Origin: Vibrio aerogenes
GTDB taxonomy: Bacteria > Pseudomonadota > Gammaproteobacteria > Enterobacterales > Vibrionaceae
DNA length: 64,000 bases
Assembly: GCF_024346755.1 (NCBI RefSeq)
Contig: NZ_AP024862.1
Span: 62,001 to 126,000, forward strand
Reading direction: 5' to 3'
A program made the position numbers and the translations under genes. How positions within the stretch are numbered: position 1 is the stretch's first letter; each line of letters begins with the position of its first letter. This document shows, piece after piece, positions 1 to 64,000 of this stretch. The notes under the pieces were generated by a model. It saw only the letters and a program-made list of their open reading frames with translations, did no database searches and had not been told where the DNA came from.

Positions 1-105
1 GCTTTGTATGATGATCCTGTCCCGTTTGTCACCGTTTAGTGACATTTTGTTTATTTATGATATGTTTGTAAAGTAAAATCTTGATTCAGGCATTTATCCG
101 GCCTG

Positions 106-165
106 ATTTAAATCAGTGCCTTGTTCAAAAACCAATCAACTCTCGCTGAACATATATCTTGAGGT
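106..165. repeat. Degenerate copy of a dispersed repeat
   Basis: A 16-nt stretch at 110-125 is identical to 41555-41570. It is followed in both places by a similar tail (ctc-ctgaaca ... atctt-aggt). A third partial copy of the tail lies at 9487-9526. The rest of 1-237 holds no gene that I can see; it is the upstream region of the TetR gene. Confidence 0.45.
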
Positions 166-237
166 CAATTAGGAACAGGAACATAGCAGACTAATATGCA
201 ATATATATTACCTATTCATGAAGGTGAATAAAAAGTC

Positions 238-843
238 ATGGGAAAAAGAGAGCAGACTGAACAACGAATTTTGGATACGTTTGAAGATATTCTGGTGAAT
301 GAAGGTTTTCAACAATTAAAAATTAACTATGTTGCCGCCAAAGCGAAAGTAGATAAGGTATTGATTTACAGATATTTTGGTGGATTAGAACAACTGGCGG
401 AGAAGTACGCTGAAAGTGGGGAGTTCTGGCCAACAGTAGAAGAGAGTATAGGTCAACTGACCCTTGAAGATTTTCAAAATGATTTTGAAAATGCGGTGGC
501 AACGCTGATTCATCAGCATATTCAGTCAATCAGAACCCGTAAGGCGACCGCGGCAATTTTGGCCTGGGAGCTGATTGAATCCTCTCCGGCCGGAAATGTA
601 CTGGCGAAAGCAAGGGAAGCGCATGTTCAGGCGTTGTTTTCATTTTTGCTCAAAACAGGGCGGTTTGACAGCGAATTTCTGAATGCTTTTGGCGCTATTT
701 TCGGTGCCAGCCTCAATTATCTGATTATCCGGTCCGGGAGCGAGTCGGTCTTTGCCGGTATTCCGGTTCAGACGGACGCCGGCTGGGATATGCTGGAAGC
801 GATGTATACCAGAATGGCGCTTTCAATGTTGCAGCCACATTAA
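238..843 (+). CDS. TetR/AcrR family transcriptional regulator
   Basis: This is a 201-residue protein with the TetR layout. An N-terminal helix-turn-helix spans about residues 8-55 and ends in the typical recognition segment (VAAKAKVDKVLIYRYF), where the Y-R-Y-F pattern is characteristic of the family. The rest is a helical ligand-binding and dimerisation domain with no recognisable specificity. It lies 140 bp upstream of a diguanylate cyclase on the same strand, but nothing shows that it controls that gene. The ligand is unknown. The ATG at 238 was chosen because the HTH begins soon after it. Confidence 0.85.
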   Translation: MGKREQTEQRILDTFEDILVNEGFQQLKINYVAAKAKVDKVLIYRYFGGLEQLAEKYAESGEFWPTVEESIGQLTLEDFQNDFENAVATLIHQHIQSIRTRKATAAILAWELIESSPAGNVLAKAREAHVQALFSFLLKTGRFDSEFLNAFGAIFGASLNYLIIRSGSESVFAGIPVQTDAGWDMLEAMYTRMALSMLQPH

Positions 844-982
844 TTGATTGCCAAACAATCTGAATCATGCCTCTTCAGGTTGTTTGGGCATCTGCGGAGA
901 TATATGCATACTAACTCTCATTGTTTTTGTTAGAGTAATTGATCTCAACGAGCTTTGAACCATCACAACAGAGAGCGTATAC

Positions 983-2350
983 ATGCGACATCCGTTTCTT
1001 CTGAAGCAGTGGACAGTCATCATCTTTTTATTCATTTTAGGCTGTGCTTATACTGGTTTAATCGAGTTTCTTTTTCTGACTCACCGACAGGCAATGCGAC
1101 ATGATATTCAGCAGCGGGCTGAAGAAGAACTGTCGTTGATTCGCTATAAATTAGAAGCATCAATTCTGGCTGATGCTTACGCTGCCAAAAGTCTTTCGAT
1201 GCTTATCTCTGTGCATAGCCGGTCCATTCAGCAATTCTGGGAAAACGTGTCCCGGCAAACCATTGAACAGGGTAAGTTTATCCGTTCTGTGGCCTTTGCT
1301 CCGGATGATGTGATTCGGTACGTTTATCCGTTGCAAGGCAGCAACAAAGTCATTGGAACGGATTTCCATCAGTTGCCTGACCAGTGGAAGTCTGTCCGGA
1401 AGTCCCGGTTGCTTCAGGAAGTTGTTGTCTCTGGTCCGGTGTTTCTTGTTCAGGGGGGAAGAGCGGTGATAGTCCGCTCTCCGGTTTTTCTCGATCCGCC
1501 GGAAAATCAGCATTATTGGGGAGGAGTCAGTATCGTTGTTGATATTGATAAATTGTTTAATTTTCTGAATTTTACTCATTTAGCCAGTCACTTCGATATT
1601 GCCGTCAGCGGCCAGGATTTTACCGAAAAAAAAGCGGATGTTTTCTGGGGTAATCCGGAAGTCTTTCAACATATATTTGTGCAGGAAATGTTTTATTTTC
1701 CTTCGGGGACCTGGCAAATTGCCGTGGCAGAAAAGCCAGGGAGTATTCTTAGCCGGTATACCTGGTATCAATACTACCTGGTCCGTTTGATCGGATACTC
1801 TTTGTTTATCGTGCTGGCGATTTCATTTCTGACTATTTACCTGTTATATAAGCGCTCCAGCCGGTTATCGATGTGTGATGAGCTTACGCAGTTGCCAAAC
1901 CGGCGTTTTTTCATGGACAGGCTCAGTAAAGTATTTGAGGGAAAAAAACAGAGGGGTCGCTGCTCTGGTCCGGGATTTGGTTTACTTTGTATTGATATTG
2001 ATAAATTTAAATTGATTAATGATCAGTACGGGCATCTGGTGGGCGATCAGGTCTTGATCGAATGTGCCAGAAGAATTCGTCATGTCGTCCGGGACAATGA
2101 TTGTGTTGCAAGAATTGGCGGTGATGAATTTCTGGTTTTACTCGCTGACAGCGGCCATTCACTTTATATCAGAAGTGTCATTGAGAAAATTCGTCATACG
2201 TTTGAACGGGCATCGATCGATTGCGAAGGACACCGTATTCATGTGGAAGTGAGTATTGGTTATACCGCGTACATGGAAGAGATGAACAATGTCGGTGATA
2301 TGATCAGATATGCTGACAGTAATATGTACGCTGAAAAGTATCAGCGCTGA
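983..2350 (+). CDS. Membrane-anchored diguanylate cyclase (GGDEF) with periplasmic sensor
   Basis: This 455-residue protein probably makes the second messenger c-di-GMP. A transmembrane segment (about residues 12-30) is followed by a periplasmic region of about 235 residues, a second transmembrane segment (about 270-292) and a C-terminal GGDEF domain. The intact GGDEF motif lies near residue 380. Five residues before it sits an RDND inhibitory-site motif (RxxD), so product inhibition is likely. There is no EAL domain. The periplasmic part resembles a CACHE-type sensor in layout only; the signal is unknown. A Qrr sRNA gene lies immediately downstream. Vibrio Qrr RNAs are known to control diguanylate cyclase genes, so a quorum-sensing link to biofilm control is plausible but not proven. 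Confidence 0.9.
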   Translation: MRHPFLLKQWTVIIFLFILGCAYTGLIEFLFLTHRQAMRHDIQQRAEEELSLIRYKLEASILADAYAAKSLSMLISVHSRSIQQFWENVSRQTIEQGKFIRSVAFAPDDVIRYVYPLQGSNKVIGTDFHQLPDQWKSVRKSRLLQEVVVSGPVFLVQGGRAVIVRSPVFLDPPENQHYWGGVSIVVDIDKLFNFLNFTHLASHFDIAVSGQDFTEKKADVFWGNPEVFQHIFVQEMFYFPSGTWQIAVAEKPGSILSRYTWYQYYLVRLIGYSLFIVLAISFLTIYLLYKRSSRLSMCDELTQLPNRRFFMDRLSKVFEGKKQRGRCSGPGFGLLCIDIDKFKLINDQYGHLVGDQVLIECARRIRHVVRDNDCVARIGGDEFLVLLADSGHSLYIRSVIEKIRHTFERASIDCEGHRIHVEVSIGYTAYMEEMNNVGDMIRYADSNMYAEKYQR

Positions 2351-2356
2351 TTCATA

Positions 2357-2394
2357 TTGCATTTGCAAAATGATAATATCTTTGCATAATGCAA
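2357..2394. promoter_or_regulatory. Two LuxO-like binding sites upstream of qrr
   Basis: A perfect TTGCA-TAA-TGCAA palindrome lies at 2382-2394. A one-base-shorter version, TTGCA-TT-TGCAA, lies at 2357-2368. They match the known LuxO site (TTGCA-N3-TGCAA) and sit about 110-150 nt upstream of the predicted qrr start, the usual place for a sigma-54 enhancer-binding protein. Confidence 0.75.
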
Positions 2395-2479
2395 TCAGAT
2401 ATGAACTCTTCTGCTATGAGTTGAAGCGGGTTAGAATTAATTTTATTAAAAATCAATAGCTTATATTTATTTTTAAAGT

Positions 2480-2494
2480 TGGCATGCATCATGC
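2480..2494 (+). promoter_or_regulatory. Sigma-54 promoter of the Qrr sRNA
   Basis: The sequence TGGCATGCATCATGC has the -24 GG (2481-2482) and -12 GC (2493-2494) elements separated by ten bases, as sigma-54 promoters require. The predicted start, about 11 nt downstream, falls at the first base of the Qrr stem. Confidence 0.8.
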
Positions 2495-2504
2495 TTTATT
2501 AAGA

Positions 2505-2616
2505 GTGACCCTTTTAAGCCGAGGGTCACCTAGCCAACTGACGTTGTTAGTGAACCTGATTATTGTTCACACTGATTATCAGCCAGTCACACTATTTTTG
2601 TGACTGGCTTTTTTTA
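2505..2616 (+). ncRNA. qrr: Qrr quorum-regulatory small RNA
   Basis: Hfq-dependent Qrr RNAs act in Vibrio quorum sensing by base-pairing with target mRNAs such as the master regulator. This sequence carries the conserved Qrr core at about 2523-2554 (GGGTCACCTAGCC, then AACTGACGTTGTTAGTG). Visible structure: hairpin 1 gtgaccc/gggtcac (2505-2529); the core hairpin around CAAC-TGAC-GTTG; a gtgaac/gttcac hairpin (2550-2570); and a final terminator stem at 2581-2610 followed by a run of T. Length of about 110 nt, the sigma-54 promoter and the LuxO sites all fit the family. Which qrr paralogue it is cannot be told; its place next to a diguanylate cyclase suggests the qrr4 type. Confidence 0.92.
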
Positions 2617-2617
2617 T
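2581..2617 (+). terminator. Rho-independent terminator of qrr
   Basis: The stem AGCCAGTCAC ... GTGACTGGCT is followed by seven T. It closes the Qrr transcript and faces the converging XRE gene. Confidence 0.9.
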
Positions 2618-2638
2618 TTGTCAGGCTTCCTGCTGATG

Positions 2639-4165
2639 TTATTTCTTTTTTTCCTTGCCGGACTCATAACAGTTTGGTGTCCGTGGACACACGCCTCCCC
2701 GTGAACATATCAGCTGTGCATCCTGTGCGATGCCCCGTTCAATCCAGTTGATATTCAGTATTTTTGCAATGGTTGTTAATCGTTGATGGATCGGCTCCGG
2801 GATTTTTGCACCGCCGCCGCCATGGATGCAGGCTTCTTTGAGGGATGATGCAATCTGCAAAGCATCCCAGCCCTGCGCTTCCAGTGCCGGGTTTAAATCA
2901 ATTCCGGCACAGAGCACTCTTGAATTGCCCGCTGGATCGGTCACATTCACTGATTCACAGCAGTAAATTCGGGGTTCATCACCGACATTCAGCAAAGATA
3001 TTTGGGCTGAGCTGCCAGCTTTGGGAGTGGCGAGCTGGCGGAACACAGCCCAGTGCTGACAAGGATCTTTCACTTTTCTCATATTCCCCCAGGGCAGTGG
3101 GATGCCATTGCCTCTGTACACGGCTTTGAGTTTGCCTTCACCATAGGCATCAAAGTAATGCCAGTAAGGATAGGGAGAAACGGCGGTCATCCGCCTCATG
3201 GCAACAGAAGGTGAAACCCCGACTTTTTCATGCACCGATATTTCGTATCCGTTCCGGTCCAGCAGCTGGCGAAAGGGCACTTTGGGGCATAATAAGGCAC
3301 CGGCAAAGAAACTGGATTCAAAGTCACGCCATGCTTTGAGCATGTCAATTGAGTTAATATCGTAATTTTGTGCTTCACCGTAAGCTTCTTCCCAGCTGTT
3401 GGTGTGCCCGATCGAAAGTACGGTTTTACAGCCTTCTTTACTGTGCAGGATGTTATGCCCGATATACACAGCTAAATCGTATTTTATCCGGGTCGGATAG
3501 GGTTTCATCAATTCATTGAGGTAGATGGAACCGGGTGGTTCAAAATATGAGGTCACCAGTCTGTTTGCTTTGAGCCCAAGCTCGTCCCGGATCTCGGTTG
3601 AAGCTTCTGAAAACCAGTGAATCCTTAATCCGAGATGATGGGCGATATCGATCAGATCTTCGACCGTCAGATTAAGCTGCTTCTGACCAATGTTCTCAGC
3701 GGCACGTTCCAGATCAGGAAAATGATTTTTCAGGCTCTCCTGATGCGCCCGGATAAGCAGTTGTGCAAACTGCCTGCCGGAAATACCTGTCTGAGACAGC
3801 ATCTCCGGAATTGCAATTTGCAGGATTTCTTCCGAAAACAGAAAACCAGGCTCAAGTGCCATCCCGGTAATCCCGCCACGGCTGCCTTTATTTGGTGTAA
3901 TATCAACAGCTTCCGGCTGATCATCCAGAAACCAGTTTGGATCTTTCTGGAATACCTGAGCAATCACTTTCAGCATTTCAATGCTGGGTACCCGCTTGCC
4001 GCGTTCTATCATTGACAGATAAGAAACCGAAGGGGCGTACTCAGGATTGATCCGGATACACCGTGCAGATAAATCTTCCATCGTCAGATGATTTCGCTTT
4101 CTTAAGTTTCGTACTTTTGTACCCAGAAAATGAGACTGACGAATAATACTCTTTGATAAGGCCAT
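2639..4165 (-). CDS. XRE-family regulator with a C-terminal ScfR/DUF3612-like domain
   Basis: This is a 508-residue DNA-binding protein. Residues about 14-70 form an XRE/Cro helix-turn-helix (RNLRKRNHLTMEDLSARC, then PSVSYLSMIERGKRVPS). The long remainder resembles the short-chain acyl-CoA regulator group (ScfR-like, with an IrrE-like middle). Its tail is Cys-rich (CSRGGVCPRTPNC), as is common in that group. Relatives control glyoxylate, acetate or propionate metabolism, but none of those genes is nearby, so the target is unknown. It is divergent from the gene at 4322, with a 156-bp shared promoter region. The 3' end converges on the qrr terminator. Confidence 0.8.
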   Translation of the reverse strand: MALSKSIIRQSHFLGTKVRNLRKRNHLTMEDLSARCIRINPEYAPSVSYLSMIERGKRVPSIEMLKVIAQVFQKDPNWFLDDQPEAVDITPNKGSRGGITGMALEPGFLFSEEILQIAIPEMLSQTGISGRQFAQLLIRAHQESLKNHFPDLERAAENIGQKQLNLTVEDLIDIAHHLGLRIHWFSEASTEIRDELGLKANRLVTSYFEPPGSIYLNELMKPYPTRIKYDLAVYIGHNILHSKEGCKTVLSIGHTNSWEEAYGEAQNYDINSIDMLKAWRDFESSFFAGALLCPKVPFRQLLDRNGYEISVHEKVGVSPSVAMRRMTAVSPYPYWHYFDAYGEGKLKAVYRGNGIPLPWGNMRKVKDPCQHWAVFRQLATPKAGSSAQISLLNVGDEPRIYCCESVNVTDPAGNSRVLCAGIDLNPALEAQGWDALQIASSLKEACIHGGGGAKIPEPIHQRLTTIAKILNINWIERGIAQDAQLICSRGGVCPRTPNCYESGKEKKK

Positions 4166-4321
4166 TTGTATAATTCACACTGTAAAATTTTTGTTGTGAA
4201 ATTGTATATAGAATAGATTAGTCTAAAAGATAAGCAAGGTCACATCGTGGTGAAAAATACCCCATATGAAGTGAGGTTGTGAATGTGAATTTTAAAAAGG
4301 ACTGATTGAGGGGATTCATTG

Positions 4322-4903
4322 ATGAATATGCAAATGCCAAATACCATATTTGACAGACAGCAAAGTCAGCAATTTATTACAGAGATGGTGATTTCCGTAG
4401 AATCACTGGGGGCCGGACAGGCGAAAGAGAAACAGGTTCAGGCCAAAAAATTACTGGATAAACTTTTCCCTCTTGATGAAGGATCTCATGCTGATGTGAC
4501 CAGTTATGTGATTGACTACCACCATATTGTGGCTTACTTCAGTGATGGAAGACATACCGGTCTGCAGTATCCAAATCATTTTGTCGCATACGTTGGCGAC
4601 CGGAACGAACCCAAACAAATTGTGTTCCGTAACGGGGATGGCTGTCATGTAGAGGTAGCGCTGGGAGCTCGCCGGGGAACCGGGTGTATTGAACTGGTTG
4701 AAATCGAGGATATTCAGCTGGAAACCTGTACACATCTGAACGCACAGGCTTCAGAGTGTCATGCGACTTTGTGTATTCGTCATTGGGTGAGCCTGGTGAA
4801 GTGTGACGAGAAAGGCCATCCGCTGGTGTGTAGTGAGAGCAAAGAATATCATGCCAAGGGAGACGGTGATTATCAGCTGGATGTGAGTTACGACGAAGGT
4901 TAG
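4322..4903 (+). CDS. Conserved-looking protein of unknown function
   Basis: A 193-residue soluble protein, not recognised. The ATG at 4322 was chosen over the preceding in-frame TTG because a GAGGGG Shine-Dalgarno lies 9 nt upstream. There is no signal peptide or membrane helix. It is rich in His, Cys and acidic residues in its second half (for example CTHLNAQASECHATLCIRH), so metal binding is possible but unproven. It is divergent from the XRE regulator, which makes it a candidate target of that regulator. It stands alone as a transcription unit and is followed by a terminator near 5130. Confidence 0.65.
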   Translation: MNMQMPNTIFDRQQSQQFITEMVISVESLGAGQAKEKQVQAKKLLDKLFPLDEGSHADVTSYVIDYHHIVAYFSDGRHTGLQYPNHFVAYVGDRNEPKQIVFRNGDGCHVEVALGARRGTGCIELVEIEDIQLETCTHLNAQASECHATLCIRHWVSLVKCDEKGHPLVCSESKEYHAKGDGDYQLDVSYDEG

Positions 4904-5129
4904 GCCGGAAGTCATACCATCTCATGAAATTCCTGACAGAAAAGAAGTGGCATTGGTATGAAGTGGCATTGGTATAAAGTGAGAGTGAGTTGTAAATATT
5001 CCTTGTTCCTGTTTTGAAGCTGTGAAGTGATGATTGTACTTTTTGTCAGTTGTGGGACTCAAAAGCGTGAGTCGATTCGATAGTACGAATGATTACTGGG
5101 GCAGAAAGCAGCTTCTTTTTTCTTGCTGA

Positions 5130-5173
5130 AACAGCGCACCTGATCTGCAATGGCAGATGCGCTGCTTTTTTTT
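5130..5173 (+). terminator. Rho-independent terminator
   Basis: The arms cagcgca (5132-5138) and tgcgctg (5158-5164) enclose an inner atctgc/gcagat stem and are followed by eight T. It probably ends the transcript of the unknown gene at 4322-4903. The 4904-5310 gap otherwise holds a short direct duplication (gaagtggcattggtat, about 4945-4980) and the tandem repeat listed next. Confidence 0.75.
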
Positions 5174-5203
5174 GACTGGGGTTTTTGCACAAACGGTTAT
5201 TGT

Positions 5204-5293
5204 TAATTAAAAACGTGTTAATTAAAAATGTGTGAATTAAAAAACGTGTTCATCAAAAAACATGTTTATCAAAAAACATGTTTATCAAAAAAC
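5204..5293. repeat. Degenerate 15-16 bp tandem repeat
   Basis: About five to six units of the pattern aaaaaacatgtttatc are found just beyond the 3' end of cheV. The last two are identical. The units drift from aattaaaaacgtgtt to tcaaaaaacatgttta, which suggests expansion by slippage. Confidence 0.7.
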
Positions 5294-5310
5294 AGCTCCC
5301 CTGGCTGGTC

Positions 5311-6228
5311 TCAACTACTGACAGCCTGCTCCTGCAGCTTGGTCGCACCACGCAGCATCGCTTCGACTAACTCTGTGGAGTTAAATTTCTCCAGTGCTTC
5401 ATGTGCGCCTACCTGATGTGCCTGCTCAATGCAGATTTCACTGGAGAGTGAGGTGTGCAAAATGATGTAAGCGTTGCTCAGAGACGGATCATTTTGCACC
5501 TCAAATGATAATTCGTAGCCATCCAGGCCGGGCATTTCAATATCGCTGACCAGAATATCAACCGGAGATCCCCTTTCTGCACGATCACGCATCAGCTGAA
5601 GCCCTTCGGCACCGTTTTTACAAATATCATAAGGAATATTGATGCCGTCGAGAGCATCAGATAACTGCTTCCGGGCCACGGTTGAATCATCGACCAGCAA
5701 GATATTAAACGCTTTCAGCTTTTCCCGTTCTATATCGGTCAGGATTGGAATTCTCGCGGATTCATACTGCGGATAAATTTTGGATAAGAGCAGTTCAACA
5801 TCCAGCATTTGTACAATCTGATCTTCAAAACGGGTTATCCCCGTCACAAAGACATGGTGCCCTGCAGTTGACGGTGCAGGTTCGATTGTCCGCCAGTTAC
5901 ATTCAATGATTTTTTCAATTGAACGAACCATAAACGCGACAACTGTACGCAGACAATCGGTTACAATCAGGTAGCAGTCTTTATATTCTTCCGGTGAAAT
6001 CGGATAAAAGCCAATGGCTGCAGCCATATCGATGACCGGAATTGTTAAATTTCTGATAGTGACTGTACCAATCACATTATGATGTGAGTAGGGAATTTGT
6101 GTCATGGGCTGATAAGACACAATTTCACGAATTTTTAGCGTACCAATCGCAAACAACTGACTCTGACGATTGAGTGTAAACATCAGCATTCCCTGTGATT
6201 GATTCGCTTTACTTACGGTTTTACCCAT
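5311..6228 (-). CDS. cheV: CheV-type chemotaxis coupling protein (CheW-REC)
   Basis: This 305-residue cytoplasmic protein couples chemoreceptors to the kinase CheA and tunes signalling by phosphorylation. Residues about 12-155 are a CheW-like domain ([13 protein letters not shown], then NLTIPVIDM). Residues about 172-300 are a response-regulator receiver with the acidic pair in LLVDDS, the phospho-acceptor Asp in VSDIEMPG and the Lys in ALEKFN. This order and length match CheV. It is monocistronic and divergent from ppiC, with 165 bp between the start codons. Vibrio genomes carry several CheV paralogues and this one is away from the main chemotaxis cluster. Confidence 0.93.
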
Positions 6229-6393
6229 GATGACTTACCTAAAGACGCTCTTATTTGTAATAGTAAACGATCTGAGTTGCGGTTCAATATCAGAATTTCT
6301 TTAAACGGAATTTTATTGATCTTATCGATTCAATCATCACTATCTCTGACCGGTTACGTTATAATCCATCGTTTTGATGGGGAGAACATAACA

Positions 6394-6672
6394 ATGGCTA
6401 CAACAGCAGCTGCACTGCATATTCTTGTTAAACATAAAAATCAGGCGGAAGATATCCTCCGACAATTAAAAAAAGGTGCAAAATTTCAGACGCTCGCCAG
6501 AAAGCATTCGATTTGCCCTTCCGGCAAAAAAGGTGGTGACCTGGGGGAGTTTCGTCGCGGGCAAATGGTCCCCCCCTTTGATAAAGCCTGTTTTAAAGGC
6601 GAAGTGTTGACGCCGCAGCTGGTCAAAACCAAGTTTGGCTGGCATATCGTGAAAGTATTATACCGGACTTAA
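6394..6672 (+). CDS. ppiC: Parvulin-type peptidyl-prolyl cis-trans isomerase PpiC
   Basis: A 92-residue stand-alone parvulin that catalyses proline isomerisation in the cytoplasm. It covers a single rotamase domain: ALHILVK at the start, [22 protein letters not shown] in the middle (the S-S-GGDLG motif is diagnostic) and FGWHIVKV at the end. Length matches E. coli PpiC (93 aa). An in-frame extension runs upstream to 6199, but the ATG at 6394 has a ggggaga Shine-Dalgarno and gives the family length, so it was chosen. Confidence 0.93.
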
Positions 6673-6730
6673 GTATTATAACGGACTTAAAGGGTGTACC
6701 GGACTTCATATTCAGGCGTGATCAAAAGGG

Positions 6731-7279
6731 TCAGACATGATCAAAATGAATGGCCTGTCCGATACGTGTCAGGTAATCATGCTGCAGAATGTACATGCGT
6801 TTGACATCCTGATAATGTCCGTTGATAAAAAATTCCTGAACCAGATGGCCTTCTTCGGTAAATCCTGCCTTTTTATATAAGTGAATCGCTTTTTCATTCT
6901 GAATGGCGACATGCAGATAAATCTTATGCAGGTTGAGGATTGTAAAAGAGTAGTCCAGCGCCTTGTGAATTAAACTGGAGGCGTAACCTTTACCCTGATA
7001 ATCCGGTGCAATGATGATCTGAAATTCAGCACTACGGTGAATATAGTTAATCTCGATTAACTCCACCAGACCGATCAACTGTTTGTTTCTGTCTTCGACG
7101 ACAAATCTGCGCTCAGCATTGTCGTGGATATGTTTATTGTATAATTCTTCAAGTTCATCGAACGATTCATAAGGTTCTTCAAACCAGTAAGACATGATAT
7201 TACGGTTATTATTGAGGTTATGAATAAACCTCAAATCATCGCGCTCCAGTGCGCGAAGATATAGTTCGTCATTCAGCAT
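6731..7279 (-). CDS. speG: Spermidine N1-acetyltransferase
   Basis: This GNAT-fold enzyme acetylates spermidine and spermine with acetyl-CoA, detoxifying excess polyamines. Family hallmarks are [19 protein letters not shown], the acetyl-CoA loop in [28 protein letters not shown] and [19 protein letters not shown]. The sequence is close to Vibrio cholerae SpeG as I remember it. The frame extends to a TTG at 7300; the ATG at 7279 aligns better with known SpeG starts, although neither has a strong Shine-Dalgarno. A putative polyamine uptake locus lies at 34.5-45 kb of the same window. Confidence 0.93.
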
Positions 7280-7434
7280 AATCGTGTGTGATCCAGACAA
7301 GTGAAATAAGCACTGCAGGTTCTTAAAGTGAAAGTTCTTAAAAGTAAAAGTGCTTTTCCCTTACTTTAGCGAGTTCCGGTTGAAAAATAAACTTTTCTGC
7401 CCGCAAAGGCATTGGAAATAACATTCAGCTGTGT

Positions 7435-7683
7435 TCACTCAGAATCATAATACACGGGCTGATAGCCGAGATACTGCAGCAGGACATACAGTTCTTCCTG
7501 ATGAAGTGCAACCTGACGAAACAGATCGGCAAAAGACTCATCGCCTCCAAAACACTGGCGAATATAATGATTGATTTCTTCAGCACTGTGCCCACTGGCA
7601 TACATGGATCGAACCCACTGATATTCGACGGCGTGTAAATCTTCTATTGTTGTATGGCTCAGTGTAATCGTGGAAACATTCAA
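7435..7683 (-). CDS. Small unknown protein
   Basis: An 82-residue soluble acidic protein, not recognised. It is predicted helical (EDLHAVEYQWVRSMYASG, then AEEINHYIRQCFGG), with no signal peptide or membrane segment. It follows the divergently transcribed EamA transporter promoter and precedes speG on the same strand with a gap of about 155 bp. Its compact frame and codon use like its neighbours support it as real. Confidence 0.6.
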   Translation of the reverse strand: MNVSTITLSHTTIEDLHAVEYQWVRSMYASGHSAEEINHYIRQCFGGDESFADLFRQVALHQEELYVLLQYLGYQPVYYDSE

Positions 7684-7832
7684 GGTGTGACTCTATTCAT
7701 CTGATTTCATTGGTTGCTATTAGATCAAATCAAGATGAAATATTGATGACAATGATTTGTGAGCATATTCATGGTCCTTTTATCCGTTGAATATGTTAAA
7801 CTGCTCACACTTTTGACTAATCTGATGTTGTT

Positions 7833-8735
7833 ATGTCTCCCCATTCTGAATCTGACTCACTGGTGCCACTTGGCGTCCGTTTTATGCTTTTATCTGCCCT
7901 TGGTTTTGCCCTGATGTCTGCCTGTGTCAAGCTGGTAGGGCAATACGGGATTCCACTGTTTGAAATTGTAGCGGCCAGAGCATTGGTTTCGTTGATCATT
8001 AGTTATCTCGATGTCCGGCGTAAAAAGATTTCCATTTGGGGAAACAATAAAAAGTGGTTATTTGCCCGTGGTGTCGTGGGCACGATTGCTTTGATGTGTG
8101 TGTATTATTCAGTCACAACGCTTCCTCTGGCGGCTGCCACGATCCTGCAATATGTTCATCCGGTATTTACGGCATTGCTGGCGGTGATTTTCTTAAAAGA
8201 GCGGGTTCAGTTTGCAACGCTGATCTGTATTGTGCTGTGTTTGCTTGGGTTGTTTACCATGGTTCAGCCGGGCATGGACAGCAATGTCGACTATCACCTG
8301 CCTTTATTTAGCGTGGGGATCGCTCTTTTAGGCGCATTCGGTAGTGCGGTTGCTTATGTCATCGTCAGAAAACTCAGCCGCAGTGAAGACAGCTCGGTGA
8401 TTATTTTCTATTTCCCGCTGGTCGCGCTGCCTGTTTCTGCCGTGCTGATGGGCAAAGATTTTGTCTGGCCTGATCTGCACTTAACGCTGGTGTTGGTTTT
8501 AGTCGGGGTATTTACTCAGGTCGGTCAATACGGGCTGACCAAAGCTATGCAAACCCAGACCGCCGGCAAAGCTTCCGCTTATTCTTATATCCAGATTGTC
8601 TTCTCAGGCTTGATTGGCGTGTGGGTATTCCACGAAGTGCCGTCCGTCTGGACTTACCTCGGCGGTGGTTTAATTGTTTCCGGTGCGCTGATTAACGTAT
8701 TCGGGCCGCAACTGCGGTTTTTGCGTAAGGCGTGA
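7833..8735 (+). CDS. EamA/DMT-superfamily transporter
   Basis: A 300-residue inner-membrane protein with about ten transmembrane segments arranged as two EamA repeats (about residues 12-140 and 155-290). Typical features are VKLVGQYGIPLFEIVAARALVS in helix 2 and TLPLAAATILQYVHPVFTALLA in repeat 1. Relatives export metabolites or amino acids; the substrate here is unknown. It is a single gene, divergent from the 82-aa gene, with its ATG at 7833. Confidence 0.9.
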   Translation: MSPHSESDSLVPLGVRFMLLSALGFALMSACVKLVGQYGIPLFEIVAARALVSLIISYLDVRRKKISIWGNNKKWLFARGVVGTIALMCVYYSVTTLPLAAATILQYVHPVFTALLAVIFLKERVQFATLICIVLCLLGLFTMVQPGMDSNVDYHLPLFSVGIALLGAFGSAVAYVIVRKLSRSEDSSVIIFYFPLVALPVSAVLMGKDFVWPDLHLTLVLVLVGVFTQVGQYGLTKAMQTQTAGKASAYSYIQIVFSGLIGVWVFHEVPSVWTYLGGGLIVSGALINVFGPQLRFLRKA

Positions 8736-8812
8736 AGGTTGGTTTGTCTCCGGACCCGTTGAACTGGTTTAATTCTGGTCCGGATGGCAACAAGACTAAT
8801 TTATCTGCAAGA

Positions 8813-9304
8813 CTAATTCATCAGGCTGCATGGTTCGCTTTGCCGGAACTGTTGTAGCTGATGAAAATGATAATGAGCCCGTTGGATTTGTTCTAATTCC
8901 AGCATCCATGTGGCTGAACGTTGGGCGGCGCAAAAGGCTTCTATGTGCTGTAACAGTGCTTCGCTGTGATCATTGAGCACGTCATGTACGGCTGGCCGCA
9001 AAGAGAAAGGTTCAAGTGCCATAAACTGCAGGAAATTGTAGGTTTGATTGAGCAGCTTAAACGCCGCTTCATTTTTTCCAAGTGTGTTCAGAATTTCAGC
9101 CTGATGAATCGTGGCGTTTTTAAATCCATCCAGCATGCACATGAGCTGACACGGTTTGGTTGAATGGCCCGTCATTGCAGCCTGTAAATGATCGGGCAGG
9201 TTAGCCAGAAAATCATGATACAAGTGGAATGCCTCCGGCCAGTGTCCGTTTTGATTCAGCTCTTCTGCTTTGACGTAATAACGCCAGCACTGTTCTAAAT
9301 TCAT
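8813..9304 (-). CDS. TPR-like protein of unknown function, probably Fur-regulated
   Basis: A 163-residue (from ATG 9304) or 167-residue (from ATG 9316) helical protein with no signal peptide. Its helix pairs look like degenerate TPRs (AEELNQNGHWPEAFHLYHDFL, then AEILNTLGKNEAAFKLLNQTY). The upstream region carries Fur-box-like AT-rich palindromes (9341-9376), so expression under iron limitation is likely. No iron-uptake gene is adjacent. Function is not known. Confidence 0.65.
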   Translation of the reverse strand: MNLEQCWRYYVKAEELNQNGHWPEAFHLYHDFLANLPDHLQAAMTGHSTKPCQLMCMLDGFKNATIHQAEILNTLGKNEAAFKLLNQTYNFLQFMALEPFSLRPAVHDVLNDHSEALLQHIEAFCAAQRSATWMLELEQIQRAHYHFHQLQQFRQSEPCSLMN

Positions 9305-9340
9305 GATGATTCCCATCCGTCTGATTGAGGTAATAATTTA

Positions 9341-9376
9341 AATGAAAATTATTATCAATTGCAAATTATTCTCATT
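9341..9376 (-). promoter_or_regulatory. Overlapping Fur-box-like sites
   Basis: The stretches aatgaaaattattatcaatt and ttgcaaattattctcatt each resemble the Fur consensus GATAATGATAATCATTATC. Together they give the overlapping 6-1-6 / 7-1-7 pattern often seen at strongly iron-repressed promoters. They sit 25-60 bp before the minus-strand start codon. Confidence 0.7.
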
Positions 9377-9475
9377 ATTTTTGTGCAATGGCTGTTCAAG
9401 ATAAAAGTCAGCGCTGAATCACCGTGTTTTGAATCAATGCTATAAATCAATGTTTTGAATCAACGCTTTGCCACA

Positions 9476-9530
9476 GGATCTGACGCATCTCACTGAATCC
9501 TGCATCCTGAGATCGTTTGGGTATAAATAT
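9476..9530. repeat. Partial copy of a dispersed repeat
   Basis: The string atctcactgaa-cctgcatc-tgag-tcgtttgggtata closely matches 41586-41622. It lies in the promoter region of the nucleotidyltransferase gene. Just upstream are short direct repeats of tgaatcaatg/tttgaatcaacg (9430-9470). Confidence 0.55.
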
Positions 9531-9587
9531 GAAATCTCTTTCCTTATACTGTGCCGCAGTTATGAAATGCATCAGTAAGGAAATCAT

Positions 9588-10340
9588 ATGGTTGAGCAAT
9601 CCGCTGAATTATCAGCCCAGTTTGAACAATTTTTACAACATATTGCGCTGACAGAGACGCAGGAAGCCGAAATTAGCGACTGTTTTGCTGCAATCCGGCA
9701 CCAGTTAAAGCAACTCCCTTATGTCACTGACTGCTTTATTACCGGTGGTTATAAAAAGCAGACCTTGATTGAATCAGCCTGTGATGTCGATCTGTTTGTG
9801 GTGATGTCGTCTGAGCAGCGGGATATTGTGCCGCATGTGGTGTTGAATCAGTTAAAGCACGACTTGCATCACGTGTGGCCGGACAGCGTATTGCGTTTAG
9901 ATAAAATGTGTATGGCGCTCAATTTTGACCACTGTCGGTTTGAGCTGGTGCCGGCGGTGATGGTCGGCGATCATCATGAGCTGGGCTTTTATATTCCGCT
10001 GGCTTCCAATCACAATGACTGGTCCTATGTCGGCAGTCCGCAAATTTCAGAAACGCAGTTGATCGCCGCTGATGCAAAACTGGATGGCAAACTGCTGCCA
10101 CTGCTGCGGATGATGAAATACTGTAAGCACCAGAATAAGATCAGCAATATTTCTTCTTATCAGATGGAACAGGTGGCGCTGGAAACATTTGAGTTCATCC
10201 GCAGCTATCGTGAAGGGGTTCAGGAATTGCTGCGGGTTTACGGTTGGGTGGACAGTCCGTATCATCTGCAGTCGATGGCGGATTCTGAATTCGGTGAATT
10301 CTGCCGGAATATGTTATTTGGCAAAGCCTTCCCGGTTTAG
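9588..10340 (+). CDS. CD-NTase/OAS-like nucleotidyltransferase
   Basis: A 250-residue protein with the polymerase-beta-type nucleotidyltransferase signature. Gly53-Gly54 sit in TGGYKKQTLI, followed by the metal-binding pair Asp66 and Asp68 (DVDLFVVM). The third acidic position is Glu119 in FELVPAV, where most relatives have Asp. A C-terminal helical part (LLRMMKYCKHQNKISNISSYQMEQV) matches the Lys-Tyr...Ser-Tyr..-Glu pattern of CD-NTase/OAS enzymes, which make cyclic or linear oligonucleotide signals. It is shorter than typical CBASS enzymes, and no nuclease, phospholipase or membrane effector is next to it. It could instead be a house-keeping nucleotidyltransferase. Confidence 0.7.
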   Translation: MVEQSAELSAQFEQFLQHIALTETQEAEISDCFAAIRHQLKQLPYVTDCFITGGYKKQTLIESACDVDLFVVMSSEQRDIVPHVVLNQLKHDLHHVWPDSVLRLDKMCMALNFDHCRFELVPAVMVGDHHELGFYIPLASNHNDWSYVGSPQISETQLIAADAKLDGKLLPLLRMMKYCKHQNKISNISSYQMEQVALETFEFIRSYREGVQELLRVYGWVDSPYHLQSMADSEFGEFCRNMLFGKAFPV

Positions 10341-10391
10341 ATTGGGTTGGCAGTCCCTGAACATCGAACGACTACAGCAGGTGTGATTGAT

Positions 10392-10613
10392 ATGCTCAGT
10401 AAAGAAAATCTGTTAAAACTGGCACAAGTGAAAATGCCGTTTGGCAAATATGCCGGACGGGTGCTGATTGATTTACCGGAGGAATACCTGCTGTGGTTTG
10501 AGCGGAAAGGGGAATTTCCCAAAGGTGAACTGGGTGAATTAATGCAGCTGTGTCTGGCGATTAAGATTGAAGGGCTGGACCGGCTGGTTAAGCCACTGAA
10601 ACAACCGGAATAG
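10392..10613 (+). CDS. DUF3820 family protein
   Basis: A 73-residue soluble protein with the DUF3820 pattern: MPFGKYAGRVLIDLPEEYLLWF, then KGELGELMQLCLAIK. Members have been annotated as quorum-sensing-regulated factors, but the function is not established. The frame extends to a TTG at 10347; the ATG at 10392 gives the family length and was preferred. It lies 51 bp after the nucleotidyltransferase and could be co-transcribed with it. Confidence 0.85.
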   Translation: MLSKENLLKLAQVKMPFGKYAGRVLIDLPEEYLLWFERKGEFPKGELGELMQLCLAIKIEGLDRLVKPLKQPE

Positions 10614-10648
10614 TCCGGTTGTTTTTATACGTTCGAGCGTGAAAGCTG

Positions 10649-11050
10649 TTATTTCCCGGTATATTTGGTCAATAGTTTTTTCAGACAAAGGCTATCTGAG
10701 CGGGTAATTTTTTCGGCAATGGTCTGGTTACCGGAAGTTTTCAGGTTCGTGCTGATGCCGGAAGCCAGCAGAATTGCAGCCATTTCGCAGTTATCAAACG
10801 TCATCACGCCGTCGAAGTAGCTTTTCCCGTCTGAAAACAGGTAGTTGGGATCGTAATCTTTACTTTTGATCATCTCACGCACGGCGGTCTGATTATTGGC
10901 CATGATTTCATCCATCAGCTTCTGATGATCAAAGCCATGTGCCTGAGTCGCAACTGCCGTTTTGATGGCGGGAACCAGATTCGCCTGAGTTTCAACCGTC
11001 CATAAACCACATAACCCGGTCATACATGCAATAAAGAAAAATTTTTTCAT
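10649..11050 (-). CDS. Secreted ankyrin-like protein
   Basis: This 133-residue protein begins with a clear signal peptide (charged MKK, a hydrophobic stretch, probable cleavage after VETQA at about residue 23), so it is exported to the periplasm. The mature part has a degenerate ankyrin-repeat look (EIMANNQTAVREMIKSKDYDPN, then CEMAAILLASGISTNLKTSG). No catalytic motif is visible. A binding or inhibitory role is possible but unsupported. Confidence 0.65.
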   Translation of the reverse strand: MKKFFFIACMTGLCGLWTVETQANLVPAIKTAVATQAHGFDHQKLMDEIMANNQTAVREMIKSKDYDPNYLFSDGKSYFDGVMTFDNCEMAAILLASGISTNLKTSGNQTIAEKITRSDSLCLKKLLTKYTGK

Positions 11051-11103
11051 GGTGATTGCCTCTTCTGTTTTATGTACAGAATCTGCATGCTCCGCCGGGC
11101 TTT

Positions 11104-11619
11104 TTATGATTTGGTTTTGAATGCTTTGACGTGCGCTTCCATTTCCTCACCAATCTGCTCACGCATTTTCATCAGCCGGATGGCAGATTCTCTCAATTCA
11201 ATATCTTCGGGTGTTGTGGGTACCCACTCTGGTACGGAACTTGGTTTCCCCAGCTCATCCACGGCAACCATAATCACAATACAGTGGGTGGTCAGGCGTT
11301 TGTCCTGGGTTCTGGGGTTGCTGGCCTGAACATCAATCGCAATATGCATCGATGTTCGTCCAGTATAGACAACTTTTGCGCTGACTTCGACCAGATGACC
11401 GACAAGAATAGGCGCAACAAAGCGAATGCCACCGGCATAAGCGGTAATACAATATTTTCCGCTCCAGGCGGCAGAACAGGCGTAAGCGGCTAAATCGATC
11501 CATTTCATCACGGCACCACCGTGAACTTTTCCGCCAAAATTGACATCGCCGGGTTCGGCCAAAAAGCGGAGGGTGAGTTCGCGCTTGTTTTTACTATCGG
11601 AGCTTGATGAGTCGGTCAT
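11104..11619 (-). CDS. Hotdog-fold acyl-CoA thioesterase (YciA/acyl-CoA hydrolase type)
   Basis: This 171-residue enzyme hydrolyses acyl-CoA thioesters. The hotdog signature is plain: a beta strand, then GDVNFGGKVHGGAVMKWID with the catalytic N-F-G-G-x-V-H-G-G motif, then GIRFVAPILVGHLVEVSAKVVYTGRTSM. One hotdog domain is present, as in YciA-like enzymes. The C-terminal tail is helical and charged. It is monocistronic. Confidence 0.9.
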   Translation of the reverse strand: MTDSSSSDSKNKRELTLRFLAEPGDVNFGGKVHGGAVMKWIDLAAYACSAAWSGKYCITAYAGGIRFVAPILVGHLVEVSAKVVYTGRTSMHIAIDVQASNPRTQDKRLTTHCIVIMVAVDELGKPSSVPEWVPTTPEDIELRESAIRLMKMREQIGEEMEAHVKAFKTKS

Positions 11620-11749
11620 AGATGCGTTCCTTGTGTTGAGCTGAAATATCAGGATTTAAATTTTATTCTTGCGTTCCTGAATTGATACTCAAACAACCTG
11701 TGTCAGATGGTTGGAGTATCTTTATACCAATAGCAAATCAGGCGCGGGG

Positions 11750-11806
11750 TGGCAATCTCTTCAGACAATAAATCTCTTCAGGCAATAAATCTCTTCAGGG
11801 AATAAA
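11750..11806. repeat. 18-bp tandem repeat (three units)
   Basis: Three imperfect units of aatctcttcaggcaataa lie between the thioesterase and the Bat terminator. No function is evident. Confidence 0.7.
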
Positions 11807-11838
11807 AAAACGGGTCTGATTCTTCAAACCCGTTTTAT
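11806..11838 (-). terminator. Terminator of the Bat operon
   Basis: On the minus strand, AAACGGGT ... ACCCGTTT forms a stem followed by a T run, 21 nt after the batD stop codon. Confidence 0.8.
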
Positions 11839-11858
11839 CGCGCTGGCCGGAGAAAAAT

Positions 11859-13513
11859 TTAAAGCTGTGGTAACGAATCAGCCTGATTTTTCTCTCTCTT
11901 TTTGGCTTGTTTTTCCAGTTGAGTGAGTAACTGCATCAGCGTCTTGGGATCATAATCATCTGGTGCAGAGGAATAGATGATGGCCTGCAGCCGGTTCACT
12001 TCATTCTGAATGTTCTGCTGAGTTTCTTCATCCCCCGGAAACTGTGCCAGATGTTGGTTGACTAACTGTTGAACCCGGATGCCATCTTTTTGTTTGAGGG
12101 CTTGTTTCAGCGTGATTTGTGCTGATTGATCGGGTTGTGTTTTTTCCGTTGTTGGTTTGGATGTATGTGAGCGCTCACGATAGACCACAACCAGCAGAAT
12201 AAAAGTGATCAACCAAAGCAGGGCGAAGCCTGCAGTCAGATAAGGCCAGTAGCCGGCATCTTTCTCTTTTATCACTTTCGCGGGAGCTGCCGCCGGTGCA
12301 GCGGGAGCCTGAGGTACAGACATCATGGTTTCAACCGGTTTACCCTGAGCCACTTCAAGGTTCAGACCTGTGAGCATCGATTTTTTCTGCTTCTTGTTGA
12401 TGGTATCCCACCAGTTCAGGCTGATACCGGGAATTTCAATATGCCCGGCCTGATTGGGTATCAACACTTGTTTGAGCGTCATCAGCGTGTCGCCGTTATC
12501 AAGCGTTTTGTATTCCGGCTTCTCTTTGTAAACCCGGACTGAATCCGGATAGCTGACTTGGATGTCAGGAATGCGTTCCTGACTGAGACCCCGCACCTGA
12601 AGCTGAATGGTCCGGGTCAGTGAATCACCGACGTTCATTTGCGCTGAAGCGGATGAGACGGGTTTTCCTTCACCATTCACCCAGGTTTGTTTGAGCGACA
12701 GCGAGGAAGTTGGCAGCCACACACCCTGATAATTTGCGGGTTGTGGCAGTACTTTGACCGGGAAAACTTTGGGGGTGGTTTTAATCGCGTGTACTTTTGT
12801 TTGTCCACGCATCCCGCTATACAGCATCGTGCCGGTAAAAACGGGCTCGGTGACAGAAAAATCTCCGGCTTTTGTCGCCGTGATCCGGAAGCTTTGTTCT
12901 AACACGGTGACCGCCAGCCCATTGATAATCTCCCGGTGCTGATCCGGCTGACTGGCTGCTTCCAGAGTCACACCTTCTGCGGATGGTGGCTGAATTTGTG
13001 GGTTTTGCATGTGCCGGGTGTCGGTTTTCAGCATTAAACGCACATGTAACAATGTGCTCTCATTCGGGTAGAGCGTTGATTGACCCAGCGTTGAATGAAT
13101 TTCAACAATTTCATCATCACTGGGCAGTGTCGGATCATTACCAACCTGAATCGCAATCGGCTGGGTCTTTTCATTGCCGACCGTAAAAGAAGGAATGGTG
13201 AGAATGCCGCTGCGGGTTGCTGCAATCGAGACGTCCCACTGACTACGGACGCTCCTGTCGCCGTTGATAATGTTGACCGATGTGCCAAAGCTGGGCCGGT
13301 CAACATAGAAATCTTTTCTCAGTGGATCCAGATTCAGGTCATCACTCGATGCTTTTGTATCGGTAATGATCTGAAGCCGGAACAGTTCATTTTTCGTCAC
13401 CTTGTTTTTACTGACCGTTGCATAAGTGGATGCATAGCTGGTCAGACTGATCAGTAAACCAGCCAGCATGACCAGGATTGACATCATCACTGGTTGGGTT
13501 TGTTTCTTCATAC

Positions 13514-13520
<7 letters not shown>
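11859..13520 (-). CDS. batD: BatD-family aerotolerance protein
   Basis: A 553-residue membrane-anchored periplasmic protein and the last gene of the Bat operon. It has a signal peptide (to about residue 30, SLTSYA), a long beta-rich periplasmic region of the BatD type (KNELFRLQIITDTK, then YVDRPSFGTSVNIINGDRSVRSQWDVSIAATRSGILTIPSF), one transmembrane helix at about residues 430-450 (YLTAGFALLWLITFILLVVVY) and a cytoplasmic tail. The start overlaps the batB/C stop by a few bases, so translation is probably coupled. An internal ATG three codons later is an alternative start. The role of Bat proteins (oxygen or stress tolerance) is known only in outline. Confidence 0.9.
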
Positions 13521-15452
<1,932 letters not shown>

Positions 15453-15460
<8 letters not shown>

Positions 15461-16421
15461 GGTTTCTCCTTACAATCACCAGAATAAGAGACAGCACAAA
15501 AGCCAGTGCCAGTGGCCAGATAAACCACTCAGTCTGCGGACGCCAGGTTTGTCCGGCTTTTTGTACCGGTTGAAGTTGATTAATTTTGTCGTAGATCTGC
15601 GACAGTTCCTTGCTGTTACGTGCCCGGAAGTACTGTCCACCAGTGATCTGTGCAATTTTTGTCAAAGTTGCTTCATCGAGATCTTTGGCCGTGTTGACCT
15701 TATGTGAAAAGATGAAGTCTTTGACGATCATTTCTCCGGCACCGACACCAATGGTGTAAATAGTCGCGTGATATTTTTTAGCGATTTCTGCCGCACGGAT
15801 CGGGTCAAGCACACCTGCGGTATTGCTGCCGTCGCTGAGCAAAATCATCACCCGCTGTGGTGCATCACCATCAATGAACGTCTTCGTCGCCAGACCAATC
15901 CCTTCACCAATCGCGGTATTGGTTCCAATCAGTTTAAGCACGGTTTGATCCAGCTGCTTTTTTACGGTTTCCCGATCAAAGGTCAGCGGGGTTTGCAGAT
16001 ACGCATGATCGGCAAACAGCACCAGACCGAGCCGGTCACCTTCCCGTTTTTCAATAAACTGCCCGACCACCTGTTTGACGGCTGTCAGACGATCAATAAA
16101 ATCATCGCCCTGCTTCATATCTTTCTGACTCATCGAGTAAGAAAGATCGACCACCAGCATCAGATCGCGGTGTTTTGGCTGGATAGTCACCGGATCGCCC
16201 AGCCAGACAGGTCTGGCACAGGCCAGTACCAGCATTCCCCAGACCAGAGCGGCCAGAATCCGTGCCAGCCAGTGGCTGGGACGGGTCATACTGCCTTCCG
16301 GAGGTAAGTATGCAAGCTGAATAGCAGCAGGCTGTTTGACGGGAGGAAGTAATCTGACAATCAGTAGCGGAAGCGGTAACAAAAACAACATCCACCACCA
16401 GACTAATTCGATATGAGTCAA
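15453..16421 (-). CDS. batA: BatA-type von Willebrand factor A membrane protein
   Basis: A 322-residue inner-membrane protein. It has N-terminal transmembrane helices (ELVWWWMLFLLPLPLLIV and ILAALVWGMLVLACA), a VWA domain at about residues 85-285 with a full MIDAS (VVDLSYSMS, GTNTAIGEG, LLSDGSN) and a C-terminal helix. The frame is open to 16487, but the likely start is the TTG at 16421: it follows an AGGA-type Shine-Dalgarno and yields a standard BatA N-terminus just past the upstream gene's stop. It overlaps the next gene by 8 bp. Confidence 0.88.
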
Positions 16422-16428
16422 AACTTTC

Positions 16429-16902
16429 CTATCTCCTGTTTTTTCTTTTCGGTGGCAAAGCACCCTGAACCCAGGCGCGGCAGTCATTGACTAACCGCTG
16501 GGTTTCATCTGGTGTTGACGCTTGATACAAAGCCTGTTGCCACAATGTTTCGTTTGGTACAAAGAGTGATTGACCAAGTTGTTGATCTAAAAAGTTATAC
16601 CAGTCACGGCCGGTTAAATGGGCGACTTTTTGGCGGGGGTAATAGAATAAAGAGGTCTGTCTGACCAATTCCATCGCATCTGAAGGCGTGATTTGGCCAT
16701 ATTGTGGTTGTAACAGCCGCAGGGCTGTTTTTTTCGGCGCTATCCAGCGACGATATTTGCTGATTATCCAGAGAATCAGCAGAATCACAACCACAGCAGA
16801 TGCGATCAGACTGATCCACCCCCAGCCTAAAGGCCACCATGAAGGAGCATCCGGCAGATGCAAAGGTTTCAGGTCCAGTAAATTTGAGATTGATTTCGCC
16901 AT
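16429..16902 (-). CDS. DUF4381 domain protein of the Bat operon
   Basis: A 157-residue single-pass membrane protein. The helix is at about residues 28-48 (GWISLIASAVVVILLILWII) and is followed by a cytoplasmic domain typical of DUF4381 proteins (SPSDAMELVRQTSLFYYPR, then LTGRDWYNFLDQQL). It always sits between the DUF58 and BatA genes in this operon type. The gene abuts the DUF58 gene with no gap (stop at 16903, start at 16902). Confidence 0.88.
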   Translation of the reverse strand: MAKSISNLLDLKPLHLPDAPSWWPLGWGWISLIASAVVVILLILWIISKYRRWIAPKKTALRLLQPQYGQITPSDAMELVRQTSLFYYPRQKVAHLTGRDWYNFLDQQLGQSLFVPNETLWQQALYQASTPDETQRLVNDCRAWVQGALPPKRKNRR

Positions 16903-17820
16903 TTAAAACTTCCCGGAAAGTTGCGTCAATAAAGGTAAACCACAGGATAATTGAGTATAAGGAATTCCCTGAGTTCTGCTCAGTAATTCTAAACGGTCTT
17001 TCTGAGTCTCAAAGGCTTTCTTTATACCGCTCCGGGTTTTTCCTGCTGAGAAGTTTAACCATCGGGTCTGACGGCTGTCTGAGACGGACTCCACACCTCT
17101 GAAGGATGTTTCTCCCCGTTCCAGCGGGTCATAAATCTGAATCAGACGAACCAGATTATGTTGCCTTAACTGATTGAACAGAGATGTCATATCATCGTGA
17201 TAGCGGGTATAGTCACTAATCACAATGACTTCACTTCCTTTGGGTGCCAGGCGGTTGAGTGCAACCAGTGACTCTGCCATCGAATTGACTTCGTTGCGGT
17301 TCGTTTGCTGCAGAATTTCTGCCTGTCCCTCAATCATCTTTTGCAACATCGTCAGAATGCCGCTCTGATGACTTTTCGGTTTAATTTCGATCTGGCGGTC
17401 ACCTAAATCAATCAATGCGCCAATCCGGTCTTTTTGGGTAAATGAGAGCCATGAAATCAGCGCCGCAATATGAGCGGCCTGTACCGATTTCAGCAGCAGC
17501 CGGGAACCCATGTGCATGTTGGCACTCAGGTCGACATAAATCACCACCGGTTTTTCCCGCTCTTCGCTGAAGAGTTTTGTATGAGGCTTTCCGGTTCTGG
17601 CTGTCACCCGCCAGTCAATCGTCCGGATATCATCTCCGGCCTGATACTGGCGGACTTCAGAAAAATCCATGCCGCGGCCCAGTTTACGGCTCTGGTGCTG
17701 GCCAGCCATGGTGGACCAGAGGCTTCTTGCCGGGGGAAGCCAGGCCACACATTGCTGTTTATAAAACAGCAACTCTTTCAGACCGAGTGTGACGCCGTTG
17801 CTGTAAGCAGGTAATTCCAT
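16903..17820 (-). CDS. DUF58 domain protein
   Basis: A 305-residue protein of the VWA-like DUF58 family that partners MoxR ATPases. The core motif is GRGMDFSEVRQYQAGDDIRTIDWRVTARTGKPHTKLFSEEREKPV, which is diagnostic. A metal-site-like D-x-S lies in YVDLSANM. The frame starts at 17844 inside the MoxR gene, but the ATG at 17820 has a good AGAGG Shine-Dalgarno and was chosen. The exact biochemical role is not known. Confidence 0.9.
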   Translation of the reverse strand: MELPAYSNGVTLGLKELLFYKQQCVAWLPPARSLWSTMAGQHQSRKLGRGMDFSEVRQYQAGDDIRTIDWRVTARTGKPHTKLFSEEREKPVVIYVDLSANMHMGSRLLLKSVQAAHIAALISWLSFTQKDRIGALIDLGDRQIEIKPKSHQSGILTMLQKMIEGQAEILQQTNRNEVNSMAESLVALNRLAPKGSEVIVISDYTRYHDDMTSLFNQLRQHNLVRLIQIYDPLERGETSFRGVESVSDSRQTRWLNFSAGKTRSGIKKAFETQKDRLELLSRTQGIPYTQLSCGLPLLTQLSGKF

Positions 17821-17830
17821 ATTCTGCCTC

Positions 17831-18787
17831 TTATGCACTACCAACCAGAGAAAGAATTTGGTTAATGATCTGATTTGGATGAACGCCTTCAGCCTGTGCC
17901 TGATAAGTTAAAAGCAGACGATGGCGCAATACCGGAAATGCCATCGTCTGAACATCTTCAGGACTGACAAAATCGCGGCCATTCAGCCAGGCGTGGGCAC
18001 GGGCACATCGATCGAGTGCAATTGTTGCCCTGGGGCTGACGCCCATTTCAATCCATTGAGCCAGTTTTTCATCATATTGTTTCGGGTGGCGAGTCGCCAT
18101 GACCAACCGGACAATATATTGTTCAATTGGCTCGGCCATATGGATGTTTAGCACCGCCTGGCGGGCTTTAAAAATATCTTCCTGGCTGAGTTTATCCGGT
18201 TGAGTGGCATTAATTCCCTGAGCCTCTCCCCGGTTCAGACGTAAAATGGATAATTCGCTGTCAGCATCCGGGTAGTCAACATTCAGCTGAAGCAGGAAAC
18301 GGTCCAGCTGAGCTTCAGGCAGCGGATAAGTCCCTTCCTGCTCAATCGGGTTTTGAGTTGCCATGACCAGAAACAGTTTTGGCAGTGCATAAGTTTTTCT
18401 TCCGGCTGTGACTTGTTTCTCTGCCATCGCTTCCAGCATCGCAGCCTGTACTTTGGCTGGTGCGCGGTTGATTTCATCTGCCAGCAGCAGTGAATGGAAA
18501 ATGGGGCCAGGCTGGAATTTGAATTCACCGGTTTCAGGGCGGAAAATATCCGTACCTGTCAGGTCTGCCGGAAGCAAATCCGGCGTGAACTGGATCCGGT
18601 GAAATGAACTCTCGATACAATCTGCAAGTGATTTGATCGCCCGGGTTTTTGCCAGCCCCGGAGGACCTTCCACAAGAATATGTCCGTCCGCAAGCAGGGC
18701 GACCAGAACTTGTTTTACCAGTGATTCCTGACCGATGATTTGGCTGTTTAAGTAGTGCTGCAATTTTTGAAACGCTGCCGATTGCAT
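17831..18787 (-). CDS. MoxR-family AAA+ ATPase
   Basis: This 318-residue ATPase is the first gene of the Bat operon and is thought to act as a chaperone for the VWA proteins encoded downstream. Visible motifs are Walker A in VEGPPGLAKTRAIKS, Walker B in LLADEINRAPAKVQAAMLEAM, sensor 1 in VMATQNPIEQEGTYPLPEAQLDRF and a C-terminal lid with SPRATIALDR. Here Walker A has Ala where Gly is usual (GLAKT), a normal MoxR variant. Six genes follow in tight succession. Confidence 0.93.
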   Translation of the reverse strand: MQSAAFQKLQHYLNSQIIGQESLVKQVLVALLADGHILVEGPPGLAKTRAIKSLADCIESSFHRIQFTPDLLPADLTGTDIFRPETGEFKFQPGPIFHSLLLADEINRAPAKVQAAMLEAMAEKQVTAGRKTYALPKLFLVMATQNPIEQEGTYPLPEAQLDRFLLQLNVDYPDADSELSILRLNRGEAQGINATQPDKLSQEDIFKARQAVLNIHMAEPIEQYIVRLVMATRHPKQYDEKLAQWIEMGVSPRATIALDRCARAHAWLNGRDFVSPEDVQTMAFPVLRHRLLLTYQAQAEGVHPNQIINQILSLVGSA

Positions 18788-19151
18788 GACAATGAGTGCT
18801 CCAGGTTAAACTAAATTACTGAGGATTAGTTTGAGAAACGAAAGAAAAGTTCACTAAATTTTTACTTTGTCAGCAGATAACTTGCTGAATAAAATCATTT
18901 TTATCGATAAGATTAATGTTACCTGTTTAAATTATCAATAATGTAAATGATTCTGCTCGCTTCGGTGTGTATTTGATAGGAAACACTCGTTGATTTCAAC
19001 TGTGGATTGATATTTCATCTTTCATCCTTGATGCATGAATCAAGAGTGAATAGTATGGCTGACTGAATTCTGAGGACACTGAGATAAACCGGTTTGTTGA
19101 ACCAATGTGTCCTGGATGAACCGAACAATAAAACTGAAGGCATAAAGAGAG
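18788..19151. other. Intergenic region between divergent units, no gene seen
   Basis: This is AT-rich sequence between the Bat operon and the 67-aa gene and should hold both promoters. I saw no RNA-like structure or convincing coding frame. Confidence 0.5.
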
Positions 19152-19355
19152 ATGAGTGATTTCGATAAAGCGCTTGAAGACATGGCCGCACAGGCACCTG
19201 AGAAGAAAGAAGAAGTAAAGCTCCCTTCTCTTGAAGAACAAAAAGAAGTCGTTGCCAAACTAAAGCAACTTGAAGCTGAGGGTAAGCTGACACCGGAAGT
19301 ACTGGAAAGCTTTTTTGGCCAGTTTGCCGACGATGCCGATGTACCGGTTCACTGA
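19152..19355 (+). CDS. Small charged protein of unknown function
   Basis: A 67-residue protein made mostly of charged helix-formers (EEQKEVVAKLKQLEAEGKLTPEVLESFF), with no signal peptide. A good AAAGAGAG Shine-Dalgarno precedes the ATG, and a hairpin (tatacctc/gaggtata, 19372-19397) follows the stop. Not recognised; it looks like a conserved small cytosolic protein. Confidence 0.65.
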   Translation: MSDFDKALEDMAAQAPEKKEEVKLPSLEEQKEVVAKLKQLEAEGKLTPEVLESFFGQFADDADVPVH

Positions 19356-19495
19356 GCCAAAGCCAAAAAATATACCTCCCGTAAAACGAGAGGTATATCC
19401 TGGGTGCGTATATGTGTTCAGCGAAGGGAACTCTGAGACTCTTTAAGCATAGTTCAGTAAATAGCATTCAGCAAAAAATTGTCAGTGATTCTCCC

Positions 19496-19761
19496 AGAGC
19501 GTGTTTATCTTTCATAGCCTAACCTGTAGTCGCCTGAAAATTGCTCAGTCAAGGCGCGAAAAGTGTCGTTTAGGATTCTAAATGAACTTTGAGCAACACA
19601 GAGTGAGCAATTTTCAGGCACTACCCGAAGGGCTGGGGCCATTTTTTACTCTGACCGCGTTGGCAAATGTTAAATATAGATTGCTATTATCTAAATTTGC
19701 CGCCTTGCCAGAGTAAAAAATAGCCTCCAGCAGGAACGGCGATGAAAGATAAACACGCTCT
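19496..19761. mobile_element. 266-bp MITE-like long inverted repeat
   Basis: The ends are a perfect 20-bp inverted repeat (agagcgtgtttatctttcat at 19496-19515 and its complement at 19742-19761). Inside are further paired segments: gcctgaaaattgctca (about 19532) against tgagcaattttcaggc (about 19604), and the tttttactctg...ggcaaat arm (about 19635) against atttgcc...cagagtaaaaaa (about 19697). The whole could fold into one long interrupted stem. It encodes no protein. No clear target-site duplication was seen. The flanks (19356-19495 and 19762-20048) hold nothing else that I can identify. Confidence 0.8.
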
Positions 19762-20048
19762 AGAGCTGAATTGATTGATGAAGCGCTTCTTTTTGAAAAA
19801 TTAAGCACGGCGTTTGTATAAAAACCAGATGTTGTGTAACTCATTTCACTACACGACGCTATCAATTGCACTACCCAATTGCACTGACAAATTCCCTATT
19901 TGTGAAAACCTTGAAACATATCATTATTGAATCGCAAAAAACTGATTTATAGCAACATACAGACTGACACCTCACCGTAGTATATCAATATCCTAAATCA
20001 ACCCATTGAATATTGGTTGAATATCATCTGTTTCGTGAGAATTCTGTT

Positions 20049-21287
20049 ATGGAAAGTCTGGTTGATCGCTTTTTGCGTTATGTATCCTTTGATACTCAGT
20101 CCAATCCGTATAAATCGAGTTGCCCGAGTACCTCCGGGCAAAAAAAGTTAGCCCAGTATATTTTTGATGAACTGCTTGCATTGGGCCTCAAGGATGTCAG
20201 TCTGGATTTACATGGTTATGTGATGGCGCGGCTCCCGTCGAATGTTGATCATGATGTTCCCTCAATTGGTTTTATTTCACATCTGGATACATCACCCGAT
20301 GCATCAGGCAAAAATGTGACGCCTCAAATTGTTGAAAATTACCAGGGAGGTGATATCGCCCTTGGCAAAGGGGATGAAGTTTTATCGCCAATTCAGTACA
20401 AAGAGTTACATGCATTGCATGGCTATAATCTGATCACGACCGATGGAAACACCCTGTTAGGTGCTGATGATAAAGCGGGCGTTGCTGAAATTATTACCGC
20501 GATGAAAGTATTGATTGATCACCCTGAAATTCCTCATGGCGACATTTGTATCGCATTTACACCGGATGAAGAAATCGGTCGTGGTGCAGACCTTTTTGAT
20601 GTGGAAAAATTTGGCGCGCAGTGGGCTTATACTGTTGATGGTGGTCCTGTGGGTGAGCTGGAGTTTGAAAACTTTAATGCATCGTCAGCGGTTGTGACCT
20701 GTCATGGTGTGTCTGTTCATCCGGGAACTGCGAAAGGTAAAATGGTTAATGCCATGAATATCGCAGCGCAGTTTCAAATGATGATGCCTGAGGATGAAAC
20801 GCCGGAAACCACAGAAGGTTATGAAGGCTTTTATCACTTATCAACCGCAGTCATGACGATTGCTCAAAGCGAGCTGACTTATCTCCTGAGAGATTTTGAG
20901 CACGATGGGCTGGATCGACGCAAAAAGGTGATGCGGGACACAGTCGGGCGCCTGAATCAAAAATTGAAGCGTGGCCGTGTGGAAATCAATTTTACGGACT
21001 GTTATGCCAATATGAAGGAGATGGTTGAGCCGCATCCACAGATTATTGAAATCGCCAAACAGGCGATGATTGATGTCGATGTAGAGCCAAAAGTCTGTCC
21101 GATTCGTGGTGGCACCGATGGTGCGCAGCTTTCGTTTAAAGGATTACCTTGTCCAAATATCTTTACGGGCGGTTATAACTTTCATGGTATTCATGAATTT
21201 GTGACCATCGAGGGGATGCAACAGGCTGTTCGTGTGATCGTGAAAATTGCAGAAAACACCGTGCACTACGCTCATCAAAAAATCTGA
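20049..21287 (+). CDS. pepT: Peptidase T (tripeptide aminopeptidase)
   Basis: A 412-residue cytoplasmic zinc peptidase of the M20 family that removes N-terminal residues from tripeptides. Metal-site motifs are present: [31 protein letters not shown], and GGTDGAQLS with the last His in NFHGIHEF. Length and sequence match E. coli PepT (408 aa) throughout. The frame extends to 20013; the ATG at 20049 gives the family start ([18 protein letters not shown]). Monocistronic. Confidence 0.96.
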
Positions 21288-21447
21288 AAGTTGTATTTTC
21301 AGAGGTTGGGCAAAGGCTGGATGTTGAGTAAAGATGTTGGGTTAATGAAGATAAGCCTGCTGGCTTAAACAGAAGGTATCAGGTTTGCTTCATCAGTTTG
21401 TCTGATTCTTGGTCAGACAAATTGATGTGGATGACGAAAAACAGATA

Positions 21448-21481
21448 AAAAAATAGCCAACCCGGAGGCTGGCTATTTCTG
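21448..21481 (-). terminator. Terminator of the cold-shock gene
   Basis: On the minus strand, AAATAGCCAgcc ... ggTTGGCTATTT is a strong stem with a following T run, about 20 nt after the stop codon. Confidence 0.85.
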
Positions 21482-21498
21482 ATAATTCGAGTTATTGC

Positions 21499-21708
21499 TT
21501 ACAGAACTTTGATCTGTTCAGCCTGAGGACCTTTTTGACCCTGAGACACGACAAACTCAACAGTCTGACCTTCTGTCAGAGTGCGAAAACCATCACCTTG
21601 AATTGCACTGAAGTGTGCGAACACATCTGGACCATTTTCTTGCTGGATAAAACCAAAACCTTTAGTTTCGTTGAACCACTTGACAGTGCCAGTCACTGTA
21701 TTAGACAT
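21499..21708 (-). CDS. CspA-family cold shock protein
   Basis: A 69-residue single-stranded nucleic-acid-binding protein that acts as an RNA chaperone. It has the canonical motifs KGFGFI (RNP1) and VFAHF (RNP2) after [12 protein letters not shown]. An AGGAAAT Shine-Dalgarno precedes the ATG. It has a long 5' leader of about 140 nt (21709-21849), as in cold-induced csp genes where the leader acts as a thermosensor. Confidence 0.95.
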
Positions 21709-21855
21709 AATTATTTCCTGGTAAATCTAAGTAAAACTAAGCCATTACGGCCATAATAGCGTGGAAAAGTAAGATGAGTACGAACGACCGGGGAGTAACG
21801 AATAATCCAACAAGACGTATGGTAACCAACGGACTGCTTCCTAGCTGTACATTTG

Positions 21856-21883
21856 AGTGTAGTGTAATCTGTTCGCTTGTCAA
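21856..21883 (-). promoter_or_regulatory. Sigma-70 promoter of the cold-shock gene
   Basis: A consensus -35 TTGACA (21883-21878) lies 16 bp from TACACT (21861-21856) on the minus strand. The start near 21849 would give an untranslated leader of about 140 nt. The rest of 21884-22203 is AT-rich upstream sequence with no gene seen. Confidence 0.75.
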
Positions 21884-22203
21884 TTAAATATTTATTTTTC
21901 GGGAAGATTAGGAATAAATTCGTCCTTGGCTCAAAAAATTATGAGATAAATTTTTACATATTACATTTTTGACCGGTTTTTTCTGACTAAAGCCTCGAAA
22001 TTTAAGTTATTTCTCTGTCGGTCAATCATTGTTTTTTTGCTGAATTTCCACCAGTTTCCTGTCTGCATCTGTGCTAAACACGCCGTAGCGACCATTTGCC
22101 TGTTCGGATTAAATATTTTTGACTCTATATCTGCTGTTTTTTGGTGAGCCTCTCATTTTCTGTATACAATGAAACTTAACTGGTTATGATTTAAGGCGAA
22201 ATT

Positions 22204-23211
22204 ATGTCCTTCTCAGTTTTGATTTGTGATGATTCGGCATTGGCAAGAAAGCAAATAGCAAGATCGTTACCGGCATCACTCAATGCCGGGGTTACGTTTG
22301 CCGTGCATGGTTTAGATGCGATGGACCGGTTGAAAGAAAGCCAGTTTGACTTGATGTTTCTTGATTTGACGATGCCGGAACTGGATGGTTTTGGTACGCT
22401 GGAAGCGATGAAGCAAGCTGGTTACACGACACCTGTGATCGTGGTTTCGGGGGATATTCAGCCCAAGGCAAAAGAGCGGGTTTCTGAATTGGGTGCAAAA
22501 GATTTCATTCAAAAACCAATTGCTGCAGATGTTCTGAAAGAAGTTCTCAAAACACTGATTGAAACACCTGTCAAACAACAGGTGATTACCCCGGTTTCCT
22601 ATGAGCTACCTGTTCTGAAACGGCGTGATATTTATATGGAAGTGGCGAATATTGCCATTGGTCGTGCTGCGGATGTTTTAGCCCGTCATTTTGATGTATT
22701 TGTTGAGTTACCTTTACCGAATGTGAATATTTTCGAAGTCACTGAACTGCATATGGCGTTGAAAGAGCTGGCTGAAAATGATCAGGTTTCTGGTGTGTGT
22801 CAGGGGTTCAGCGGTGAGGGGATCGCGGGTGAAGCTTTGGTTTTACTGAGTGATTCCAGTGTTTCTGATATGAAACAGTTAATGAAAGTTCCGGTCGAAA
22901 ATGAAGATCTGAAAGAGATTGAATTATTGATTGATGTCTCGAATCTTTTGGTCGGCGCATTTTTAAATGGTCTTGGAGAGCAGTCTGAAGTGCGTTTTTT
23001 CCAGAGTCCTCCGGTATTGCTCGGGCAGCATATTCCAATTGAATCGGTCATTGAGTCAACGGCGGGTTCGTTCCAAAAAACGATGACTTTTGAAGTCAGT
23101 TATAATATTGAAAATACATCCATCAGATGTGATTTGCTCTTTATGTTTGTCGACGAATCACTGCCGATTCTCGATAACAAGCTGGCTTATTTAATGGAGG
23201 AGGAGTTTTAA
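22204..23211 (+). CDS. Response regulator with CheC/CheX-like phosphatase domain
   Basis: A 335-residue cytoplasmic signalling protein. Residues 1-120 are a receiver with the acidic pair Asp9-Asp10, phospho-acceptor Asp54 (MFLDLTMPE) and Lys104 (FIQKP). After a linker, residues about 140-330 are CheC-like: MEVANIAIGRAADVLARHF and LLIDVSNLLVGAFLNGLGEQ each resemble the E-x3-N phosphatase helix. The natural substrate is unknown, perhaps its own receiver or another response regulator. The next gene starts 3 bp later and encodes a PAS protein, so the two form an operon. Confidence 0.88.
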   Translation: MSFSVLICDDSALARKQIARSLPASLNAGVTFAVHGLDAMDRLKESQFDLMFLDLTMPELDGFGTLEAMKQAGYTTPVIVVSGDIQPKAKERVSELGAKDFIQKPIAADVLKEVLKTLIETPVKQQVITPVSYELPVLKRRDIYMEVANIAIGRAADVLARHFDVFVELPLPNVNIFEVTELHMALKELAENDQVSGVCQGFSGEGIAGEALVLLSDSSVSDMKQLMKVPVENEDLKEIELLIDVSNLLVGAFLNGLGEQSEVRFFQSPPVLLGQHIPIESVIESTAGSFQKTMTFEVSYNIENTSIRCDLLFMFVDESLPILDNKLAYLMEEEF

Positions 23212-23213
23212 TT

Positions 23214-23654
23214 ATGAGTCTTCCCGCAGAGTTTGAGCAATTTCACTGGATGGTCGATATGGTGCAGAATATTGATCTGGGTCTGATTGTCATCGACAAA
23301 GAATATAAGGTTCAGTTATGGAACGGGTTCATGACTCACCATAGTGGTAAGCAATCGCATGATGCGATTGGTTTGTCTTTATTTGAGTTATTTCCGGAGA
23401 TCCCAAGGGCCTGGTTTGAAGTCAAAACCAAGCCGGTTTATAACCTGGGTTGCCGGAGTTTTATTACCTGGCGTCAAAGGCCTTACCTTTTTAAGTGTCG
23501 CAATGTCAGGCCCGTGACTCAACAGGCTGATTATATGTATCAGAATGTCACGTTAAATCCGATGAGAACCCCGACGGGGGAAATTAAATCGATTTTTCTG
23601 TCGATTGAAGATGCGACCTCAGAAGCGTTGATGTCGAATCATCCTACAGGCTAA
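23214..23654 (+). CDS. Stand-alone PAS-domain protein
   Basis: A 146-residue protein that is essentially one PAS domain (DMVQNIDLGLIVIDKEYKVQLWNGFMTHHSGKQ, then IGLSLFELFPEIPRAWFE), with a C-terminal FLSIEDATSE strand-helix. In other bacteria this PAS module is followed by a GGDEF or kinase output domain; here it ends without one. It is probably a sensor partner for the adjacent REC-CheC protein. Confidence 0.82.
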   Translation: MSLPAEFEQFHWMVDMVQNIDLGLIVIDKEYKVQLWNGFMTHHSGKQSHDAIGLSLFELFPEIPRAWFEVKTKPVYNLGCRSFITWRQRPYLFKCRNVRPVTQQADYMYQNVTLNPMRTPTGEIKSIFLSIEDATSEALMSNHPTG

Positions 23655-23729
23655 GCTGGTCTGATTTTTTCAATAGTCTTTTGCTGTGCAGTCGTATCCC
23701 ACAGATATAATTGATAAGAGTATTTGTCT

Positions 23730-25202
23730 ATGGCAATGACCAATGTTTTTTACTCAACCCGGCAAGTCAAAAATGGAGAGCAGTCTGCTGCTGATGCAAA
23801 AGGGCTGAAAATGTACAGTCTGATGGAGCGGGCGGGGCAGGCTGTTTTTGCGATAGGGATGGCGCAATATCCCAGCTCAGAGCACTGGTTGATTTGTTGT
23901 GGCTCAGGTAACAACGGTGGAGATGGTTACATTGTGGCCAGTCTCGCTAAATCCGTCGGAATCTACGTTACCGTATGGCAGACCGGCGGGCCGGACTCTT
24001 TAACCGGGGATGCGAGAGTGGCGTACGAACATTGGCGGAGCCATGGCGGGGAAGTCTCAGCCCCCGGTGATAAAGTCCCTGAAAGTGTTGATGTTATTAT
24101 TGATGCGTTACTGGGAACCGGATTAAAAGGTCCGGTGAGAATGAGCGCCCTCACGTTGATTGAAGCGCTGAATCAAAGTCCAAAGCCGGTGATTGCCGTT
24201 GATATTCCATCTGGGTTGTGTGGTGATACCGGTAGCGTCCTTGGTGGCGCAGTCAAAGCCGAACATACGGTCAGTTTTATCGGCCTGAAACAAGGGCTGG
24301 TCACCGGCAAAGCCAGAAATTATGTTGGAGAGCTGCATTTCGCTGGTCTGGGGGTCGAAGATGCTTTTGACCACATGAATACCCCCGGAGTCCGGGCGAT
24401 TCAGGTCAAACCTTCGGGACATGTTTTACCCAAAAGAGCGGCATCTTCACACAAAGGCTCCCACGGTAAAGCACTACTGTTTGGCGGGAATGAAGGCATG
24501 GGTGGTGCCATTATTCTGGCAGCAATGGCGACGGCGAAGTGCGGGACCGGTATGACGTCTGTTCTCTGTCACGCATATAATGTGACTCCTTTACTGGTCA
24601 GTACACCTGAAGTGATGAGTGCCTGCTGGGATTCACCGGAGTTCGTTGAAAAACGAATGCAATGGAGTGATGTGCTGGCGATTGGTCCGGGCCTTGGCAG
24701 AGATGAAAAAGCCTACCGTATTTATTCAACTGTTGCGTCTTCGGATAAACCTAAAGTTGTTGATGCAGATGCGCTCTATTTTCTGATGCAGCAGCCTAAT
24801 GAAGATGATAAACGTGTCATTACCCCACACCCGGCTGAAGCTGCCTGTTTGCTTCAGACCTCCGTTGCTGAGGTAGAAGCAGATCGTTATGCGGCGATTA
24901 AAGCGCTTCAGGCCCGTTATGGTGGCGTCATTGTGTTGAAAGGAGCGGGTTCATTAGTGTGTGACGGGCAAGATACCTATGTTTGTCTGGCAGGCAACCC
25001 AGGGATGGCGAGTGCAGGTATGGGCGATGTGCTGACAGGTGTGATTACATCATTTATTGCACAGGGGCTGGATTTGCCGGAAGCTGCAAAGCTGGGCGTG
25101 CAGACACACAGTATGGCGGCCGATCAAAATGCAAAAGCTTTCGGAGAACGGGGGTTACTTGCCAGCGATTTATTACCTCATTTACGCCATCTGGTGAATT
25201 AA
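23730..25202 (+). CDS. nnr: Bifunctional NAD(P)HX epimerase/dehydratase
   Basis: A 490-residue repair enzyme that restores hydrated NADH and NADPH. The N-terminal epimerase domain (about residues 1-215) has the motif CGSGNNGGDGYIVA. The C-terminal ADP-dependent dehydratase (about 225-490) has KGSHGKALLFGG, VDADALYFL, ITPHPAEAA and NPGMASAGMGDVLTGVI. The ATG at 23730 follows an in-frame TTG and was chosen as start. In many bacteria this gene precedes tsaE; here an outer-membrane protein gene converges on it instead. Confidence 0.95.
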   Translation: MAMTNVFYSTRQVKNGEQSAADAKGLKMYSLMERAGQAVFAIGMAQYPSSEHWLICCGSGNNGGDGYIVASLAKSVGIYVTVWQTGGPDSLTGDARVAYEHWRSHGGEVSAPGDKVPESVDVIIDALLGTGLKGPVRMSALTLIEALNQSPKPVIAVDIPSGLCGDTGSVLGGAVKAEHTVSFIGLKQGLVTGKARNYVGELHFAGLGVEDAFDHMNTPGVRAIQVKPSGHVLPKRAASSHKGSHGKALLFGGNEGMGGAIILAAMATAKCGTGMTSVLCHAYNVTPLLVSTPEVMSACWDSPEFVEKRMQWSDVLAIGPGLGRDEKAYRIYSTVASSDKPKVVDADALYFLMQQPNEDDKRVITPHPAEAACLLQTSVAEVEADRYAAIKALQARYGGVIVLKGAGSLVCDGQDTYVCLAGNPGMASAGMGDVLTGVITSFIAQGLDLPEAAKLGVQTHSMAADQNAKAFGERGLLASDLLPHLRHLVN

Positions 25203-25771
25203 AACCGGTATTGTGCGCCCAACAGGAAGATTGGGTTGATATCTGCTTTTAACTCCGGATCCTGATAAGAAATTTCAACATTCAAATCCAGGTTCATCAG
25301 GTTGGTCGCCGGGATACTGGCCCCGACACTAAAATAAGGTGAGATTTCACGGGCGTCAGAGTCCTGTGCCGAAGTGGTATTTGTAAATGATTCATCAAAC
25401 CGGGTAATGGCCACACCGCCTTTTGCATAAATCGACGTATTGTCAAAGACTTTATGTTGCAGCTTCGCCCCTCCAAAAATTCCCTTATAAGTCAGTTTCG
25501 GCTGATTGAGTAACTGAGGCTGTGAAAACAGGGAGAAGTCCTGAAAAGAGGGACTTTCAGAGTAACCAATGTCCAGATTAATTGCCGGGCTGAGTGCGTA
25601 GTTGAATCCGACTTGCGTGACCCATGTTTCTTCATAGGTGCTTGAAGTGCTGCCTATTTTGGCGATACCTGAACTACGGTAAAAATGATGCTGATCCGCC
25701 GCAAGTACCTGAAAAGGTATTGCCAGCAGTAACAGCATGATTGTTTTCAACCGTAGTGACGGGAGAGCCAT
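25199..25771 (-). CDS. Outer-membrane beta-barrel protein
   Basis: This 190-residue protein has a clear signal peptide (cleavage after QVLA, about residue 24). The mature chain consists of alternating beta-strands and ends in a C-terminal Phe (LLGAQYRF), the outer-membrane sorting signal. It looks like an eight-stranded OmpA/OmpW-type barrel (QVGFNYALSPAINLDIGYSE, then IYAKGGVAITRFDES). The Shine-Dalgarno AGGAGG is excellent. The ligand is not known. Its 3' end overlaps the nnr stop by 4 bp. Confidence 0.85.
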   Translation of the reverse strand: MALPSLRLKTIMLLLLAIPFQVLAADQHHFYRSSGIAKIGSTSSTYEETWVTQVGFNYALSPAINLDIGYSESPSFQDFSLFSQPQLLNQPKLTYKGIFGGAKLQHKVFDNTSIYAKGGVAITRFDESFTNTTSAQDSDAREISPYFSVGASIPATNLMNLDLNVEISYQDPELKADINPIFLLGAQYRF

Positions 25772-26090
25772 CGTATCCTCCTTTGAATCTGCCCGTAAGT
25801 TTCCGGATTAACCAGATGGACAGACATTTCTTAACTCTAGCAAATTTTGTTCAAAATTGAACCATTGAGATAATATTTTCATCAGATTCTGGGAAAGAGA
25901 TCTTATGAGACTGTGTGCTCAAGTGATCTCAGGATGCAGTGTTTCATCTGGAGGTCAAAAGAACCTGGGAATTGCGGGAATTATGGAAGGCAGGTGATTG
26001 TAATCCTTGAGAATTGCGGTCAACACGCTCTGGTGTTTCAGATATACAGCTTCGCAAAATAGTACCACAAAAAAAATAAAAATATCAGTC
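25772..26090. other. Intergenic region before guaC
   Basis: This holds the barrel-protein promoter on one side and the guaC control region on the other. No coding frame or repeat was identified in the stretch itself. Confidence 0.4.
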
Positions 26091-26118
26091 TTGTAGAAAG
26101 TAAAACAAAACCTATAAT
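26091..26118 (+). promoter_or_regulatory. Sigma-70 promoter upstream of guaC
   Basis: TTGTAG (26091-26096), a 16-bp spacer and a consensus TATAAT (26113-26118). The predicted start at about 26125 coincides with the first bases of a terminator hairpin. Confidence 0.75.
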
Positions 26119-26125
26119 GCTGAAA

Positions 26126-26157
26126 ACCGGAGCGTCTGCCAACGCTCCGGTTTTTTT
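26126..26157 (+). terminator. Intrinsic terminator at the extreme 5' end of the guaC transcript
   Basis: A perfect 10-bp stem (accggagcgt/acgctccggt) with a 6-nt loop and a run of seven T starts within about one base of the predicted transcription start. It may act as an attenuator for guaC or release a tiny RNA. Alternatively it ends an unseen upstream transcript. Confidence 0.8.
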
Positions 26158-26246
26158 GTGTCCGATGATCATGAATCGATGTCTGCCAACATCATTTTCA
26201 GCACTGCAACATTGAGACACAAGGTGAATCAATAAGGAAAAAGACA

Positions 26247-27290
26247 ATGCGTATCGAACAAGAACTTAAGTTAGGTTTTAAAGATGTCCTGTTTCGTCCG
26301 AAACGTTCGACTTTAAAAAGCCGCTCCCAAGTTAATTTAACCCGCGAGTTTACCTTCAAGTACAGTGGGCGTCAATGGTGTGGCGTGCCTGTCATTGCTG
26401 CCAATATGGATTCTGTGGGTAGTTTCGAAATGGCGACAGTACTGGCAAAACATGATGTGCTGACGGCAATTCATAAGCATTATTCTGTCGATGAATGGTC
26501 GGAATTCGTCGCAAATGCAGATGAAAACGTGCTGCAACATATGATGGTGTCTACGGGCACATCTGATGCTGACTTTGAAAAAATGCATCAGATTCTGGCA
26601 CTGAATGATGCGTTGATGTTTGTCTGTATTGACATTGCGAACGGGTATTCTGAACATTTGGTGGAATTTGTCGAGAAGGTTCGTGAAAGTCTGCCGGATA
26701 AAGTCATTATTGCCGGTAATGTCGTGACCGGTGATATGACAGAAGAGCTGATTCTGGCCGGTGCTGATATTGTGAAGGTTGGTATTGGTCCCGGTTCAGT
26801 TTGTACGACACGGGTGAAAACCGGTGTTGGCTACCCGCAGCTTTCAGCGATTATTGAATGTGCCGATGCGGCGCACGGCCTGGGTGGCCGGATTATCGGC
26901 GATGGTGGCTGTACCTGCCCCGGAGATGTGTCCAAAGCCTTCGGTGGAGGTGCAGATTTTGTCATGCTGGGCGGCATGCTTGCCGGGCATAAAGAATCCG
27001 GCGGTGAGGTTGTGGTGAAAGATGGCGAAAGCTATATGAAGTTTTATGGTATGTCGTCAAAATCGGCCATGGATAAACACTCCGGCGGTGTGGCTAAATA
27101 CCGTGCCGCAGAAGGTAAAACCGTGCTGCTGCCATACCGTGGCAGTGTCGAAGATACCATTCAGGATATCCTCGGAGGAGTCCGTAGCACCTGTACTTAT
27201 GTTGGCGCCGCTCAGTTAAAAGAGCTGACCAAGCGCACGACCTTTATCCGGGTGGAAGAACAGGAAAACCAGGTGTTCGGGAAGGCGTAG
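26247..27290 (+). CDS. guaC: GMP reductase
   Basis: A 347-residue enzyme that reduces GMP to IMP with NADPH, returning guanine nucleotides to the purine pool. It has an IMPDH-like TIM barrel with the catalytic Cys in [22 protein letters not shown] near the start, [27 protein letters not shown] and the flap [14 protein letters not shown]. Length equals E. coli GuaC (347 aa). It has an AAGGAAAA Shine-Dalgarno. A promoter and terminator hairpin lie about 90-150 bp upstream. Confidence 0.97.
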
Positions 27291-27327
27291 TTTTTTGAAA
27301 ATCAGTTCTTCCAGACTGTCATGCATC

Positions 27328-27357
27328 AGCCAAAACCTTCGGGTTTTGGCTTTTTGT
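27328..27357 (+). terminator. Terminator of guaC
   Basis: The stem agccaaaacc/ggttttggct with a TTCG tetraloop is followed by five T, 38 nt after the stop codon. Confidence 0.9.
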
Positions 27358-27422
27358 GCTGAGAAAACCCCCAGCTAGGCTGGGGGTTCCGTAAAGCTTT
27401 AAGCTATGAGTCAGTTATAAAA

Positions 27423-27490
27423 CCCCTTTCAATTTGTTAAAACACCTTGCGGTCTGGCAACTGCAAAAGTTAAACAAAAATTGAAAGGGG
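27423..27490 (+). promoter_or_regulatory. Stem sequestering the tnpA Shine-Dalgarno
   Basis: The 13-base cccctttcaattt (27423-27435) is perfectly complementary to aaattgaaagggg (27478-27490), which contains the GGGGG ribosome-binding site before the ATG at 27497. This is the known IS200 device that keeps transposase translation low. Confidence 0.85.
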
Positions 27491-27496
27491 GTCCCA

Positions 27497-27955
27497 ATGG
27501 GGGACGAAAAGAGCTTAGCGCACACAAGATGGAATTGTAAATATCACATCGTATTTGCACCCAAGTATCGAAGACAGGTTTTCTACGGAGAAAAACGAAG
27601 AGCGATAGGCGAAATATTGAGAAAACTCTGTGAATGGAAAAAGGTGAATATTCTGGAAGCAGAGTGTTGTGTTGATCATATTCACATGTTGTTAGAAATT
27701 CCGCCGAAAATGAGCGTTTCGAGTTTTATGGGGTATTTGAAGGGAAAAAGTAGTCTGATGCTCTACGAGCAATTTGAGGACTTGAAGTTTAAATACAGAA
27801 ATCGAGAATTTTGGTGTCGAGGGTATTACGTAGATACGGTGGGGAAAAATACCGCGAAGATACAGAATTATATAAAACATCAGTTGGAACAGGATAAATT
27901 GGGAGAGCAACTGTCGATCCCATATCCAGGCAGCCCGTTTACGGGCCGTAAGTAA
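27497..27955 (+). CDS. tnpA: IS200 transposase TnpA (HUH/Y1)
   Basis: A 152-residue single-strand transposase. It has the HUH pair His61-Ile-His63 (CVDHIHMLLEIPP) and the probable catalytic Tyr125 (IQNYIKHQ). It also has the N-terminal HTRWNCKYHIVFAPKYRR typical of IS200. Length matches the family and the frame is uninterrupted. No TnpB accompanies it. Confidence 0.95.
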   Translation: MGDEKSLAHTRWNCKYHIVFAPKYRRQVFYGEKRRAIGEILRKLCEWKKVNILEAECCVDHIHMLLEIPPKMSVSSFMGYLKGKSSLMLYEQFEDLKFKYRNREFWCRGYYVDTVGKNTAKIQNYIKHQLEQDKLGEQLSIPYPGSPFTGRK

Positions 27956-28082
27956 TCATCTATGCAAATGTCAGATCGCGTGATGCGCCTGTTAGGGCGC
28001 TGCTGGTAGGAGAGCCTTATAGGCGCATATGAAAAACCTCCGGCTATGCCGGAGGATATTTTTTTTTGATGGTTTCCGCTCT

Positions 28083-29051
28083 TCATTCCACAGTATTCTC
28101 AATTACCTTACGTGCTGTCGCAAACGTTCGCGGATAGTCGCCTTCGCGGGTGAGAAACTGCATCATTGAGAGCAGATCGAGGTATTTCCCCTGTGCTTTC
28201 CAGTTGTGATCCAACACTCCGCCATTTGCCAGATACGCCTCAACCAGTGGTTGCTCGTAGTGTGGGGAGAGTTCGGTGTCGTATCGAAAAAAATTGCCGA
28301 AATCGATCATTGGTGAGCCGGAAAAAGCGAATTCCCAGTCGAGAATAGCTGCTATCTGCCAATGTCCGGATTTGTTCTCAACCAACAGATTTTTCTGATT
28401 GAAATCAGAGTGGGTCAAGTTCATCACAGCGGGCAGTGATTCAAGTAAGGGCCGGTTGATTTCTATATACCTGGCTAACTTTTCCAACGTCTCAGAGCCG
28501 AGTCGCTTTGCCAGCAATGGTTCTGAGAGGAGATGTTGGTAATAGTGATAGGTCTTTTCCTGAAAAGGCGTAAAGGTTTCCACAATCTCGCCGCCGGGTC
28601 CAAAAAATCCTGAGGTATGAAAAGAGATTTGATGCATTTTAGCCATCCAGTATCCCAAAGAGCGGGCAATTGATTCAATCGCAGCCGCAGGCAGATCATC
28701 TTCTGTCTGGCTCAGCGGGACGCCCTCAACAAAACTCATGATAGCGATGTGCCGGTTCACTTCCGGCGCATCGGTTTCAAACCGCAATACCCGTGGTACA
28801 GGCAGGATTGTCTCAACTTGCTCAAGCACGGATAATTCTCCGAGAAATTCGCGAACTGATTTTCCTGACAGCCTTAAAATCCACTTTGTCCCTTTTGATT
28901 CAAAGAGATAGTTCAGGTTGCTGTATCCGCCTGATAGTTTTTTTATACATCCAGCGGGTTCGTAGCCTGAACGACACAGTAATCGTTGCAGCTTTGCCTG
29001 AGAGAAATCGGTTGTCGGCTCCCGCCGATCATATTTTTTATCAAAGTCCAT
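28083..29051 (-). CDS. Aminoglycoside/choline phosphotransferase-family kinase
   Basis: This 322-residue protein has the APH kinase-like fold. The N-lobe has SGGYSNLNYLFE (nucleotide loop) and KWILRLSGK (ATP Lys region is Arg-Leu here). The catalytic loop is LTHSDFNQKNLLV (H-x-D-x4-N) and the metal motif is ILDWEFA. The substrate is unknown: members phosphorylate drugs, choline, homoserine or sugars. It has an AGGAAG Shine-Dalgarno. It is not clearly part of the neighbouring IS200, whose right end lies just beyond its stop. Confidence 0.85.
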   Translation of the reverse strand: MDFDKKYDRREPTTDFSQAKLQRLLCRSGYEPAGCIKKLSGGYSNLNYLFESKGTKWILRLSGKSVREFLGELSVLEQVETILPVPRVLRFETDAPEVNRHIAIMSFVEGVPLSQTEDDLPAAAIESIARSLGYWMAKMHQISFHTSGFFGPGGEIVETFTPFQEKTYHYYQHLLSEPLLAKRLGSETLEKLARYIEINRPLLESLPAVMNLTHSDFNQKNLLVENKSGHWQIAAILDWEFAFSGSPMIDFGNFFRYDTELSPHYEQPLVEAYLANGGVLDHNWKAQGKYLDLLSMMQFLTREGDYPRTFATARKVIENTVE

Positions 29052-29212
29052 TGAAATTTACTTCCTGACGCTGTTTGTTGTTTAATCTGCTCCTGAAACC
29101 GGCACCTTAAAGTTCATTGGGTATAATCCGCAAAAATCATACAATAGACAGGGCTGCAATATAACCTTCCGGCACGGCTTCTCCTGTTTTAGCTGCACAG
29201 ACACAATCACCA

Positions 29213-29451
29213 ATAAATAACAGGGACATGCACCATTAATAAATAACAGGGACATGCACCATAACAAAGATCACACAACAACTTCCTTTACCACAGAGAA
29301 ATATAATCTTACATTGAAAAGTGATGAGATTCTGAGTGTTTCCAGTAATAACAGGGACATGCACCTTAACAAAGATCACACAACAACTGCCTTTGCCACA
29401 GAGAAATATAATCTTATATTGAAAAGTGATGAGATTCTGAGTGTTTCCAGT
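29213..29451. repeat. 105-bp tandem duplication with REP-like motif
   Basis: Two near-identical 105-bp units lie head to tail (29242-29346 and 29347-29451), each beginning aataacagggacatgcacc. A third, partial start of the unit is at about 29215-29236. The motif GGGACATGCACC recurs inverted as ggtgcgtgtcc at about 30637, beyond the transposase gene. The rest of 29052-29528 shows no gene. Confidence 0.85.
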
Positions 29452-29528
29452 AAGAAAACAGCACGTTTGAGGTAATTCAAATAAGGAAAGCCGGTTGTTG
29501 ATTCATTCAGGATGCAGCGAAACCCGGA

Positions 29529-30485
29529 TTAACAATAAATCCCGTGAATTCGCTGCTTGTTGAAGAAAGTTTTCACTATCAGGAGCTGCTCAGGTGGCCC
29601 AATCCACCCACATCGGTTTTGTTCCAGATGGGTACAGAGTTTGAGACATTCAGTCTGGTTCAGGGAAAGACGCGAGACAATGGCCGGAAGGTGGGCATCG
29701 ATATAGCCCGGTTTATCTTCCCGGATTTGCCTTCCGACAAAATCAACCCATTCGAGATAATCCATGAGCCGAAACGGAATGCCTGCCGGGTTGTCCTGAT
29801 GTTCATAACCTGTAAAAGAGTGCAGGCCAGCAGGCGTTGGCTGGTGATTTTCGAGACTATCCAGCCGCTTTTTCACGGAAGTGTGCTGTGAGGTTTCCGG
29901 GGTGGGGCTGACCTTTGCCCGAATGGGATTCAGGTCAACATACGTCATGGCTGCCAGTAAGGCTTTCTTATCCAGCAGCGCCTGAGATTTGAAGCGACCT
30001 TCCCAGAAATGCCCCGTGCAGTGATCTTCCTGATTGGCCTGTTTGGCTATCTCCTCATTGAGTTCTTTCATCAGCCAGCTGAGAGACCAGAGGCGCTGGC
30101 GCCATGCTTCGATAATGACTTCACATTGCCGGTTTTCAGTGGGTGTTAATGGGAGATGTAAATAGCGCTGAATGATTGTCGGCAGTTGATGTTCAACAGA
30201 CCAGCGTTCAATCACTTCAGCATTTGTCAGCTGCGCTGCCTTTTCCTGATTGATATGCACGACAAGGTGATAATGGTTATGCATCACCGCATACGCACAG
30301 ATATCAATACAATAAACCTGAGCAAGCGCAAGAATCCGGTTTTCAACCCACAGGCGACGGTGCTCATAAGACTTGCCTGAGAACTGATCTTCCCCGCACA
30401 GAAAAGAATGCCGGACACAGCGGGAGACGCAGTGGTAATAAGGCGTGATATCAAGAGAAACTTTCTGCGCTCTGGGTGTGGTCAT
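29529..30485 (-). CDS. REP-associated tyrosine transposase (RAYT)
   Basis: A 318-residue HUH/Y1 transposase-like protein of the kind that moves or maintains REP elements. The HUH pair is His71-Tyr-His73 (AYAVMHNHYHLVVH). The Tyr-containing helix is AAMTYVDLNPIRA. HFWEGRFKSQALLDKKALL is highly typical of the family. It is intact. REP-like sequences flank it on both sides, in keeping with the known association. It is a single-copy domesticated-type gene rather than a full IS. Confidence 0.9.
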   Translation of the reverse strand: MTTPRAQKVSLDITPYYHCVSRCVRHSFLCGEDQFSGKSYEHRRLWVENRILALAQVYCIDICAYAVMHNHYHLVVHINQEKAAQLTNAEVIERWSVEHQLPTIIQRYLHLPLTPTENRQCEVIIEAWRQRLWSLSWLMKELNEEIAKQANQEDHCTGHFWEGRFKSQALLDKKALLAAMTYVDLNPIRAKVSPTPETSQHTSVKKRLDSLENHQPTPAGLHSFTGYEHQDNPAGIPFRLMDYLEWVDFVGRQIREDKPGYIDAHLPAIVSRLSLNQTECLKLCTHLEQNRCGWIGPPEQLLIVKTFFNKQRIHGIYC

Positions 30486-30780
30486 TACTTCGTCAGGTTA
30501 ATTGTGAGTGAGTCAATCATACCGGTTGAATGACATGGTTGAAAATGCAGTAACCGTAGATACGATGGACTTTGCGTTGTGAATGAAATCGTATGTGATA
30601 TCAGTATGATGTCTTGAGTTTTGACCTACAGGTTTATGGTGCGTGTCCGCAGAACCGCTAAAATCCACCGGCTTTGCAGGTGGATTTTACTTGGGTTCTC
30701 AGCGCATCAGTGCCATTAACCCTCCCCCGGAATGCATCTCTTTTCTGTGTGATTCAAAACGGCATCAGGCTGATGAGCGT
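30486..30780. other. Intergenic region with REP-like inverted motif and hairpin
   Basis: ggtgcgtgtcc near 30637-30648 is the inverted counterpart of the GGGACATGCACC motif at 29224-29367. The perfect hairpin taaaatccacc ... ggtggatttta (30657-30688) could serve as a terminator in either direction, including for the esterase gene. Confidence 0.55.
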
Positions 30781-31929
30781 TTACCGCTCAGCACAGAAAC
30801 TCACAGAAGATATACTGGCTCCCGCTTTTAATGTCTTATTCCAGCTGAGCCCATTCAGCGTCAGTGTTGTACCATTCTGTTCCCATTCGGCGTTAATGAC
30901 CTGGCTGATGGTGCCTTCTATGTTTAGATTTGCTTTCCAGTTCACACTGCTTTGCCCGTGATTTGTCACAGTGACGACGGCGCAATAACCGTTTTCCCAG
31001 TCATCTTTAATTTTCAGCGATGCACTGATCCTTTTGTCTGAAGGATAATCACCGACTTCAAGCATTTTAGCGGCATAGCGTTTACCCATTTCAATCACGG
31101 CGTCGGTGTTCCAGTGCACGTGGTCGCCCCGGTCTCCCAATACGGTGCCATCAGGCATCGGGCCGGATGAAACCCAGTAAGTATTTTCGATATGATCCGG
31201 CAGAAGATGAACTAAAGAGTTGTGGACAGCGCAACAGCCGGTTCTTGGCAGTTCACCGGCAATGAAAGGAACTTTTTCCGGGTCAAGGTTCAGATCTTCT
31301 CTTAGATGATTGACAAATTGTCTGACATACTCAACCCACACTTCCTGTCCGGTATTCGTCTCGCCCTGATGAAAAATGATGCCTTTGATCACCCCGACTT
31401 GCTGGGCTTTTTTCGCCAGTTCTAAAATCCATGGATAGATCGGCGTTGTTCCGTTCACAACCGGTGCACCCGTTATATCGCCATAAGGTGGCTTACACAG
31501 ATCGAAATCGGCACAGTTTGGCAACTGAGCCCGGATATCCGAACCACCGTATGAGACACCGACGATCCCAATCGTGACATTTTCACCTTCTGCGTCAGCC
31601 ATGGTGACTGCAAATGTGTCAGCCGGGCTCAGACCAACAGGCGCATAGGTGCCATCCTGTTTTGGAAAGTCACCTTCTTTACAACGGGCGATGGGTTGAA
31701 AATGACCCCGCCACGTTCCGTAAGCGTATTCAGAGTCACTGCAATTCTGGCTCTGAAGTGCCCGGACTCTCGGGTGTGAAATCGGTGTGTCAGGTAAATG
31801 TGCTTCACCCTGCATATTTGACTGGCCCAGTGCCAGATAAATATGAAAGTCAGGATCGGGCTCCGCCTGAGAAAATAACGGAAGTAGTGCCATACTCAGC
31901 ACACCAGCCAGCAACGGTAATTTATTCAT
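30781..31929 (-). CDS. Secreted carbohydrate esterase (SGNH, sialate-O-acetylesterase-like) with CBM2
   Basis: A 382-residue exported enzyme. The signal peptide ends after FSQA (residue 22). The catalytic domain (about residues 25-285) has the nucleophile Ser37 in LALGQSNMQG, the block GVSYGGSDI, FHQGETN and a late D-x2-H (GDHVHWNTDAV). The C-terminal about 95 residues look like a CBM2 cellulose or chitin-binding module (NGYCAVVTVTNHGQSSVNWK, then WNKTLKAGASISSVSFC) with its terminal Cys pair. It probably removes acetyl groups from plant or algal polysaccharides. AGGAAA Shine-Dalgarno. Single gene. Confidence 0.87.
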   Translation of the reverse strand: MNKLPLLAGVLSMALLPLFSQAEPDPDFHIYLALGQSNMQGEAHLPDTPISHPRVRALQSQNCSDSEYAYGTWRGHFQPIARCKEGDFPKQDGTYAPVGLSPADTFAVTMADAEGENVTIGIVGVSYGGSDIRAQLPNCADFDLCKPPYGDITGAPVVNGTTPIYPWILELAKKAQQVGVIKGIIFHQGETNTGQEVWVEYVRQFVNHLREDLNLDPEKVPFIAGELPRTGCCAVHNSLVHLLPDHIENTYWVSSGPMPDGTVLGDRGDHVHWNTDAVIEMGKRYAAKMLEVGDYPSDKRISASLKIKDDWENGYCAVVTVTNHGQSSVNWKANLNIEGTISQVINAEWEQNGTTLTLNGLSWNKTLKAGASISSVSFCAER

Positions 31930-32130
31930 ATGATGTTTCCTTTCTAATTGATATAATTATATGAAACCAAATGTATATATGGTTCACTTAGGGTAGATAT
32001 GAACAGTCGTGAATTCAAATGACAGGCTGGTAATTGCGGAGCGACTTCTCAAACTATAAAGGGTATGGGGTGTGGTTATTAATTCACTTCGTTTTGAGGA
32101 CTGACCTTTTATCTTTTGCGTGTCTGTCCG
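31930..32130. other. Intergenic region upstream of the esterase
   Basis: Promoter region of the minus-strand esterase gene. I found no other gene or repeat up to the 205-bp-family repeat that starts near 32130. Confidence 0.4.
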
Positions 32131-32275
32131 GAAGATTTTGGCTTTTGTGGTGGGCTTGGTGCGCTATTAAGTTTTGTTGATCCAAGCGGCACTTGGTGCA
32201 CGCGCCCCAGATACTCTTTCCCGGATGAAAGAGTATCCAGAAAATCCTTTTGGTGGGTGCTGGCCGGAGCGGGAT
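32130..32275 (-). repeat. Partial copy (inverted) of the 205-bp repeat family
   Basis: Read on the minus strand this matches 34087-34225 closely: caccaaaaggattttctgg, the ctctttcatccgggaaagag hairpin, then ctggggcgcg, the gccgcttggatcaacaa block and cacaaaagccaaaatcttcc. It lies opposite in orientation to the two copies at 34.1-34.5 kb. Confidence 0.85.
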
Positions 32276-32395
32276 TGGAAGTGCATCCTGCACCCAATCC
32301 CTGAAAAATCTTCCTGATTTTTCTCCTGATTTCATGGATTCATTTTGCTGGGTGAAGTCGCTGAAGATGGCTGAAGTGAAACGGAAGGCTATCAC

Positions 32396-32428
32396 AAAAA
32401 GAGCCACACAACTGAAGTGGCTCTGAAT
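32396..32428 (-). terminator. Terminator of the 66-aa gene
   Basis: On the minus strand, GAGCCACttcagttgtGTGGCTC precedes a T run. Nearly the same sequence, including the flank gttaattcagagccac, occurs at 63689-63722. Confidence 0.8.
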
Positions 32429-32451
32429 TAACTTAGTTTAGAACAACAGGC

Positions 32452-32652
32452 TTATTGTTTTACGCTGGCCTTTCCGGAAGCGGTGGTTTTTCCGATTACG
32501 TCCTGAATGGTGATCAACTTATTCATGTAAAGTATGACTTCATGGAAATTATGATCTGAAGGATTGTTCTTGTGCAGATAATCCTCAATTTGCATCAGAT
32601 ATTCGCAGGCTTGCTGCGAAAGGGCAGGGTCGTAAGCGATTGTTACGGGCAT
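32452..32652 (-). CDS. Small unknown protein under a structured leader
   Basis: A 66-residue helical protein (SQQACEYLMQIEDYLHKNNPSDHNFHEVILYMNKL), not recognised. It has a strong AGGAGG Shine-Dalgarno 7 nt before the ATG, and that site is paired to a sequence 75 nt upstream. It has its own promoter (32794-32821) and terminator (32396-32428), so it is a complete small transcription unit. It lies in a repeat-rich accessory region. Confidence 0.75.
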   Translation of the reverse strand: MPVTIAYDPALSQQACEYLMQIEDYLHKNNPSDHNFHEVILYMNKLITIQDVIGKTTASGKASVKQ

Positions 32653-32787
32653 AAGTGCCTCCTATGTCATCGAGAAACGATCACAACTCAGAGGTGCTAA
32701 GAATGGGTGGTGAACTGGAGCGAGGTTAGGACTACCGTGACATAGGAAACGGCCTGACCGAAGTCAGCCTCACGCCCAGCTCACCAT
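32653..32787 (-). promoter_or_regulatory. Structured 5' leader RNA with sequestered ribosome-binding site
   Basis: On the minus strand three helices are visible. P1 pairs GGUGAGCUGG (32785-32776) with CCAGUUCACC (32718-32709). P2 is a perfect GGCUGAC-UUCG-GUCAGGCC-type hairpin (32769-32751). P3 pairs CCUAUGUCA (32746-32738) with UGACAUAGG (32669-32661), which overlaps the AGGAGG site. P1 and P3 interlock, so they form a pseudoknot or exclude each other. The one non-Watson-Crick pair of P1 is G-U on this strand but A-C on the other, which supports minus-strand transcription. It matches no riboswitch class that I know. Confidence 0.65.
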
Positions 32788-32793
32788 AATTTG

Positions 32794-32821
32794 ACTATAA
32801 TCTTGTCTGAAGAATAGACAA
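32794..32821 (-). promoter_or_regulatory. Sigma-70 promoter of the 66-aa gene
   Basis: TTGTCT (32821-32816), a 16-bp spacer and TATAGT (32799-32794) on the minus strand. The predicted start is about 32787, giving a leader of about 135 nt. The adjoining 32822-33106 holds no gene that I can see. Confidence 0.65.
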
Positions 32822-33077
32822 CATCATAAAATTCAGGTACGCAAAAGCAGCATATAAAAAAACCAGCACAACGCTGGCACTTACATGCCCTATATCAACC
32901 GGGGTGCTAATCTTGGTGGGATTGGGTGTCAATTGTCGTATATGGTTTTGAATATCAGAGCATTAAAAATGTATCAGCTGGTTAAGTTATATTTGGACAC
33001 ATGCGAGTCAGCGCTTTTGCTAAATTAGAATATAACGGATTAACTTGCGTATAAAAAAGCGTCCCTTGCAGTGATTT

Positions 33078-33089
33078 GTTATACAGCAC
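33078..33089 (+). repeat. 12-bp inverted repeat, left copy
   Basis: gttatacagcac here is the exact inverse of gtgctgtataac at 33717-33728. The pair brackets the lipoprotein gene. Confidence 0.75.
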
Positions 33090-33106
33090 TTTCATATGGA
33101 CCCGTT

Positions 33107-33697
33107 TTAGTTCGGTTGTTGCTCGACGCGATACTCAATTGAATTAGGTGTGACGTGGCCGATTCGTATCAAATAGCCGGAAACGGGCAACACCTTTTCG
33201 TTTGGCTTTAGCCGAATTGGAATTGTGTCCGAAGGTACGGCTATGTGGTAATCCTCAGCGGGCCCGATGGTCGTGGCATTGTAGGTTGTGTTTCCAGAAA
33301 CGTTGAGTGAGGTTTGGTTGCCAAAAGTATTAGCGCTTCCTGTTACGTTTGTTTGCGAGTAGCCAGTGGTATTTGAAATGGGAGTGCGGCTCATTGTTGT
33401 TTCATTGGAAATAATGCTGATATCCTTTCTATACAAAACAACGGTACCGTCTGGCTCAATACCGGCGAAACGGATCTCGGTATATCCCTCTTTAGTTTTG
33501 CGGCCAAAAATGTCGGATTTTCCAAAAGCATTTTCCAGATTTCGTTCTCTATCAATGCTTACAACAATATCGCCTACGCCAGCGAAAAGGGGTTGTCCAG
33601 TTTTCTGTTTCACTTTTGACGTGTGATCGATGGCGGCACAGGATGTAAGTATGAAAGCGACCAATATGGCCGATGCGAAATTAATTGCGGCGTTCAT
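33107..33697 (-). CDS. Lipoprotein of unknown function
   Basis: A 196-residue protein with a lipoprotein signal peptide: MNAAINFASAILVAFILTSC, with the lipobox LTSC putting the acylated Cys at residue 20. The mature part has a low-complexity Asn/Thr/Ser-rich central segment (about residues 100-145) between two beta-rich parts. The frame is open to 33775; the ATG at 33697 has a GAGGAG Shine-Dalgarno and creates the signal peptide. It is bracketed by a 12-bp inverted repeat and lies between inverted 205-bp repeats, so it is probably acquired. Function is not recognised. Confidence 0.75.
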   Translation of the reverse strand: MNAAINFASAILVAFILTSCAAIDHTSKVKQKTGQPLFAGVGDIVVSIDRERNLENAFGKSDIFGRKTKEGYTEIRFAGIEPDGTVVLYRKDISIISNETTMSRTPISNTTGYSQTNVTGSANTFGNQTSLNVSGNTTYNATTIGPAEDYHIAVPSDTIPIRLKPNEKVLPVSGYLIRIGHVTPNSIEYRVEQQPN

Positions 33698-33716
33698 TGC
33701 ATCTCCTCGGATTCTT

Positions 33717-33728
33717 GTGCTGTATAAC
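33717..33728 (-). repeat. 12-bp inverted repeat, right copy
   Basis: gtgctgtataac, the exact inverse of 33078-33089, lies 20 bp upstream of the lipoprotein start codon. The region 33729-34086 beyond it holds no gene that I can support. Confidence 0.75.
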
Positions 33729-34086
33729 ATTTTATTAGTGCGCACTGTTCCTGTCTTAAAATCATACAAAAACACCTAAATTTAAATATGACTGTATACC
33801 CATACATTGTAGTCGATTTCTGGTAAGGCCAAACATAGGCAAATAGATAAGAATTTGTATGGCAGCTGGAGTGGGAATTTTCGATTGAACTAAGGAGCCG
33901 AAACACGGAATGGGGCAATTTCGAGTTATGCCAACCACCCAAACACACCAAATATCTCCTATCAATCCCATAACAAAAACGTAGCACAGCAACCAAGAAA
34001 TCACATAATTCAGGAGGCAAATTCACGATGAATTTGTCAGGTTTTGTGCGCATGGATGCGCTTACAAAACCGTTCCGGCCAGCGCC

Positions 34087-34290
34087 CACCAAAAGGATTT
34101 TCTGGATACTCTTTCATCCGGGAAAGAGTCTCTGGGGCGCGAGCACCAAGAGCCGCTTGGATCAACAACACTTAATAGCGCACCAAACCATCCACAAAAG
34201 CCAGAATCTTCCGAATCAAAACCACAACAAACAACGAAAACGCCAGTTTCAAATCCGGTATGTATTCCAACGCGGGAGCGTTGGAACAAG
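34087..34290 (+). repeat. 204-bp repeat, copy 1 of a tandem pair
   Basis: Runs from caccaaaagg to gttggaacaag. It contains an imperfect ctctttcatccgggaaagag hairpin and ends in the perfect palindrome ttccaacgc-ggga-gcgttggaa. It is about 85% alike to 34306-34510 by eye and to the inverted partial copy at 32130-32275. Confidence 0.88.
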
Positions 34291-34305
34291 GAGAGGTGCA
34301 GCGTC

Positions 34306-34510
34306 CACCAAAAGACATTTCCGGATACGCTTTTCGCCAGCAAAGAGTATCTGGGGCGCGCCCACCAAGCGCCGCTTGGATCAACAAAACTCAATAGCGC
34401 ACCAAACCATCCACAAAAGCCAAAATCTTCCGAATCAAAACCACAACAAAAAAAGAAAACGCCAGTTTCAAACCCGGTATGTATTCCAACGCAGGAGCGT
34501 TGGAACAAGA
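34306..34510 (+). repeat. 205-bp repeat, copy 2 of a tandem pair
   Basis: Same structure as 34087-34290, separated from it by 15 bp, with the same terminal ttccaacgc/gcgttggaa hairpin. No convincing protein is encoded; the open frames across it are repetitive. Confidence 0.88.
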
Positions 34511-34537
34511 AGTATGGGCAGTGCACAGCGCTAAAAG

Positions 34538-36028
34538 TTAGCTGAGATCAATCCAGGTGGTTTTTATTTCCGTATATTTTTCAAGAGAATGAAGAGACTT
34601 GTCCCGGGCGTTACCAGACTGTTTAACGCCACCAAATGGTGTCGTGGTGTCACTGCCAGCCCAGTTGTTAATCCATACCATGCCTGCCTGTAACTCCCGT
34701 GCGGTTTTATGTGCCTTTTTGAGATTACTGGTCCAGATTCCGGCCCCCAGGCCATACTTGCTGTCATTTGCCAGTTGAATGGCTTCCTCCCAACCGGAAA
34801 AAGTGCTGATTGCCAGAACGGGACCAAATATTTCGTGTTGCACAATCTCCATATCCTGTTGTGCCCCGGTGAAGATCGTCGGTTGGATGTAACACCCTTT
34901 GTCGTTCACCTGTACACTTTCACCACCAAACAGAAGATTTGCCCCCTCTGTTTTTCCCTTCCCGATACAGGCTAACACCTGATCCAAATGCTGCTGATCA
35001 ACCAAAGCGCCCATCATGGTGTCAGGATTCAGCGGATCGCCGGGGGTATATTTCTTCGCCTCTTCGATGAGTAAAGGAATGAATTCATCCTTGATTGAGT
35101 CTTCGATAATCAGTCTTGAAGTCGCAATACACACCTCTCCCTGATTGGAAAAAATACCGAGTGCGACAGCTGAGGCTGCGGCTTCAAGGTCTTCACAATC
35201 AGCAAATATAATACATGGTGATTTTCCTCCGGCTTCAAGCCAGGTTCGCTTGAGGTTTGACTGGCCGGCATATTCCATTAACTGACCGGCGACCTTTGTC
35301 GACCCGGTGAATGCGATGACATCCACATCCGGGTGTAATGCAAGTGCTTTTCCTACGGTATGGCCTGAACCCGGTAATACATTCAATACACCATCAGGAA
35401 TACCGGCTGTTTTCGCCAGTTCAGCCAGATAGAGTGCACTAAGCGGTGATTTTTCCGAAGGCTTCAGAATCACGCAGTTTCCGGCTGCCAGAGCGGGGGC
35501 TATTTTCCAGCTTGCCATCATTAATGGATAGTTCCACGGGACAATGGCTGCAACGACGCCCACCGGCTCCCGTGTGATTAAAGCCAGACTGCTGTCAGTT
35601 GTCGGAGAGATCTCGCCATAGATCTTATCTATCGCCTCGGCAGACCAGCGGAAAGTGTCAACGGTTGTTGGTACATCAAAGTAAACACAATCTGAAATGG
35701 GTTTCCCCATATCCAGAGTATCAATCAGAGCGAATTTATCCCGGTTTTCTTCAATTAAATCAGCCAGTTTTAATAAAATCTTTTTCCGTTCAGCATTTGG
35801 TATCCGCGACCAGACACCGGATTGAAAAGCGGCTCTTGCGCCAGCCACGGCAATGTCTGCATCAATATCTGAGCAACTTGCTACCTCTGCCAGAATCTCT
35901 CCGGTTGCCGGATTGATAGATGTGAGCGTCTCTCCTGTTTCAGAGCCGACAAATTCACCGTTAATAAAAGCGTCTGTAATTAATGTGATTGACTGTGCCT
36001 GTTCTTGCCATTGTTTGTAGCTGTTCAT
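34538..36028 (-). CDS. PuuC-like aminoaldehyde dehydrogenase
   Basis: A 496-residue NAD(P)-dependent aldehyde dehydrogenase. It has IVPWNYPLMMASWKIAPALAAGNCVILKPSEKSPLSAL, the NAD loop FTGSTKVAG, the general base Glu in WLEAGGKSP and the nucleophile Cys in NQGEVCIATSR. It is most like PuuC (gamma-glutamyl-aminobutyraldehyde dehydrogenase) and betaine-aldehyde enzymes. It would oxidise the aldehyde made by the aminotransferase at 43638. It is transcribed toward the repeat region, away from the rest of the locus, and 66 bp after the M20 gene, so the two are probably one operon. Confidence 0.9.
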   Translation of the reverse strand: MNSYKQWQEQAQSITLITDAFINGEFVGSETGETLTSINPATGEILAEVASCSDIDADIAVAGARAAFQSGVWSRIPNAERKKILLKLADLIEENRDKFALIDTLDMGKPISDCVYFDVPTTVDTFRWSAEAIDKIYGEISPTTDSSLALITREPVGVVAAIVPWNYPLMMASWKIAPALAAGNCVILKPSEKSPLSALYLAELAKTAGIPDGVLNVLPGSGHTVGKALALHPDVDVIAFTGSTKVAGQLMEYAGQSNLKRTWLEAGGKSPCIIFADCEDLEAAASAVALGIFSNQGEVCIATSRLIIEDSIKDEFIPLLIEEAKKYTPGDPLNPDTMMGALVDQQHLDQVLACIGKGKTEGANLLFGGESVQVNDKGCYIQPTIFTGAQQDMEIVQHEIFGPVLAISTFSGWEEAIQLANDSKYGLGAGIWTSNLKKAHKTARELQAGMVWINNWAGSDTTTPFGGVKQSGNARDKSLHSLEKYTEIKTTWIDLS

Positions 36029-36094
36029 CCTTGACTCCGTTTTAGCTGAATAGGGGGGAACTCAGCGAGTTCATTCAAAGCAGAAAAAGCCTGC

Positions 36095-37366
36095 TTATCC
36101 GGTTTTTTCTAAGCCGCACCAGTTTGCAATGAATACGGCCAGTACCTGAGCAACCTGAACCGTGCTCGATACTGAGACTCTCTCATTGAAGCCATGAATA
36201 TTCTCGGCTACCGGGCCGTAGCATGTTGCCGGGGTATTGCCATAGAGCTGGAAAAAACGACAATCCGTCGTGGCGGTCACTGCGAGTGTTTCACAATGTG
36301 TATCAGAGACCAGACGATGTGCTTCTTTCACTGATTCAATCAGCGGAGCGTCTTTATTGATTTCACAGCCTTCAGCCTGGAAGCCGGTATAACATAGTTC
36401 TGCTTTCAGGTCGTTTGGCAGTTCAACGCTGGCAATGACCTGCTCAAGCTCATTCTTGATATCGTCCAGTTTCATTCCCGGGTAAAAACCAACCCGGAAA
36501 TCGGCTTCACAGTAGCAGGCGACCGTTGATGCCCAGTCGCCACCATGCACCTTACCTAAATTGAAATTAATCGGGTGAGCATGACTGGCATAGCAATGGT
36601 GACGTCTATCAGTTTGATTCCACTCGCTTTCTAACGCTTTCAGCCTGTTGATGATCAGGTAAAGTGCATCAAAAACATTACTTCCGCTGGATGTATCCAG
36701 CACATGTGCGGGTTTGCCGGTGAGTTTTAGCTGAAACCACATGACACCAAGCTGGGCAACCAGACAGGTTTGGCCAAAAGGTTCAGGAATGATTGCAGCG
36801 TCAGCAGTGTAGCCTGCATCTAAACAGGCGAGGGCTCCATTTCCGGTACATTCTTCCTCGATGACACTTTGCAAAATCACTTTCGCGGCAGGCTGATAAC
36901 CCAGATCTTTTAATGCAGCGAATGCGTTGCAATAAGCCACAATACCCGCCTTCATATCGCCGCTACCGCGTCCGTACAGCCAGTCGCCGTCAACATAGGG
37001 TTCAAAGGGCGGATGATTCCATAAATGCGCCGGTCCGGATGGCACCACATCCATGTGACCATTGAGAATAAGTGACCTGCCGGTTGCCTCTTTGGGAGTA
37101 TGAACACCCACAATATTTGTCCGGCCATCTGTTTTGTTTGTCACTGGTGGGGAGAAGCCGGGAAGTGAGGAGAGTTTGTCCAGATCTATCGTTATCTCAC
37201 TCACCCTGGTCCCTAATTCCAGAAAAACTTGTTTAATAACAGATTGAGCCGCTGCCTCATGACCAAGCGTGCTGTCGCAAGCGACAAGAGAAGACAGGTC
37301 AGTAATGATGTTGTTCCGGCGCTTTTCTACCGAATCGAGAATCTGGCTTAACAGTGTTGTATTCAT
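36095..37366 (-). CDS. M20-family deacylase (ArgE/DapE-like)
   Basis: A 423-residue zinc amidohydrolase. Metal and catalytic motifs are LNGHMDVVPSG, GRGSGDMKAG, SVIEEECTGNG and a late H (AENIHGFNERV). It is similar to acetylornithine and succinyl-diaminopimelate deacylases, so it could remove an acyl group from an N-acylated amine or amino acid taken up by the linked transporter. Its promoter region is shared with the divergent LuxR regulator and contains the GGGGT-N5-ACCCC palindrome. There is no strong Shine-Dalgarno. Confidence 0.88.
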   Translation of the reverse strand: MNTTLLSQILDSVEKRRNNIITDLSSLVACDSTLGHEAAAQSVIKQVFLELGTRVSEITIDLDKLSSLPGFSPPVTNKTDGRTNIVGVHTPKEATGRSLILNGHMDVVPSGPAHLWNHPPFEPYVDGDWLYGRGSGDMKAGIVAYCNAFAALKDLGYQPAAKVILQSVIEEECTGNGALACLDAGYTADAAIIPEPFGQTCLVAQLGVMWFQLKLTGKPAHVLDTSSGSNVFDALYLIINRLKALESEWNQTDRRHHCYASHAHPINFNLGKVHGGDWASTVACYCEADFRVGFYPGMKLDDIKNELEQVIASVELPNDLKAELCYTGFQAEGCEINKDAPLIESVKEAHRLVSDTHCETLAVTATTDCRFFQLYGNTPATCYGPVAENIHGFNERVSVSSTVQVAQVLAVFIANWCGLEKTG

Positions 37367-37474
37367 CTTTTAATTCTCTGAATAATAAGGGGAAACTGGT
37401 CACATCAATGATGATTTTTACTGTGGTTTATATAACCCGTGTCGATAACAGAAATCATAAAGCCTGTAAATTTG

Positions 37475-37489
37475 GGGGTATATAACCCC
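37475..37489. promoter_or_regulatory. Putative operator GGGGT-N5-ACCCC (site 1)
   Basis: ggggtatataacccc lies between the divergent M20 and LuxR genes. With flanks (gggggtatataaccccagagtgg) it matches the reverse complement of 38499-38517. It is a candidate site for the LuxR-type regulator. Confidence 0.6.
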
Positions 37490-37539
37490 AGAGTGGTATG
37501 TTTAAATAGCAGGGAAAGTGTTTCAGGAGTCACTGATCA

Positions 37540-38343
37540 ATGAGCAGGATATTTGATGTCAGACTGGATAAGGCAATGGCCGATTTAGTGAATGCTTCGG
37601 GGAGTGCGAACTTTCCGGAAGCTTTGAGTTATTTCGTTGCCAGACAGGTTCATTTCGATAACCTGATCATTATTGTCTACCACAAAGATCACACGCCGCA
37701 AGAGCTTTACAGAGAGTCCGAAGACCCGCTGGTGTACGAAAAAATGCAGACGCATTATCTCAGTGGCGCATATATGCTGGACCCGTTTTATCATGTGGTG
37801 CGCAGTGGCATTCAAACCGGTATCCACAGTATCTTTGATCTGGCGCCTGACCAGTTTAAGTTTACAAGCTACTTCAATGAATACTATGACAAGACAACCC
37901 TGATTGATGAGTTTGCTTTATTCGCCCCTTTGGGGCTTGAGACAACACTGACAGCCTGCTTCGGCCGGGATGAATCACGGGGAACGAAGTTCAGTAAAAC
38001 GGAATTAAAGCACATCCGGTCATTTGAAAAGGTCTTGTCCGCATTATGTACACAACACTGGAAAGACTATCAGCCAAAAGAGGGGAAAAATATCAGTTTA
38101 CCGCCGGTGACGGAACGCCTCCGGGATGCCGTCTTCACTCAGCATGACATTTCACTCAGTCCCCGTCAGGCAGAAGTTGCACTCCATATATTGCAGGGAC
38201 ACTCATCACTATCGATTTCCCTGAATCTGAATATCAGTAAAGAGACGGTCAAAGTATTTCGCAAACAGCTTTACGCTAAGTGTCAGATTAGTTCTCAGGC
38301 GGAACTTTTCGCCCTTCTGATGCCTGTCATCTCCAGCATCTGA
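37540..38343 (+). CDS. LuxR-type transcriptional regulator of the polyamine-type locus
   Basis: A 267-residue regulator. The last 65 residues are a LuxR/GerE helix-turn-helix (SPRQAEVALHILQGHSSLSISLNLNISKETVKVFRKQLYAKC). The N-terminal about 190 residues form a sensor domain without a receiver motif and not clearly of the acyl-homoserine-lactone type. It is divergent from the catabolic operon (M20-ALDH) and upstream of the transporter operon, and both promoters carry the same palindrome, so it probably controls both. The ligand could be the imported amine. Confidence 0.85.
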   Translation: MSRIFDVRLDKAMADLVNASGSANFPEALSYFVARQVHFDNLIIIVYHKDHTPQELYRESEDPLVYEKMQTHYLSGAYMLDPFYHVVRSGIQTGIHSIFDLAPDQFKFTSYFNEYYDKTTLIDEFALFAPLGLETTLTACFGRDESRGTKFSKTELKHIRSFEKVLSALCTQHWKDYQPKEGKNISLPPVTERLRDAVFTQHDISLSPRQAEVALHILQGHSSLSISLNLNISKETVKVFRKQLYAKCQISSQAELFALLMPVISSI

Positions 38344-38374
38344 ATAAAAAACCTGCTGCAACGCGCTTGTTTAA

Positions 38375-38444
38375 GCCCTTGTTTAAGCGCCCATGGACGG
38401 CTTGAGCGGTTTGTGGAACCAGATATATCCAGATCAGAAAATGA
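38375..38444. repeat. 70-bp dispersed repeat, copy A
   Basis: Runs from gcccttgtttaagcgcccatgga through ttgagcggttt to ccagatcagaaaatga. It is about 90% identical by eye to 42761-42830. A shorter inverted relative is at 45052-45080. Confidence 0.85.
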
Positions 38445-38500
38445 CTCGGACTGGTATTATTCAAACTGACATTATCTGTGGATCATATTCATAACCCTCT

Positions 38501-38515
38501 GGGGTTATATACCCC
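38501..38515. promoter_or_regulatory. Putative operator GGGGT-N5-ACCCC (site 2)
   Basis: ggggttatatacccc lies 60 bp upstream of the transporter ATPase start. It is the inverted twin of site 1 at 37475-37489, including flanking bases. Confidence 0.6.
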
Positions 38516-38574
38516 TCATTAGGCTTGTTATATCGTTAAATAATGAAATACAGGGGTATCAAGGAAGATAACTG

Positions 38575-39648
38575 ATGATGACACGCGATGTTTCAGTGGG
38601 GATTCATAACGTTGTGAAGCGTTATGGCTCCTTCACGGCTTTACATGGGGTTTCGCTGGATATACGGGAAAACGAGTTCTTCACCCTGCTTGGGCCTTCC
38701 GGGTGCGGGAAAACAACCTTGTTGAGATGTATCGCTGGCTTCGAGGATGTGAGCGAGGGCAGTATTCATCTCAATGATACCGACCTGACTGGCTTAAAGG
38801 CACATGAGCGCCCGGTAAATACTGTTTTTCAACAATATGCGCTGTTTCCGCATATGACGGTAGAAGAGAATGTCATGTTTGGGCTGCGGCGCAGTGGCTG
38901 GAGCCGCCGGGAAGCGGTTCGCCGGGCTGACGATATGTTAAAGCTGGTGCAAATGACGGAGTATGCCAATCGTAAACCCACACAATTGTCTGGCGGGCAG
39001 CAACAACGGGTTGCGCTGGCCCGCGCGCTGGCGCCTCGTCCCAAAGTCCTGCTGCTTGATGAGCCTCTGTCTGCGTTGGATCTGAAACTGCGTCAGGCCG
39101 TTCGCATGCAGTTAAAAGAAATACAGCGGGAAACCGGCATTGCGTTCGTCTTTGTGACCCATGATCAGGAAGAAGCGCTGACCATGTCTGACCGGATTGC
39201 GGTGATGTCAAAAGGTTATGTTCAGCAGACAGGCACCCCCAAAGAAATCTACGAGGCACCGGTCAACCGGTTCGTTGCTGATTTTATCGGTGAAACAAAC
39301 TTCCTTGATGTTGAAGTTCAGTCTGTCACGGACGGTATCGCACAGATTGTGCTGCCGGGCGGACATCCGTTTTCCTGTCCCGCTGCTGCTAAAGTCAGCC
39401 CCGGTAAGGGACACCTTTCTGTCCGGCCGGAACGGATTAGTGTTTGCGCTCCGGATCAGAGCGACTTGCGGGGAACTGTGACCGATCAAACGTATCTGGG
39501 AACGGATACGCATGTGCAGTTAAAGCTGGATGACGGTGAAGACATGACTGTCCGGATGCAGAATTCGGAGTCGATGACAATTCCCGCAATGGGTGATGTG
39601 GTCGGGTTAAAACTGGAGGCAGGTGCAGCAAGCCTGCTGATTGACTAA
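38575..39648 (+). CDS. ABC importer ATPase, PotA-like
   Basis: A 357-residue ATP-binding subunit that powers uptake of a polyamine-like compound. Walker A is GPSGCGKTT, the Q-loop is FQQYALFP, the signature is LSGGQQQR, Walker B is LLLDEPLSALD and the switch His is in VTHDQEEAL. The C-terminal about 100 residues are a TOBE-type domain (VRPERISV). Its TAA stop overlaps the ATG of the first permease (TAATG), which shows translational coupling. A second Met one codon in is an alternative start. Confidence 0.93.
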   Translation: MMTRDVSVGIHNVVKRYGSFTALHGVSLDIRENEFFTLLGPSGCGKTTLLRCIAGFEDVSEGSIHLNDTDLTGLKAHERPVNTVFQQYALFPHMTVEENVMFGLRRSGWSRREAVRRADDMLKLVQMTEYANRKPTQLSGGQQQRVALARALAPRPKVLLLDEPLSALDLKLRQAVRMQLKEIQRETGIAFVFVTHDQEEALTMSDRIAVMSKGYVQQTGTPKEIYEAPVNRFVADFIGETNFLDVEVQSVTDGIAQIVLPGGHPFSCPAAAKVSPGKGHLSVRPERISVCAPDQSDLRGTVTDQTYLGTDTHVQLKLDDGEDMTVRMQNSESMTIPAMGDVVGLKLEAGAASLLID

Positions 39649-40571
39649 TGGCTGCGGGCGCGTCTTCAGGCGCTGGTATCACATCCGATATTTACAAAAA
39701 AAACGCATTTGGTCTGATGCTTCCCTCCTGGGTGATGATCGGTTTCTTCTTACTGGTTCCCGTCGCCATCATGGGTGTTTATTCAATTCTGACCAAAGAA
39801 TTTCGTGGCGGTGTGATCTGGGAATTCTCTGCTGCTTCCTGTGATCAGTTCTTTCTTGATCGCGGTCTGTTTGGTGATGAGCCCCCCGTGATCGAATGGA
39901 CCTATATCAATATTTTTCTCCGCTCTATCCAGCAAGCTGCGATGGCGACACTGCTGTGTTTGATTATCGGATTTCCAACCGCGTGGTTCATTGCGACCCG
40001 TGACGAAAAATCCAGACCGATCTGGTTGTTTCTGATTACGATTCCGTATTGGGTCAACCTGCTGATCCGTACCGTCTCGATGAAGTTTCTGATCAGGGAC
40101 AACGGGCCATTAAACGAATTTTTGCTCTGGACTGGTGTGATCTCTGAACCTCTGGGTTTGGTCAACACAGATCTTGCGGTTCAGTTAGGGCTGTTTTACA
40201 GCTATCTGCCTTTCATGGTGCTGCCGATTTACGCATCCGCAGAGCGTTACGACTTCAGTTTATCGGAAGCGGCGGCTGACCTGTATGCCGGTGCCTGGAC
40301 AACATTGCGCCTGGTGATTTTACCGCTCGTCAAACCCGGCATTATCGCCGGTTGCATTCTGGTGTTTGTGCCATCTTTGGGCGCTTTTTTAGCACCGGAT
40401 CTGCTCGGCGGCGCGAAGAACTTCATGATTGGTTCACTGATTGAAGAACAGTTTAAAGGTGCCGCGGGGAACTGGCCCTTTGGTGCTGCGGTATCGATGA
40501 TTCTTTTAACCATCGTGATGGCCGTTCTGATTATTTACGCCAGAAGCCAGCATAAACAGCAGGAGAAATGA
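39648..40571 (+). CDS. ABC importer permease, PotB-like
   Basis: A 307-residue inner-membrane protein with about six transmembrane helices. The binding-protein-dependent transport (EAA) loop is [26 protein letters not shown]. The first long periplasmic stretch ([22 protein letters not shown]) is typical of PotB/spermidine permeases. It overlaps the next permease by 4 bp. Confidence 0.92.
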
Positions 40572-41386
40572 TGAAAAATCTGATTGATTTAAAAAAGTTC
40601 ACTGGCTTTCGGGAAATCACCCTGCTGTGTCTGGTGATTCTCTATGCGCCGCTGGTGATTGTCGCCATTTATTCTTTCAATGCATCACCTTCGATCACGA
40701 AATGGGGCGGGATGTCATTGAAATGGTACAGCGAAGTATTTTCAGGCCCCGAAGCACCGAAGTTCAAAGCCGCCGCGCTCAACTCAATGTTTATTGCTGT
40801 CGCTGCCGCGACCATCGCAACGATGATTGCACTGGCCGCCTCCGTCGCGATGACAAGAGCCGGAAAATTCAGAGGAAAAGTTGCAGGGTTTGCGCTGATT
40901 AATCTCCCTTTAATGGTTCCGGAGGTGGTGACTGCGGTTGCCAGCCTGGTGTTCTTTTCGGCCATTGGCTTTCAAGGGGGAATACTGACCATCCTGCTGG
41001 CTCACATCGTTTTTTGTATTCCTTTTGCCTACCTGCCAATTTCTGCCCGGATGCAAAGTATTCCTCCGATGTATGAACAGGCGGCGATGGATTTATATGC
41101 AACCCCCAAAGAAGCCTTTAATCAGGTGCTTCTGCCGATGATGATGCCGGGGATTCTGTCAGGATTTCTGCTCGCATTCATCATTTCACTGGATGACTTT
41201 TTGATTACGAACTTTGTCAAAGGCGCAGGCGTTGAAACGCTCCCAACGGCCATTTTCGGGTCCGTCAAACAGGGAATCAAACCCAATATTATGGCGATTT
41301 CCACGCTTATGCTCGGTGTCTCCGCTGTTTTTGTTGCGCTGTCCTGGTTGATTGGACGTATACCCAAACCACCTGAAGATGCATGA
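40568..41386 (+). CDS. ABC importer permease, PotC-like
   Basis: A 272-residue permease with six predicted helices and the EAA-type loop [50 protein letters not shown] is highly typical of PotC. It ends the coupled A-B-C block. The binding-protein gene follows after 281 bp that contain a repeat. Confidence 0.92.
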
Positions 41387-41498
41387 TTCAGCGCCAGCCG
41401 AAAGGTGCAGTTCAAGGAAGGTGAATGTAGGCATGTAAACACCTGTCAAATTCACCTGACGCAGAAATGTGCGTTTCGGCTGACGCCCTGCGGGTGAG

Positions 41499-41625
41499 TT
41501 TGTCCGGGCTTGCTCCAGCGTTACTGATTCTCAACGTAGAGTGACTATGTTTTCAAATCAGTGCCTTGTTTCAAGCCCGGACAAATCTCACTGAACACTG
41601 CATCTTCAGGTGATTTGGGTATATA
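41499..41625. repeat. Dispersed repeat with 14-bp perfect inverted arms
   Basis: The arms tttgtccgggcttg (41499-41512) and caagcccggacaaa (41572-41585) enclose 59 bp. The inner aaatcagtgccttgtt and the following ctcactgaacactgcatc...gatttgggtata recur at 110-160 and 9487-9526. It lies between the permease and binding-protein genes and might alter their relative expression. Confidence 0.75.
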
Positions 41626-41667
41626 GGCCGGAAAAAACATCAGAATCTTAACAGGGAAGGAAAGACT

Positions 41668-42693
41668 ATGAAGAAAACAACGATCGCATCAATGCTGTTA
41701 CTTGCTCTTGCCACAAATGTGCAGGCCGCAGGGAAGTTATCGCTTTATCACTGGTTTGAATATATCCCACAGGAACTTCTGGACAAATTCTCCAAAGAAT
41801 ATGATGTGGAAGTGACGATGGACACCTACGACAGTAACGAAGCGCTGCTGGCATCACTCAAGGCAGGCAAGCTGGGGAGTTATGACCTTGCCGTTCCCGG
41901 CGATTATATGGTCAAAATCATGAAAGGTGAGGGGATGCTCGATACCTTTAAACCGGAGGAACTCTCCAATTTTGGCAATATAGAGAAGCAGTGGCTCGAT
42001 GTACCTTTTGATCCGGGCCGGAAAAGTTCGATTCCTTACCAGTGGGGGACAACATCCTTCTCTGTTAACCGCGATGTTTATAAAGGGCCGGCAGATTCCT
42101 TATCGATTATCTTCGATCCACCGCAGGCATTGAAAGGTAAGATCAATGTGCTGGATACCGCCGGAGAAACATTAACCCTCGCCTCTCTGTATCTGGGGAT
42201 TCCGCAATGCAGTACCGATAAATCACAGTTGAAGGCGCTCAGCAAGCTGGTTAATAAAGCCAAAAAAGACTGGGCTTCTTTTGGCTCTGATGTTGCGAAA
42301 GATGTGCTGGTTTCCGGTGATGCCGCCGCTGGTATGATTTGGTCCGGCTTTTCTGCCAAAGCAAGAAACGAAGGCGCGAATATCGAATATATCTTTCCCA
42401 AAGAAGGCTATTTGGTATGGATGGATAACGTCGTGCTGCTGAAAGATGCACCAAACCGGGAAAATGCACTGAAATTTATGAATTTCCTGCTTGAGCCGGA
42501 AAATGCAGCGGCAGTGACCAATTTTGCGCAATATTCCGCAGGGGTGAAAGGGACAGAACCTTACCTGACGGATGCCGTGAAAAACTCACCGGAATCTCAT
42601 CCGCCAAAAGGTTCGAAAGGTGTCTTTGTTCAGGCCTGTGATCAAAAAGTACAGGAAATGTACGACGCGATCTGGACCCGCCTCAAAAAATAA
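41668..42693 (+). CDS. Periplasmic polyamine-type binding protein, PotD-like
   Basis: A 341-residue exported solute-binding protein. The signal peptide ends at NVQAAG (about residue 20). The mature sequence has the PotD/PotF pattern: LSLYHWFEYIPQELLDKFSKEYDVEVTMDTYDSNE, SYDLAVPGDYMV, PYQWGTTSFSVN and a late EGYLVWMDNVVLLKDAPN. It delivers substrate to the PotABC-like complex. The AGGGAAGG Shine-Dalgarno is strong. Confidence 0.93.
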   Translation: MKKTTIASMLLLALATNVQAAGKLSLYHWFEYIPQELLDKFSKEYDVEVTMDTYDSNEALLASLKAGKLGSYDLAVPGDYMVKIMKGEGMLDTFKPEELSNFGNIEKQWLDVPFDPGRKSSIPYQWGTTSFSVNRDVYKGPADSLSIIFDPPQALKGKINVLDTAGETLTLASLYLGIPQCSTDKSQLKALSKLVNKAKKDWASFGSDVAKDVLVSGDAAAGMIWSGFSAKARNEGANIEYIFPKEGYLVWMDNVVLLKDAPNRENALKFMNFLLEPENAAAVTNFAQYSAGVKGTEPYLTDAVKNSPESHPPKGSKGVFVQACDQKVQEMYDAIWTRLKK

Positions 42694-42760
42694 TACCAAT
42701 CACACGAAGGTACTGCTCATCTGGATATGTCTGGTGGAGCAAACATACAAGGGCATGGAT

Positions 42761-42830
42761 GCCCTTGTTTAAGCGCCCATGGAGGGCTTGAGCGGTTTGC
42801 GGAACCAGATATGTCCAGATTAGGAAATGA
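42761..42830. repeat. 70-bp dispersed repeat, copy B
   Basis: Matches copy A at 38375-38444. Here an upstream arm (ctcatctggatatgtctggtggagcaaac, 42716-42744) pairs with ccagatatgtccagat in the repeat, so the 110-bp region can form a cruciform. It lies between the binding-protein and amidase genes. Confidence 0.85.
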
Positions 42831-42866
42831 ATGGAATTGATATAAGTTCAATCAAAGGAATCAGGG

Positions 42867-43637
42867 ATGAAAGTAGGGCTTTATCAGAGTTTACCCACCG
42901 ACGGTGAGATTGAAAAAGGCTTTTCCACCATAGAGAACTGCCTTTCAGCCGCGGTGCAGGGTGGCGCGCAGATGCTTGTATTCCCTGAGCTTTTTTTACC
43001 GGGTTACAACCGGCCGGATTTACACCGGGCAGCCGCACAAACGATGGATGGCGCCTGGATGCAGCGTCTGTCCGGACTGACGAAAGAATATAGCTGTGGT
43101 TTGACGATCGGCTGGGCAGAAGCTTGTGGGGACAAGGTTTATAACGCAGCCACCTGCTTCGATCAGACAGGCAACATTCTGGCTCATTACCGGAAAATTC
43201 AGCTGTTCGGGGAAATGGAAAAACAAAGCTTTGTCGCCGGTGACGCATACCAGACGTTTTCATGGGGCGGACAAAAAGCGGCACTGCTTATCTGTTATGA
43301 CATTGAATTTCCCCAACATTGCCGGGCTTTAGCCAGGCAGGGGGTGACGCTGATATTTGTGCCGACAGCCAACCCGAAGGGGTATGAGCATGTGTCCAGA
43401 GTTTTGGTGCCCGCGCGGGCGGCGGAAATGGCGGTCACGATCGTTTATGCCAATTATTGCGGAACAGAACAGGGACTCAGCTATGCCGGTCATTCTTTGA
43501 TTGCCGGGCCAGATTCACAGCCAATCGCTGCCGCCGGATTAACCGAGACACTTTTTATCACCGATATCAACGCACAAATGGAGTTTGAAGTGAGCACAAA
43601 CACCACACAGCTCACCGATTATCAGGAGATTATATAA
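42867..43637 (+). CDS. Carbon-nitrogen hydrolase, DavA (5-aminovaleramidase)-like
   Basis: A 256-residue nitrilase-superfamily amidase with the catalytic triad Glu41 (FPELFLPGYN), Lys110 (HYRKIQLFGE) and Cys143 (LICYDIEFP). VPTAN and VYANYCG also match the aminovaleramidase group as I remember it. It probably hydrolyses an omega-amide or carbamoyl-amine to an amino acid, releasing ammonia. Its stop is adjacent to the aminotransferase ATG, so the two are co-translated. Confidence 0.88.
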   Translation: MKVGLYQSLPTDGEIEKGFSTIENCLSAAVQGGAQMLVFPELFLPGYNRPDLHRAAAQTMDGAWMQRLSGLTKEYSCGLTIGWAEACGDKVYNAATCFDQTGNILAHYRKIQLFGEMEKQSFVAGDAYQTFSWGGQKAALLICYDIEFPQHCRALARQGVTLIFVPTANPKGYEHVSRVLVPARAAEMAVTIVYANYCGTEQGLSYAGHSLIAGPDSQPIAAAGLTETLFITDINAQMEFEVSTNTTQLTDYQEII

Positions 43638-45002
43638 ATGGCGATGCATTTACCAACAGACACGGACGATATTCTTCATGCAGATGAGCATCTGATTCAG
43701 TCTTTCGCTGATCTAAACGACTTAAAAAATAAAGACGCACTGACGGTCGTTACGGCGGCCGAAGGCTATTACGTCACAGAGAGTAACGGAAACCAGCTGA
43801 TCGATGGCATTGGCGGGTTATGGTGTGTCAATGTCGGGCATAAGCGTCAGGAAATTATTGATGCCATCAGCAGACAACTGAACACGCTGGATTACTATTC
43901 GACGTTTTACAATTTTACCCATCCGACAGCGGCAAAACTGGCCGACAAAGTGGCTCAGCTTGCTCCCGGTGATCTGAACCATGTTTATTTTGCCAATTCA
44001 GGCTCCGTTGCTAACGACTCTGCCATTCGTATCTTGCATCATTACAACAACCGTCTTGGACGGCCGCACAAGAAAAAAATACTGAGCCGTATTGGTGCTT
44101 ATCACGGCTCTACACATCTTTCTGTCGCCATGACAACCCCGGCTTACAGCAAAGGCTGGGACAGTGCATCGGAGTTAGTGCATCACATTCAGTGCCCGCA
44201 TTTCTGGAAAGAAGGCGGAGAGATGACCGAAGCCGAATTTCTTGACAGTTTGGTCGACGATCTGGAAATGAACATCCACAACATCGGTGCTGAGAACATC
44301 GCAGCGTTTATTGCTGAGCCGGTGATGGGTGCTGGCGGCGTGATCATGGCGCCGCAAGGCTACCATGCCCGCATGGCAAAAGTGTGTGCCGACAATGAGA
44401 TTAAATATATTTCAGATGAAGTGGTGACGTCTTTTGGCCGGTTAGGGCACTTCTTTGCTTCAAAAGAGATGTTCGGTATTACCCCGGATATCATTACCAC
44501 GGCAAAAGGGCTGACCTCCGGATACCAGCCTTTGTCTGCAACGATTCTTTCTGATGAAATCTATGAAGTGATTTCCAGGCCCGGAGAAGTGTTTTTGCAT
44601 GGGATGACTTATTCAGGCCATCCGGCGGCAGCAGCAGCCGGATTAGCCAACATTGCGCTGATGGAGCAGGAGCGCATTCCTGAGCAGGTCAGGCATACCG
44701 GTAAAGTTTTTGAGAATTTATTAAAAACTTTAGACAGCCTTGAGCTGGTTGGGGAAGTGCGTGGCAGCCACTTTATGATCGGGATTGAGTTTATCAAAGA
44801 TAAAGCGAATAAAATCCCGTTCGCAGAGCAGGATATGGTTGGGATGAAAGTGGCACAGGCTGCGCAGAAGCGGGGACTGATCGCCCGGCCTTTAGGGAAT
44901 TGCCTGATTCTCTCGCCTCCTTTGATTCTTGATGAGCCAATCATTAACACGATTTATGAGATTCTGCGCGACAGCATCATTGAAGTGAGTGCCCGCATAT
45001 AA
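43638..45002 (+). CDS. Class III PLP-dependent aminotransferase (omega-amine:pyruvate type)
   Basis: A 454-residue enzyme that transfers an amino group from an amine or omega-amino acid to a keto acid. It has the substrate-binding LWCVNVGHKRQEI, the cofactor Asp in ISDEVVTSFGRLG and the Schiff-base Lys in TTAKGLTSGYQPL. GMTYSGHPAAAAAGLANI is typical of polyamine (SpuC/putrescine:pyruvate) aminotransferases. Substrates are inferred from the neighbours: importer, amidase and aldehyde dehydrogenase. Confidence 0.92.
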   Translation: MAMHLPTDTDDILHADEHLIQSFADLNDLKNKDALTVVTAAEGYYVTESNGNQLIDGIGGLWCVNVGHKRQEIIDAISRQLNTLDYYSTFYNFTHPTAAKLADKVAQLAPGDLNHVYFANSGSVANDSAIRILHHYNNRLGRPHKKKILSRIGAYHGSTHLSVAMTTPAYSKGWDSASELVHHIQCPHFWKEGGEMTEAEFLDSLVDDLEMNIHNIGAENIAAFIAEPVMGAGGVIMAPQGYHARMAKVCADNEIKYISDEVVTSFGRLGHFFASKEMFGITPDIITTAKGLTSGYQPLSATILSDEIYEVISRPGEVFLHGMTYSGHPAAAAAGLANIALMEQERIPEQVRHTGKVFENLLKTLDSLELVGEVRGSHFMIGIEFIKDKANKIPFAEQDMVGMKVAQAAQKRGLIARPLGNCLILSPPLILDEPIINTIYEILRDSIIEVSARI

Positions 45003-45051
45003 CCAGAGTACCGTTTTATAAGCAGCGCGTATCCAGGGTATTTTCTGAACC

Positions 45052-45080
45052 GGATATCTGGCTGTGCAAACCGCTCAGGC
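45052..45080. repeat. Short inverted relative of the 70-bp repeat
   Basis: gatatctggctgtgcaaaccgctcaggcc matches the reverse complement of the ggcttgagcggtttg...ccagatat part of copies A and B. Confidence 0.6.
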
Positions 45081-45119
45081 CTTTTCCTTTTCGTATATAA
45101 AAAGGAATACATAAGTTAC

Positions 45120-45148
45120 TTGCAAATGTTCAGGATGTCTTATACATT
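45120..45148 (+). promoter_or_regulatory. Putative promoter of the ABC-exporter leader
   Basis: TTGCAA (45120-45125), a 17-bp spacer and TACATT (45143-45148). It is moderate in quality but the only good candidate upstream of the leader peptide. Confidence 0.5.
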
Positions 45149-45227
45149 CGTTGCACTGCCATTTTGTAATGGCAAACAGATTGATTTAACCGGCTGTGTA
45201 ACAGCCAACGAAGAAGGAATTAAACCC

Positions 45228-45293
45228 ATGATGAATATCATTCTCCAAAATATGCCGCTCATGGCGACCGGCAATGGTGTGACTCACGGGTAG
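45228..45293 (+). CDS. 21-residue leader peptide of the ABC-exporter operon
   Basis: A short frame beginning with two ATG codons, with four Met in all and ending in GNGVTHG-stop. A GAAGAAGGAA Shine-Dalgarno is 8-15 nt upstream and a ggctg/cagcc hairpin (45192-45206) precedes it. The stop codon lies 13-14 nt before the first arm of an attenuator. It shows no run of one regulatory amino acid, so a drug-arrested or peptide-arrested ribosome is a more likely trigger than amino-acid starvation. It is too short for ordinary gene calling. Confidence 0.7.
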   Translation: MMNIILQNMPLMATGNGVTHG

Positions 45294-45306
45294 GAATTCA
45301 GTTTTC

Positions 45307-45392
45307 CGGCCCGTTCAACGCGGGCTGACAGATTCAGAATCTCATTCTTGTTTCTTCAATAAAAAAGCTCGCAATATTGCGGGCTTTTTTAT
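45307..45392 (+). terminator. Transcription attenuator before the ABC exporter
   Basis: Arm 1 (cggcccg, 45307-45313) pairs with arm 2 (cgggctg, 45321-45327). Arm 3 (agctcgcaa, 45366-45374) pairs with arm 4 (ttgcgggct, 45377-45385), and six T complete a terminator. Arm 2 (gcgggct, 45320-45326) can instead pair perfectly (one G-U) with arm 3 (agctcgc), because arms 2 and 4 share gcgggct. A ribosome halted near the end of the leader peptide would cover arm 1 and favour the 2:3 antiterminator. Confidence 0.78.
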
Positions 45393-45434
45393 TAACGTTG
45401 AAAGCCCGCATCATCAATCAAGGAAGGATATGCG

Positions 45435-47267
45435 GTGAATTCATCGAAACATCCGAACCAGTTTTTACTTGAACTGATTCAACAAAAAAAATGGTATTAC
45501 TCAGGCTCGGCGATTGCAGTCTCAATTGCCAGTTATTTTATGTTTCTTGGCCCGACCATCGGCCAGATTGCCATTGATACCTTACTTTCCTCCGGGCACA
45601 CAACGACACATAGTTCATTACAGTGGCTTGTGGACTGGATTGGTTCCCCCGACCGGCTCTGGCTTGCCGGTGTCGCCATCGTTGTCGTGACCGCGTTAGG
45701 CGGACTATTCATGTATCTCAAAGATTTTCTTGCCGCACGTGCGTGTGAGCAAACCGTTAAATCTTTGCGTGAACGGCTTTTCTCGCATATACATCGTCTC
45801 CCCGAACCGTATTTGAACCGGGCTGATAGTGGTGATTTGGTGCAACGCTGTACTTCAGATGTCGATACCCTGCGTGAATTTTTAACGCTACAGGTGATGG
45901 ACATGGGGAGAACCGTCATTTTGATGTGTATTGTCATCCCGCTGATGGTGATGCAATCACCGCTGATGACCGTCATCAGCTTATGCCTGATGCCTGTTGT
46001 TTTCACTTTTGCATGGCAGTTTTTCCGCAAAGTGAAAGCCATGTTCCAGCTGGTGGATGAAGCGGAAGGTCATCTGACAACCATCGTGCAGGAGAACCTG
46101 ACCGGAATTCGGGTCGTACGTGCTTTCGCCCGTCAGGCTTATGAGTGTGAGAAATTTGATCAGAGCAACCGGACTTACAGCGACTTAAATCTGAAGCTGA
46201 TGCGGTTACTGGCCAGGTTTTGGGCGACGTCGAGCCTGCTTTGCGTGACACAAAACGGCATTGTGCTGGTCGGTGGTGCGTGGATGGCGGCACACGGTCA
46301 TATCAGCGTCGGCACCTACTTCGCCTTTATCGGCTATGCGATCCTGCTGATCTGGCCTATTCGTCAGCTGGGTCAACAACTGAGTGAAGCCGGGAAAGCC
46401 ACGGTTGCAATTGGCTGGATGCAGGAAATTCTGTCTGTCCCGGAAGAGCAACCCGTGGATGAAGAGCAGATTCTGCCTGAAAATTTCACACCGGGGATTG
46501 TTTTCGACAGGGTCAGTTTTGCCTATGACGCGGACTCATCTGCCTCTGAAGCCGATCAACATGCACTGAAGGATGTCACCTTCAACATTGACCCCGGTGA
46601 AACGATCGCCATTGTCGGGCCGACCGGTGCCGGAAAAAGCACACTGGTGCAACTGTTAATGCGGCTTCAGGATTACCGGCAAGGTTCCATTCAACTGGGC
46701 GGCTATGAACTTAATCAGCTCACGCGACACAGTGTTCGTCAACATATCGGCGCACTGTTACAAGAGCCGTTTCTTTACAGCCGGAGCCTGCGGGACAACA
46801 TCAAATTGGGCCGGGCAGCAGCGACCGATCCGGAGATGATTCAGGCGTCTGTTGATGCGGCGGTGCATCACACCATTGAACGGTTCACCAAACAATACGA
46901 TACCGTGATTGGTGAGCGTGGTGTGAGTTTAAGCGGCGGGCAAAAGCAACGGATGACTCTGTCCCGAACCTTGTTGAGAGACACGCCGATCCTTGTGCTG
47001 GACGATACCCTCAGCGCCGTCGATTCAAAAACAGAGCAAGAGATTATCCGTGCCCTGCATCAGAAAAAGGGTCAGCAAACTCTGCTGATCATCACCCACA
47101 GGATCAGTGTGTGCCGCCACGCAGACCGGGTCTTTGTGATGGAAGGCGGGCGGCTGACCGCTCAGGGAACACATGCTGATGTTGAAGCAAACAATCATTT
47201 CTATCGTCAGCTATGGAAGATTCAAAGTCACCAGCAAGCCGATTTTGAATCAGAACTGGCCGTTTAG
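45435..47267 (+). CDS. ABC exporter half-transporter, MdlA-like (degenerate Walker B)
   Basis: A 610-residue half-transporter with about six transmembrane helices (residues 20-310) and a nucleotide-binding domain (about 345-585). Walker A is GPTGAGKS, the signature is LSGGQKQR and the H-loop is IITHR. Walker B reads LVLDDTLSAVDS, with Asp where the catalytic Glu normally stands, the mark of the inactive ATP site in heterodimeric exporters. The start is a GTG behind an AAGGAAGGA Shine-Dalgarno. The partner gene starts 9 bp after its stop. The substrate is unknown; drugs or peptides are likely. Confidence 0.93.
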   Translation: MNSSKHPNQFLLELIQQKKWYYSGSAIAVSIASYFMFLGPTIGQIAIDTLLSSGHTTTHSSLQWLVDWIGSPDRLWLAGVAIVVVTALGGLFMYLKDFLAARACEQTVKSLRERLFSHIHRLPEPYLNRADSGDLVQRCTSDVDTLREFLTLQVMDMGRTVILMCIVIPLMVMQSPLMTVISLCLMPVVFTFAWQFFRKVKAMFQLVDEAEGHLTTIVQENLTGIRVVRAFARQAYECEKFDQSNRTYSDLNLKLMRLLARFWATSSLLCVTQNGIVLVGGAWMAAHGHISVGTYFAFIGYAILLIWPIRQLGQQLSEAGKATVAIGWMQEILSVPEEQPVDEEQILPENFTPGIVFDRVSFAYDADSSASEADQHALKDVTFNIDPGETIAIVGPTGAGKSTLVQLLMRLQDYRQGSIQLGGYELNQLTRHSVRQHIGALLQEPFLYSRSLRDNIKLGRAAATDPEMIQASVDAAVHHTIERFTKQYDTVIGERGVSLSGGQKQRMTLSRTLLRDTPILVLDDTLSAVDSKTEQEIIRALHQKKGQQTLLIITHRISVCRHADRVFVMEGGRLTAQGTHADVEANNHFYRQLWKIQSHQQADFESELAV

Positions 47268-47275
47268 AGGCATTT

Positions 47276-49105
47276 ATGAACCAATATGATAACAACACAC
47301 CGGTACAGAACGGTGCATGGAAAACCTTATTTCAGATGATTTATCAGCCGGAAAAGCGTTTGTTTCACCGGTTAATTGTGGTCGCGCTGTTTACGGCTAT
47401 CGTCGATGCCAGTTTCACGCTGGTAACCAAGGCCATCGTCGATGACATTGTGGCACTCGGCCCTGACATTGAGCTCCTTTCCTATGGATTGATTTTTGCC
47501 GGACTGACTGTGTCCATTGCGGCTTCGATCTGGTGCTTTATTCGTTTGGCCGGGCAGCTATCAACACGCCTGATGTACCGGCTGCGTAAAGAGAGCTTTG
47601 AACATTTACAGACCTTGTCGTTTCGTTTCTTTGATCAAAATGCCGTCGGTTGGTTGCTGGCCCGGATCACGTCAGACACAAACCGGATAGCCAATGTGAT
47701 TGCCTGGGGCACGCTCGATTTATGCTGGGGCGTTCCGTTTCTCATCGGGATCTTTGTGGTGCTGCTGGTTTTGAACTGGCAGTTGGGCCTCATCGTACTG
47801 GCGTTGGTGCCGGTTTTGCTGGCCGTGGCCGTGTGGTTTAACCTGAAAATTCTCGACAGTTCCCGGAAACTGCGCCAAACCAACAGCCGGATCACGGCGA
47901 TTTACAACGAAAGTCTGTCCGGTGTGCAGACCAGCAAAGTCTTGGGCCGCGAGGATGAGAACCTGCATGAGTTTCAAAGTGATACCCGGAAAATCTATTT
48001 CCAGTCGATGCAAAACTTACTGCTGACTTCGGCGTTTTATCCGTTTGTGAATGTGTTTGTGTCGGTCTCCACCGGCATCGCACTCTGGCTCGGTGGTGCA
48101 GATGTTCTGGCAGGGACACTCACCCTCGGTACGCTGGTTGCTTTTATGAGTTATACCCGCTCCCTGATGGACCCGATGCTGGAGGTTTCCGGCAAACTTG
48201 CAGAGTTACAACGGGCGACTGCCAGTGTCGAACGGGTGATAGGCTTATTGCAGGTCACTCCGGAGATTCAGGATTCTGATACTGTGCTGGCGAGCATTCA
48301 GCAGGCAACAGATGCCGGTCATGCCGTGATTGATGGCGGCGATGACCTGATTGAGACGATTGAATTCAGGGATGTTTCTTTTGGCTATAAACCGGAAGAA
48401 ACAGTGTTGAAACGATTTAACCTGCGGGTGAACAAAGGGGAAACCATTGCGCTTGTCGGTGCCACCGGCTCAGGAAAATCGACCATCATCAGCCTGTTAT
48501 GCCGCTTTTATGAACCCAGTGCCGGGGAGATTTTGCTGAACGGGACGGATTATCGTCAGCGCAGTCTGGCATGGTTGCAATCAAACCTTGGCATTGTGCA
48601 ACAAACGCCGTTTCTGTTTACCGGCACAATTCGCTCGAACATTCGTTATGGCAATCTGGACGCCACGGATGCGGAGATTGAAGCGGCGGCTAAAGCCGTG
48701 AACCTGCATGACTTTATTCTGCAAATGGAAAACGGCTACGAGACGGCAGTTCAGGAAGGCGGAAACAACCTCTCCACCGGGCAAAAGCAGTTGATTTCCT
48801 TTGCGCGGGCGGTGGTCGCCGACCCTCAGATTCTGGTCATGGATGAAGCAACTTCTTCTGTGGATACGCAAACAGAGCACGTGCTGCAACACAGCTTGCA
48901 ACAGGTCTTGCACGGCCGGACCAGCTTTGTCGTTGCGCACCGCCTGTCCACCATCCGTGCGGCAGACCGGATTCTGGTGATCGATCAGGGCGAACTGAAA
49001 GAGCAGGGCAGTCATGAGATGTTGATTGCACAACAAGGCCGGTATTACGAGTTGTACCGCAAGCAATTTCAGTCTGAGGCGGAATCAGCGGTGACAGGCA
49101 CATAA
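47276..49105 (+). CDS. ABC exporter half-transporter, MdlB-like (catalytic partner)
   Basis: A 609-residue half-transporter with six predicted helices and a nucleotide-binding domain. Walker A is GATGSGKS, the signature is LSTGQKQL (not the usual LSGGQ) and Walker B is LVMDEATSSVDT with the catalytic Glu, then the His switch VVAHRLSTI. Paired with the preceding protein, it forms one canonical and one degenerate ATP site, as in BmrCD, TM287/288 and MdlAB. Expression is probably under the upstream attenuator. Confidence 0.93.
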   Translation: MNQYDNNTPVQNGAWKTLFQMIYQPEKRLFHRLIVVALFTAIVDASFTLVTKAIVDDIVALGPDIELLSYGLIFAGLTVSIAASIWCFIRLAGQLSTRLMYRLRKESFEHLQTLSFRFFDQNAVGWLLARITSDTNRIANVIAWGTLDLCWGVPFLIGIFVVLLVLNWQLGLIVLALVPVLLAVAVWFNLKILDSSRKLRQTNSRITAIYNESLSGVQTSKVLGREDENLHEFQSDTRKIYFQSMQNLLLTSAFYPFVNVFVSVSTGIALWLGGADVLAGTLTLGTLVAFMSYTRSLMDPMLEVSGKLAELQRATASVERVIGLLQVTPEIQDSDTVLASIQQATDAGHAVIDGGDDLIETIEFRDVSFGYKPEETVLKRFNLRVNKGETIALVGATGSGKSTIISLLCRFYEPSAGEILLNGTDYRQRSLAWLQSNLGIVQQTPFLFTGTIRSNIRYGNLDATDAEIEAAAKAVNLHDFILQMENGYETAVQEGGNNLSTGQKQLISFARAVVADPQILVMDEATSSVDTQTEHVLQHSLQQVLHGRTSFVVAHRLSTIRAADRILVIDQGELKEQGSHEMLIAQQGRYYELYRKQFQSEAESAVTGT

Positions 49106-49242
49106 TCAGACTTCAATATTTTGAGACGGAAACAACCCTGTCTTGTATTGATTCAATTGAATAAATTGAGTCATGATATGGTTGTTTCCTGTCAGGAAGA
49201 GTATTCTGATGACATTATTTCCGGTGAGTTATCCCTCTGTTT

Positions 49243-49902
49243 ATGAATCAATTTATTCTGTTATTTTTCCTTTTATGCGCTTTCAGCCTTTGTGCTGTCG
49301 CGGGAATGAACACAAAGCGGATAGCTTTGCCTTATTTGCATTCTCAATCTGGTCTCAGTCAGTTTGTTCAGCTGGTTGATAAAAATAGCGACCACCGTCC
49401 ATTGATTCAGTTAATCGATGATTATCAACAGATGGATGCCATGACTTTTTATCGTCATTACAACCAAAAGTTGCAGTTAGATGACTGTTTTGATGAAAGT
49501 GAATATGCAGAAGAGATAGAAGATGGAGAAGATTACTTAGCGCTGATGATGATTTTCTTTTTGCAGGAAGACAATCAGTTATTGCAACTCGACTGGAAAG
49601 GAGAAGAGGAAGAGTATCAAACCGTTCATTTTATCAATCGTATTTTGCGGGACTATTTTCATCAAAATGATGCCGTCAATGCCCAGTCTGTTGAACAAGC
49701 AATGCAGCCTGATGATGATATTCTGGTGTTATTGAAAATTGTCGACCGGAAGCTGAAAGCCAGAGGGTATCGTCTGGTTAATTTTGATACCGGTAGCGAT
49801 CAGTATTACATCGGTGTCTTTCCTGAACCTACAGCCAGAAAGCTGGAACAGCAGAAGGTGAATCAGCTTGAAATCACGATAGTCTCCCGGTTTGAAGATT
49901 AA
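49243..49902 (+). CDS. Unknown acidic protein
   Basis: A 219-residue protein, not recognised. It begins with a hydrophobic stretch (MNQFILLFFLLCAFSLCAVAG) that looks like a signal peptide or anchor, followed by an acidic helical body (DDCFDESEYAEEIEDGEDYLALMMIFFLQEDNQ). A second Met at residue 22 could be the start of a cytoplasmic form. An out-of-frame ATG at 49209 has the better Shine-Dalgarno (AGGAAGAG) and overlaps the N-terminus, so either translational coupling or an N-terminal frameshift is possible. Confidence 0.55.
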   Translation: MNQFILLFFLLCAFSLCAVAGMNTKRIALPYLHSQSGLSQFVQLVDKNSDHRPLIQLIDDYQQMDAMTFYRHYNQKLQLDDCFDESEYAEEIEDGEDYLALMMIFFLQEDNQLLQLDWKGEEEEYQTVHFINRILRDYFHQNDAVNAQSVEQAMQPDDDILVLLKIVDRKLKARGYRLVNFDTGSDQYYIGVFPEPTARKLEQQKVNQLEITIVSRFED

Positions 49903-49919
49903 ACCCGTTGCAGCCGTAC

Positions 49920-51161
49920 TTAAACCACACGATGCATCGGCTTTTCCGGATCCAATCGCTTCAGATACAGCGCTGCCAGTATCCTTTGCTGTTGATTGCC
50001 ATTTGCCAGCACATGCTCAAGCCCGGCCTGATCCGGTTGTTGCCCGGCAAAATACCGCTGGCCTGACTCCCATTGCGCCTGATGTTGTGCCCACCATGCG
50101 GTGACTTTCTCAATATCAGGGTAGGGTAAATCCGGTTCATAGGGCTGGGCCTGCTTATCCCGCTGATAGCGTTGGTGCCATGTCTCTTCCGCCAGCGCTT
50201 CATACGCTGACTGTTTCTCTTTATCTTCGAATTCGACCTGAAGCAGGCTCAGGTTATCATCATCAAGCTCTACGCCAAAGATCATGGTCAACGCTTCAGC
50301 CGCCAGAGGTGCCCATTCCGGTGAATGCATATATGCAATCAGAACCGGGATATTTTCCGTCAACCCGGCAATACCGATTGAGAAAATCTTGAGCCGATCT
50401 GAGATGGCAGCCTTGAGTAACTGCTGAACCCATGTGGAGACCTGATCGACCGGCGCAATTGAAAACAGCAGAGGAAGCAGGTCGCGTAAATGCGCTGAAT
50501 CGGGGCGAAGGATTTGCATCAGATCCGGGATAAGTGTTGACTCATTTTCTCCGTGACAGTAGCGGATATAAAGCTTTGCAAACGCGATGGCTTCGGAGTC
50601 AATCTGAATGGCGGAGAGGTCATATTGTGTTTCGTGGCTTTGGCAGGCGATATTTTCCAGCGCCATGAGTACTTCCGGCTCATCTGCTGCGGAGATTTTC
50701 TCCTGAAGGTAAGCATCCGCCAGCCGTACCTGCCGCAGCTGTGCATATTTCAGGGTTGCCCGCCGCAACCACGGGTTGTCACTGAACCCAAGATGAGACA
50801 GCACATCCCCGATAGATTGTGTCTCATAACAGGCAAGCGCGGAAGCCAGTTCATCGCTGAGTGCTGCATCGGTGACGTTCTCAATTGCAGCCTGCCATAT
50901 TTCGGGCTGATGCTGCCTGATGCCCAGCCACGTATGAACAAACAAACCGCCTTGCTCATCCAGCGGGATATGCGCAAGCGGTTGATGTCCATTCTTATCA
51001 GCGAGTGCCAGCATTGTAAGAAAAGCATTCACCCGGTTATCCAGCTCAGTGATTTGCTTTCGCCGGTATAAAGGGGAACGGGTTGCCTGATCTTTGAGAT
51101 ACCACCAAAATGGGGCATCTTCATGAAGTTGAGTTAATACCTGCTCAGAAAATATTGCCAC
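49920..51161 (-). CDS. T6SS-associated HEAT-repeat protein (TIGR02270-like)
   Basis: A 413-residue soluble protein built of helical repeats (LLPLLFSIAPVDQVSTWVQQLLKAAISDRLKIFSIGIAG, then LEHVLANGNQQQRILAALYLKRLDP) of the type found beside VgrG/PAAR effector genes. It may act as an adaptor or loading factor; the role is not established. The start is GTG. It is the last gene of the minus-strand T6SS island. Confidence 0.78.
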   Translation of the reverse strand: MAIFSEQVLTQLHEDAPFWWYLKDQATRSPLYRRKQITELDNRVNAFLTMLALADKNGHQPLAHIPLDEQGGLFVHTWLGIRQHQPEIWQAAIENVTDAALSDELASALACYETQSIGDVLSHLGFSDNPWLRRATLKYAQLRQVRLADAYLQEKISAADEPEVLMALENIACQSHETQYDLSAIQIDSEAIAFAKLYIRYCHGENESTLIPDLMQILRPDSAHLRDLLPLLFSIAPVDQVSTWVQQLLKAAISDRLKIFSIGIAGLTENIPVLIAYMHSPEWAPLAAEALTMIFGVELDDDNLSLLQVEFEDKEKQSAYEALAEETWHQRYQRDKQAQPYEPDLPYPDIEKVTAWWAQHQAQWESGQRYFAGQQPDQAGLEHVLANGNQQQRILAALYLKRLDPEKPMHRVV

Positions 51162-51222
51162 TTTAATTACCTGTTATTTTCGCATCGCTAATATTCAAAA
51201 TTTATCTGTTTAAAATGAATGA

Positions 51223-52287
51223 TCATTTTTTCACCTTGTTTATTATGTCCATTAAATCTTCTAAATCATCCTGGGCTTGTTCAATCCATTCAAGGTTTTG
51301 ACTCATTAATACCTGAGCTTCTTCTTCAGTAATATCGAAGCAACCATTAATATCGAGCCACTTCTCACCATTAAAAAATGCGATCTGATTATCATTATTT
51401 GTGATGAGTAACCGGTCATATGCTGAATACATATACCTGCCTGCAATTGATGGAAGCTGACCTTCAAAGTCATAGGTACGTGGAATTAAATCATCTCCAA
51501 TGATAAGGGTTTCACTTTCTGTTCCTGCAAAAACCCTTCCCCGGTAGCTTGTGATGCTCCATATATTATCGGATGGTTTTTTCGGGTAATGCGTTTCCCA
51601 TTCGTCTCCCCGTCCTCTGGCTATAATCCCACCGCGCCCGGCTATATATACATAACCATCGTCTGCACAAACAATACAACTACATATAAATGTTTCACGA
51701 CCAATATCTACGGGACTCCAGTCTTTACCATCAAAATGCCATACGTCCCGATCTCCTCCAATGGCATAGATATCTTGTTCTGTAAAACCATCTAAAGCAT
51801 AAAATCCAACCCGATTGCTGTGTTGAGCTCCTGGCAGTTTGGATAAATCGCATAGTTCTTCCCAACGATTTACTCCCAGCCGTTTATAGGTAATTCTGGG
51901 GATAGTGGCACCGTAAATATTACCGTTAATATTTTTTAAGCTCCAGATTCCTGCAGAGTCTTCAATTGATTTCTCAAATTGCTTATTATCGCCAACTCCA
52001 CAGTAATATACATCTCCCCCCCGATCGGCAACCAGATACTCATTTAATTTATCGGTGTGAACAATACTTGGGCTGGCCCAGCCCTCATCAAATTGAACTT
52101 TTCCCCATCGTTTTCCCGGGTCATTTTTCAGATTATGTACAGCAAACCGAACTTTTACACCATCTTCGTCAGGATCATCTTTTGAATCTTCATCTTGCTC
52201 TAAAAGAAGACAAAAGTAGTATGGGCTCATGATACAAGCGCCGGTTACATAATACTCCTGTAATATTTCTTTTGTTGTTAGTCCCAT
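51223..52287 (-). CDS. Propeller-like putative immunity protein, copy 2
   Basis: A 354-residue cytosolic protein without signal peptide. It carries six or so beta-propeller-like blades (DGFTEQDIYAIGGDRDVWHFDGKDWSPVD, then DDGYVYIAGRGGIIARGRGDEWETHYP, then YRGRVFAGTE). It is a clear paralogue of the gene at 52318: same length and about 55-60% identity by eye. The two lie directly downstream of a T6SS nuclease effector, the usual place of immunity genes. The family name is not known to me. Confidence 0.75.
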   Translation of the reverse strand: MGLTTKEILQEYYVTGACIMSPYYFCLLLEQDEDSKDDPDEDGVKVRFAVHNLKNDPGKRWGKVQFDEGWASPSIVHTDKLNEYLVADRGGDVYYCGVGDNKQFEKSIEDSAGIWSLKNINGNIYGATIPRITYKRLGVNRWEELCDLSKLPGAQHSNRVGFYALDGFTEQDIYAIGGDRDVWHFDGKDWSPVDIGRETFICSCIVCADDGYVYIAGRGGIIARGRGDEWETHYPKKPSDNIWSITSYRGRVFAGTESETLIIGDDLIPRTYDFEGQLPSIAGRYMYSAYDRLLITNNDNQIAFFNGEKWLDINGCFDITEEEAQVLMSQNLEWIEQAQDDLEDLMDIINKVKK

Positions 52288-52317
52288 GTTTTGTAGCTTA
52301 TTGTCGATGGTTTCTTA

Positions 52318-53382
52318 TTACTTCTTCCCTTTCTGAATGATTTCGGTCAGCTCTTCCAGATCGTCGGTTGCTTTCTCCAGCCACTCAAGATTTTGATTCA
52401 TAAATAAGCTGGCTTCATCTGCTGTCATATCTTCACATCCATTGATATTCAGCCATTTTTCGCCATCAAAAAAAGCAACCTGATTGAAGTTGTTCGCAAT
52501 TAATAAACGATCATAAGCGGTATAAATATAGTGACCAGCCATAAGAGGAAGTTGCCCCTCAAAGTCATATGACTCCGGAATGAGATTTTCTCCAAGAACG
52601 CACGTTTGCTTTTGGGTTCCGACAAAAATACGTCCCCGGTAACTAGCAATGCTTTCAATATCATGGGTCAACTCTTCTGGATAATAAGTTTCCCATTCAT
52701 CACCGCGTCCGCGGGCAATTGCACCGAACCGCCCACCGATATAAACATAGCCATCTTCAGCACAAACAACACAGGTGCAATAAAATGGCTGGCGACTAAT
52801 ATCGACAGGACTCCAACCTTGTTCATCGAGATGCCAGACATCCCTGTCTCCACCAACCGCATAAATATCATTTTCAGAAAAACCATCAATATCCCGGAAG
52901 CCTTTCTGGGATGTTTGATCTCCCCCCGGAATATTTTTTAACCGTTCATCTTTGATCCAATTGTCAGGGCCAATCCGCTTATATGTTATGCGGGCAGATG
53001 TAGCGCCATAAATGGTGCCGTGAATATTTTTGAGGCCAAACAAACCAGCTTTATAACTGTTGAGTGGTTTTTCGTACTGTTTATTTTTACCAAGTCCGTT
53101 GTAAAATACTTTTGCGATACGATCAACAACGATAAATTCATCCTGTTTAGAATGCGCCATAATTGGAGATGCCCAACCTGTCTCAAATTCCTTCATTCCC
53201 CAGCGCTTACCTTTATTTTTCATTAAATCATAAGTACAAAAGCGAACTTTGACGCCGCCGCCTTTATTGTATTTTGCTTGTTCATAGTTTTCTTCCAGTA
53301 AAAAGCCTAAATACTCATCAGACATGATGCAGGCTCCGATCACGGAATAACCCCAAAATACTTCTTTATTACTTAATCCCAT
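52318..53382 (-). CDS. Propeller-like putative immunity protein, copy 1
   Basis: A 354-residue paralogue of the following gene, with the same blade pattern (DGFSENDIYAVGGDRDVWHLDEQGWSPVD, then GYVYIGGRFGAIARGRGDEWETYYP). It starts 23 bp after the effector stop. By analogy with effector-immunity pairs it should bind the GHH nuclease domain encoded upstream. Which copy is the cognate one cannot be told. Confidence 0.77.
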   Translation of the reverse strand: MGLSNKEVFWGYSVIGACIMSDEYLGFLLEENYEQAKYNKGGGVKVRFCTYDLMKNKGKRWGMKEFETGWASPIMAHSKQDEFIVVDRIAKVFYNGLGKNKQYEKPLNSYKAGLFGLKNIHGTIYGATSARITYKRIGPDNWIKDERLKNIPGGDQTSQKGFRDIDGFSENDIYAVGGDRDVWHLDEQGWSPVDISRQPFYCTCVVCAEDGYVYIGGRFGAIARGRGDEWETYYPEELTHDIESIASYRGRIFVGTQKQTCVLGENLIPESYDFEGQLPLMAGHYIYTAYDRLLIANNFNQVAFFDGEKWLNINGCEDMTADEASLFMNQNLEWLEKATDDLEELTEIIQKGKK

Positions 53383-53405
53383 AAAACACTCTCCAGCCCA
53401 ATATG

Positions 53406-55022
53406 CTATCTTTCACCACCGGATTCCTGGTAATCGGGTACTCCGGTATTTTCTTCACTTTTCGTCGATGGTTTAAGCTGACCACACCCACAATTCTTGT
53501 AGTAAGAGCGTAATTGAGCTTTGATACACTGTTCGTTGCAATCAGAAATTAAACCAAAACTATTTCTATGTGCATCTGATGCCATATTAATAGCTTTGTT
53601 GATAGACACAGTTGCTTCTTCTTTATTCTTCTCATAGAAGTCAATAACTATATCATCTAGAGCATCGTGTATTGTTCCATGACTTCCAATTGAGTGACTT
53701 ACTCCTTCTACGCACACGACGGGAGCCGCATTTTCATTATATTTCGATGCATCACATCCATTTTTTGCCCATGCATCGGGAACCAGATGATGTCCTGTTT
53801 GCCCAGAACAACAGCCCCGTTGATCGCCAAACATCATCCCAAAAAGAGATGAATTTTTTGCTTTTGTAGTATTACCAGCTCTGCCCTGCTTTCCCAGATT
53901 TTTGTAGGGGACAAGCTGGCATCTTTTAGCTCTTGTGCATGGGTCTGCTGTCGCTGCAATCGACATATCATTAGCCACATCTTTCAGTTTTTCGACGATA
54001 TCCTTGTAAGCTTGTTCCTTTTTGTCTCCGGTTAAAACGTCACGCATGTCTTTAATTTTTGACAGATAGCCTTTAATTTCACCAACTTTGCCCATTAATT
54101 CTTTGGCAATATCTCTTTTTTCCCAAAGATCATACCCAGTACTAACAACTGTACAGGCACTATCCACTATATTATGAAGAGTCGCTGCTGTTTCACATGC
54201 GACTGTTGCTTCAGGCCCTAAGATTGTACAGGATAAGCCTTCAAGATATCTTGTTATGGATCTGGTTGTGTATGATTCAGCTGCATTTGTCATAAGCTCT
54301 TTGGTTGCTTTTTCACTAACATCCCAAAAATCATTTTTTGCTGCATTTAGTTCGGCTTTGAAATCCTTCTCAGCTTTTTTTAGTGATTCGATACCTGGTT
54401 TAATTGCTAAGGCTTTACAGTGCTTGTCTTTCCACGTCAGGTTTCTTATTTCTTTTTCGTTTTTACCTCGCTTAAGCCTTAGTTTGTTACGTCGTTTTTG
54501 TTTATCTCTGAACTTTTTATTCTCTTTTTCATCGACACCGCATTTCTTTTCTACCCGCTCAATATCCTTCCTACAGTCATCGGTTTTATCTGCTTTAGAT
54601 ACATATGCCCAGCCCCCCGTATTTCCGGGCTGTGAGCCATGATTGTGCGTCATCAAATCCGTGTGCCGGGGCACGTTCAACCCTTCCACCATCACATTCA
54701 TGGACCAGCTGGTATAATAGGCCTTTCCTTTGATGGTGCCGGTGGTGACCCCCTGCGCAAAAGAGCGGGTGGCCGCTTCATTGCCGGTACTGGTGCTGAG
54801 ATAGGATTGATCTTTTCTGGCGACTGGTTTTCCGCCAATCAATACGCTCGTGGTGCCGTTGGCCAGATCTTTGGCATAAGCCGTATTGGCATAAGGGATC
54901 ACCACGGGGCCGGCCGGTGGTGAGGGCGGACTCCAGCACGGGTCCGGAAATGCGGCGACAGAATTGCCGCCGGAGATTTTGCAGGAGACTTCCAAACCAT
55001 TCGCAAACACGGTATTTGCCAT
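53406..55022 (-). CDS. T6SS effector: PAAR-like (DUF4150) N-terminus with GHH nuclease C-terminus
   Basis: This 538-residue protein combines a delivery and a toxin module. Residues about 1-130 are a DUF4150 PAAR-like domain (FPDPCWSPPSPPAGPVVIPYANTAYAKDL, then LIGGKPVARKDQSYLS) that would cap the VgrG spike. A Lys-rich coiled middle follows (about 150-390). The C-terminus has the HNH/EndoVII-type GHH signature at residues 410-412 (TGHHLVPDAWA), then GVSHSIGSHGTIHD and a Cys-rich tail. It is likely a DNase injected into rival cells. Two putative immunity genes follow. Confidence 0.88.
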   Translation of the reverse strand: MANTVFANGLEVSCKISGGNSVAAFPDPCWSPPSPPAGPVVIPYANTAYAKDLANGTTSVLIGGKPVARKDQSYLSTSTGNEAATRSFAQGVTTGTIKGKAYYTSWSMNVMVEGLNVPRHTDLMTHNHGSQPGNTGGWAYVSKADKTDDCRKDIERVEKKCGVDEKENKKFRDKQKRRNKLRLKRGKNEKEIRNLTWKDKHCKALAIKPGIESLKKAEKDFKAELNAAKNDFWDVSEKATKELMTNAAESYTTRSITRYLEGLSCTILGPEATVACETAATLHNIVDSACTVVSTGYDLWEKRDIAKELMGKVGEIKGYLSKIKDMRDVLTGDKKEQAYKDIVEKLKDVANDMSIAATADPCTRAKRCQLVPYKNLGKQGRAGNTTKAKNSSLFGMMFGDQRGCCSGQTGHHLVPDAWAKNGCDASKYNENAAPVVCVEGVSHSIGSHGTIHDALDDIVIDFYEKNKEEATVSINKAINMASDAHRNSFGLISDCNEQCIKAQLRSYYKNCGCGQLKPSTKSEENTGVPDYQESGGER

Positions 55023-55023
55023 T

Positions 55024-56136
55024 TTATACTCCCTGATTCAGTGGTGAGGTTGTACCGGCACAGTATCTGACAGAGAGCGCCGCTCTGTCACAGTTGTCGT
55101 TACTCAGATGGCACAGAACCCGCTCTCCGGGCAGATAACGGTGTTGAAAACCATCCATCGCCATCGCAAGCATCGCGATGCCGGAAACACAGCCGGTTTC
55201 CCCGATATGTGATGCCGGGTGCCAGAGCGGTTGCTCGGGGATACGGCGAGTCAGGTTTCTGGTTTGTGCCAGACTGGCTTCGCGGAAAAAATACTGCTCA
55301 CCCGATACACTGGCGATGCGCAGCGGGTAATCACAAAAAGGGGTTTGCGCCGCATCACAGGCTTGCCTGATAGCTGCGGTTAAACCTTCGGCTCTGGAAA
55401 CGTCGGGGCTGAATAACGGTGCAGGCTCGTCTGCACTGGCGACGCCATCAATCAAATAAGGGCTGGCGTGTTGTTCTGCCCGGCCAACCACCAGAATCCC
55501 GGCGGCCTCTGAGGGGACGAATCCATCAGTGTTATCTTCGCCGTTACCGGAAGTCAGCAAGCGCCGCTTGTCCGTCATGGGGTCGCTGTCCCAGCGGCCT
55601 GCCAGTAAACTGCTCAGTGTTTGCGGAAACAGCCAGCTGTCTGTCGCCATAATCATCACCTTGTCATAGTCTGTGGTGGTTAATATTTCCTGAGCCCTGA
55701 CCAGCTGATGTGCCAGGGCACAGCGTCCCTGACCAAAAAATTCAAGCCAGTTGCGGATAAATTTCCCCTGAAACACCGGCAGTTGTGCCAGCGCATCAAA
55801 TACCCGTTGACGGGTCTCTGCGAAACTGACCAGCCCGGCCCGTTCCGGCCCGGGCAGTGCACACAGCACCGGCAGGCTGTCATACTGGTGGGTTAAATCC
55901 TGCCGGGCCAGTTCAAGCAGTCGGGCCATACGGGTGAACCCCCGGACATTCGGGTTAAACGGCACTTCTGCCAGCGGGTATAAGCTGTTTTCCGGATGCA
56001 CAAATGCATCATATCCGGCCCGCATCGCTGCGCTGGTTTCTTTCCAGCCGGTGGCCAGTGAGGTGACTAAGCCAATATCCAGAACCGATAAAGGGGCATC
56101 GGCTGTAATAGCTGGTGTGAATAATTCAGTTTTCAT
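55024..56136 (-). CDS. Thiolase/ketosynthase-fold protein of T6SS islands
   Basis: A 370-residue protein related to beta-ketoacyl synthases (SVLDIGLVTSLATGWKETSAAMRAGYDAF, then DYDKVMIMATDSWLFPQTLSSLLAGR). The usual nucleophilic Cys is replaced: the matching strand reads ATDSW. It may therefore be a non-catalytic fold reused in secretion. Such genes recur between DUF2169 and DUF4150 genes. It overlaps DUF2169 by 4 bp (ATGA). Confidence 0.78.
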   Translation of the reverse strand: MKTELFTPAITADAPLSVLDIGLVTSLATGWKETSAAMRAGYDAFVHPENSLYPLAEVPFNPNVRGFTRMARLLELARQDLTHQYDSLPVLCALPGPERAGLVSFAETRQRVFDALAQLPVFQGKFIRNWLEFFGQGRCALAHQLVRAQEILTTTDYDKVMIMATDSWLFPQTLSSLLAGRWDSDPMTDKRRLLTSGNGEDNTDGFVPSEAAGILVVGRAEQHASPYLIDGVASADEPAPLFSPDVSRAEGLTAAIRQACDAAQTPFCDYPLRIASVSGEQYFFREASLAQTRNLTRRIPEQPLWHPASHIGETGCVSGIAMLAMAMDGFQHRYLPGERVLCHLSNDNCDRAALSVRYCAGTTSPLNQGV

Positions 56137-57215
56137 CCAATCCTTTTCCCCTTATCTGCCACAAATGTTTTGCCGGTCATCCGGGCATGACGCCAGCCCC
56201 GTGTCGGGGTGCCAACCAGAATGGTGTCCACTTCTTCCGGCGTTCTGTGAACAGGCCAGTTTGCCCGCCAGACGATACTGAAGCGGTTCAGTTCCGGTTC
56301 GATAATGAGTGTGTCGGCCTGAGGCGATAACACATGCTCGGTACCGTGGTGATCAATCACCGCCATATAGACGGCGTTTTCCGGAATTTTAAATGTGAGT
56401 GTTCCCTCCGGGGAGACGCCGTGCAGGGTAACGGTTTCTCCGCCCTGAAGGTATGCGGTTTGTTGATCCGGCGGCGCACACTGATAAAAGCGTTCGTCGA
56501 AATCATCCGGCAGAAACGGACGAACCTGCTCAATCCAGTGTTGATCATAAGTGCCGCCAAACTGATGTCTGGGTGCCCAGTTGCGGGCAATGGGGCCAAA
56601 GGATTGCGGGGCATAATTCAGCGATGGATCAACGACTGGTTTGCCGGTTTCATGCGTCTGCGGGCCGGGTTTTCCTTCGATGGCTTTGAAGGGATGCAAA
56701 GGCATAAAGCCGCGGCCGACCGGGTTTGCCATACAGACTTTCACCTGTCCTTTATCCTGTTGCGTCAAATCGGTGCCGCCAAAAGCGAGATCATAACTGA
56801 CCGGCTGAGCGGTAAAGGGTTGTGGCGGCGTCAGGCTGGCCCACTTTGTCCATTTACAGGCACCCGTCACCACAAAGAATTTGGCAATATTGCTGACTTC
56901 TAACCCAACCTGAACCTGCTCTGCTGATTTTCCCTGAGGTGCATGCGCGCAGGCGTGCATGATCACATCACAGAAGGGTTTCACCGAAGGAAAGTCATTT
57001 TCGTAAACCGGCGCACTCAGGCCCGGCTCGCCGGTAAATGTATCGGTTTCCTGAATTGGCAGCGCCTCAGACTCCGGCAACAGGCAGGGTCTGGTATTTT
57101 CAGGGGCTTTGATGGGCCAGCTGCCTTTGGCGATCATCACGATCCCGCTGCGGCCATCCTTAAATAATGCACTGGCGTATGATGCCTGTAGCTTTGATGC
57201 GTTATGAAGTTCCAT
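56133..57215 (-). CDS. DUF2169 family protein (T6SS effector adaptor)
   Basis: A 360-residue protein of the DUF2169 family, which helps load PAAR/DUF4150 effectors onto VgrG. Typical segments are MIAKGSWPIKAPENTRPCLLPE, FCDVIMHACAHAPQGKSAEQVQVGLEV, SYDLAFGGTD, NPVGRGF and APQSFGPIARNWAPR. The frame is open to 57320 inside the preceding gene; the ATG at 57215 is the likely start because it follows that gene's stop by 10 bp. Confidence 0.88.
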   Translation of the reverse strand: MELHNASKLQASYASALFKDGRSGIVMIAKGSWPIKAPENTRPCLLPESEALPIQETDTFTGEPGLSAPVYENDFPSVKPFCDVIMHACAHAPQGKSAEQVQVGLEVSNIAKFFVVTGACKWTKWASLTPPQPFTAQPVSYDLAFGGTDLTQQDKGQVKVCMANPVGRGFMPLHPFKAIEGKPGPQTHETGKPVVDPSLNYAPQSFGPIARNWAPRHQFGGTYDQHWIEQVRPFLPDDFDERFYQCAPPDQQTAYLQGGETVTLHGVSPEGTLTFKIPENAVYMAVIDHHGTEHVLSPQADTLIIEPELNRFSIVWRANWPVHRTPEEVDTILVGTPTRGWRHARMTGKTFVADKGKRIG

Positions 57216-57225
57216 AGGCTGACAG

Positions 57226-57696
57226 CTAATTAAGTTTGACGGAACCGCCTTTGATGCGGTTGGCGCCATATGAACGACTGGAGATGCTTTCTCCGCTGAT
57301 ACTGACCCGGCCAAACTCATCCAGAGAGATGCGGCTTTTACCGCATGCTAAGGTGAGCTGTTTTTCAGCGTTGAGACTGAGGGTTTCAGGCACCGCATTT
57401 GGCTGATAAATCAGGCCGGTCACCAGTGGCTGACGGATATCATGTTCGATAAATGTCACACTGCACCGTTTGCCGATATCGTCATCACAGACAGGTGTGT
57501 TTGTCAGCGCTTCGGCCAGATAATCCAGCTGAGGTAAATCAATCCAGAGCCGGTTTTCTTCATCAATCTCGGCAATGGTTGCGATATAAGTTGACTCCGG
57601 GTTCAGGGAAGCGACCTTTTCCGTATGGCTGGTGACTTCTTCCAGTAAATCTTTGGTCACCACCTCATCAGGGGAAGACTGCGTTTTTCTTTCCAC
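57226..57696 (-). CDS. DUF6484-like protein of the VgrG island
   Basis: A 156-residue protein with an OB-like core (YIATIAEIDEENRLWIDLPQLDY, then IGKRCSVTFIEHDIRQPLVTGLIYQ) similar to the small DUF6484 proteins found after VgrG genes. The C-terminus (LACGKSRISLDEFGRVSISGESISS) resembles VgrG tip strands. It starts with GTG behind GGAG that overlaps the end of vgrG, so it is coupled to it. Confidence 0.7.
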   Translation of the reverse strand: MERKTQSSPDEVVTKDLLEEVTSHTEKVASLNPESTYIATIAEIDEENRLWIDLPQLDYLAEALTNTPVCDDDIGKRCSVTFIEHDIRQPLVTGLIYQPNAVPETLSLNAEKQLTLACGKSRISLDEFGRVSISGESISSRSYGANRIKGGSVKLN

Positions 57697-57699
57697 TGG

Positions 57700-59763
57700 T
57701 TAATTCTCCAATACTTTTTTGCCTTTAATCACCACATTCTGTTTGGCTTTGGTTTTGATTTCACCACTGCCGGACAGGGTGATATCCACACCTTTGAGAA
57801 TAATGGTGCCGTCAGATTTCATGGTCAGGCTGGCTTTGCCGGTAGTCAGGGTGATTTCATCGCCGGCATCATAGGCAATTTTCTTTGCCACAGAGGTTGA
57901 TTTGGAACCACCAATTTGGCTGGTATCCGATAAACCGACACTTTTATTCATCGCTGCCCCGACACTCACCTGATAAGCAGCACCAATGGTCAGCGCTTTC
58001 GCAGCGCCCACGGATTCCGCTTTGGCAATCGCAATGGTTTCAGCCTGATTGCCTTTGATGGTCACGACCTCATTGCCGCCAACCGTTTCTTTGCGGTCAT
58101 TGCCGATGGTGATGGTTTCGTTATTGCCGACGCTTTCTGTACGGTCATTGCCGATGGTGATAGTTTCGTTATTGCCGACATTTTCAGTGCGATCATGCCC
58201 GACCTGAGTGGTCTCATCATTGTTCACCACATTATTCTGGTCTTTCTGGGCGTGCATGAAGATTTCTTCCACACCGGCCTGATCTTCAAAGCGGATCTCG
58301 TTAAAACCTTCGCCCTGATGGGTCTGGGTGCGGATCACGGTGCGGGTTTTGTTGTCCGGCAGCGGGTAAGGAGAGAGGTTGCTGGCGTGATAGGTACGAC
58401 CGGTAATAATTGGTTGATCCGGATCGCCATTAAGGAAAGAGACAATCACTTCGTGACCGATGCGGGGAATGGCAATAAAACCGTATTGGGTGCCAGCCCA
58501 GCCATGGGCCACCCGCACCCAGCAGGAGCTTTTTTCATCCGAACTGCCGTAGCGGTCCCACGGGAACTGAACTTTCACCCGGCCATGTTCATCACAGTAG
58601 ATTTCTTCTCCGGCGGGGCCGGTGACGGTGGCAATACAGGGACCATCAACCTGTGGTTTGGGCTGGATTTGTGCCCGCCAGACTAAATCGCCGGGGATCA
58701 GCGTGAACTGGTTTTGGTAGGTGGTGGCACCGCTGCTGCCATCTTCCTCCAGTGCCTGCGGCTGAGTGCCGGTATGCGTTGCGGCGACGGTCAGCCACTT
58801 GCGGTTCATCGCCGGGTCAAGATGCTCGATCAAGCTGAATTTTTGTCCGGCCTGAATGCGGGGTTCGTCGCTGCTGCCGGTGACGGTGTGTGCCGTGCGG
58901 CGCAGATATTCCATCCGGATTTGGCTGAACGCCTTGCCATTGCCGTCATCTTTAAACCGGCCCGGATGGTCAAAGTATTCGTAAGTCTGATTCTGGTAGT
59001 CCATCGCTTTACCATCCACGGTTTGTGTGAACGGGTAGGATGGTTTTTTAAAGCTATAGTCCTGCATTTGCAGTGTGCTGACTTCGGCCTGTTTATGCTC
59101 GGTGAGCGTGGTGACACAGGCCAGTTCATTCGCGCCGCCGGACAGAGCGTTGTAGAGCACCGGCGCACCCAGCACCGGAAAGCCTTCCGGATTATCGGTG
59201 ATGATTAACGTGTGCTTGCTGTCTTCATGGCTGAAGGTATACATCATACCTTCTTCAGCCGCGAGGCGATGGAAAAAAGCTAAATCACTTTCCCGGTACT
59301 GCACACAGAACTCACGGGTTGCCGGGGGACGTTTGAGGGAGAAGCTGAAGTCACTGATACCCATTTCCCCGAGCAGGGTGGTGAGGATTTCCTGAGCATT
59401 TTTTTGCTGGAAAATCCGGCTGTTCTGTCGCAGGGATAAGCGTTCAAGTGAGGGAACTAAGGTAATGGCATAAAAAGTGTGGTGGTGACCGGTGTCGCCT
59501 TTACTGAAGTTGCGGATAATGCCATGAACTTTCTGCACCACCTGGCCGTTTTTAATCACTTCCAGCAGGGCTTTGCTGTCGACCATTGCATCCGCAGTAT
59601 GGCTGCTGCGGCGGCTGGCGATGTCAATCTGGTAGCGGTAACCGCAGATTGGGTTGCCGGTGTCCCGTGAGTCGGAAATGGATTCATACCCCTGAAACTG
59701 ACGCACGACTAAAGTCGGGTCGCTGACACCATCAATGGTCAGCCGGAAATTCAGCGTTCTCAT
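57700..59763 (-). CDS. vgrG: VgrG spike protein of the type VI secretion system
   Basis: A 687-residue spike protein that forms the trimeric tip of the T6SS needle. The N-terminal gp27-like part (about 1-380) includes FCVQYRESDLAFFHRLAAEEGMMYTFSHE. The gp5 OB part has EIYCDEHGRVKVQFPWDRYGS and RVAHGWAGTQYGFIAIPRIGHEVIVSFLNGDPDQPIITGR. The rest is a beta-helix of repeated units (VGNNETITIGNDRTES), ending without an added toxin domain. The ATG at 59763 is preferred to the upstream GTG. No core T6SS genes are in the window, so this is an orphan VgrG island. Confidence 0.95.
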   Translation of the reverse strand: MRTLNFRLTIDGVSDPTLVVRQFQGYESISDSRDTGNPICGYRYQIDIASRRSSHTADAMVDSKALLEVIKNGQVVQKVHGIIRNFSKGDTGHHHTFYAITLVPSLERLSLRQNSRIFQQKNAQEILTTLLGEMGISDFSFSLKRPPATREFCVQYRESDLAFFHRLAAEEGMMYTFSHEDSKHTLIITDNPEGFPVLGAPVLYNALSGGANELACVTTLTEHKQAEVSTLQMQDYSFKKPSYPFTQTVDGKAMDYQNQTYEYFDHPGRFKDDGNGKAFSQIRMEYLRRTAHTVTGSSDEPRIQAGQKFSLIEHLDPAMNRKWLTVAATHTGTQPQALEEDGSSGATTYQNQFTLIPGDLVWRAQIQPKPQVDGPCIATVTGPAGEEIYCDEHGRVKVQFPWDRYGSSDEKSSCWVRVAHGWAGTQYGFIAIPRIGHEVIVSFLNGDPDQPIITGRTYHASNLSPYPLPDNKTRTVIRTQTHQGEGFNEIRFEDQAGVEEIFMHAQKDQNNVVNNDETTQVGHDRTENVGNNETITIGNDRTESVGNNETITIGNDRKETVGGNEVVTIKGNQAETIAIAKAESVGAAKALTIGAAYQVSVGAAMNKSVGLSDTSQIGGSKSTSVAKKIAYDAGDEITLTTGKASLTMKSDGTIILKGVDITLSGSGEIKTKAKQNVVIKGKKVLEN
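58080..58210. repeat. Internal tandem repeats in vgrG
   Basis: Near-identical units of about 45 bp (ttgccgatggtgatggtttcg, then ttattgccgac and a variable nine bases) encode the repeated beta-helix turns. They are prone to unit gain or loss in frame. Confidence 0.7.
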
Positions 59764-59916
59764 ATTCAACACCTGTATTAATGCATTTGCGTATTCTATA
59801 TTGATTTATTTGCAATTATCAAGCATTCATATGACAAGTATATGTTTACAGAGATTTTTATCGCATGAAACATTGCTCCTGCGATGAAGCGTGGGTGAGA
59901 AGCCTGATTCAGCGGT

Positions 59917-60102
59917 CTATCTGAATTGAAGATCTGAGGTGTGTCCGGCAATCTGATCAGCAAACAGCTGAGCGATTTGCGCCAGTACCTGACAGCTTTG
60001 TACTAACGCTGCTTTTTCTTCTGAGGTCAGTTGGTTGCCATTATCCGGAACAGAAGTGCGTTGTACGACTTCAAACCAGAATGTAAGCTCTTCGAGGTCC
60101 AT
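59917..60102 (-). CDS. Small unknown protein
   Basis: A 61-residue helical protein (MDLEELTFWFEVVQRTSV, then SEEKAALVQSCQVLAQIAQLFADQIAG), not recognised. It has a GGAAAAAG Shine-Dalgarno. It lies alone between vgrG and the methyltransferase gene. Support is limited to its ribosome site and plausible composition. Confidence 0.45.
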   Translation of the reverse strand: MDLEELTFWFEVVQRTSVPDNGNQLTSEEKAALVQSCQVLAQIAQLFADQIAGHTSDLQFR

Positions 60103-60263
60103 CTTTTTCCATTCGCCAGTTGCAAAGAAGCGGCTAAGCCTGCCTGATTCAATTCTCCGGTATCGATGATCCGGAGAAAAATACGGGTTGACGACTCATA
60201 TTTCATCACTGAGATGATAATATGCAACAAGGCTTTCTAAGATAGAGGATTCTCTTATTTTGA

Positions 60264-60286
60264 CCATACGGGAAAAACCCGTATGG
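60264..60286. other. Perfect hairpin without T run
   Basis: ccatacggg-aaaaa-cccgtatgg is a nine-pair hairpin between the 61-aa gene and the methyltransferase. Neither side shows a good T tract, so it may not be a terminator. No gene was seen in the rest of 60103-60417. Confidence 0.6.
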
Positions 60287-60417
60287 CATATTTCTGAGGT
60301 TCTGGCATCAATGAGTCTGCTTGAAAATCCCCCTTGCGATGAGGGAAGGAAAATACACCGGGTTGAATTTTTAGTGTCATTTCATTTACATGTTGTTAAA
60401 GGTAACGAACCATTCTT

Positions 60418-61137
60418 ATGAGCCATTTTATTCAGAAAAAGCATTTGCTTGCAGAAATAAGACAGGGTGATTTTACGCATCCTGAAGATAGAAAAGCGGT
60501 GGATTTTGCTATCAGTAAAATCGATTTTTCAGCCAAACAAAACATATTGGATGTCGGCTCCGGACTGGGTGGTACCGTCGATATGCTGAATCAGCAGGCC
60601 AGAACGACCGGGCTGGATCAGGATATTAAGGCGATTGATTATTCCCGGCGTCAGTATCCACATTGCCGGTTTATCCATGGTGATGTGGCAGATATCCGTC
60701 AACTGACTCAGGAAACGTATGATCTGATGACCATCTTTTCTGCCTTTTACGCTTTCCCGGATCAACATCAGGCCTGTATCGAACTGTCCGGCAGAGCCCG
60801 GCCAAAAACGGACTTGCTGGTTTTTGATTACTCATCCAACAGCAGATTCACGAAGAACCTGTTTCATGATGATGATTCTCCGTTCAATCCTGTCGCACTG
60901 GATCGTGTTGAAGCGATTTTCTCTCCATGGACCATCAAACAAGTCGACGATGTGACCGACATGTTTTACGGCAGTTACCAGAATATTCTGAACCGGATGG
61001 AAGCCAGTCAGTCAACACTCTGCCATAATCACGGCCAGCGGGCTTATGACACAGTGTATGATTCATTTACAAGACTGATGACTAATTTTGATGCAGGTAC
61101 GCTTGGCGGGTGTCTGGTTCACGCTCAAATTGAATGA
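60418..61137 (+). CDS. Class I SAM-dependent methyltransferase
   Basis: A 239-residue methyltransferase with the SAM-binding motif I NILDVGSGLGGTVDML, an acidic post-I loop (TGLDQDIKAIDYS) and motif II-like YDLMTIFSAFYAFPD. The substrate is not known; small-molecule (quinone or sterol-type) enzymes look similar. It converges on the MFS gene with a 56-bp overlap of the coding ends. Confidence 0.85.
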   Translation: MSHFIQKKHLLAEIRQGDFTHPEDRKAVDFAISKIDFSAKQNILDVGSGLGGTVDMLNQQARTTGLDQDIKAIDYSRRQYPHCRFIHGDVADIRQLTQETYDLMTIFSAFYAFPDQHQACIELSGRARPKTDLLVFDYSSNSRFTKNLFHDDDSPFNPVALDRVEAIFSPWTIKQVDDVTDMFYGSYQNILNRMEASQSTLCHNHGQRAYDTVYDSFTRLMTNFDAGTLGGCLVHAQIE

Positions 61138-62371
61138 GCAGGATCAGGCTAACCAATAGCACGACGCCAATCATGAGCGCCGGAATCATTAAGATCCCGG
61201 TGTGATGAATGAGCCAGGTTGCAATCAGGGGGGAGAATCCACCGAAAAACACAGCTGGCAATGTGAATGTTACGTTCATGCCGATGCCTCTGACCTGCGA
61301 TTGAAATAAGCTGCCGATAAAGCTGAGTGCAATCGCATCGATTACGCCAATCAGTACAGAAAAAATGATGCTGATCGTTGCCAGAGTGAAGTCGCTCTGA
61401 TCTTGAATCAGCCAGTAAAATAAAGCGATAACCGCAACGATTTCAATATAGAAAAAGTGAAATAAAACTTTCCGGCCGTCAAACCTGATCAGGGCCAACC
61501 CGGTCAGGATGACGGTTGCGACCATCACCAGAATACTGAGCGTGTTGAATGCTGATGCGGTTAATTTGGGGACATTTAAAAACAGTTGCAGGTAAGTTGG
61601 CAGCCAGATAAACATCAGATAAAACGAGATCTGCAAGGAAGCAATCACAACAAAGCCGGTCATAAAAGCCCGTTTGTGCTGACAGATTGCCGACAGATAG
61701 TGAACGGGGGCAGCATCACTTTTCTGAACCGGATGTTTTTTATCCATCAGCGCTAAATCTTTTCTCAGCCAAAACAGAAATATCATCAGGGGAATGGAAA
61801 AATAGAAAGGGTACTTCCATGCACCTGCGGTAATTTCAGTTTGCGTCAGTGTGGCATTCATGACCGTGATAGTCAGTGAAGACAGCAGAACACCAATCAA
61901 CGAACTGCAATTGACCAGAGCACAGGCGAGACGTTTAAATTTCGGCTCTGTGTGGTTGTAGGCAAAAGTTGCAGTGACCGGCAGCTCTCCGCCGGCAGCA
62001 AATCCCTGTATCAGGCGAACCAGTACCAACAGGACCGGCGCTATAATACCAATCGACTCATAACTGGGGATAACGATAATGGCGATCGGTGGGAATGCCA
62101 TCATCAGCATGGATATTCTCGCGGCTTTTGACGTGGAAGCGTGATCGGACAACCAGCCAAAGAACACACTGCCGAATGGCCGTGCCAGATAACTCAGCGC
62201 AAATACACCAAAGGTCTCAATCGCCGCGGAGACCGGATCAGAAGAGGAAAAAAAGTGCTGACCGATGGCGGTATACAGGAAAGCAAAAACAATATACTCG
62301 TACCATTCGAAGACATTTGAAACCGTGGTGATTTGGATAATTTTACGTAATTTTAATGTTTCTCTTTTCAT
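61082..62371 (-). CDS. MFS transporter of the metabolite:H+ symporter (ProP-like) family
   Basis: A 429-residue, 12-helix inner-membrane transporter. The N-terminus is typical of the MHS group (SNVFEWYEYIVFAFLYTAIGQHFFSS, then YLARPFGSVFFGWLSDHAST with the D-x2-G-R-like loop). GFAAGGELPVTATFAYNHTE also fits. Substrates in this family are betaine, proline, citrate, ketoglutarate or shikimate; the one here is unknown. It overlaps the upstream regulator gene by 29 bp, so the two are one operon. Confidence 0.9.
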   Translation of the reverse strand: MKRETLKLRKIIQITTVSNVFEWYEYIVFAFLYTAIGQHFFSSSDPVSAAIETFGVFALSYLARPFGSVFFGWLSDHASTSKAARISMLMMAFPPIAIIVIPSYESIGIIAPVLLVLVRLIQGFAAGGELPVTATFAYNHTEPKFKRLACALVNCSSLIGVLLSSLTITVMNATLTQTEITAGAWKYPFYFSIPLMIFLFWLRKDLALMDKKHPVQKSDAAPVHYLSAICQHKRAFMTGFVVIASLQISFYLMFIWLPTYLQLFLNVPKLTASAFNTLSILVMVATVILTGLALIRFDGRKVLFHFFYIEIVAVIALFYWLIQDQSDFTLATISIIFSVLIGVIDAIALSFIGSLFQSQVRGIGMNVTFTLPAVFFGGFSPLIATWLIHHTGILMIPALMIGVVLLVSLILLIQFEREPDTRQAYLHQN

Positions 62372-63101
62372 TTCTTATTAATTCCAGAAGGACAGTCCAA
62401 AGATATTCGTCTTTCAGTTTGTTTTGCTTGATCTTCCGGATGTTTTCTTCGACGGTTCTGACGGAAATGCCCATTTTGTTTGAAACGGCCTTATGGTTGG
62501 CAAAGACTGCCAGCAGAAGAATCGTTTCCATTTCTCTCAGGGAAGGGCATTTGACAAACAGCGGGTCAACAGAAAGATATTTCAGAAAGTACCGAATAGC
62601 AGATTCGTGAGCGGTGTAGAATTTCACATAAAGATTGAGCAAAGTGATTCTGTCTACGTTATCCGTTAAGTTTTCACTAAAGGTAAAAACAGAGGTCACT
62701 TTATCTGAGAACTGACTGACCATCGGATTTTTCATCATATTCTGAACCCGCAGCGTGCCGTCCTGACAGGGGAGTACTCTCATCAGGTCTTTCCCGGTCT
62801 TGCGCTGTTTGACCACGAAATTATCCAGGTCTGATACGGTTTTATTGTATTCAGCGTGCCAGCGATGTTCTATTTTACAATTGAGTTCTCTCGCATTGAT
62901 ACCAATCAGCTCATTTTGATGACTGAAGCCGAATAACCGGACGCTGGATGGATTTGCGTACAGATATTTTCCCTGGTTGTCTTTTAAGAGAACCGGGTTT
63001 GTCATCTGCTCTGCCAGCTCGACCACATCATCGATGACACAATGGCTTAAAGGTAGCTTTTTGCTCAAAATAAAAGTGAATATATAGTAAATTAAGTGCA
63101 T
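62343..63101 (-). CDS. PAS-LuxR transcriptional regulator
   Basis: A 252-residue regulator. Residues about 25-150 form a PAS sensor (MTNPVLLKDNQGKYLYANPSSVRLFGFSHQNELIG). The C-terminus is a LuxR-type helix-turn-helix (CPSLREMETILLLAVFANHKAVSNKMGISVRTVEENIRKIKQNKL). It probably controls the MFS transporter encoded directly downstream in the same operon. The first 20 residues are hydrophobic and might instead be a mis-called extension. Confidence 0.83.
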   Translation of the reverse strand: MHLIYYIFTFILSKKLPLSHCVIDDVVELAEQMTNPVLLKDNQGKYLYANPSSVRLFGFSHQNELIGINARELNCKIEHRWHAEYNKTVSDLDNFVVKQRKTGKDLMRVLPCQDGTLRVQNMMKNPMVSQFSDKVTSVFTFSENLTDNVDRITLLNLYVKFYTAHESAIRYFLKYLSVDPLFVKCPSLREMETILLLAVFANHKAVSNKMGISVRTVEENIRKIKQNKLKDEYLWTVLLELIRNEKRNIKIT

Positions 63102-63201
63102 TGAATTCTATCACTTATATTTCATCATTCAATCACTCAATCAACTGGAGAGTTAATACTTGTTATGTTATAACAATTCACTTAATAACCGGTCTCATTG
63201 A

Positions 63202-63456
63202 ATGGCTGAGGATCATTGGTTCAGGGATGATGAAGAAGACTGCCCTGATCAAGCTGAATTTATTCGCCGGTTGATTGCTCAGGAAGGAGAACGCATCAAT
63301 AGCTGGAAAGGATATAAACTGCTGGAAAGCAGTTATGGTATCTGCCAGCGTACTTTACCGCTCAACTTCAAAAATCTGGAACAGCGGATATACGAAGAGT
63401 TGAATCGCCTCCGGATGCTGGAGTCAGGTATCGAAAAAATTCTGCTCAATCTGTGA
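63202..63456 (+). CDS. Small unknown protein
   Basis: An 84-residue charged helical protein (DDEEDCPDQAEFIRRLIAQEGERINSWKGYKLLESSYG, then EQRIYEELNRLRMLESGIEKIL), not recognised. It is divergent from the PAS-LuxR gene and 31 bp upstream of the DUF1289 gene, with which it may form an operon. Confidence 0.6.
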   Translation: MAEDHWFRDDEEDCPDQAEFIRRLIAQEGERINSWKGYKLLESSYGICQRTLPLNFKNLEQRIYEELNRLRMLESGIEKILLNL

Positions 63457-63487
63457 ATCATCCGTGAAAAACGTTGAGAACAAAGCG

Positions 63488-63661
63488 ATGAAAAAGCAAA
63501 AAAGTCCCTGTATTGATGTGTGTGATTTCTCTGGCCCCAAAGGATGGTGTCTGGGGTGTGGCAGAACGAGAGAGGAATGCCAACAGTGGAACAAAATGAA
63601 GCCTTATGCGCTGAATAATCTTCGTAAAGCGCTAAAAAAAAGGATGTCGGTGAATGAGTAG
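63488..63661 (+). CDS. DUF1289 family protein
   Basis: A 57-residue protein with the DUF1289 cysteine pattern: SPCIDVCDFSGPKGWCLGCGRTREECQQW (Cys-x3-Cys-x8-Cys-x2-Cys-x6-Cys). It suggests metal or Fe-S binding, but the function is unknown. The frame extends to 63464; the ATG at 63488 fits the family start better. Confidence 0.85.
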   Translation: MKKQKSPCIDVCDFSGPKGWCLGCGRTREECQQWNKMKPYALNNLRKALKKRMSVNE

Positions 63662-63688
63662 CGGAGTGAGTATAAAATAGGCAGCCAT

Positions 63689-63714
63689 AAAAAGAGCCAC
63701 AAACGTGGCTCTGA
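63689..63714 (-). terminator. Terminator shared with that of the 66-aa gene
   Basis: On the minus strand agagccac-gttt-gtggctct is followed by TTTT, ending the ParE-like gene. The hairpin and its flank gttaattcagagccac match the terminator at 32396-32432. Confidence 0.78.
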
Positions 63715-63734
63715 ATTAACTGAGACAATTAACC

Positions 63735-64000
63735 CTACAGATAAAGACAAAACTCAATCAGCTGTTTCTCAATGCTTTGATTGGTTTTTAAAAACAGCAG
63801 CAGATAAATCACGGTTTGCTGTTCTGATGCTTCGGCTTCATACAGAATCCGGAAGTCACCAATGGCTGCGTTTCTGACCGAGTTGACGCCCAGCTCCATT
63901 AATTCCGGACACCGGGAATAAGCCAGCGGATGTTCTGACACACAGGATTCAAATTGTGCCAGTGTTTTCTCAACCCGTTCAATCACATCAATTTCATCAG
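63735..64000 (-). CDS. ParE/RelE-like toxin, N-terminus cut by the window end
   Basis: At least 87 residues, open to the window edge. The real start lies beyond 64000; the apparent GTG at 63986 is internal (the frame reads DEID before it). The pattern is ParE/RelE: CPELMELGVNSVRNAAIGDFRILYEAEASEQQTVIYLLLFLKTNQS, with the beta-sheet F-R-I-L-Y-E strand. Members poison gyrase or the ribosome. The antitoxin is expected upstream, outside the window. Confidence 0.75.
   Translation of the reverse strand, partial: DEIDVIERVEKTLAQFESCVSEHPLAYSRCPELMELGVNSVRNAAIGDFRILYEAEASEQQTVIYLLLFLKTNQSIEKQLIEFCLYL

What the first reader, a model, noticed from the sequence alone, without database searches (positions are those of the whole stretch)
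45120..45434. Leader peptide and 1-2-3-4 attenuator controlling a heterodimeric ABC exporter
A 21-codon frame with a good ribosome site ends 13-14 nt before arm 1 of a nested hairpin set. Arms 2 and 4 share gcgggct, so arm 3 (agctcgc) can pair with either; the 3:4 pairing is followed by six T. This is the classic geometry of ribosome-mediated attenuation. The peptide has no run of one amino acid, so drug-induced or peptide-induced stalling is the likely trigger, as for BmrB upstream of BmrCD in Bacillus (established knowledge). I know of no such device described for a Vibrio MdlAB-type pair.
Basis: partly seen in the sequence, partly recalled or inferred. Interest (0 to 1): 0.8.

Follow-up and report, generated by a model that had tools for sequence, protein, structure and literature searches.

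The report
Ribosome-controlled switch before exporter genes
Just before a pair of exporter genes lie a tiny gene and a set of RNA segments that can fold in two ways, so that where a ribosome pauses on the tiny gene probably decides whether the exporter is made; a distantly related bacterium has the same arrangement.

Summary
In detail: a 21-codon frame with a ribosome site (45228-45293), arms 1-4 and a T6 terminator precede an ABC exporter pair. Three things change the picture. (1) The exporter is not MdlAB/SmdAB but a patchy family: only the window's own genome among 227 of the genus, one further genome among 394 of the order. (2) That genome, G680, has the same leader-plus-arms layout, although the peptides are not detectably alike and its upstream gene is divergent. 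(3) The proposed mechanism needs correction: a ribosome at the leader stop does not reach arm 1. An overlooked segment 0 at the leader's end can pair with arm 1. Masked folding favours 0:1 plus 2:3 (antiterminator) for some ribosome positions within the leader, and 1:2 (leaving 3:4, the terminator) when segment 0 is covered; strongly in the window, partly in G680. The layout arose in 0 of 3000 and 2 of 3000 shuffles (rules post hoc). Against: the finished terminator always wins at equilibrium, so read-through must be kinetic; no good promoter was found; trigger and function are untested. Verdict: probably a real ribosome-mediated attenuator.

The parts
45120..45148 (+). weak promoter-like site TTGCAA-17-TACATT
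   Evidence: 8 of 12 consensus letters; the stricter scan found no promoter in 44900-45500
45211..45219 (+). ribosome site of the leader, AAGAAGGAA
   Evidence: sequence
45224..45227 (+). ACCC before the leader start, predicted to pair with GGGT of segment 0 when no ribosome is present
   Evidence: minimum-energy fold
45228..45293 (+). leader ORF, 21 codons, MMNIILQNMPLMATGNGVTHG, stop TAG 45291-45293
   Evidence: sequence; an 18-codon ORF at the same place in G680
45286..45291 (+). segment 0 (ACGGGT), can pair with arm 1
   Evidence: masked folding; counterpart TAGGGC just after the stop in G680
45308..45314 (+). arm 1 (GGCCCGT), pairs with segment 0 or arm 2
45320..45326 (+). arm 2 (GCGGGCT), pairs with arm 1 or arm 3
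45366..45372 (+). arm 3 (AGCTCGC), pairs with arm 2 or arm 4
45379..45390 (+). arm 4 (GCGGGCT) and T run: 3' half of the terminator
45401..45409 (+). arm 5 (AAAGCCCGC), complementary to arms 2 and 4; role unclear
   Evidence: predicted 4:5 occupancy 0.00 in the window, but 2:5 up to 0.60 with the ribosome on codon 1
45435..47267 (+). first ABC exporter half-transporter, 610 aa, degenerate catalytic site (LVLDDT)
47276..49105 (+). second ABC exporter half-transporter, 609 aa, canonical catalytic Glu (LVMDEA)

Best explanation
A ribosome-mediated transcription attenuator of a heterodimer-type ABC exporter. Transcription starts upstream of the leader (inferred). With free translation the ribosome reaches the leader stop and covers segment 0; arm 1 then pairs with arm 2, arm 3 is left for arm 4, and the terminator stops transcription before the exporter. 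If ribosomes are held inside the leader (in the window model most strongly at codons 1-2 and 13-15, weakly at 3-8, not at 9-12; in G680 anywhere before about codon 16), segment 0 is free, pairs with arm 1 and releases arm 2 to hold arm 3, so that RNA polymerase may pass before the terminator hairpin forms. Without any ribosome the window folds to the terminator, because ACCC before the start ties up segment 0, whereas G680 folds to the antiterminator. Shown here: the layout, its rarity in shuffles, its presence in a second genus, and the model folds. Inferred: promoter, actual read-through, and that the natural trigger is ribosome-slowing antibiotic or other translation stress rather than shortage of one amino acid.
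For: Layout in the window and in G680, found by one rule set at 1 of 18 terminator-like sites of the window and 2 of 114 sites of other loci, both being the same G680 place; 0 of 3000 and 2 of 3000 shuffles reach it. Window P(2:3) 0.89 at codon 1 and 0.73-0.85 at codons 13-15 against 0.00 at codons 16-22; G680 0.90 at codons 1-15 against 0.38-0.45 at codons 17-19. The mean early-minus-late difference is reached by 1 of 150 (window) and 2 of 150 (G680) shuffles. In G680 the upstream gene is divergent, so the terminator there does not end a preceding co-directional gene. The gene pair is of the heterodimer type.
Against: The finished terminator wins at equilibrium for every ribosome position tried: P(3:4) 1.00 in the window, 0.76-0.87 in G680, 0.58-0.83 in G680 with a longer stretch. 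The window's terminator state is 6.6-11.3 kcal/mol better than a 0:1, 2:3, 4:5 state. In the window 2:3 is lost once 3-6 bases of arm 4 are exposed, so read-through needs slow refolding. In the window model codons 9-12 do not favour 2:3. The two species differ without ribosome, and G680 still keeps P(2:3) about 0.4 at the stop. The G680 leader folds only slightly better than shuffles (z -1.45; 15 of 200 as stable), and its maximum-minus-late measure is reached by 12 of 150 shuffles. No strong promoter. Only two loci.
Confidence: 0.6

Rival explanations
1. Classic form: a drug or the peptide holds the ribosome near the end of the leader, which covers arm 1 and frees arm 2 for arm 3.
For: Arms 1-4 exist; with the largest footprint tried (-16/+20) and the stop codon in the P site, P(2:3) becomes 0.9 in the window.
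Against: With the four smaller footprints a ribosome on the last codons keeps P(2:3) at 0.0 in the window; in G680 the ribosome at the end lowers rather than raises 2:3.
Confidence: 0.12
2. A plain terminator of the upstream gene cluster, with the leader ORF and the extra arms fortuitous; the exporter is read from an unseen promoter or by leakage.
For: The aminotransferase gene 43638-45002 is co-directional and no standard terminator was listed between it and the leader. The short terminator sequence is common: 25 of 61 relatives have a match at E <= 0.001, and all listed matches outside the window's own place fall on the terminator part of the query.
Against: 0 of 3000 shuffles; the same layout in G680, where the upstream gene is divergent. 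Only 38 to 45 bases separate the T run from the exporter start, little room for a promoter.
Confidence: 0.15
3. RNA switch without ribosome sensing by position: a ligand, a protein, Rho or control of exporter translation uses the same arms.
For: Arm 5 next to the exporter ribosome site can pair with arm 2 or arm 4 (2:5 up to 0.60).
Against: No Rfam family matched here; ORF plus ribosome site are kept in G680.
Confidence: 0.07
4. Amino-acid attenuator of the trp/his sort.
For: Alternative pairings; four Met among 21 codons in the window.
Against: No codon run in either leader, and composition differs (four Ser and two Met among 18 in G680); the target is an exporter.
Confidence: 0.03
5. The peptide itself is the product, for example an exported or signalling peptide.
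For: Short ORF next to an exporter.
Against: The two peptides are not detectably related: local score reached by 1615 of 2000 shuffles, global by 117 of 2000.
Confidence: 0.03

Closest known systems
BmrB leader of bmrCD, Bacillus subtilis (PMC4191407: abstract, sections 14 and 15, first part of section 17 read)
   Same: Translated short ORF and an alternative terminator before a heterodimeric ABC exporter pair; induction there by lincomycin, erythromycin and chloramphenicol depends on translating the leader.
   Different: There the ORF has 53 codons and holds the terminator inside its coding sequence; here 21 codons, terminator 72 nt or more behind the stop. Peptide relation not tested. Gammaproteobacterium, and no expression data.
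his operon attenuator of enterobacteria (recalled, no call)
   Same: As I recall it, six segments that pair A:B, C:D, E:F (off) or B:C, D:E (on), the ribosome position deciding; the window (ACCC:0, 1:2, 3:4 against 0:1, 2:3) has the same order.
   Different: No His run, other target; in G680 the first pairing (before the start) was not seen.
PA5471.1 leader of armZ, Pseudomonas aeruginosa (PMC12057347: passages read)
   Same: Gammaproteobacterial leader peptide proposed to act by transcription attenuation under ribosome-targeting antibiotics and leading to efflux.
   Different: Controls an anti-repressor of the RND pump MexXY, not an ABC exporter directly; the review says that the mechanism still needs confirmation.
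toiL uORF of topAI, Escherichia coli (PMC12121999: abstract and section 13 read)
   Same: Short ORF sensing several classes of ribosome-targeting antibiotics by stalling at different positions.
   Different: Acts on translation of topAI and Rho-dependent termination; target is a toxin-antitoxin system.

Membership tests
ribosome-mediated transcription attenuator | leader ORF with ribosome site upstream of the regulated gene | tested here: met
ribosome-mediated transcription attenuator | intrinsic terminator and a mutually exclusive antiterminator | tested here: met
   arm 3 pairs with arm 2 or arm 4; (tool scan did not list the terminator)
ribosome-mediated transcription attenuator | fold depends on ribosome position | tested here: met
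   model folds only, before arm 4 is made. Not in the complete transcript, where 3:4 wins
ribosome-mediated transcription attenuator | translation-dependent read-through in the cell | not testable with these tools
   needs expression data
BmrB-type leader | terminator inside the coding sequence of the leader | tested here: not met
   stop at 45293, terminator stem from 45366
BmrB-type leader | peptide homology to BmrB | not tested
   BmrB sequence not fetched
amino-acid attenuator (trp, his) | run of codons for the regulating amino acid | tested here: not met
MdlAB/SmdAB exporter | scores above the NCBIfam cut-offs of NF008055 and NF008056 | tested here: not met
   314.9 of 845 and 291.3 of 746 bits
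heterodimeric ABC exporter (BmrCD, TM287/288 kind) | two adjacent half-transporters, one with a degenerate catalytic Glu | tested here: met
   LVLDDT and LVMDEA, 8 nt between the genes; both match YheI or YheH and TM0288 chains, though eukaryotic ABCB1 chains score higher; assembly itself not tested

The most novel reading that the evidence does not exclude
A patchily spread exporter family of gammaproteobacteria carries its own general translation-stress sensor: a leader whose peptide drifts freely while a domino of RNA segments (0 to 4) is kept, so that slowing of the ribosome before the leader's end, whatever the drug, opens the exporter.
Probability: 0.3. Interest if true: 0.65.

Novelty: new variant of a known kind. 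Interest (0 to 1): 0.5.

Why it matters
Ribosome-mediated transcription attenuation of a multidrug ABC exporter was reported as a first for BmrCD in Bacillus (PMC4191407, abstract). A gammaproteobacterial case with another geometry, in a patchily distributed exporter family, would suggest that exporters can travel with their own sensor of translation stress, and would allow a clean test of whether the peptide or only the ribosome's position carries the signal.

Tried and rejected
Conserved arrest peptide: the two leaders do not align convincingly better than shuffles. Known RNA family: none of the 4 Rfam matches of the window lies here. Arm 5: predicted 4:5 occupancy is 0.00 in the window and at most 0.07 in G680, though 2:5 reaches 0.60 in the window. 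The constrained state energies printed for G680 used badly registered arms and are not used. Promoter: only weak matches.

More relatives with DNA: genome contigs gave one 23% match, plasmids at best 39%, viral contigs one 29% match, a class sample none but the own genome (1 of 369), the family of G680 none but G680 (1 of 12). The protein collection lists relatives of 51-76% identity, some named Reinekea, Alginatibacterium or Gynuella, but gives no DNA (the best 120 of 2889 are shown). The comparison therefore rests on two loci, and the empty samples show little.

Literature: 9 full-text searches. Their listings show no attenuator of a Vibrio or other gammaproteobacterial ABC exporter pair; some lists were cut to the best rows (15 of 53, 15 of 23), and the library holds openly licensed papers only.

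Full report
Observation. The sequence is as described: leader ORF 45228-45293 with AAGAAGGAA at 45211-45219, arms 1 to 4 at 45308-45314, 45320-45326, 45366-45372 and 45379-45385, T6 at 45385-45390, exporter start GTG at 45435. The stretch 45220-45400 folds more stably than all of 200 dinucleotide shuffles (z -4.78). None of the 4 Rfam matches in the window lies here. The ready-made terminator scan did not list the 3:4 hairpin; folding gives it -17.8 kcal/mol.

The exporter. The two genes (610 and 609 aa) look like a heterodimeric pair: the first has Asp where the catalytic Glu is expected (LVLDDT), the second keeps Glu (LVMDEA). By NCBIfam they are not SmdA/SmdB: 314.9 and 291.3 bits against cut-offs of 845 and 746. 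The family is patchy. Among 227 genomes of the genus only the window's own matches (by DNA at E 1e-20; by protein at E 1e-100); in the order sample 2 of 394, own and G680; in the class sample 1 of 369, own. The protein collection lists relatives of 51-76% identity, some of them named Reinekea, Alginatibacterium or Gynuella. This suggests horizontal spread (inference).

A second locus. G680 holds an orthologue, 63% identical, which matches the entry named Alginatibacterium sediminis at 100% over 608 residues. Upstream of it lies an 18-codon ORF behind AAGGAG, MKLSIRMSFDAPSASNQG, then GCTGGGCCC...GGGCTTAGC (1:2), then AAGTCCG...CGGGCTTTTTT (3:4). Arms 2 and 4 again share CGGGCT, so arm 3 can pair with either. 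Its next gene upstream is divergent, so the terminator there does not end a preceding co-directional gene. The second subunit follows in G680 too (read). The whole G680 leader is only slightly more stable than shuffles (z -1.45, 15 of 200 as stable).

The missing segment. In both loci a segment at the leader's end can pair with arm 1: ACGGGT with GCCCGT in the window, TAGGGC just behind the stop with GCCCTA in G680. I masked a ribosome footprint (-12/+15 around the P site) at each codon and folded the transcript up to the end of arm 3. Window P(2:3): 0.00 without ribosome, 0.89 at codon 1, 0.57 at codon 2, 0.19-0.32 at codons 3-8, 0.00-0.17 at codons 9-12, 0.73-0.85 at codons 13-15, 0.00 at codons 16-22. 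G680: 0.90 without ribosome and at codons 1-15, 0.78 at codon 16, 0.38-0.45 at codons 17-19. In both, a ribosome that covers segment 0 lowers the antiterminator, which is the reverse of a ribosome at the leader's end opening arm 2. The trend holds for five footprints, with shifted limits; the largest (-16/+20) with the stop codon in the P site flips the window to 0.9.

Chance. With the terminator fixed and the 232 bases upstream shuffled, the full layout appears in 0 of 3000 (window) and 2 of 3000 (G680) shuffles. By the same rules it is present at 1 of 18 terminator-like sites in the window and at 2 of 114 in other loci; those two are one place of G680 held as L061 and L062. Before that count I left out L001, L031, L056, L060 and L131 (own genome), L063 (duplicate) and loci of 2000 bases or less; some remaining loci overlap, so the 114 sites are not all independent. 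In the fold test the mean early-minus-late difference is reached by 1 of 150 (window) and 2 of 150 (G680) shuffles, the maximum early value by 4 and 2, the maximum-minus-late by 0 and 12. Rules and footprints were chosen with these two loci in view.

What speaks against. The complete terminator wins at equilibrium whatever the ribosome does: P(3:4) 1.00 in the window and 0.76-0.87 in G680, 0.58-0.83 in G680 with a longer stretch. The window's 1:2, 3:4 state is 6.6-11.3 kcal/mol better than 0:1, 2:3, 4:5 in the four ribosome states tried. In the window 2:3 is lost once 3-6 bases of arm 4 are exposed; in G680 it lasts until arm 4 is nearly complete. Antitermination would be a matter of timing. 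The peptides are not alike. Only weak promoter-like sites were found. Expression was not examined.

Reading. The window's order of pairings (ACCC before the start with 0, 1:2, 3:4 against 0:1, 2:3) resembles the six-segment logic that I recall for the his operon, without a codon run, and its target resembles that of BmrB in Bacillus (PMC4191407). Related gammaproteobacterial sensors are PA5471.1/armZ (PMC12057347, passages) and toiL (PMC12121999, abstract and one section). Since the pairings recur while the peptide does not, ribosome position rather than a particular nascent chain is the likelier signal, and ribosome-slowing antibiotics are the likeliest trigger (inference, about even odds). 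Window codons 13-15 (Ala, Thr, Gly) fall where inhibitors such as chloramphenicol are said to pause after Ala or Thr (recalled); this is only a lead.

Noticed in passing
window 21448-21834 (-): Rfam match to the cspA thermoregulator, 80.4 bits against a gathering score of 78.
   Followed up: no
window 2506-2617 (+) and 27366-27487 (+): Rfam matches to the sRNAs Qrr (98.1 bits) and STnc490 (127.3 bits).
   Followed up: no
window 32703-32791 (-): Rfam match to the C4 antisense RNA (64.4 bits), which hints at a phage-derived stretch nearby (the phage link is recalled).
   Followed up: no
window 45430-45438 (+): A two-codon start-stop frame ATG CGG TGA overlaps the GTG start of the first exporter gene (read).
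   Followed up: no
window 45165-45205 (+): Two short inverted repeats (GCCATT-AATGGC and GGCTGT-ACAGCC) lie between the promoter-like site and the leader; they could be operators or stabilising hairpins (read).
   Followed up: no
window 49243-49902 (+): A 219-aa frame behind the exporter pair matches no NCBIfam family at E 0.001.
   Followed up: partly
L061 about 3515-3620, minus strand: In G680 TTGCAA also stands about 110 nt before the leader start, as in the window (108 nt), but its -10 part is poor and it did not pass the scan.
   Followed up: partly
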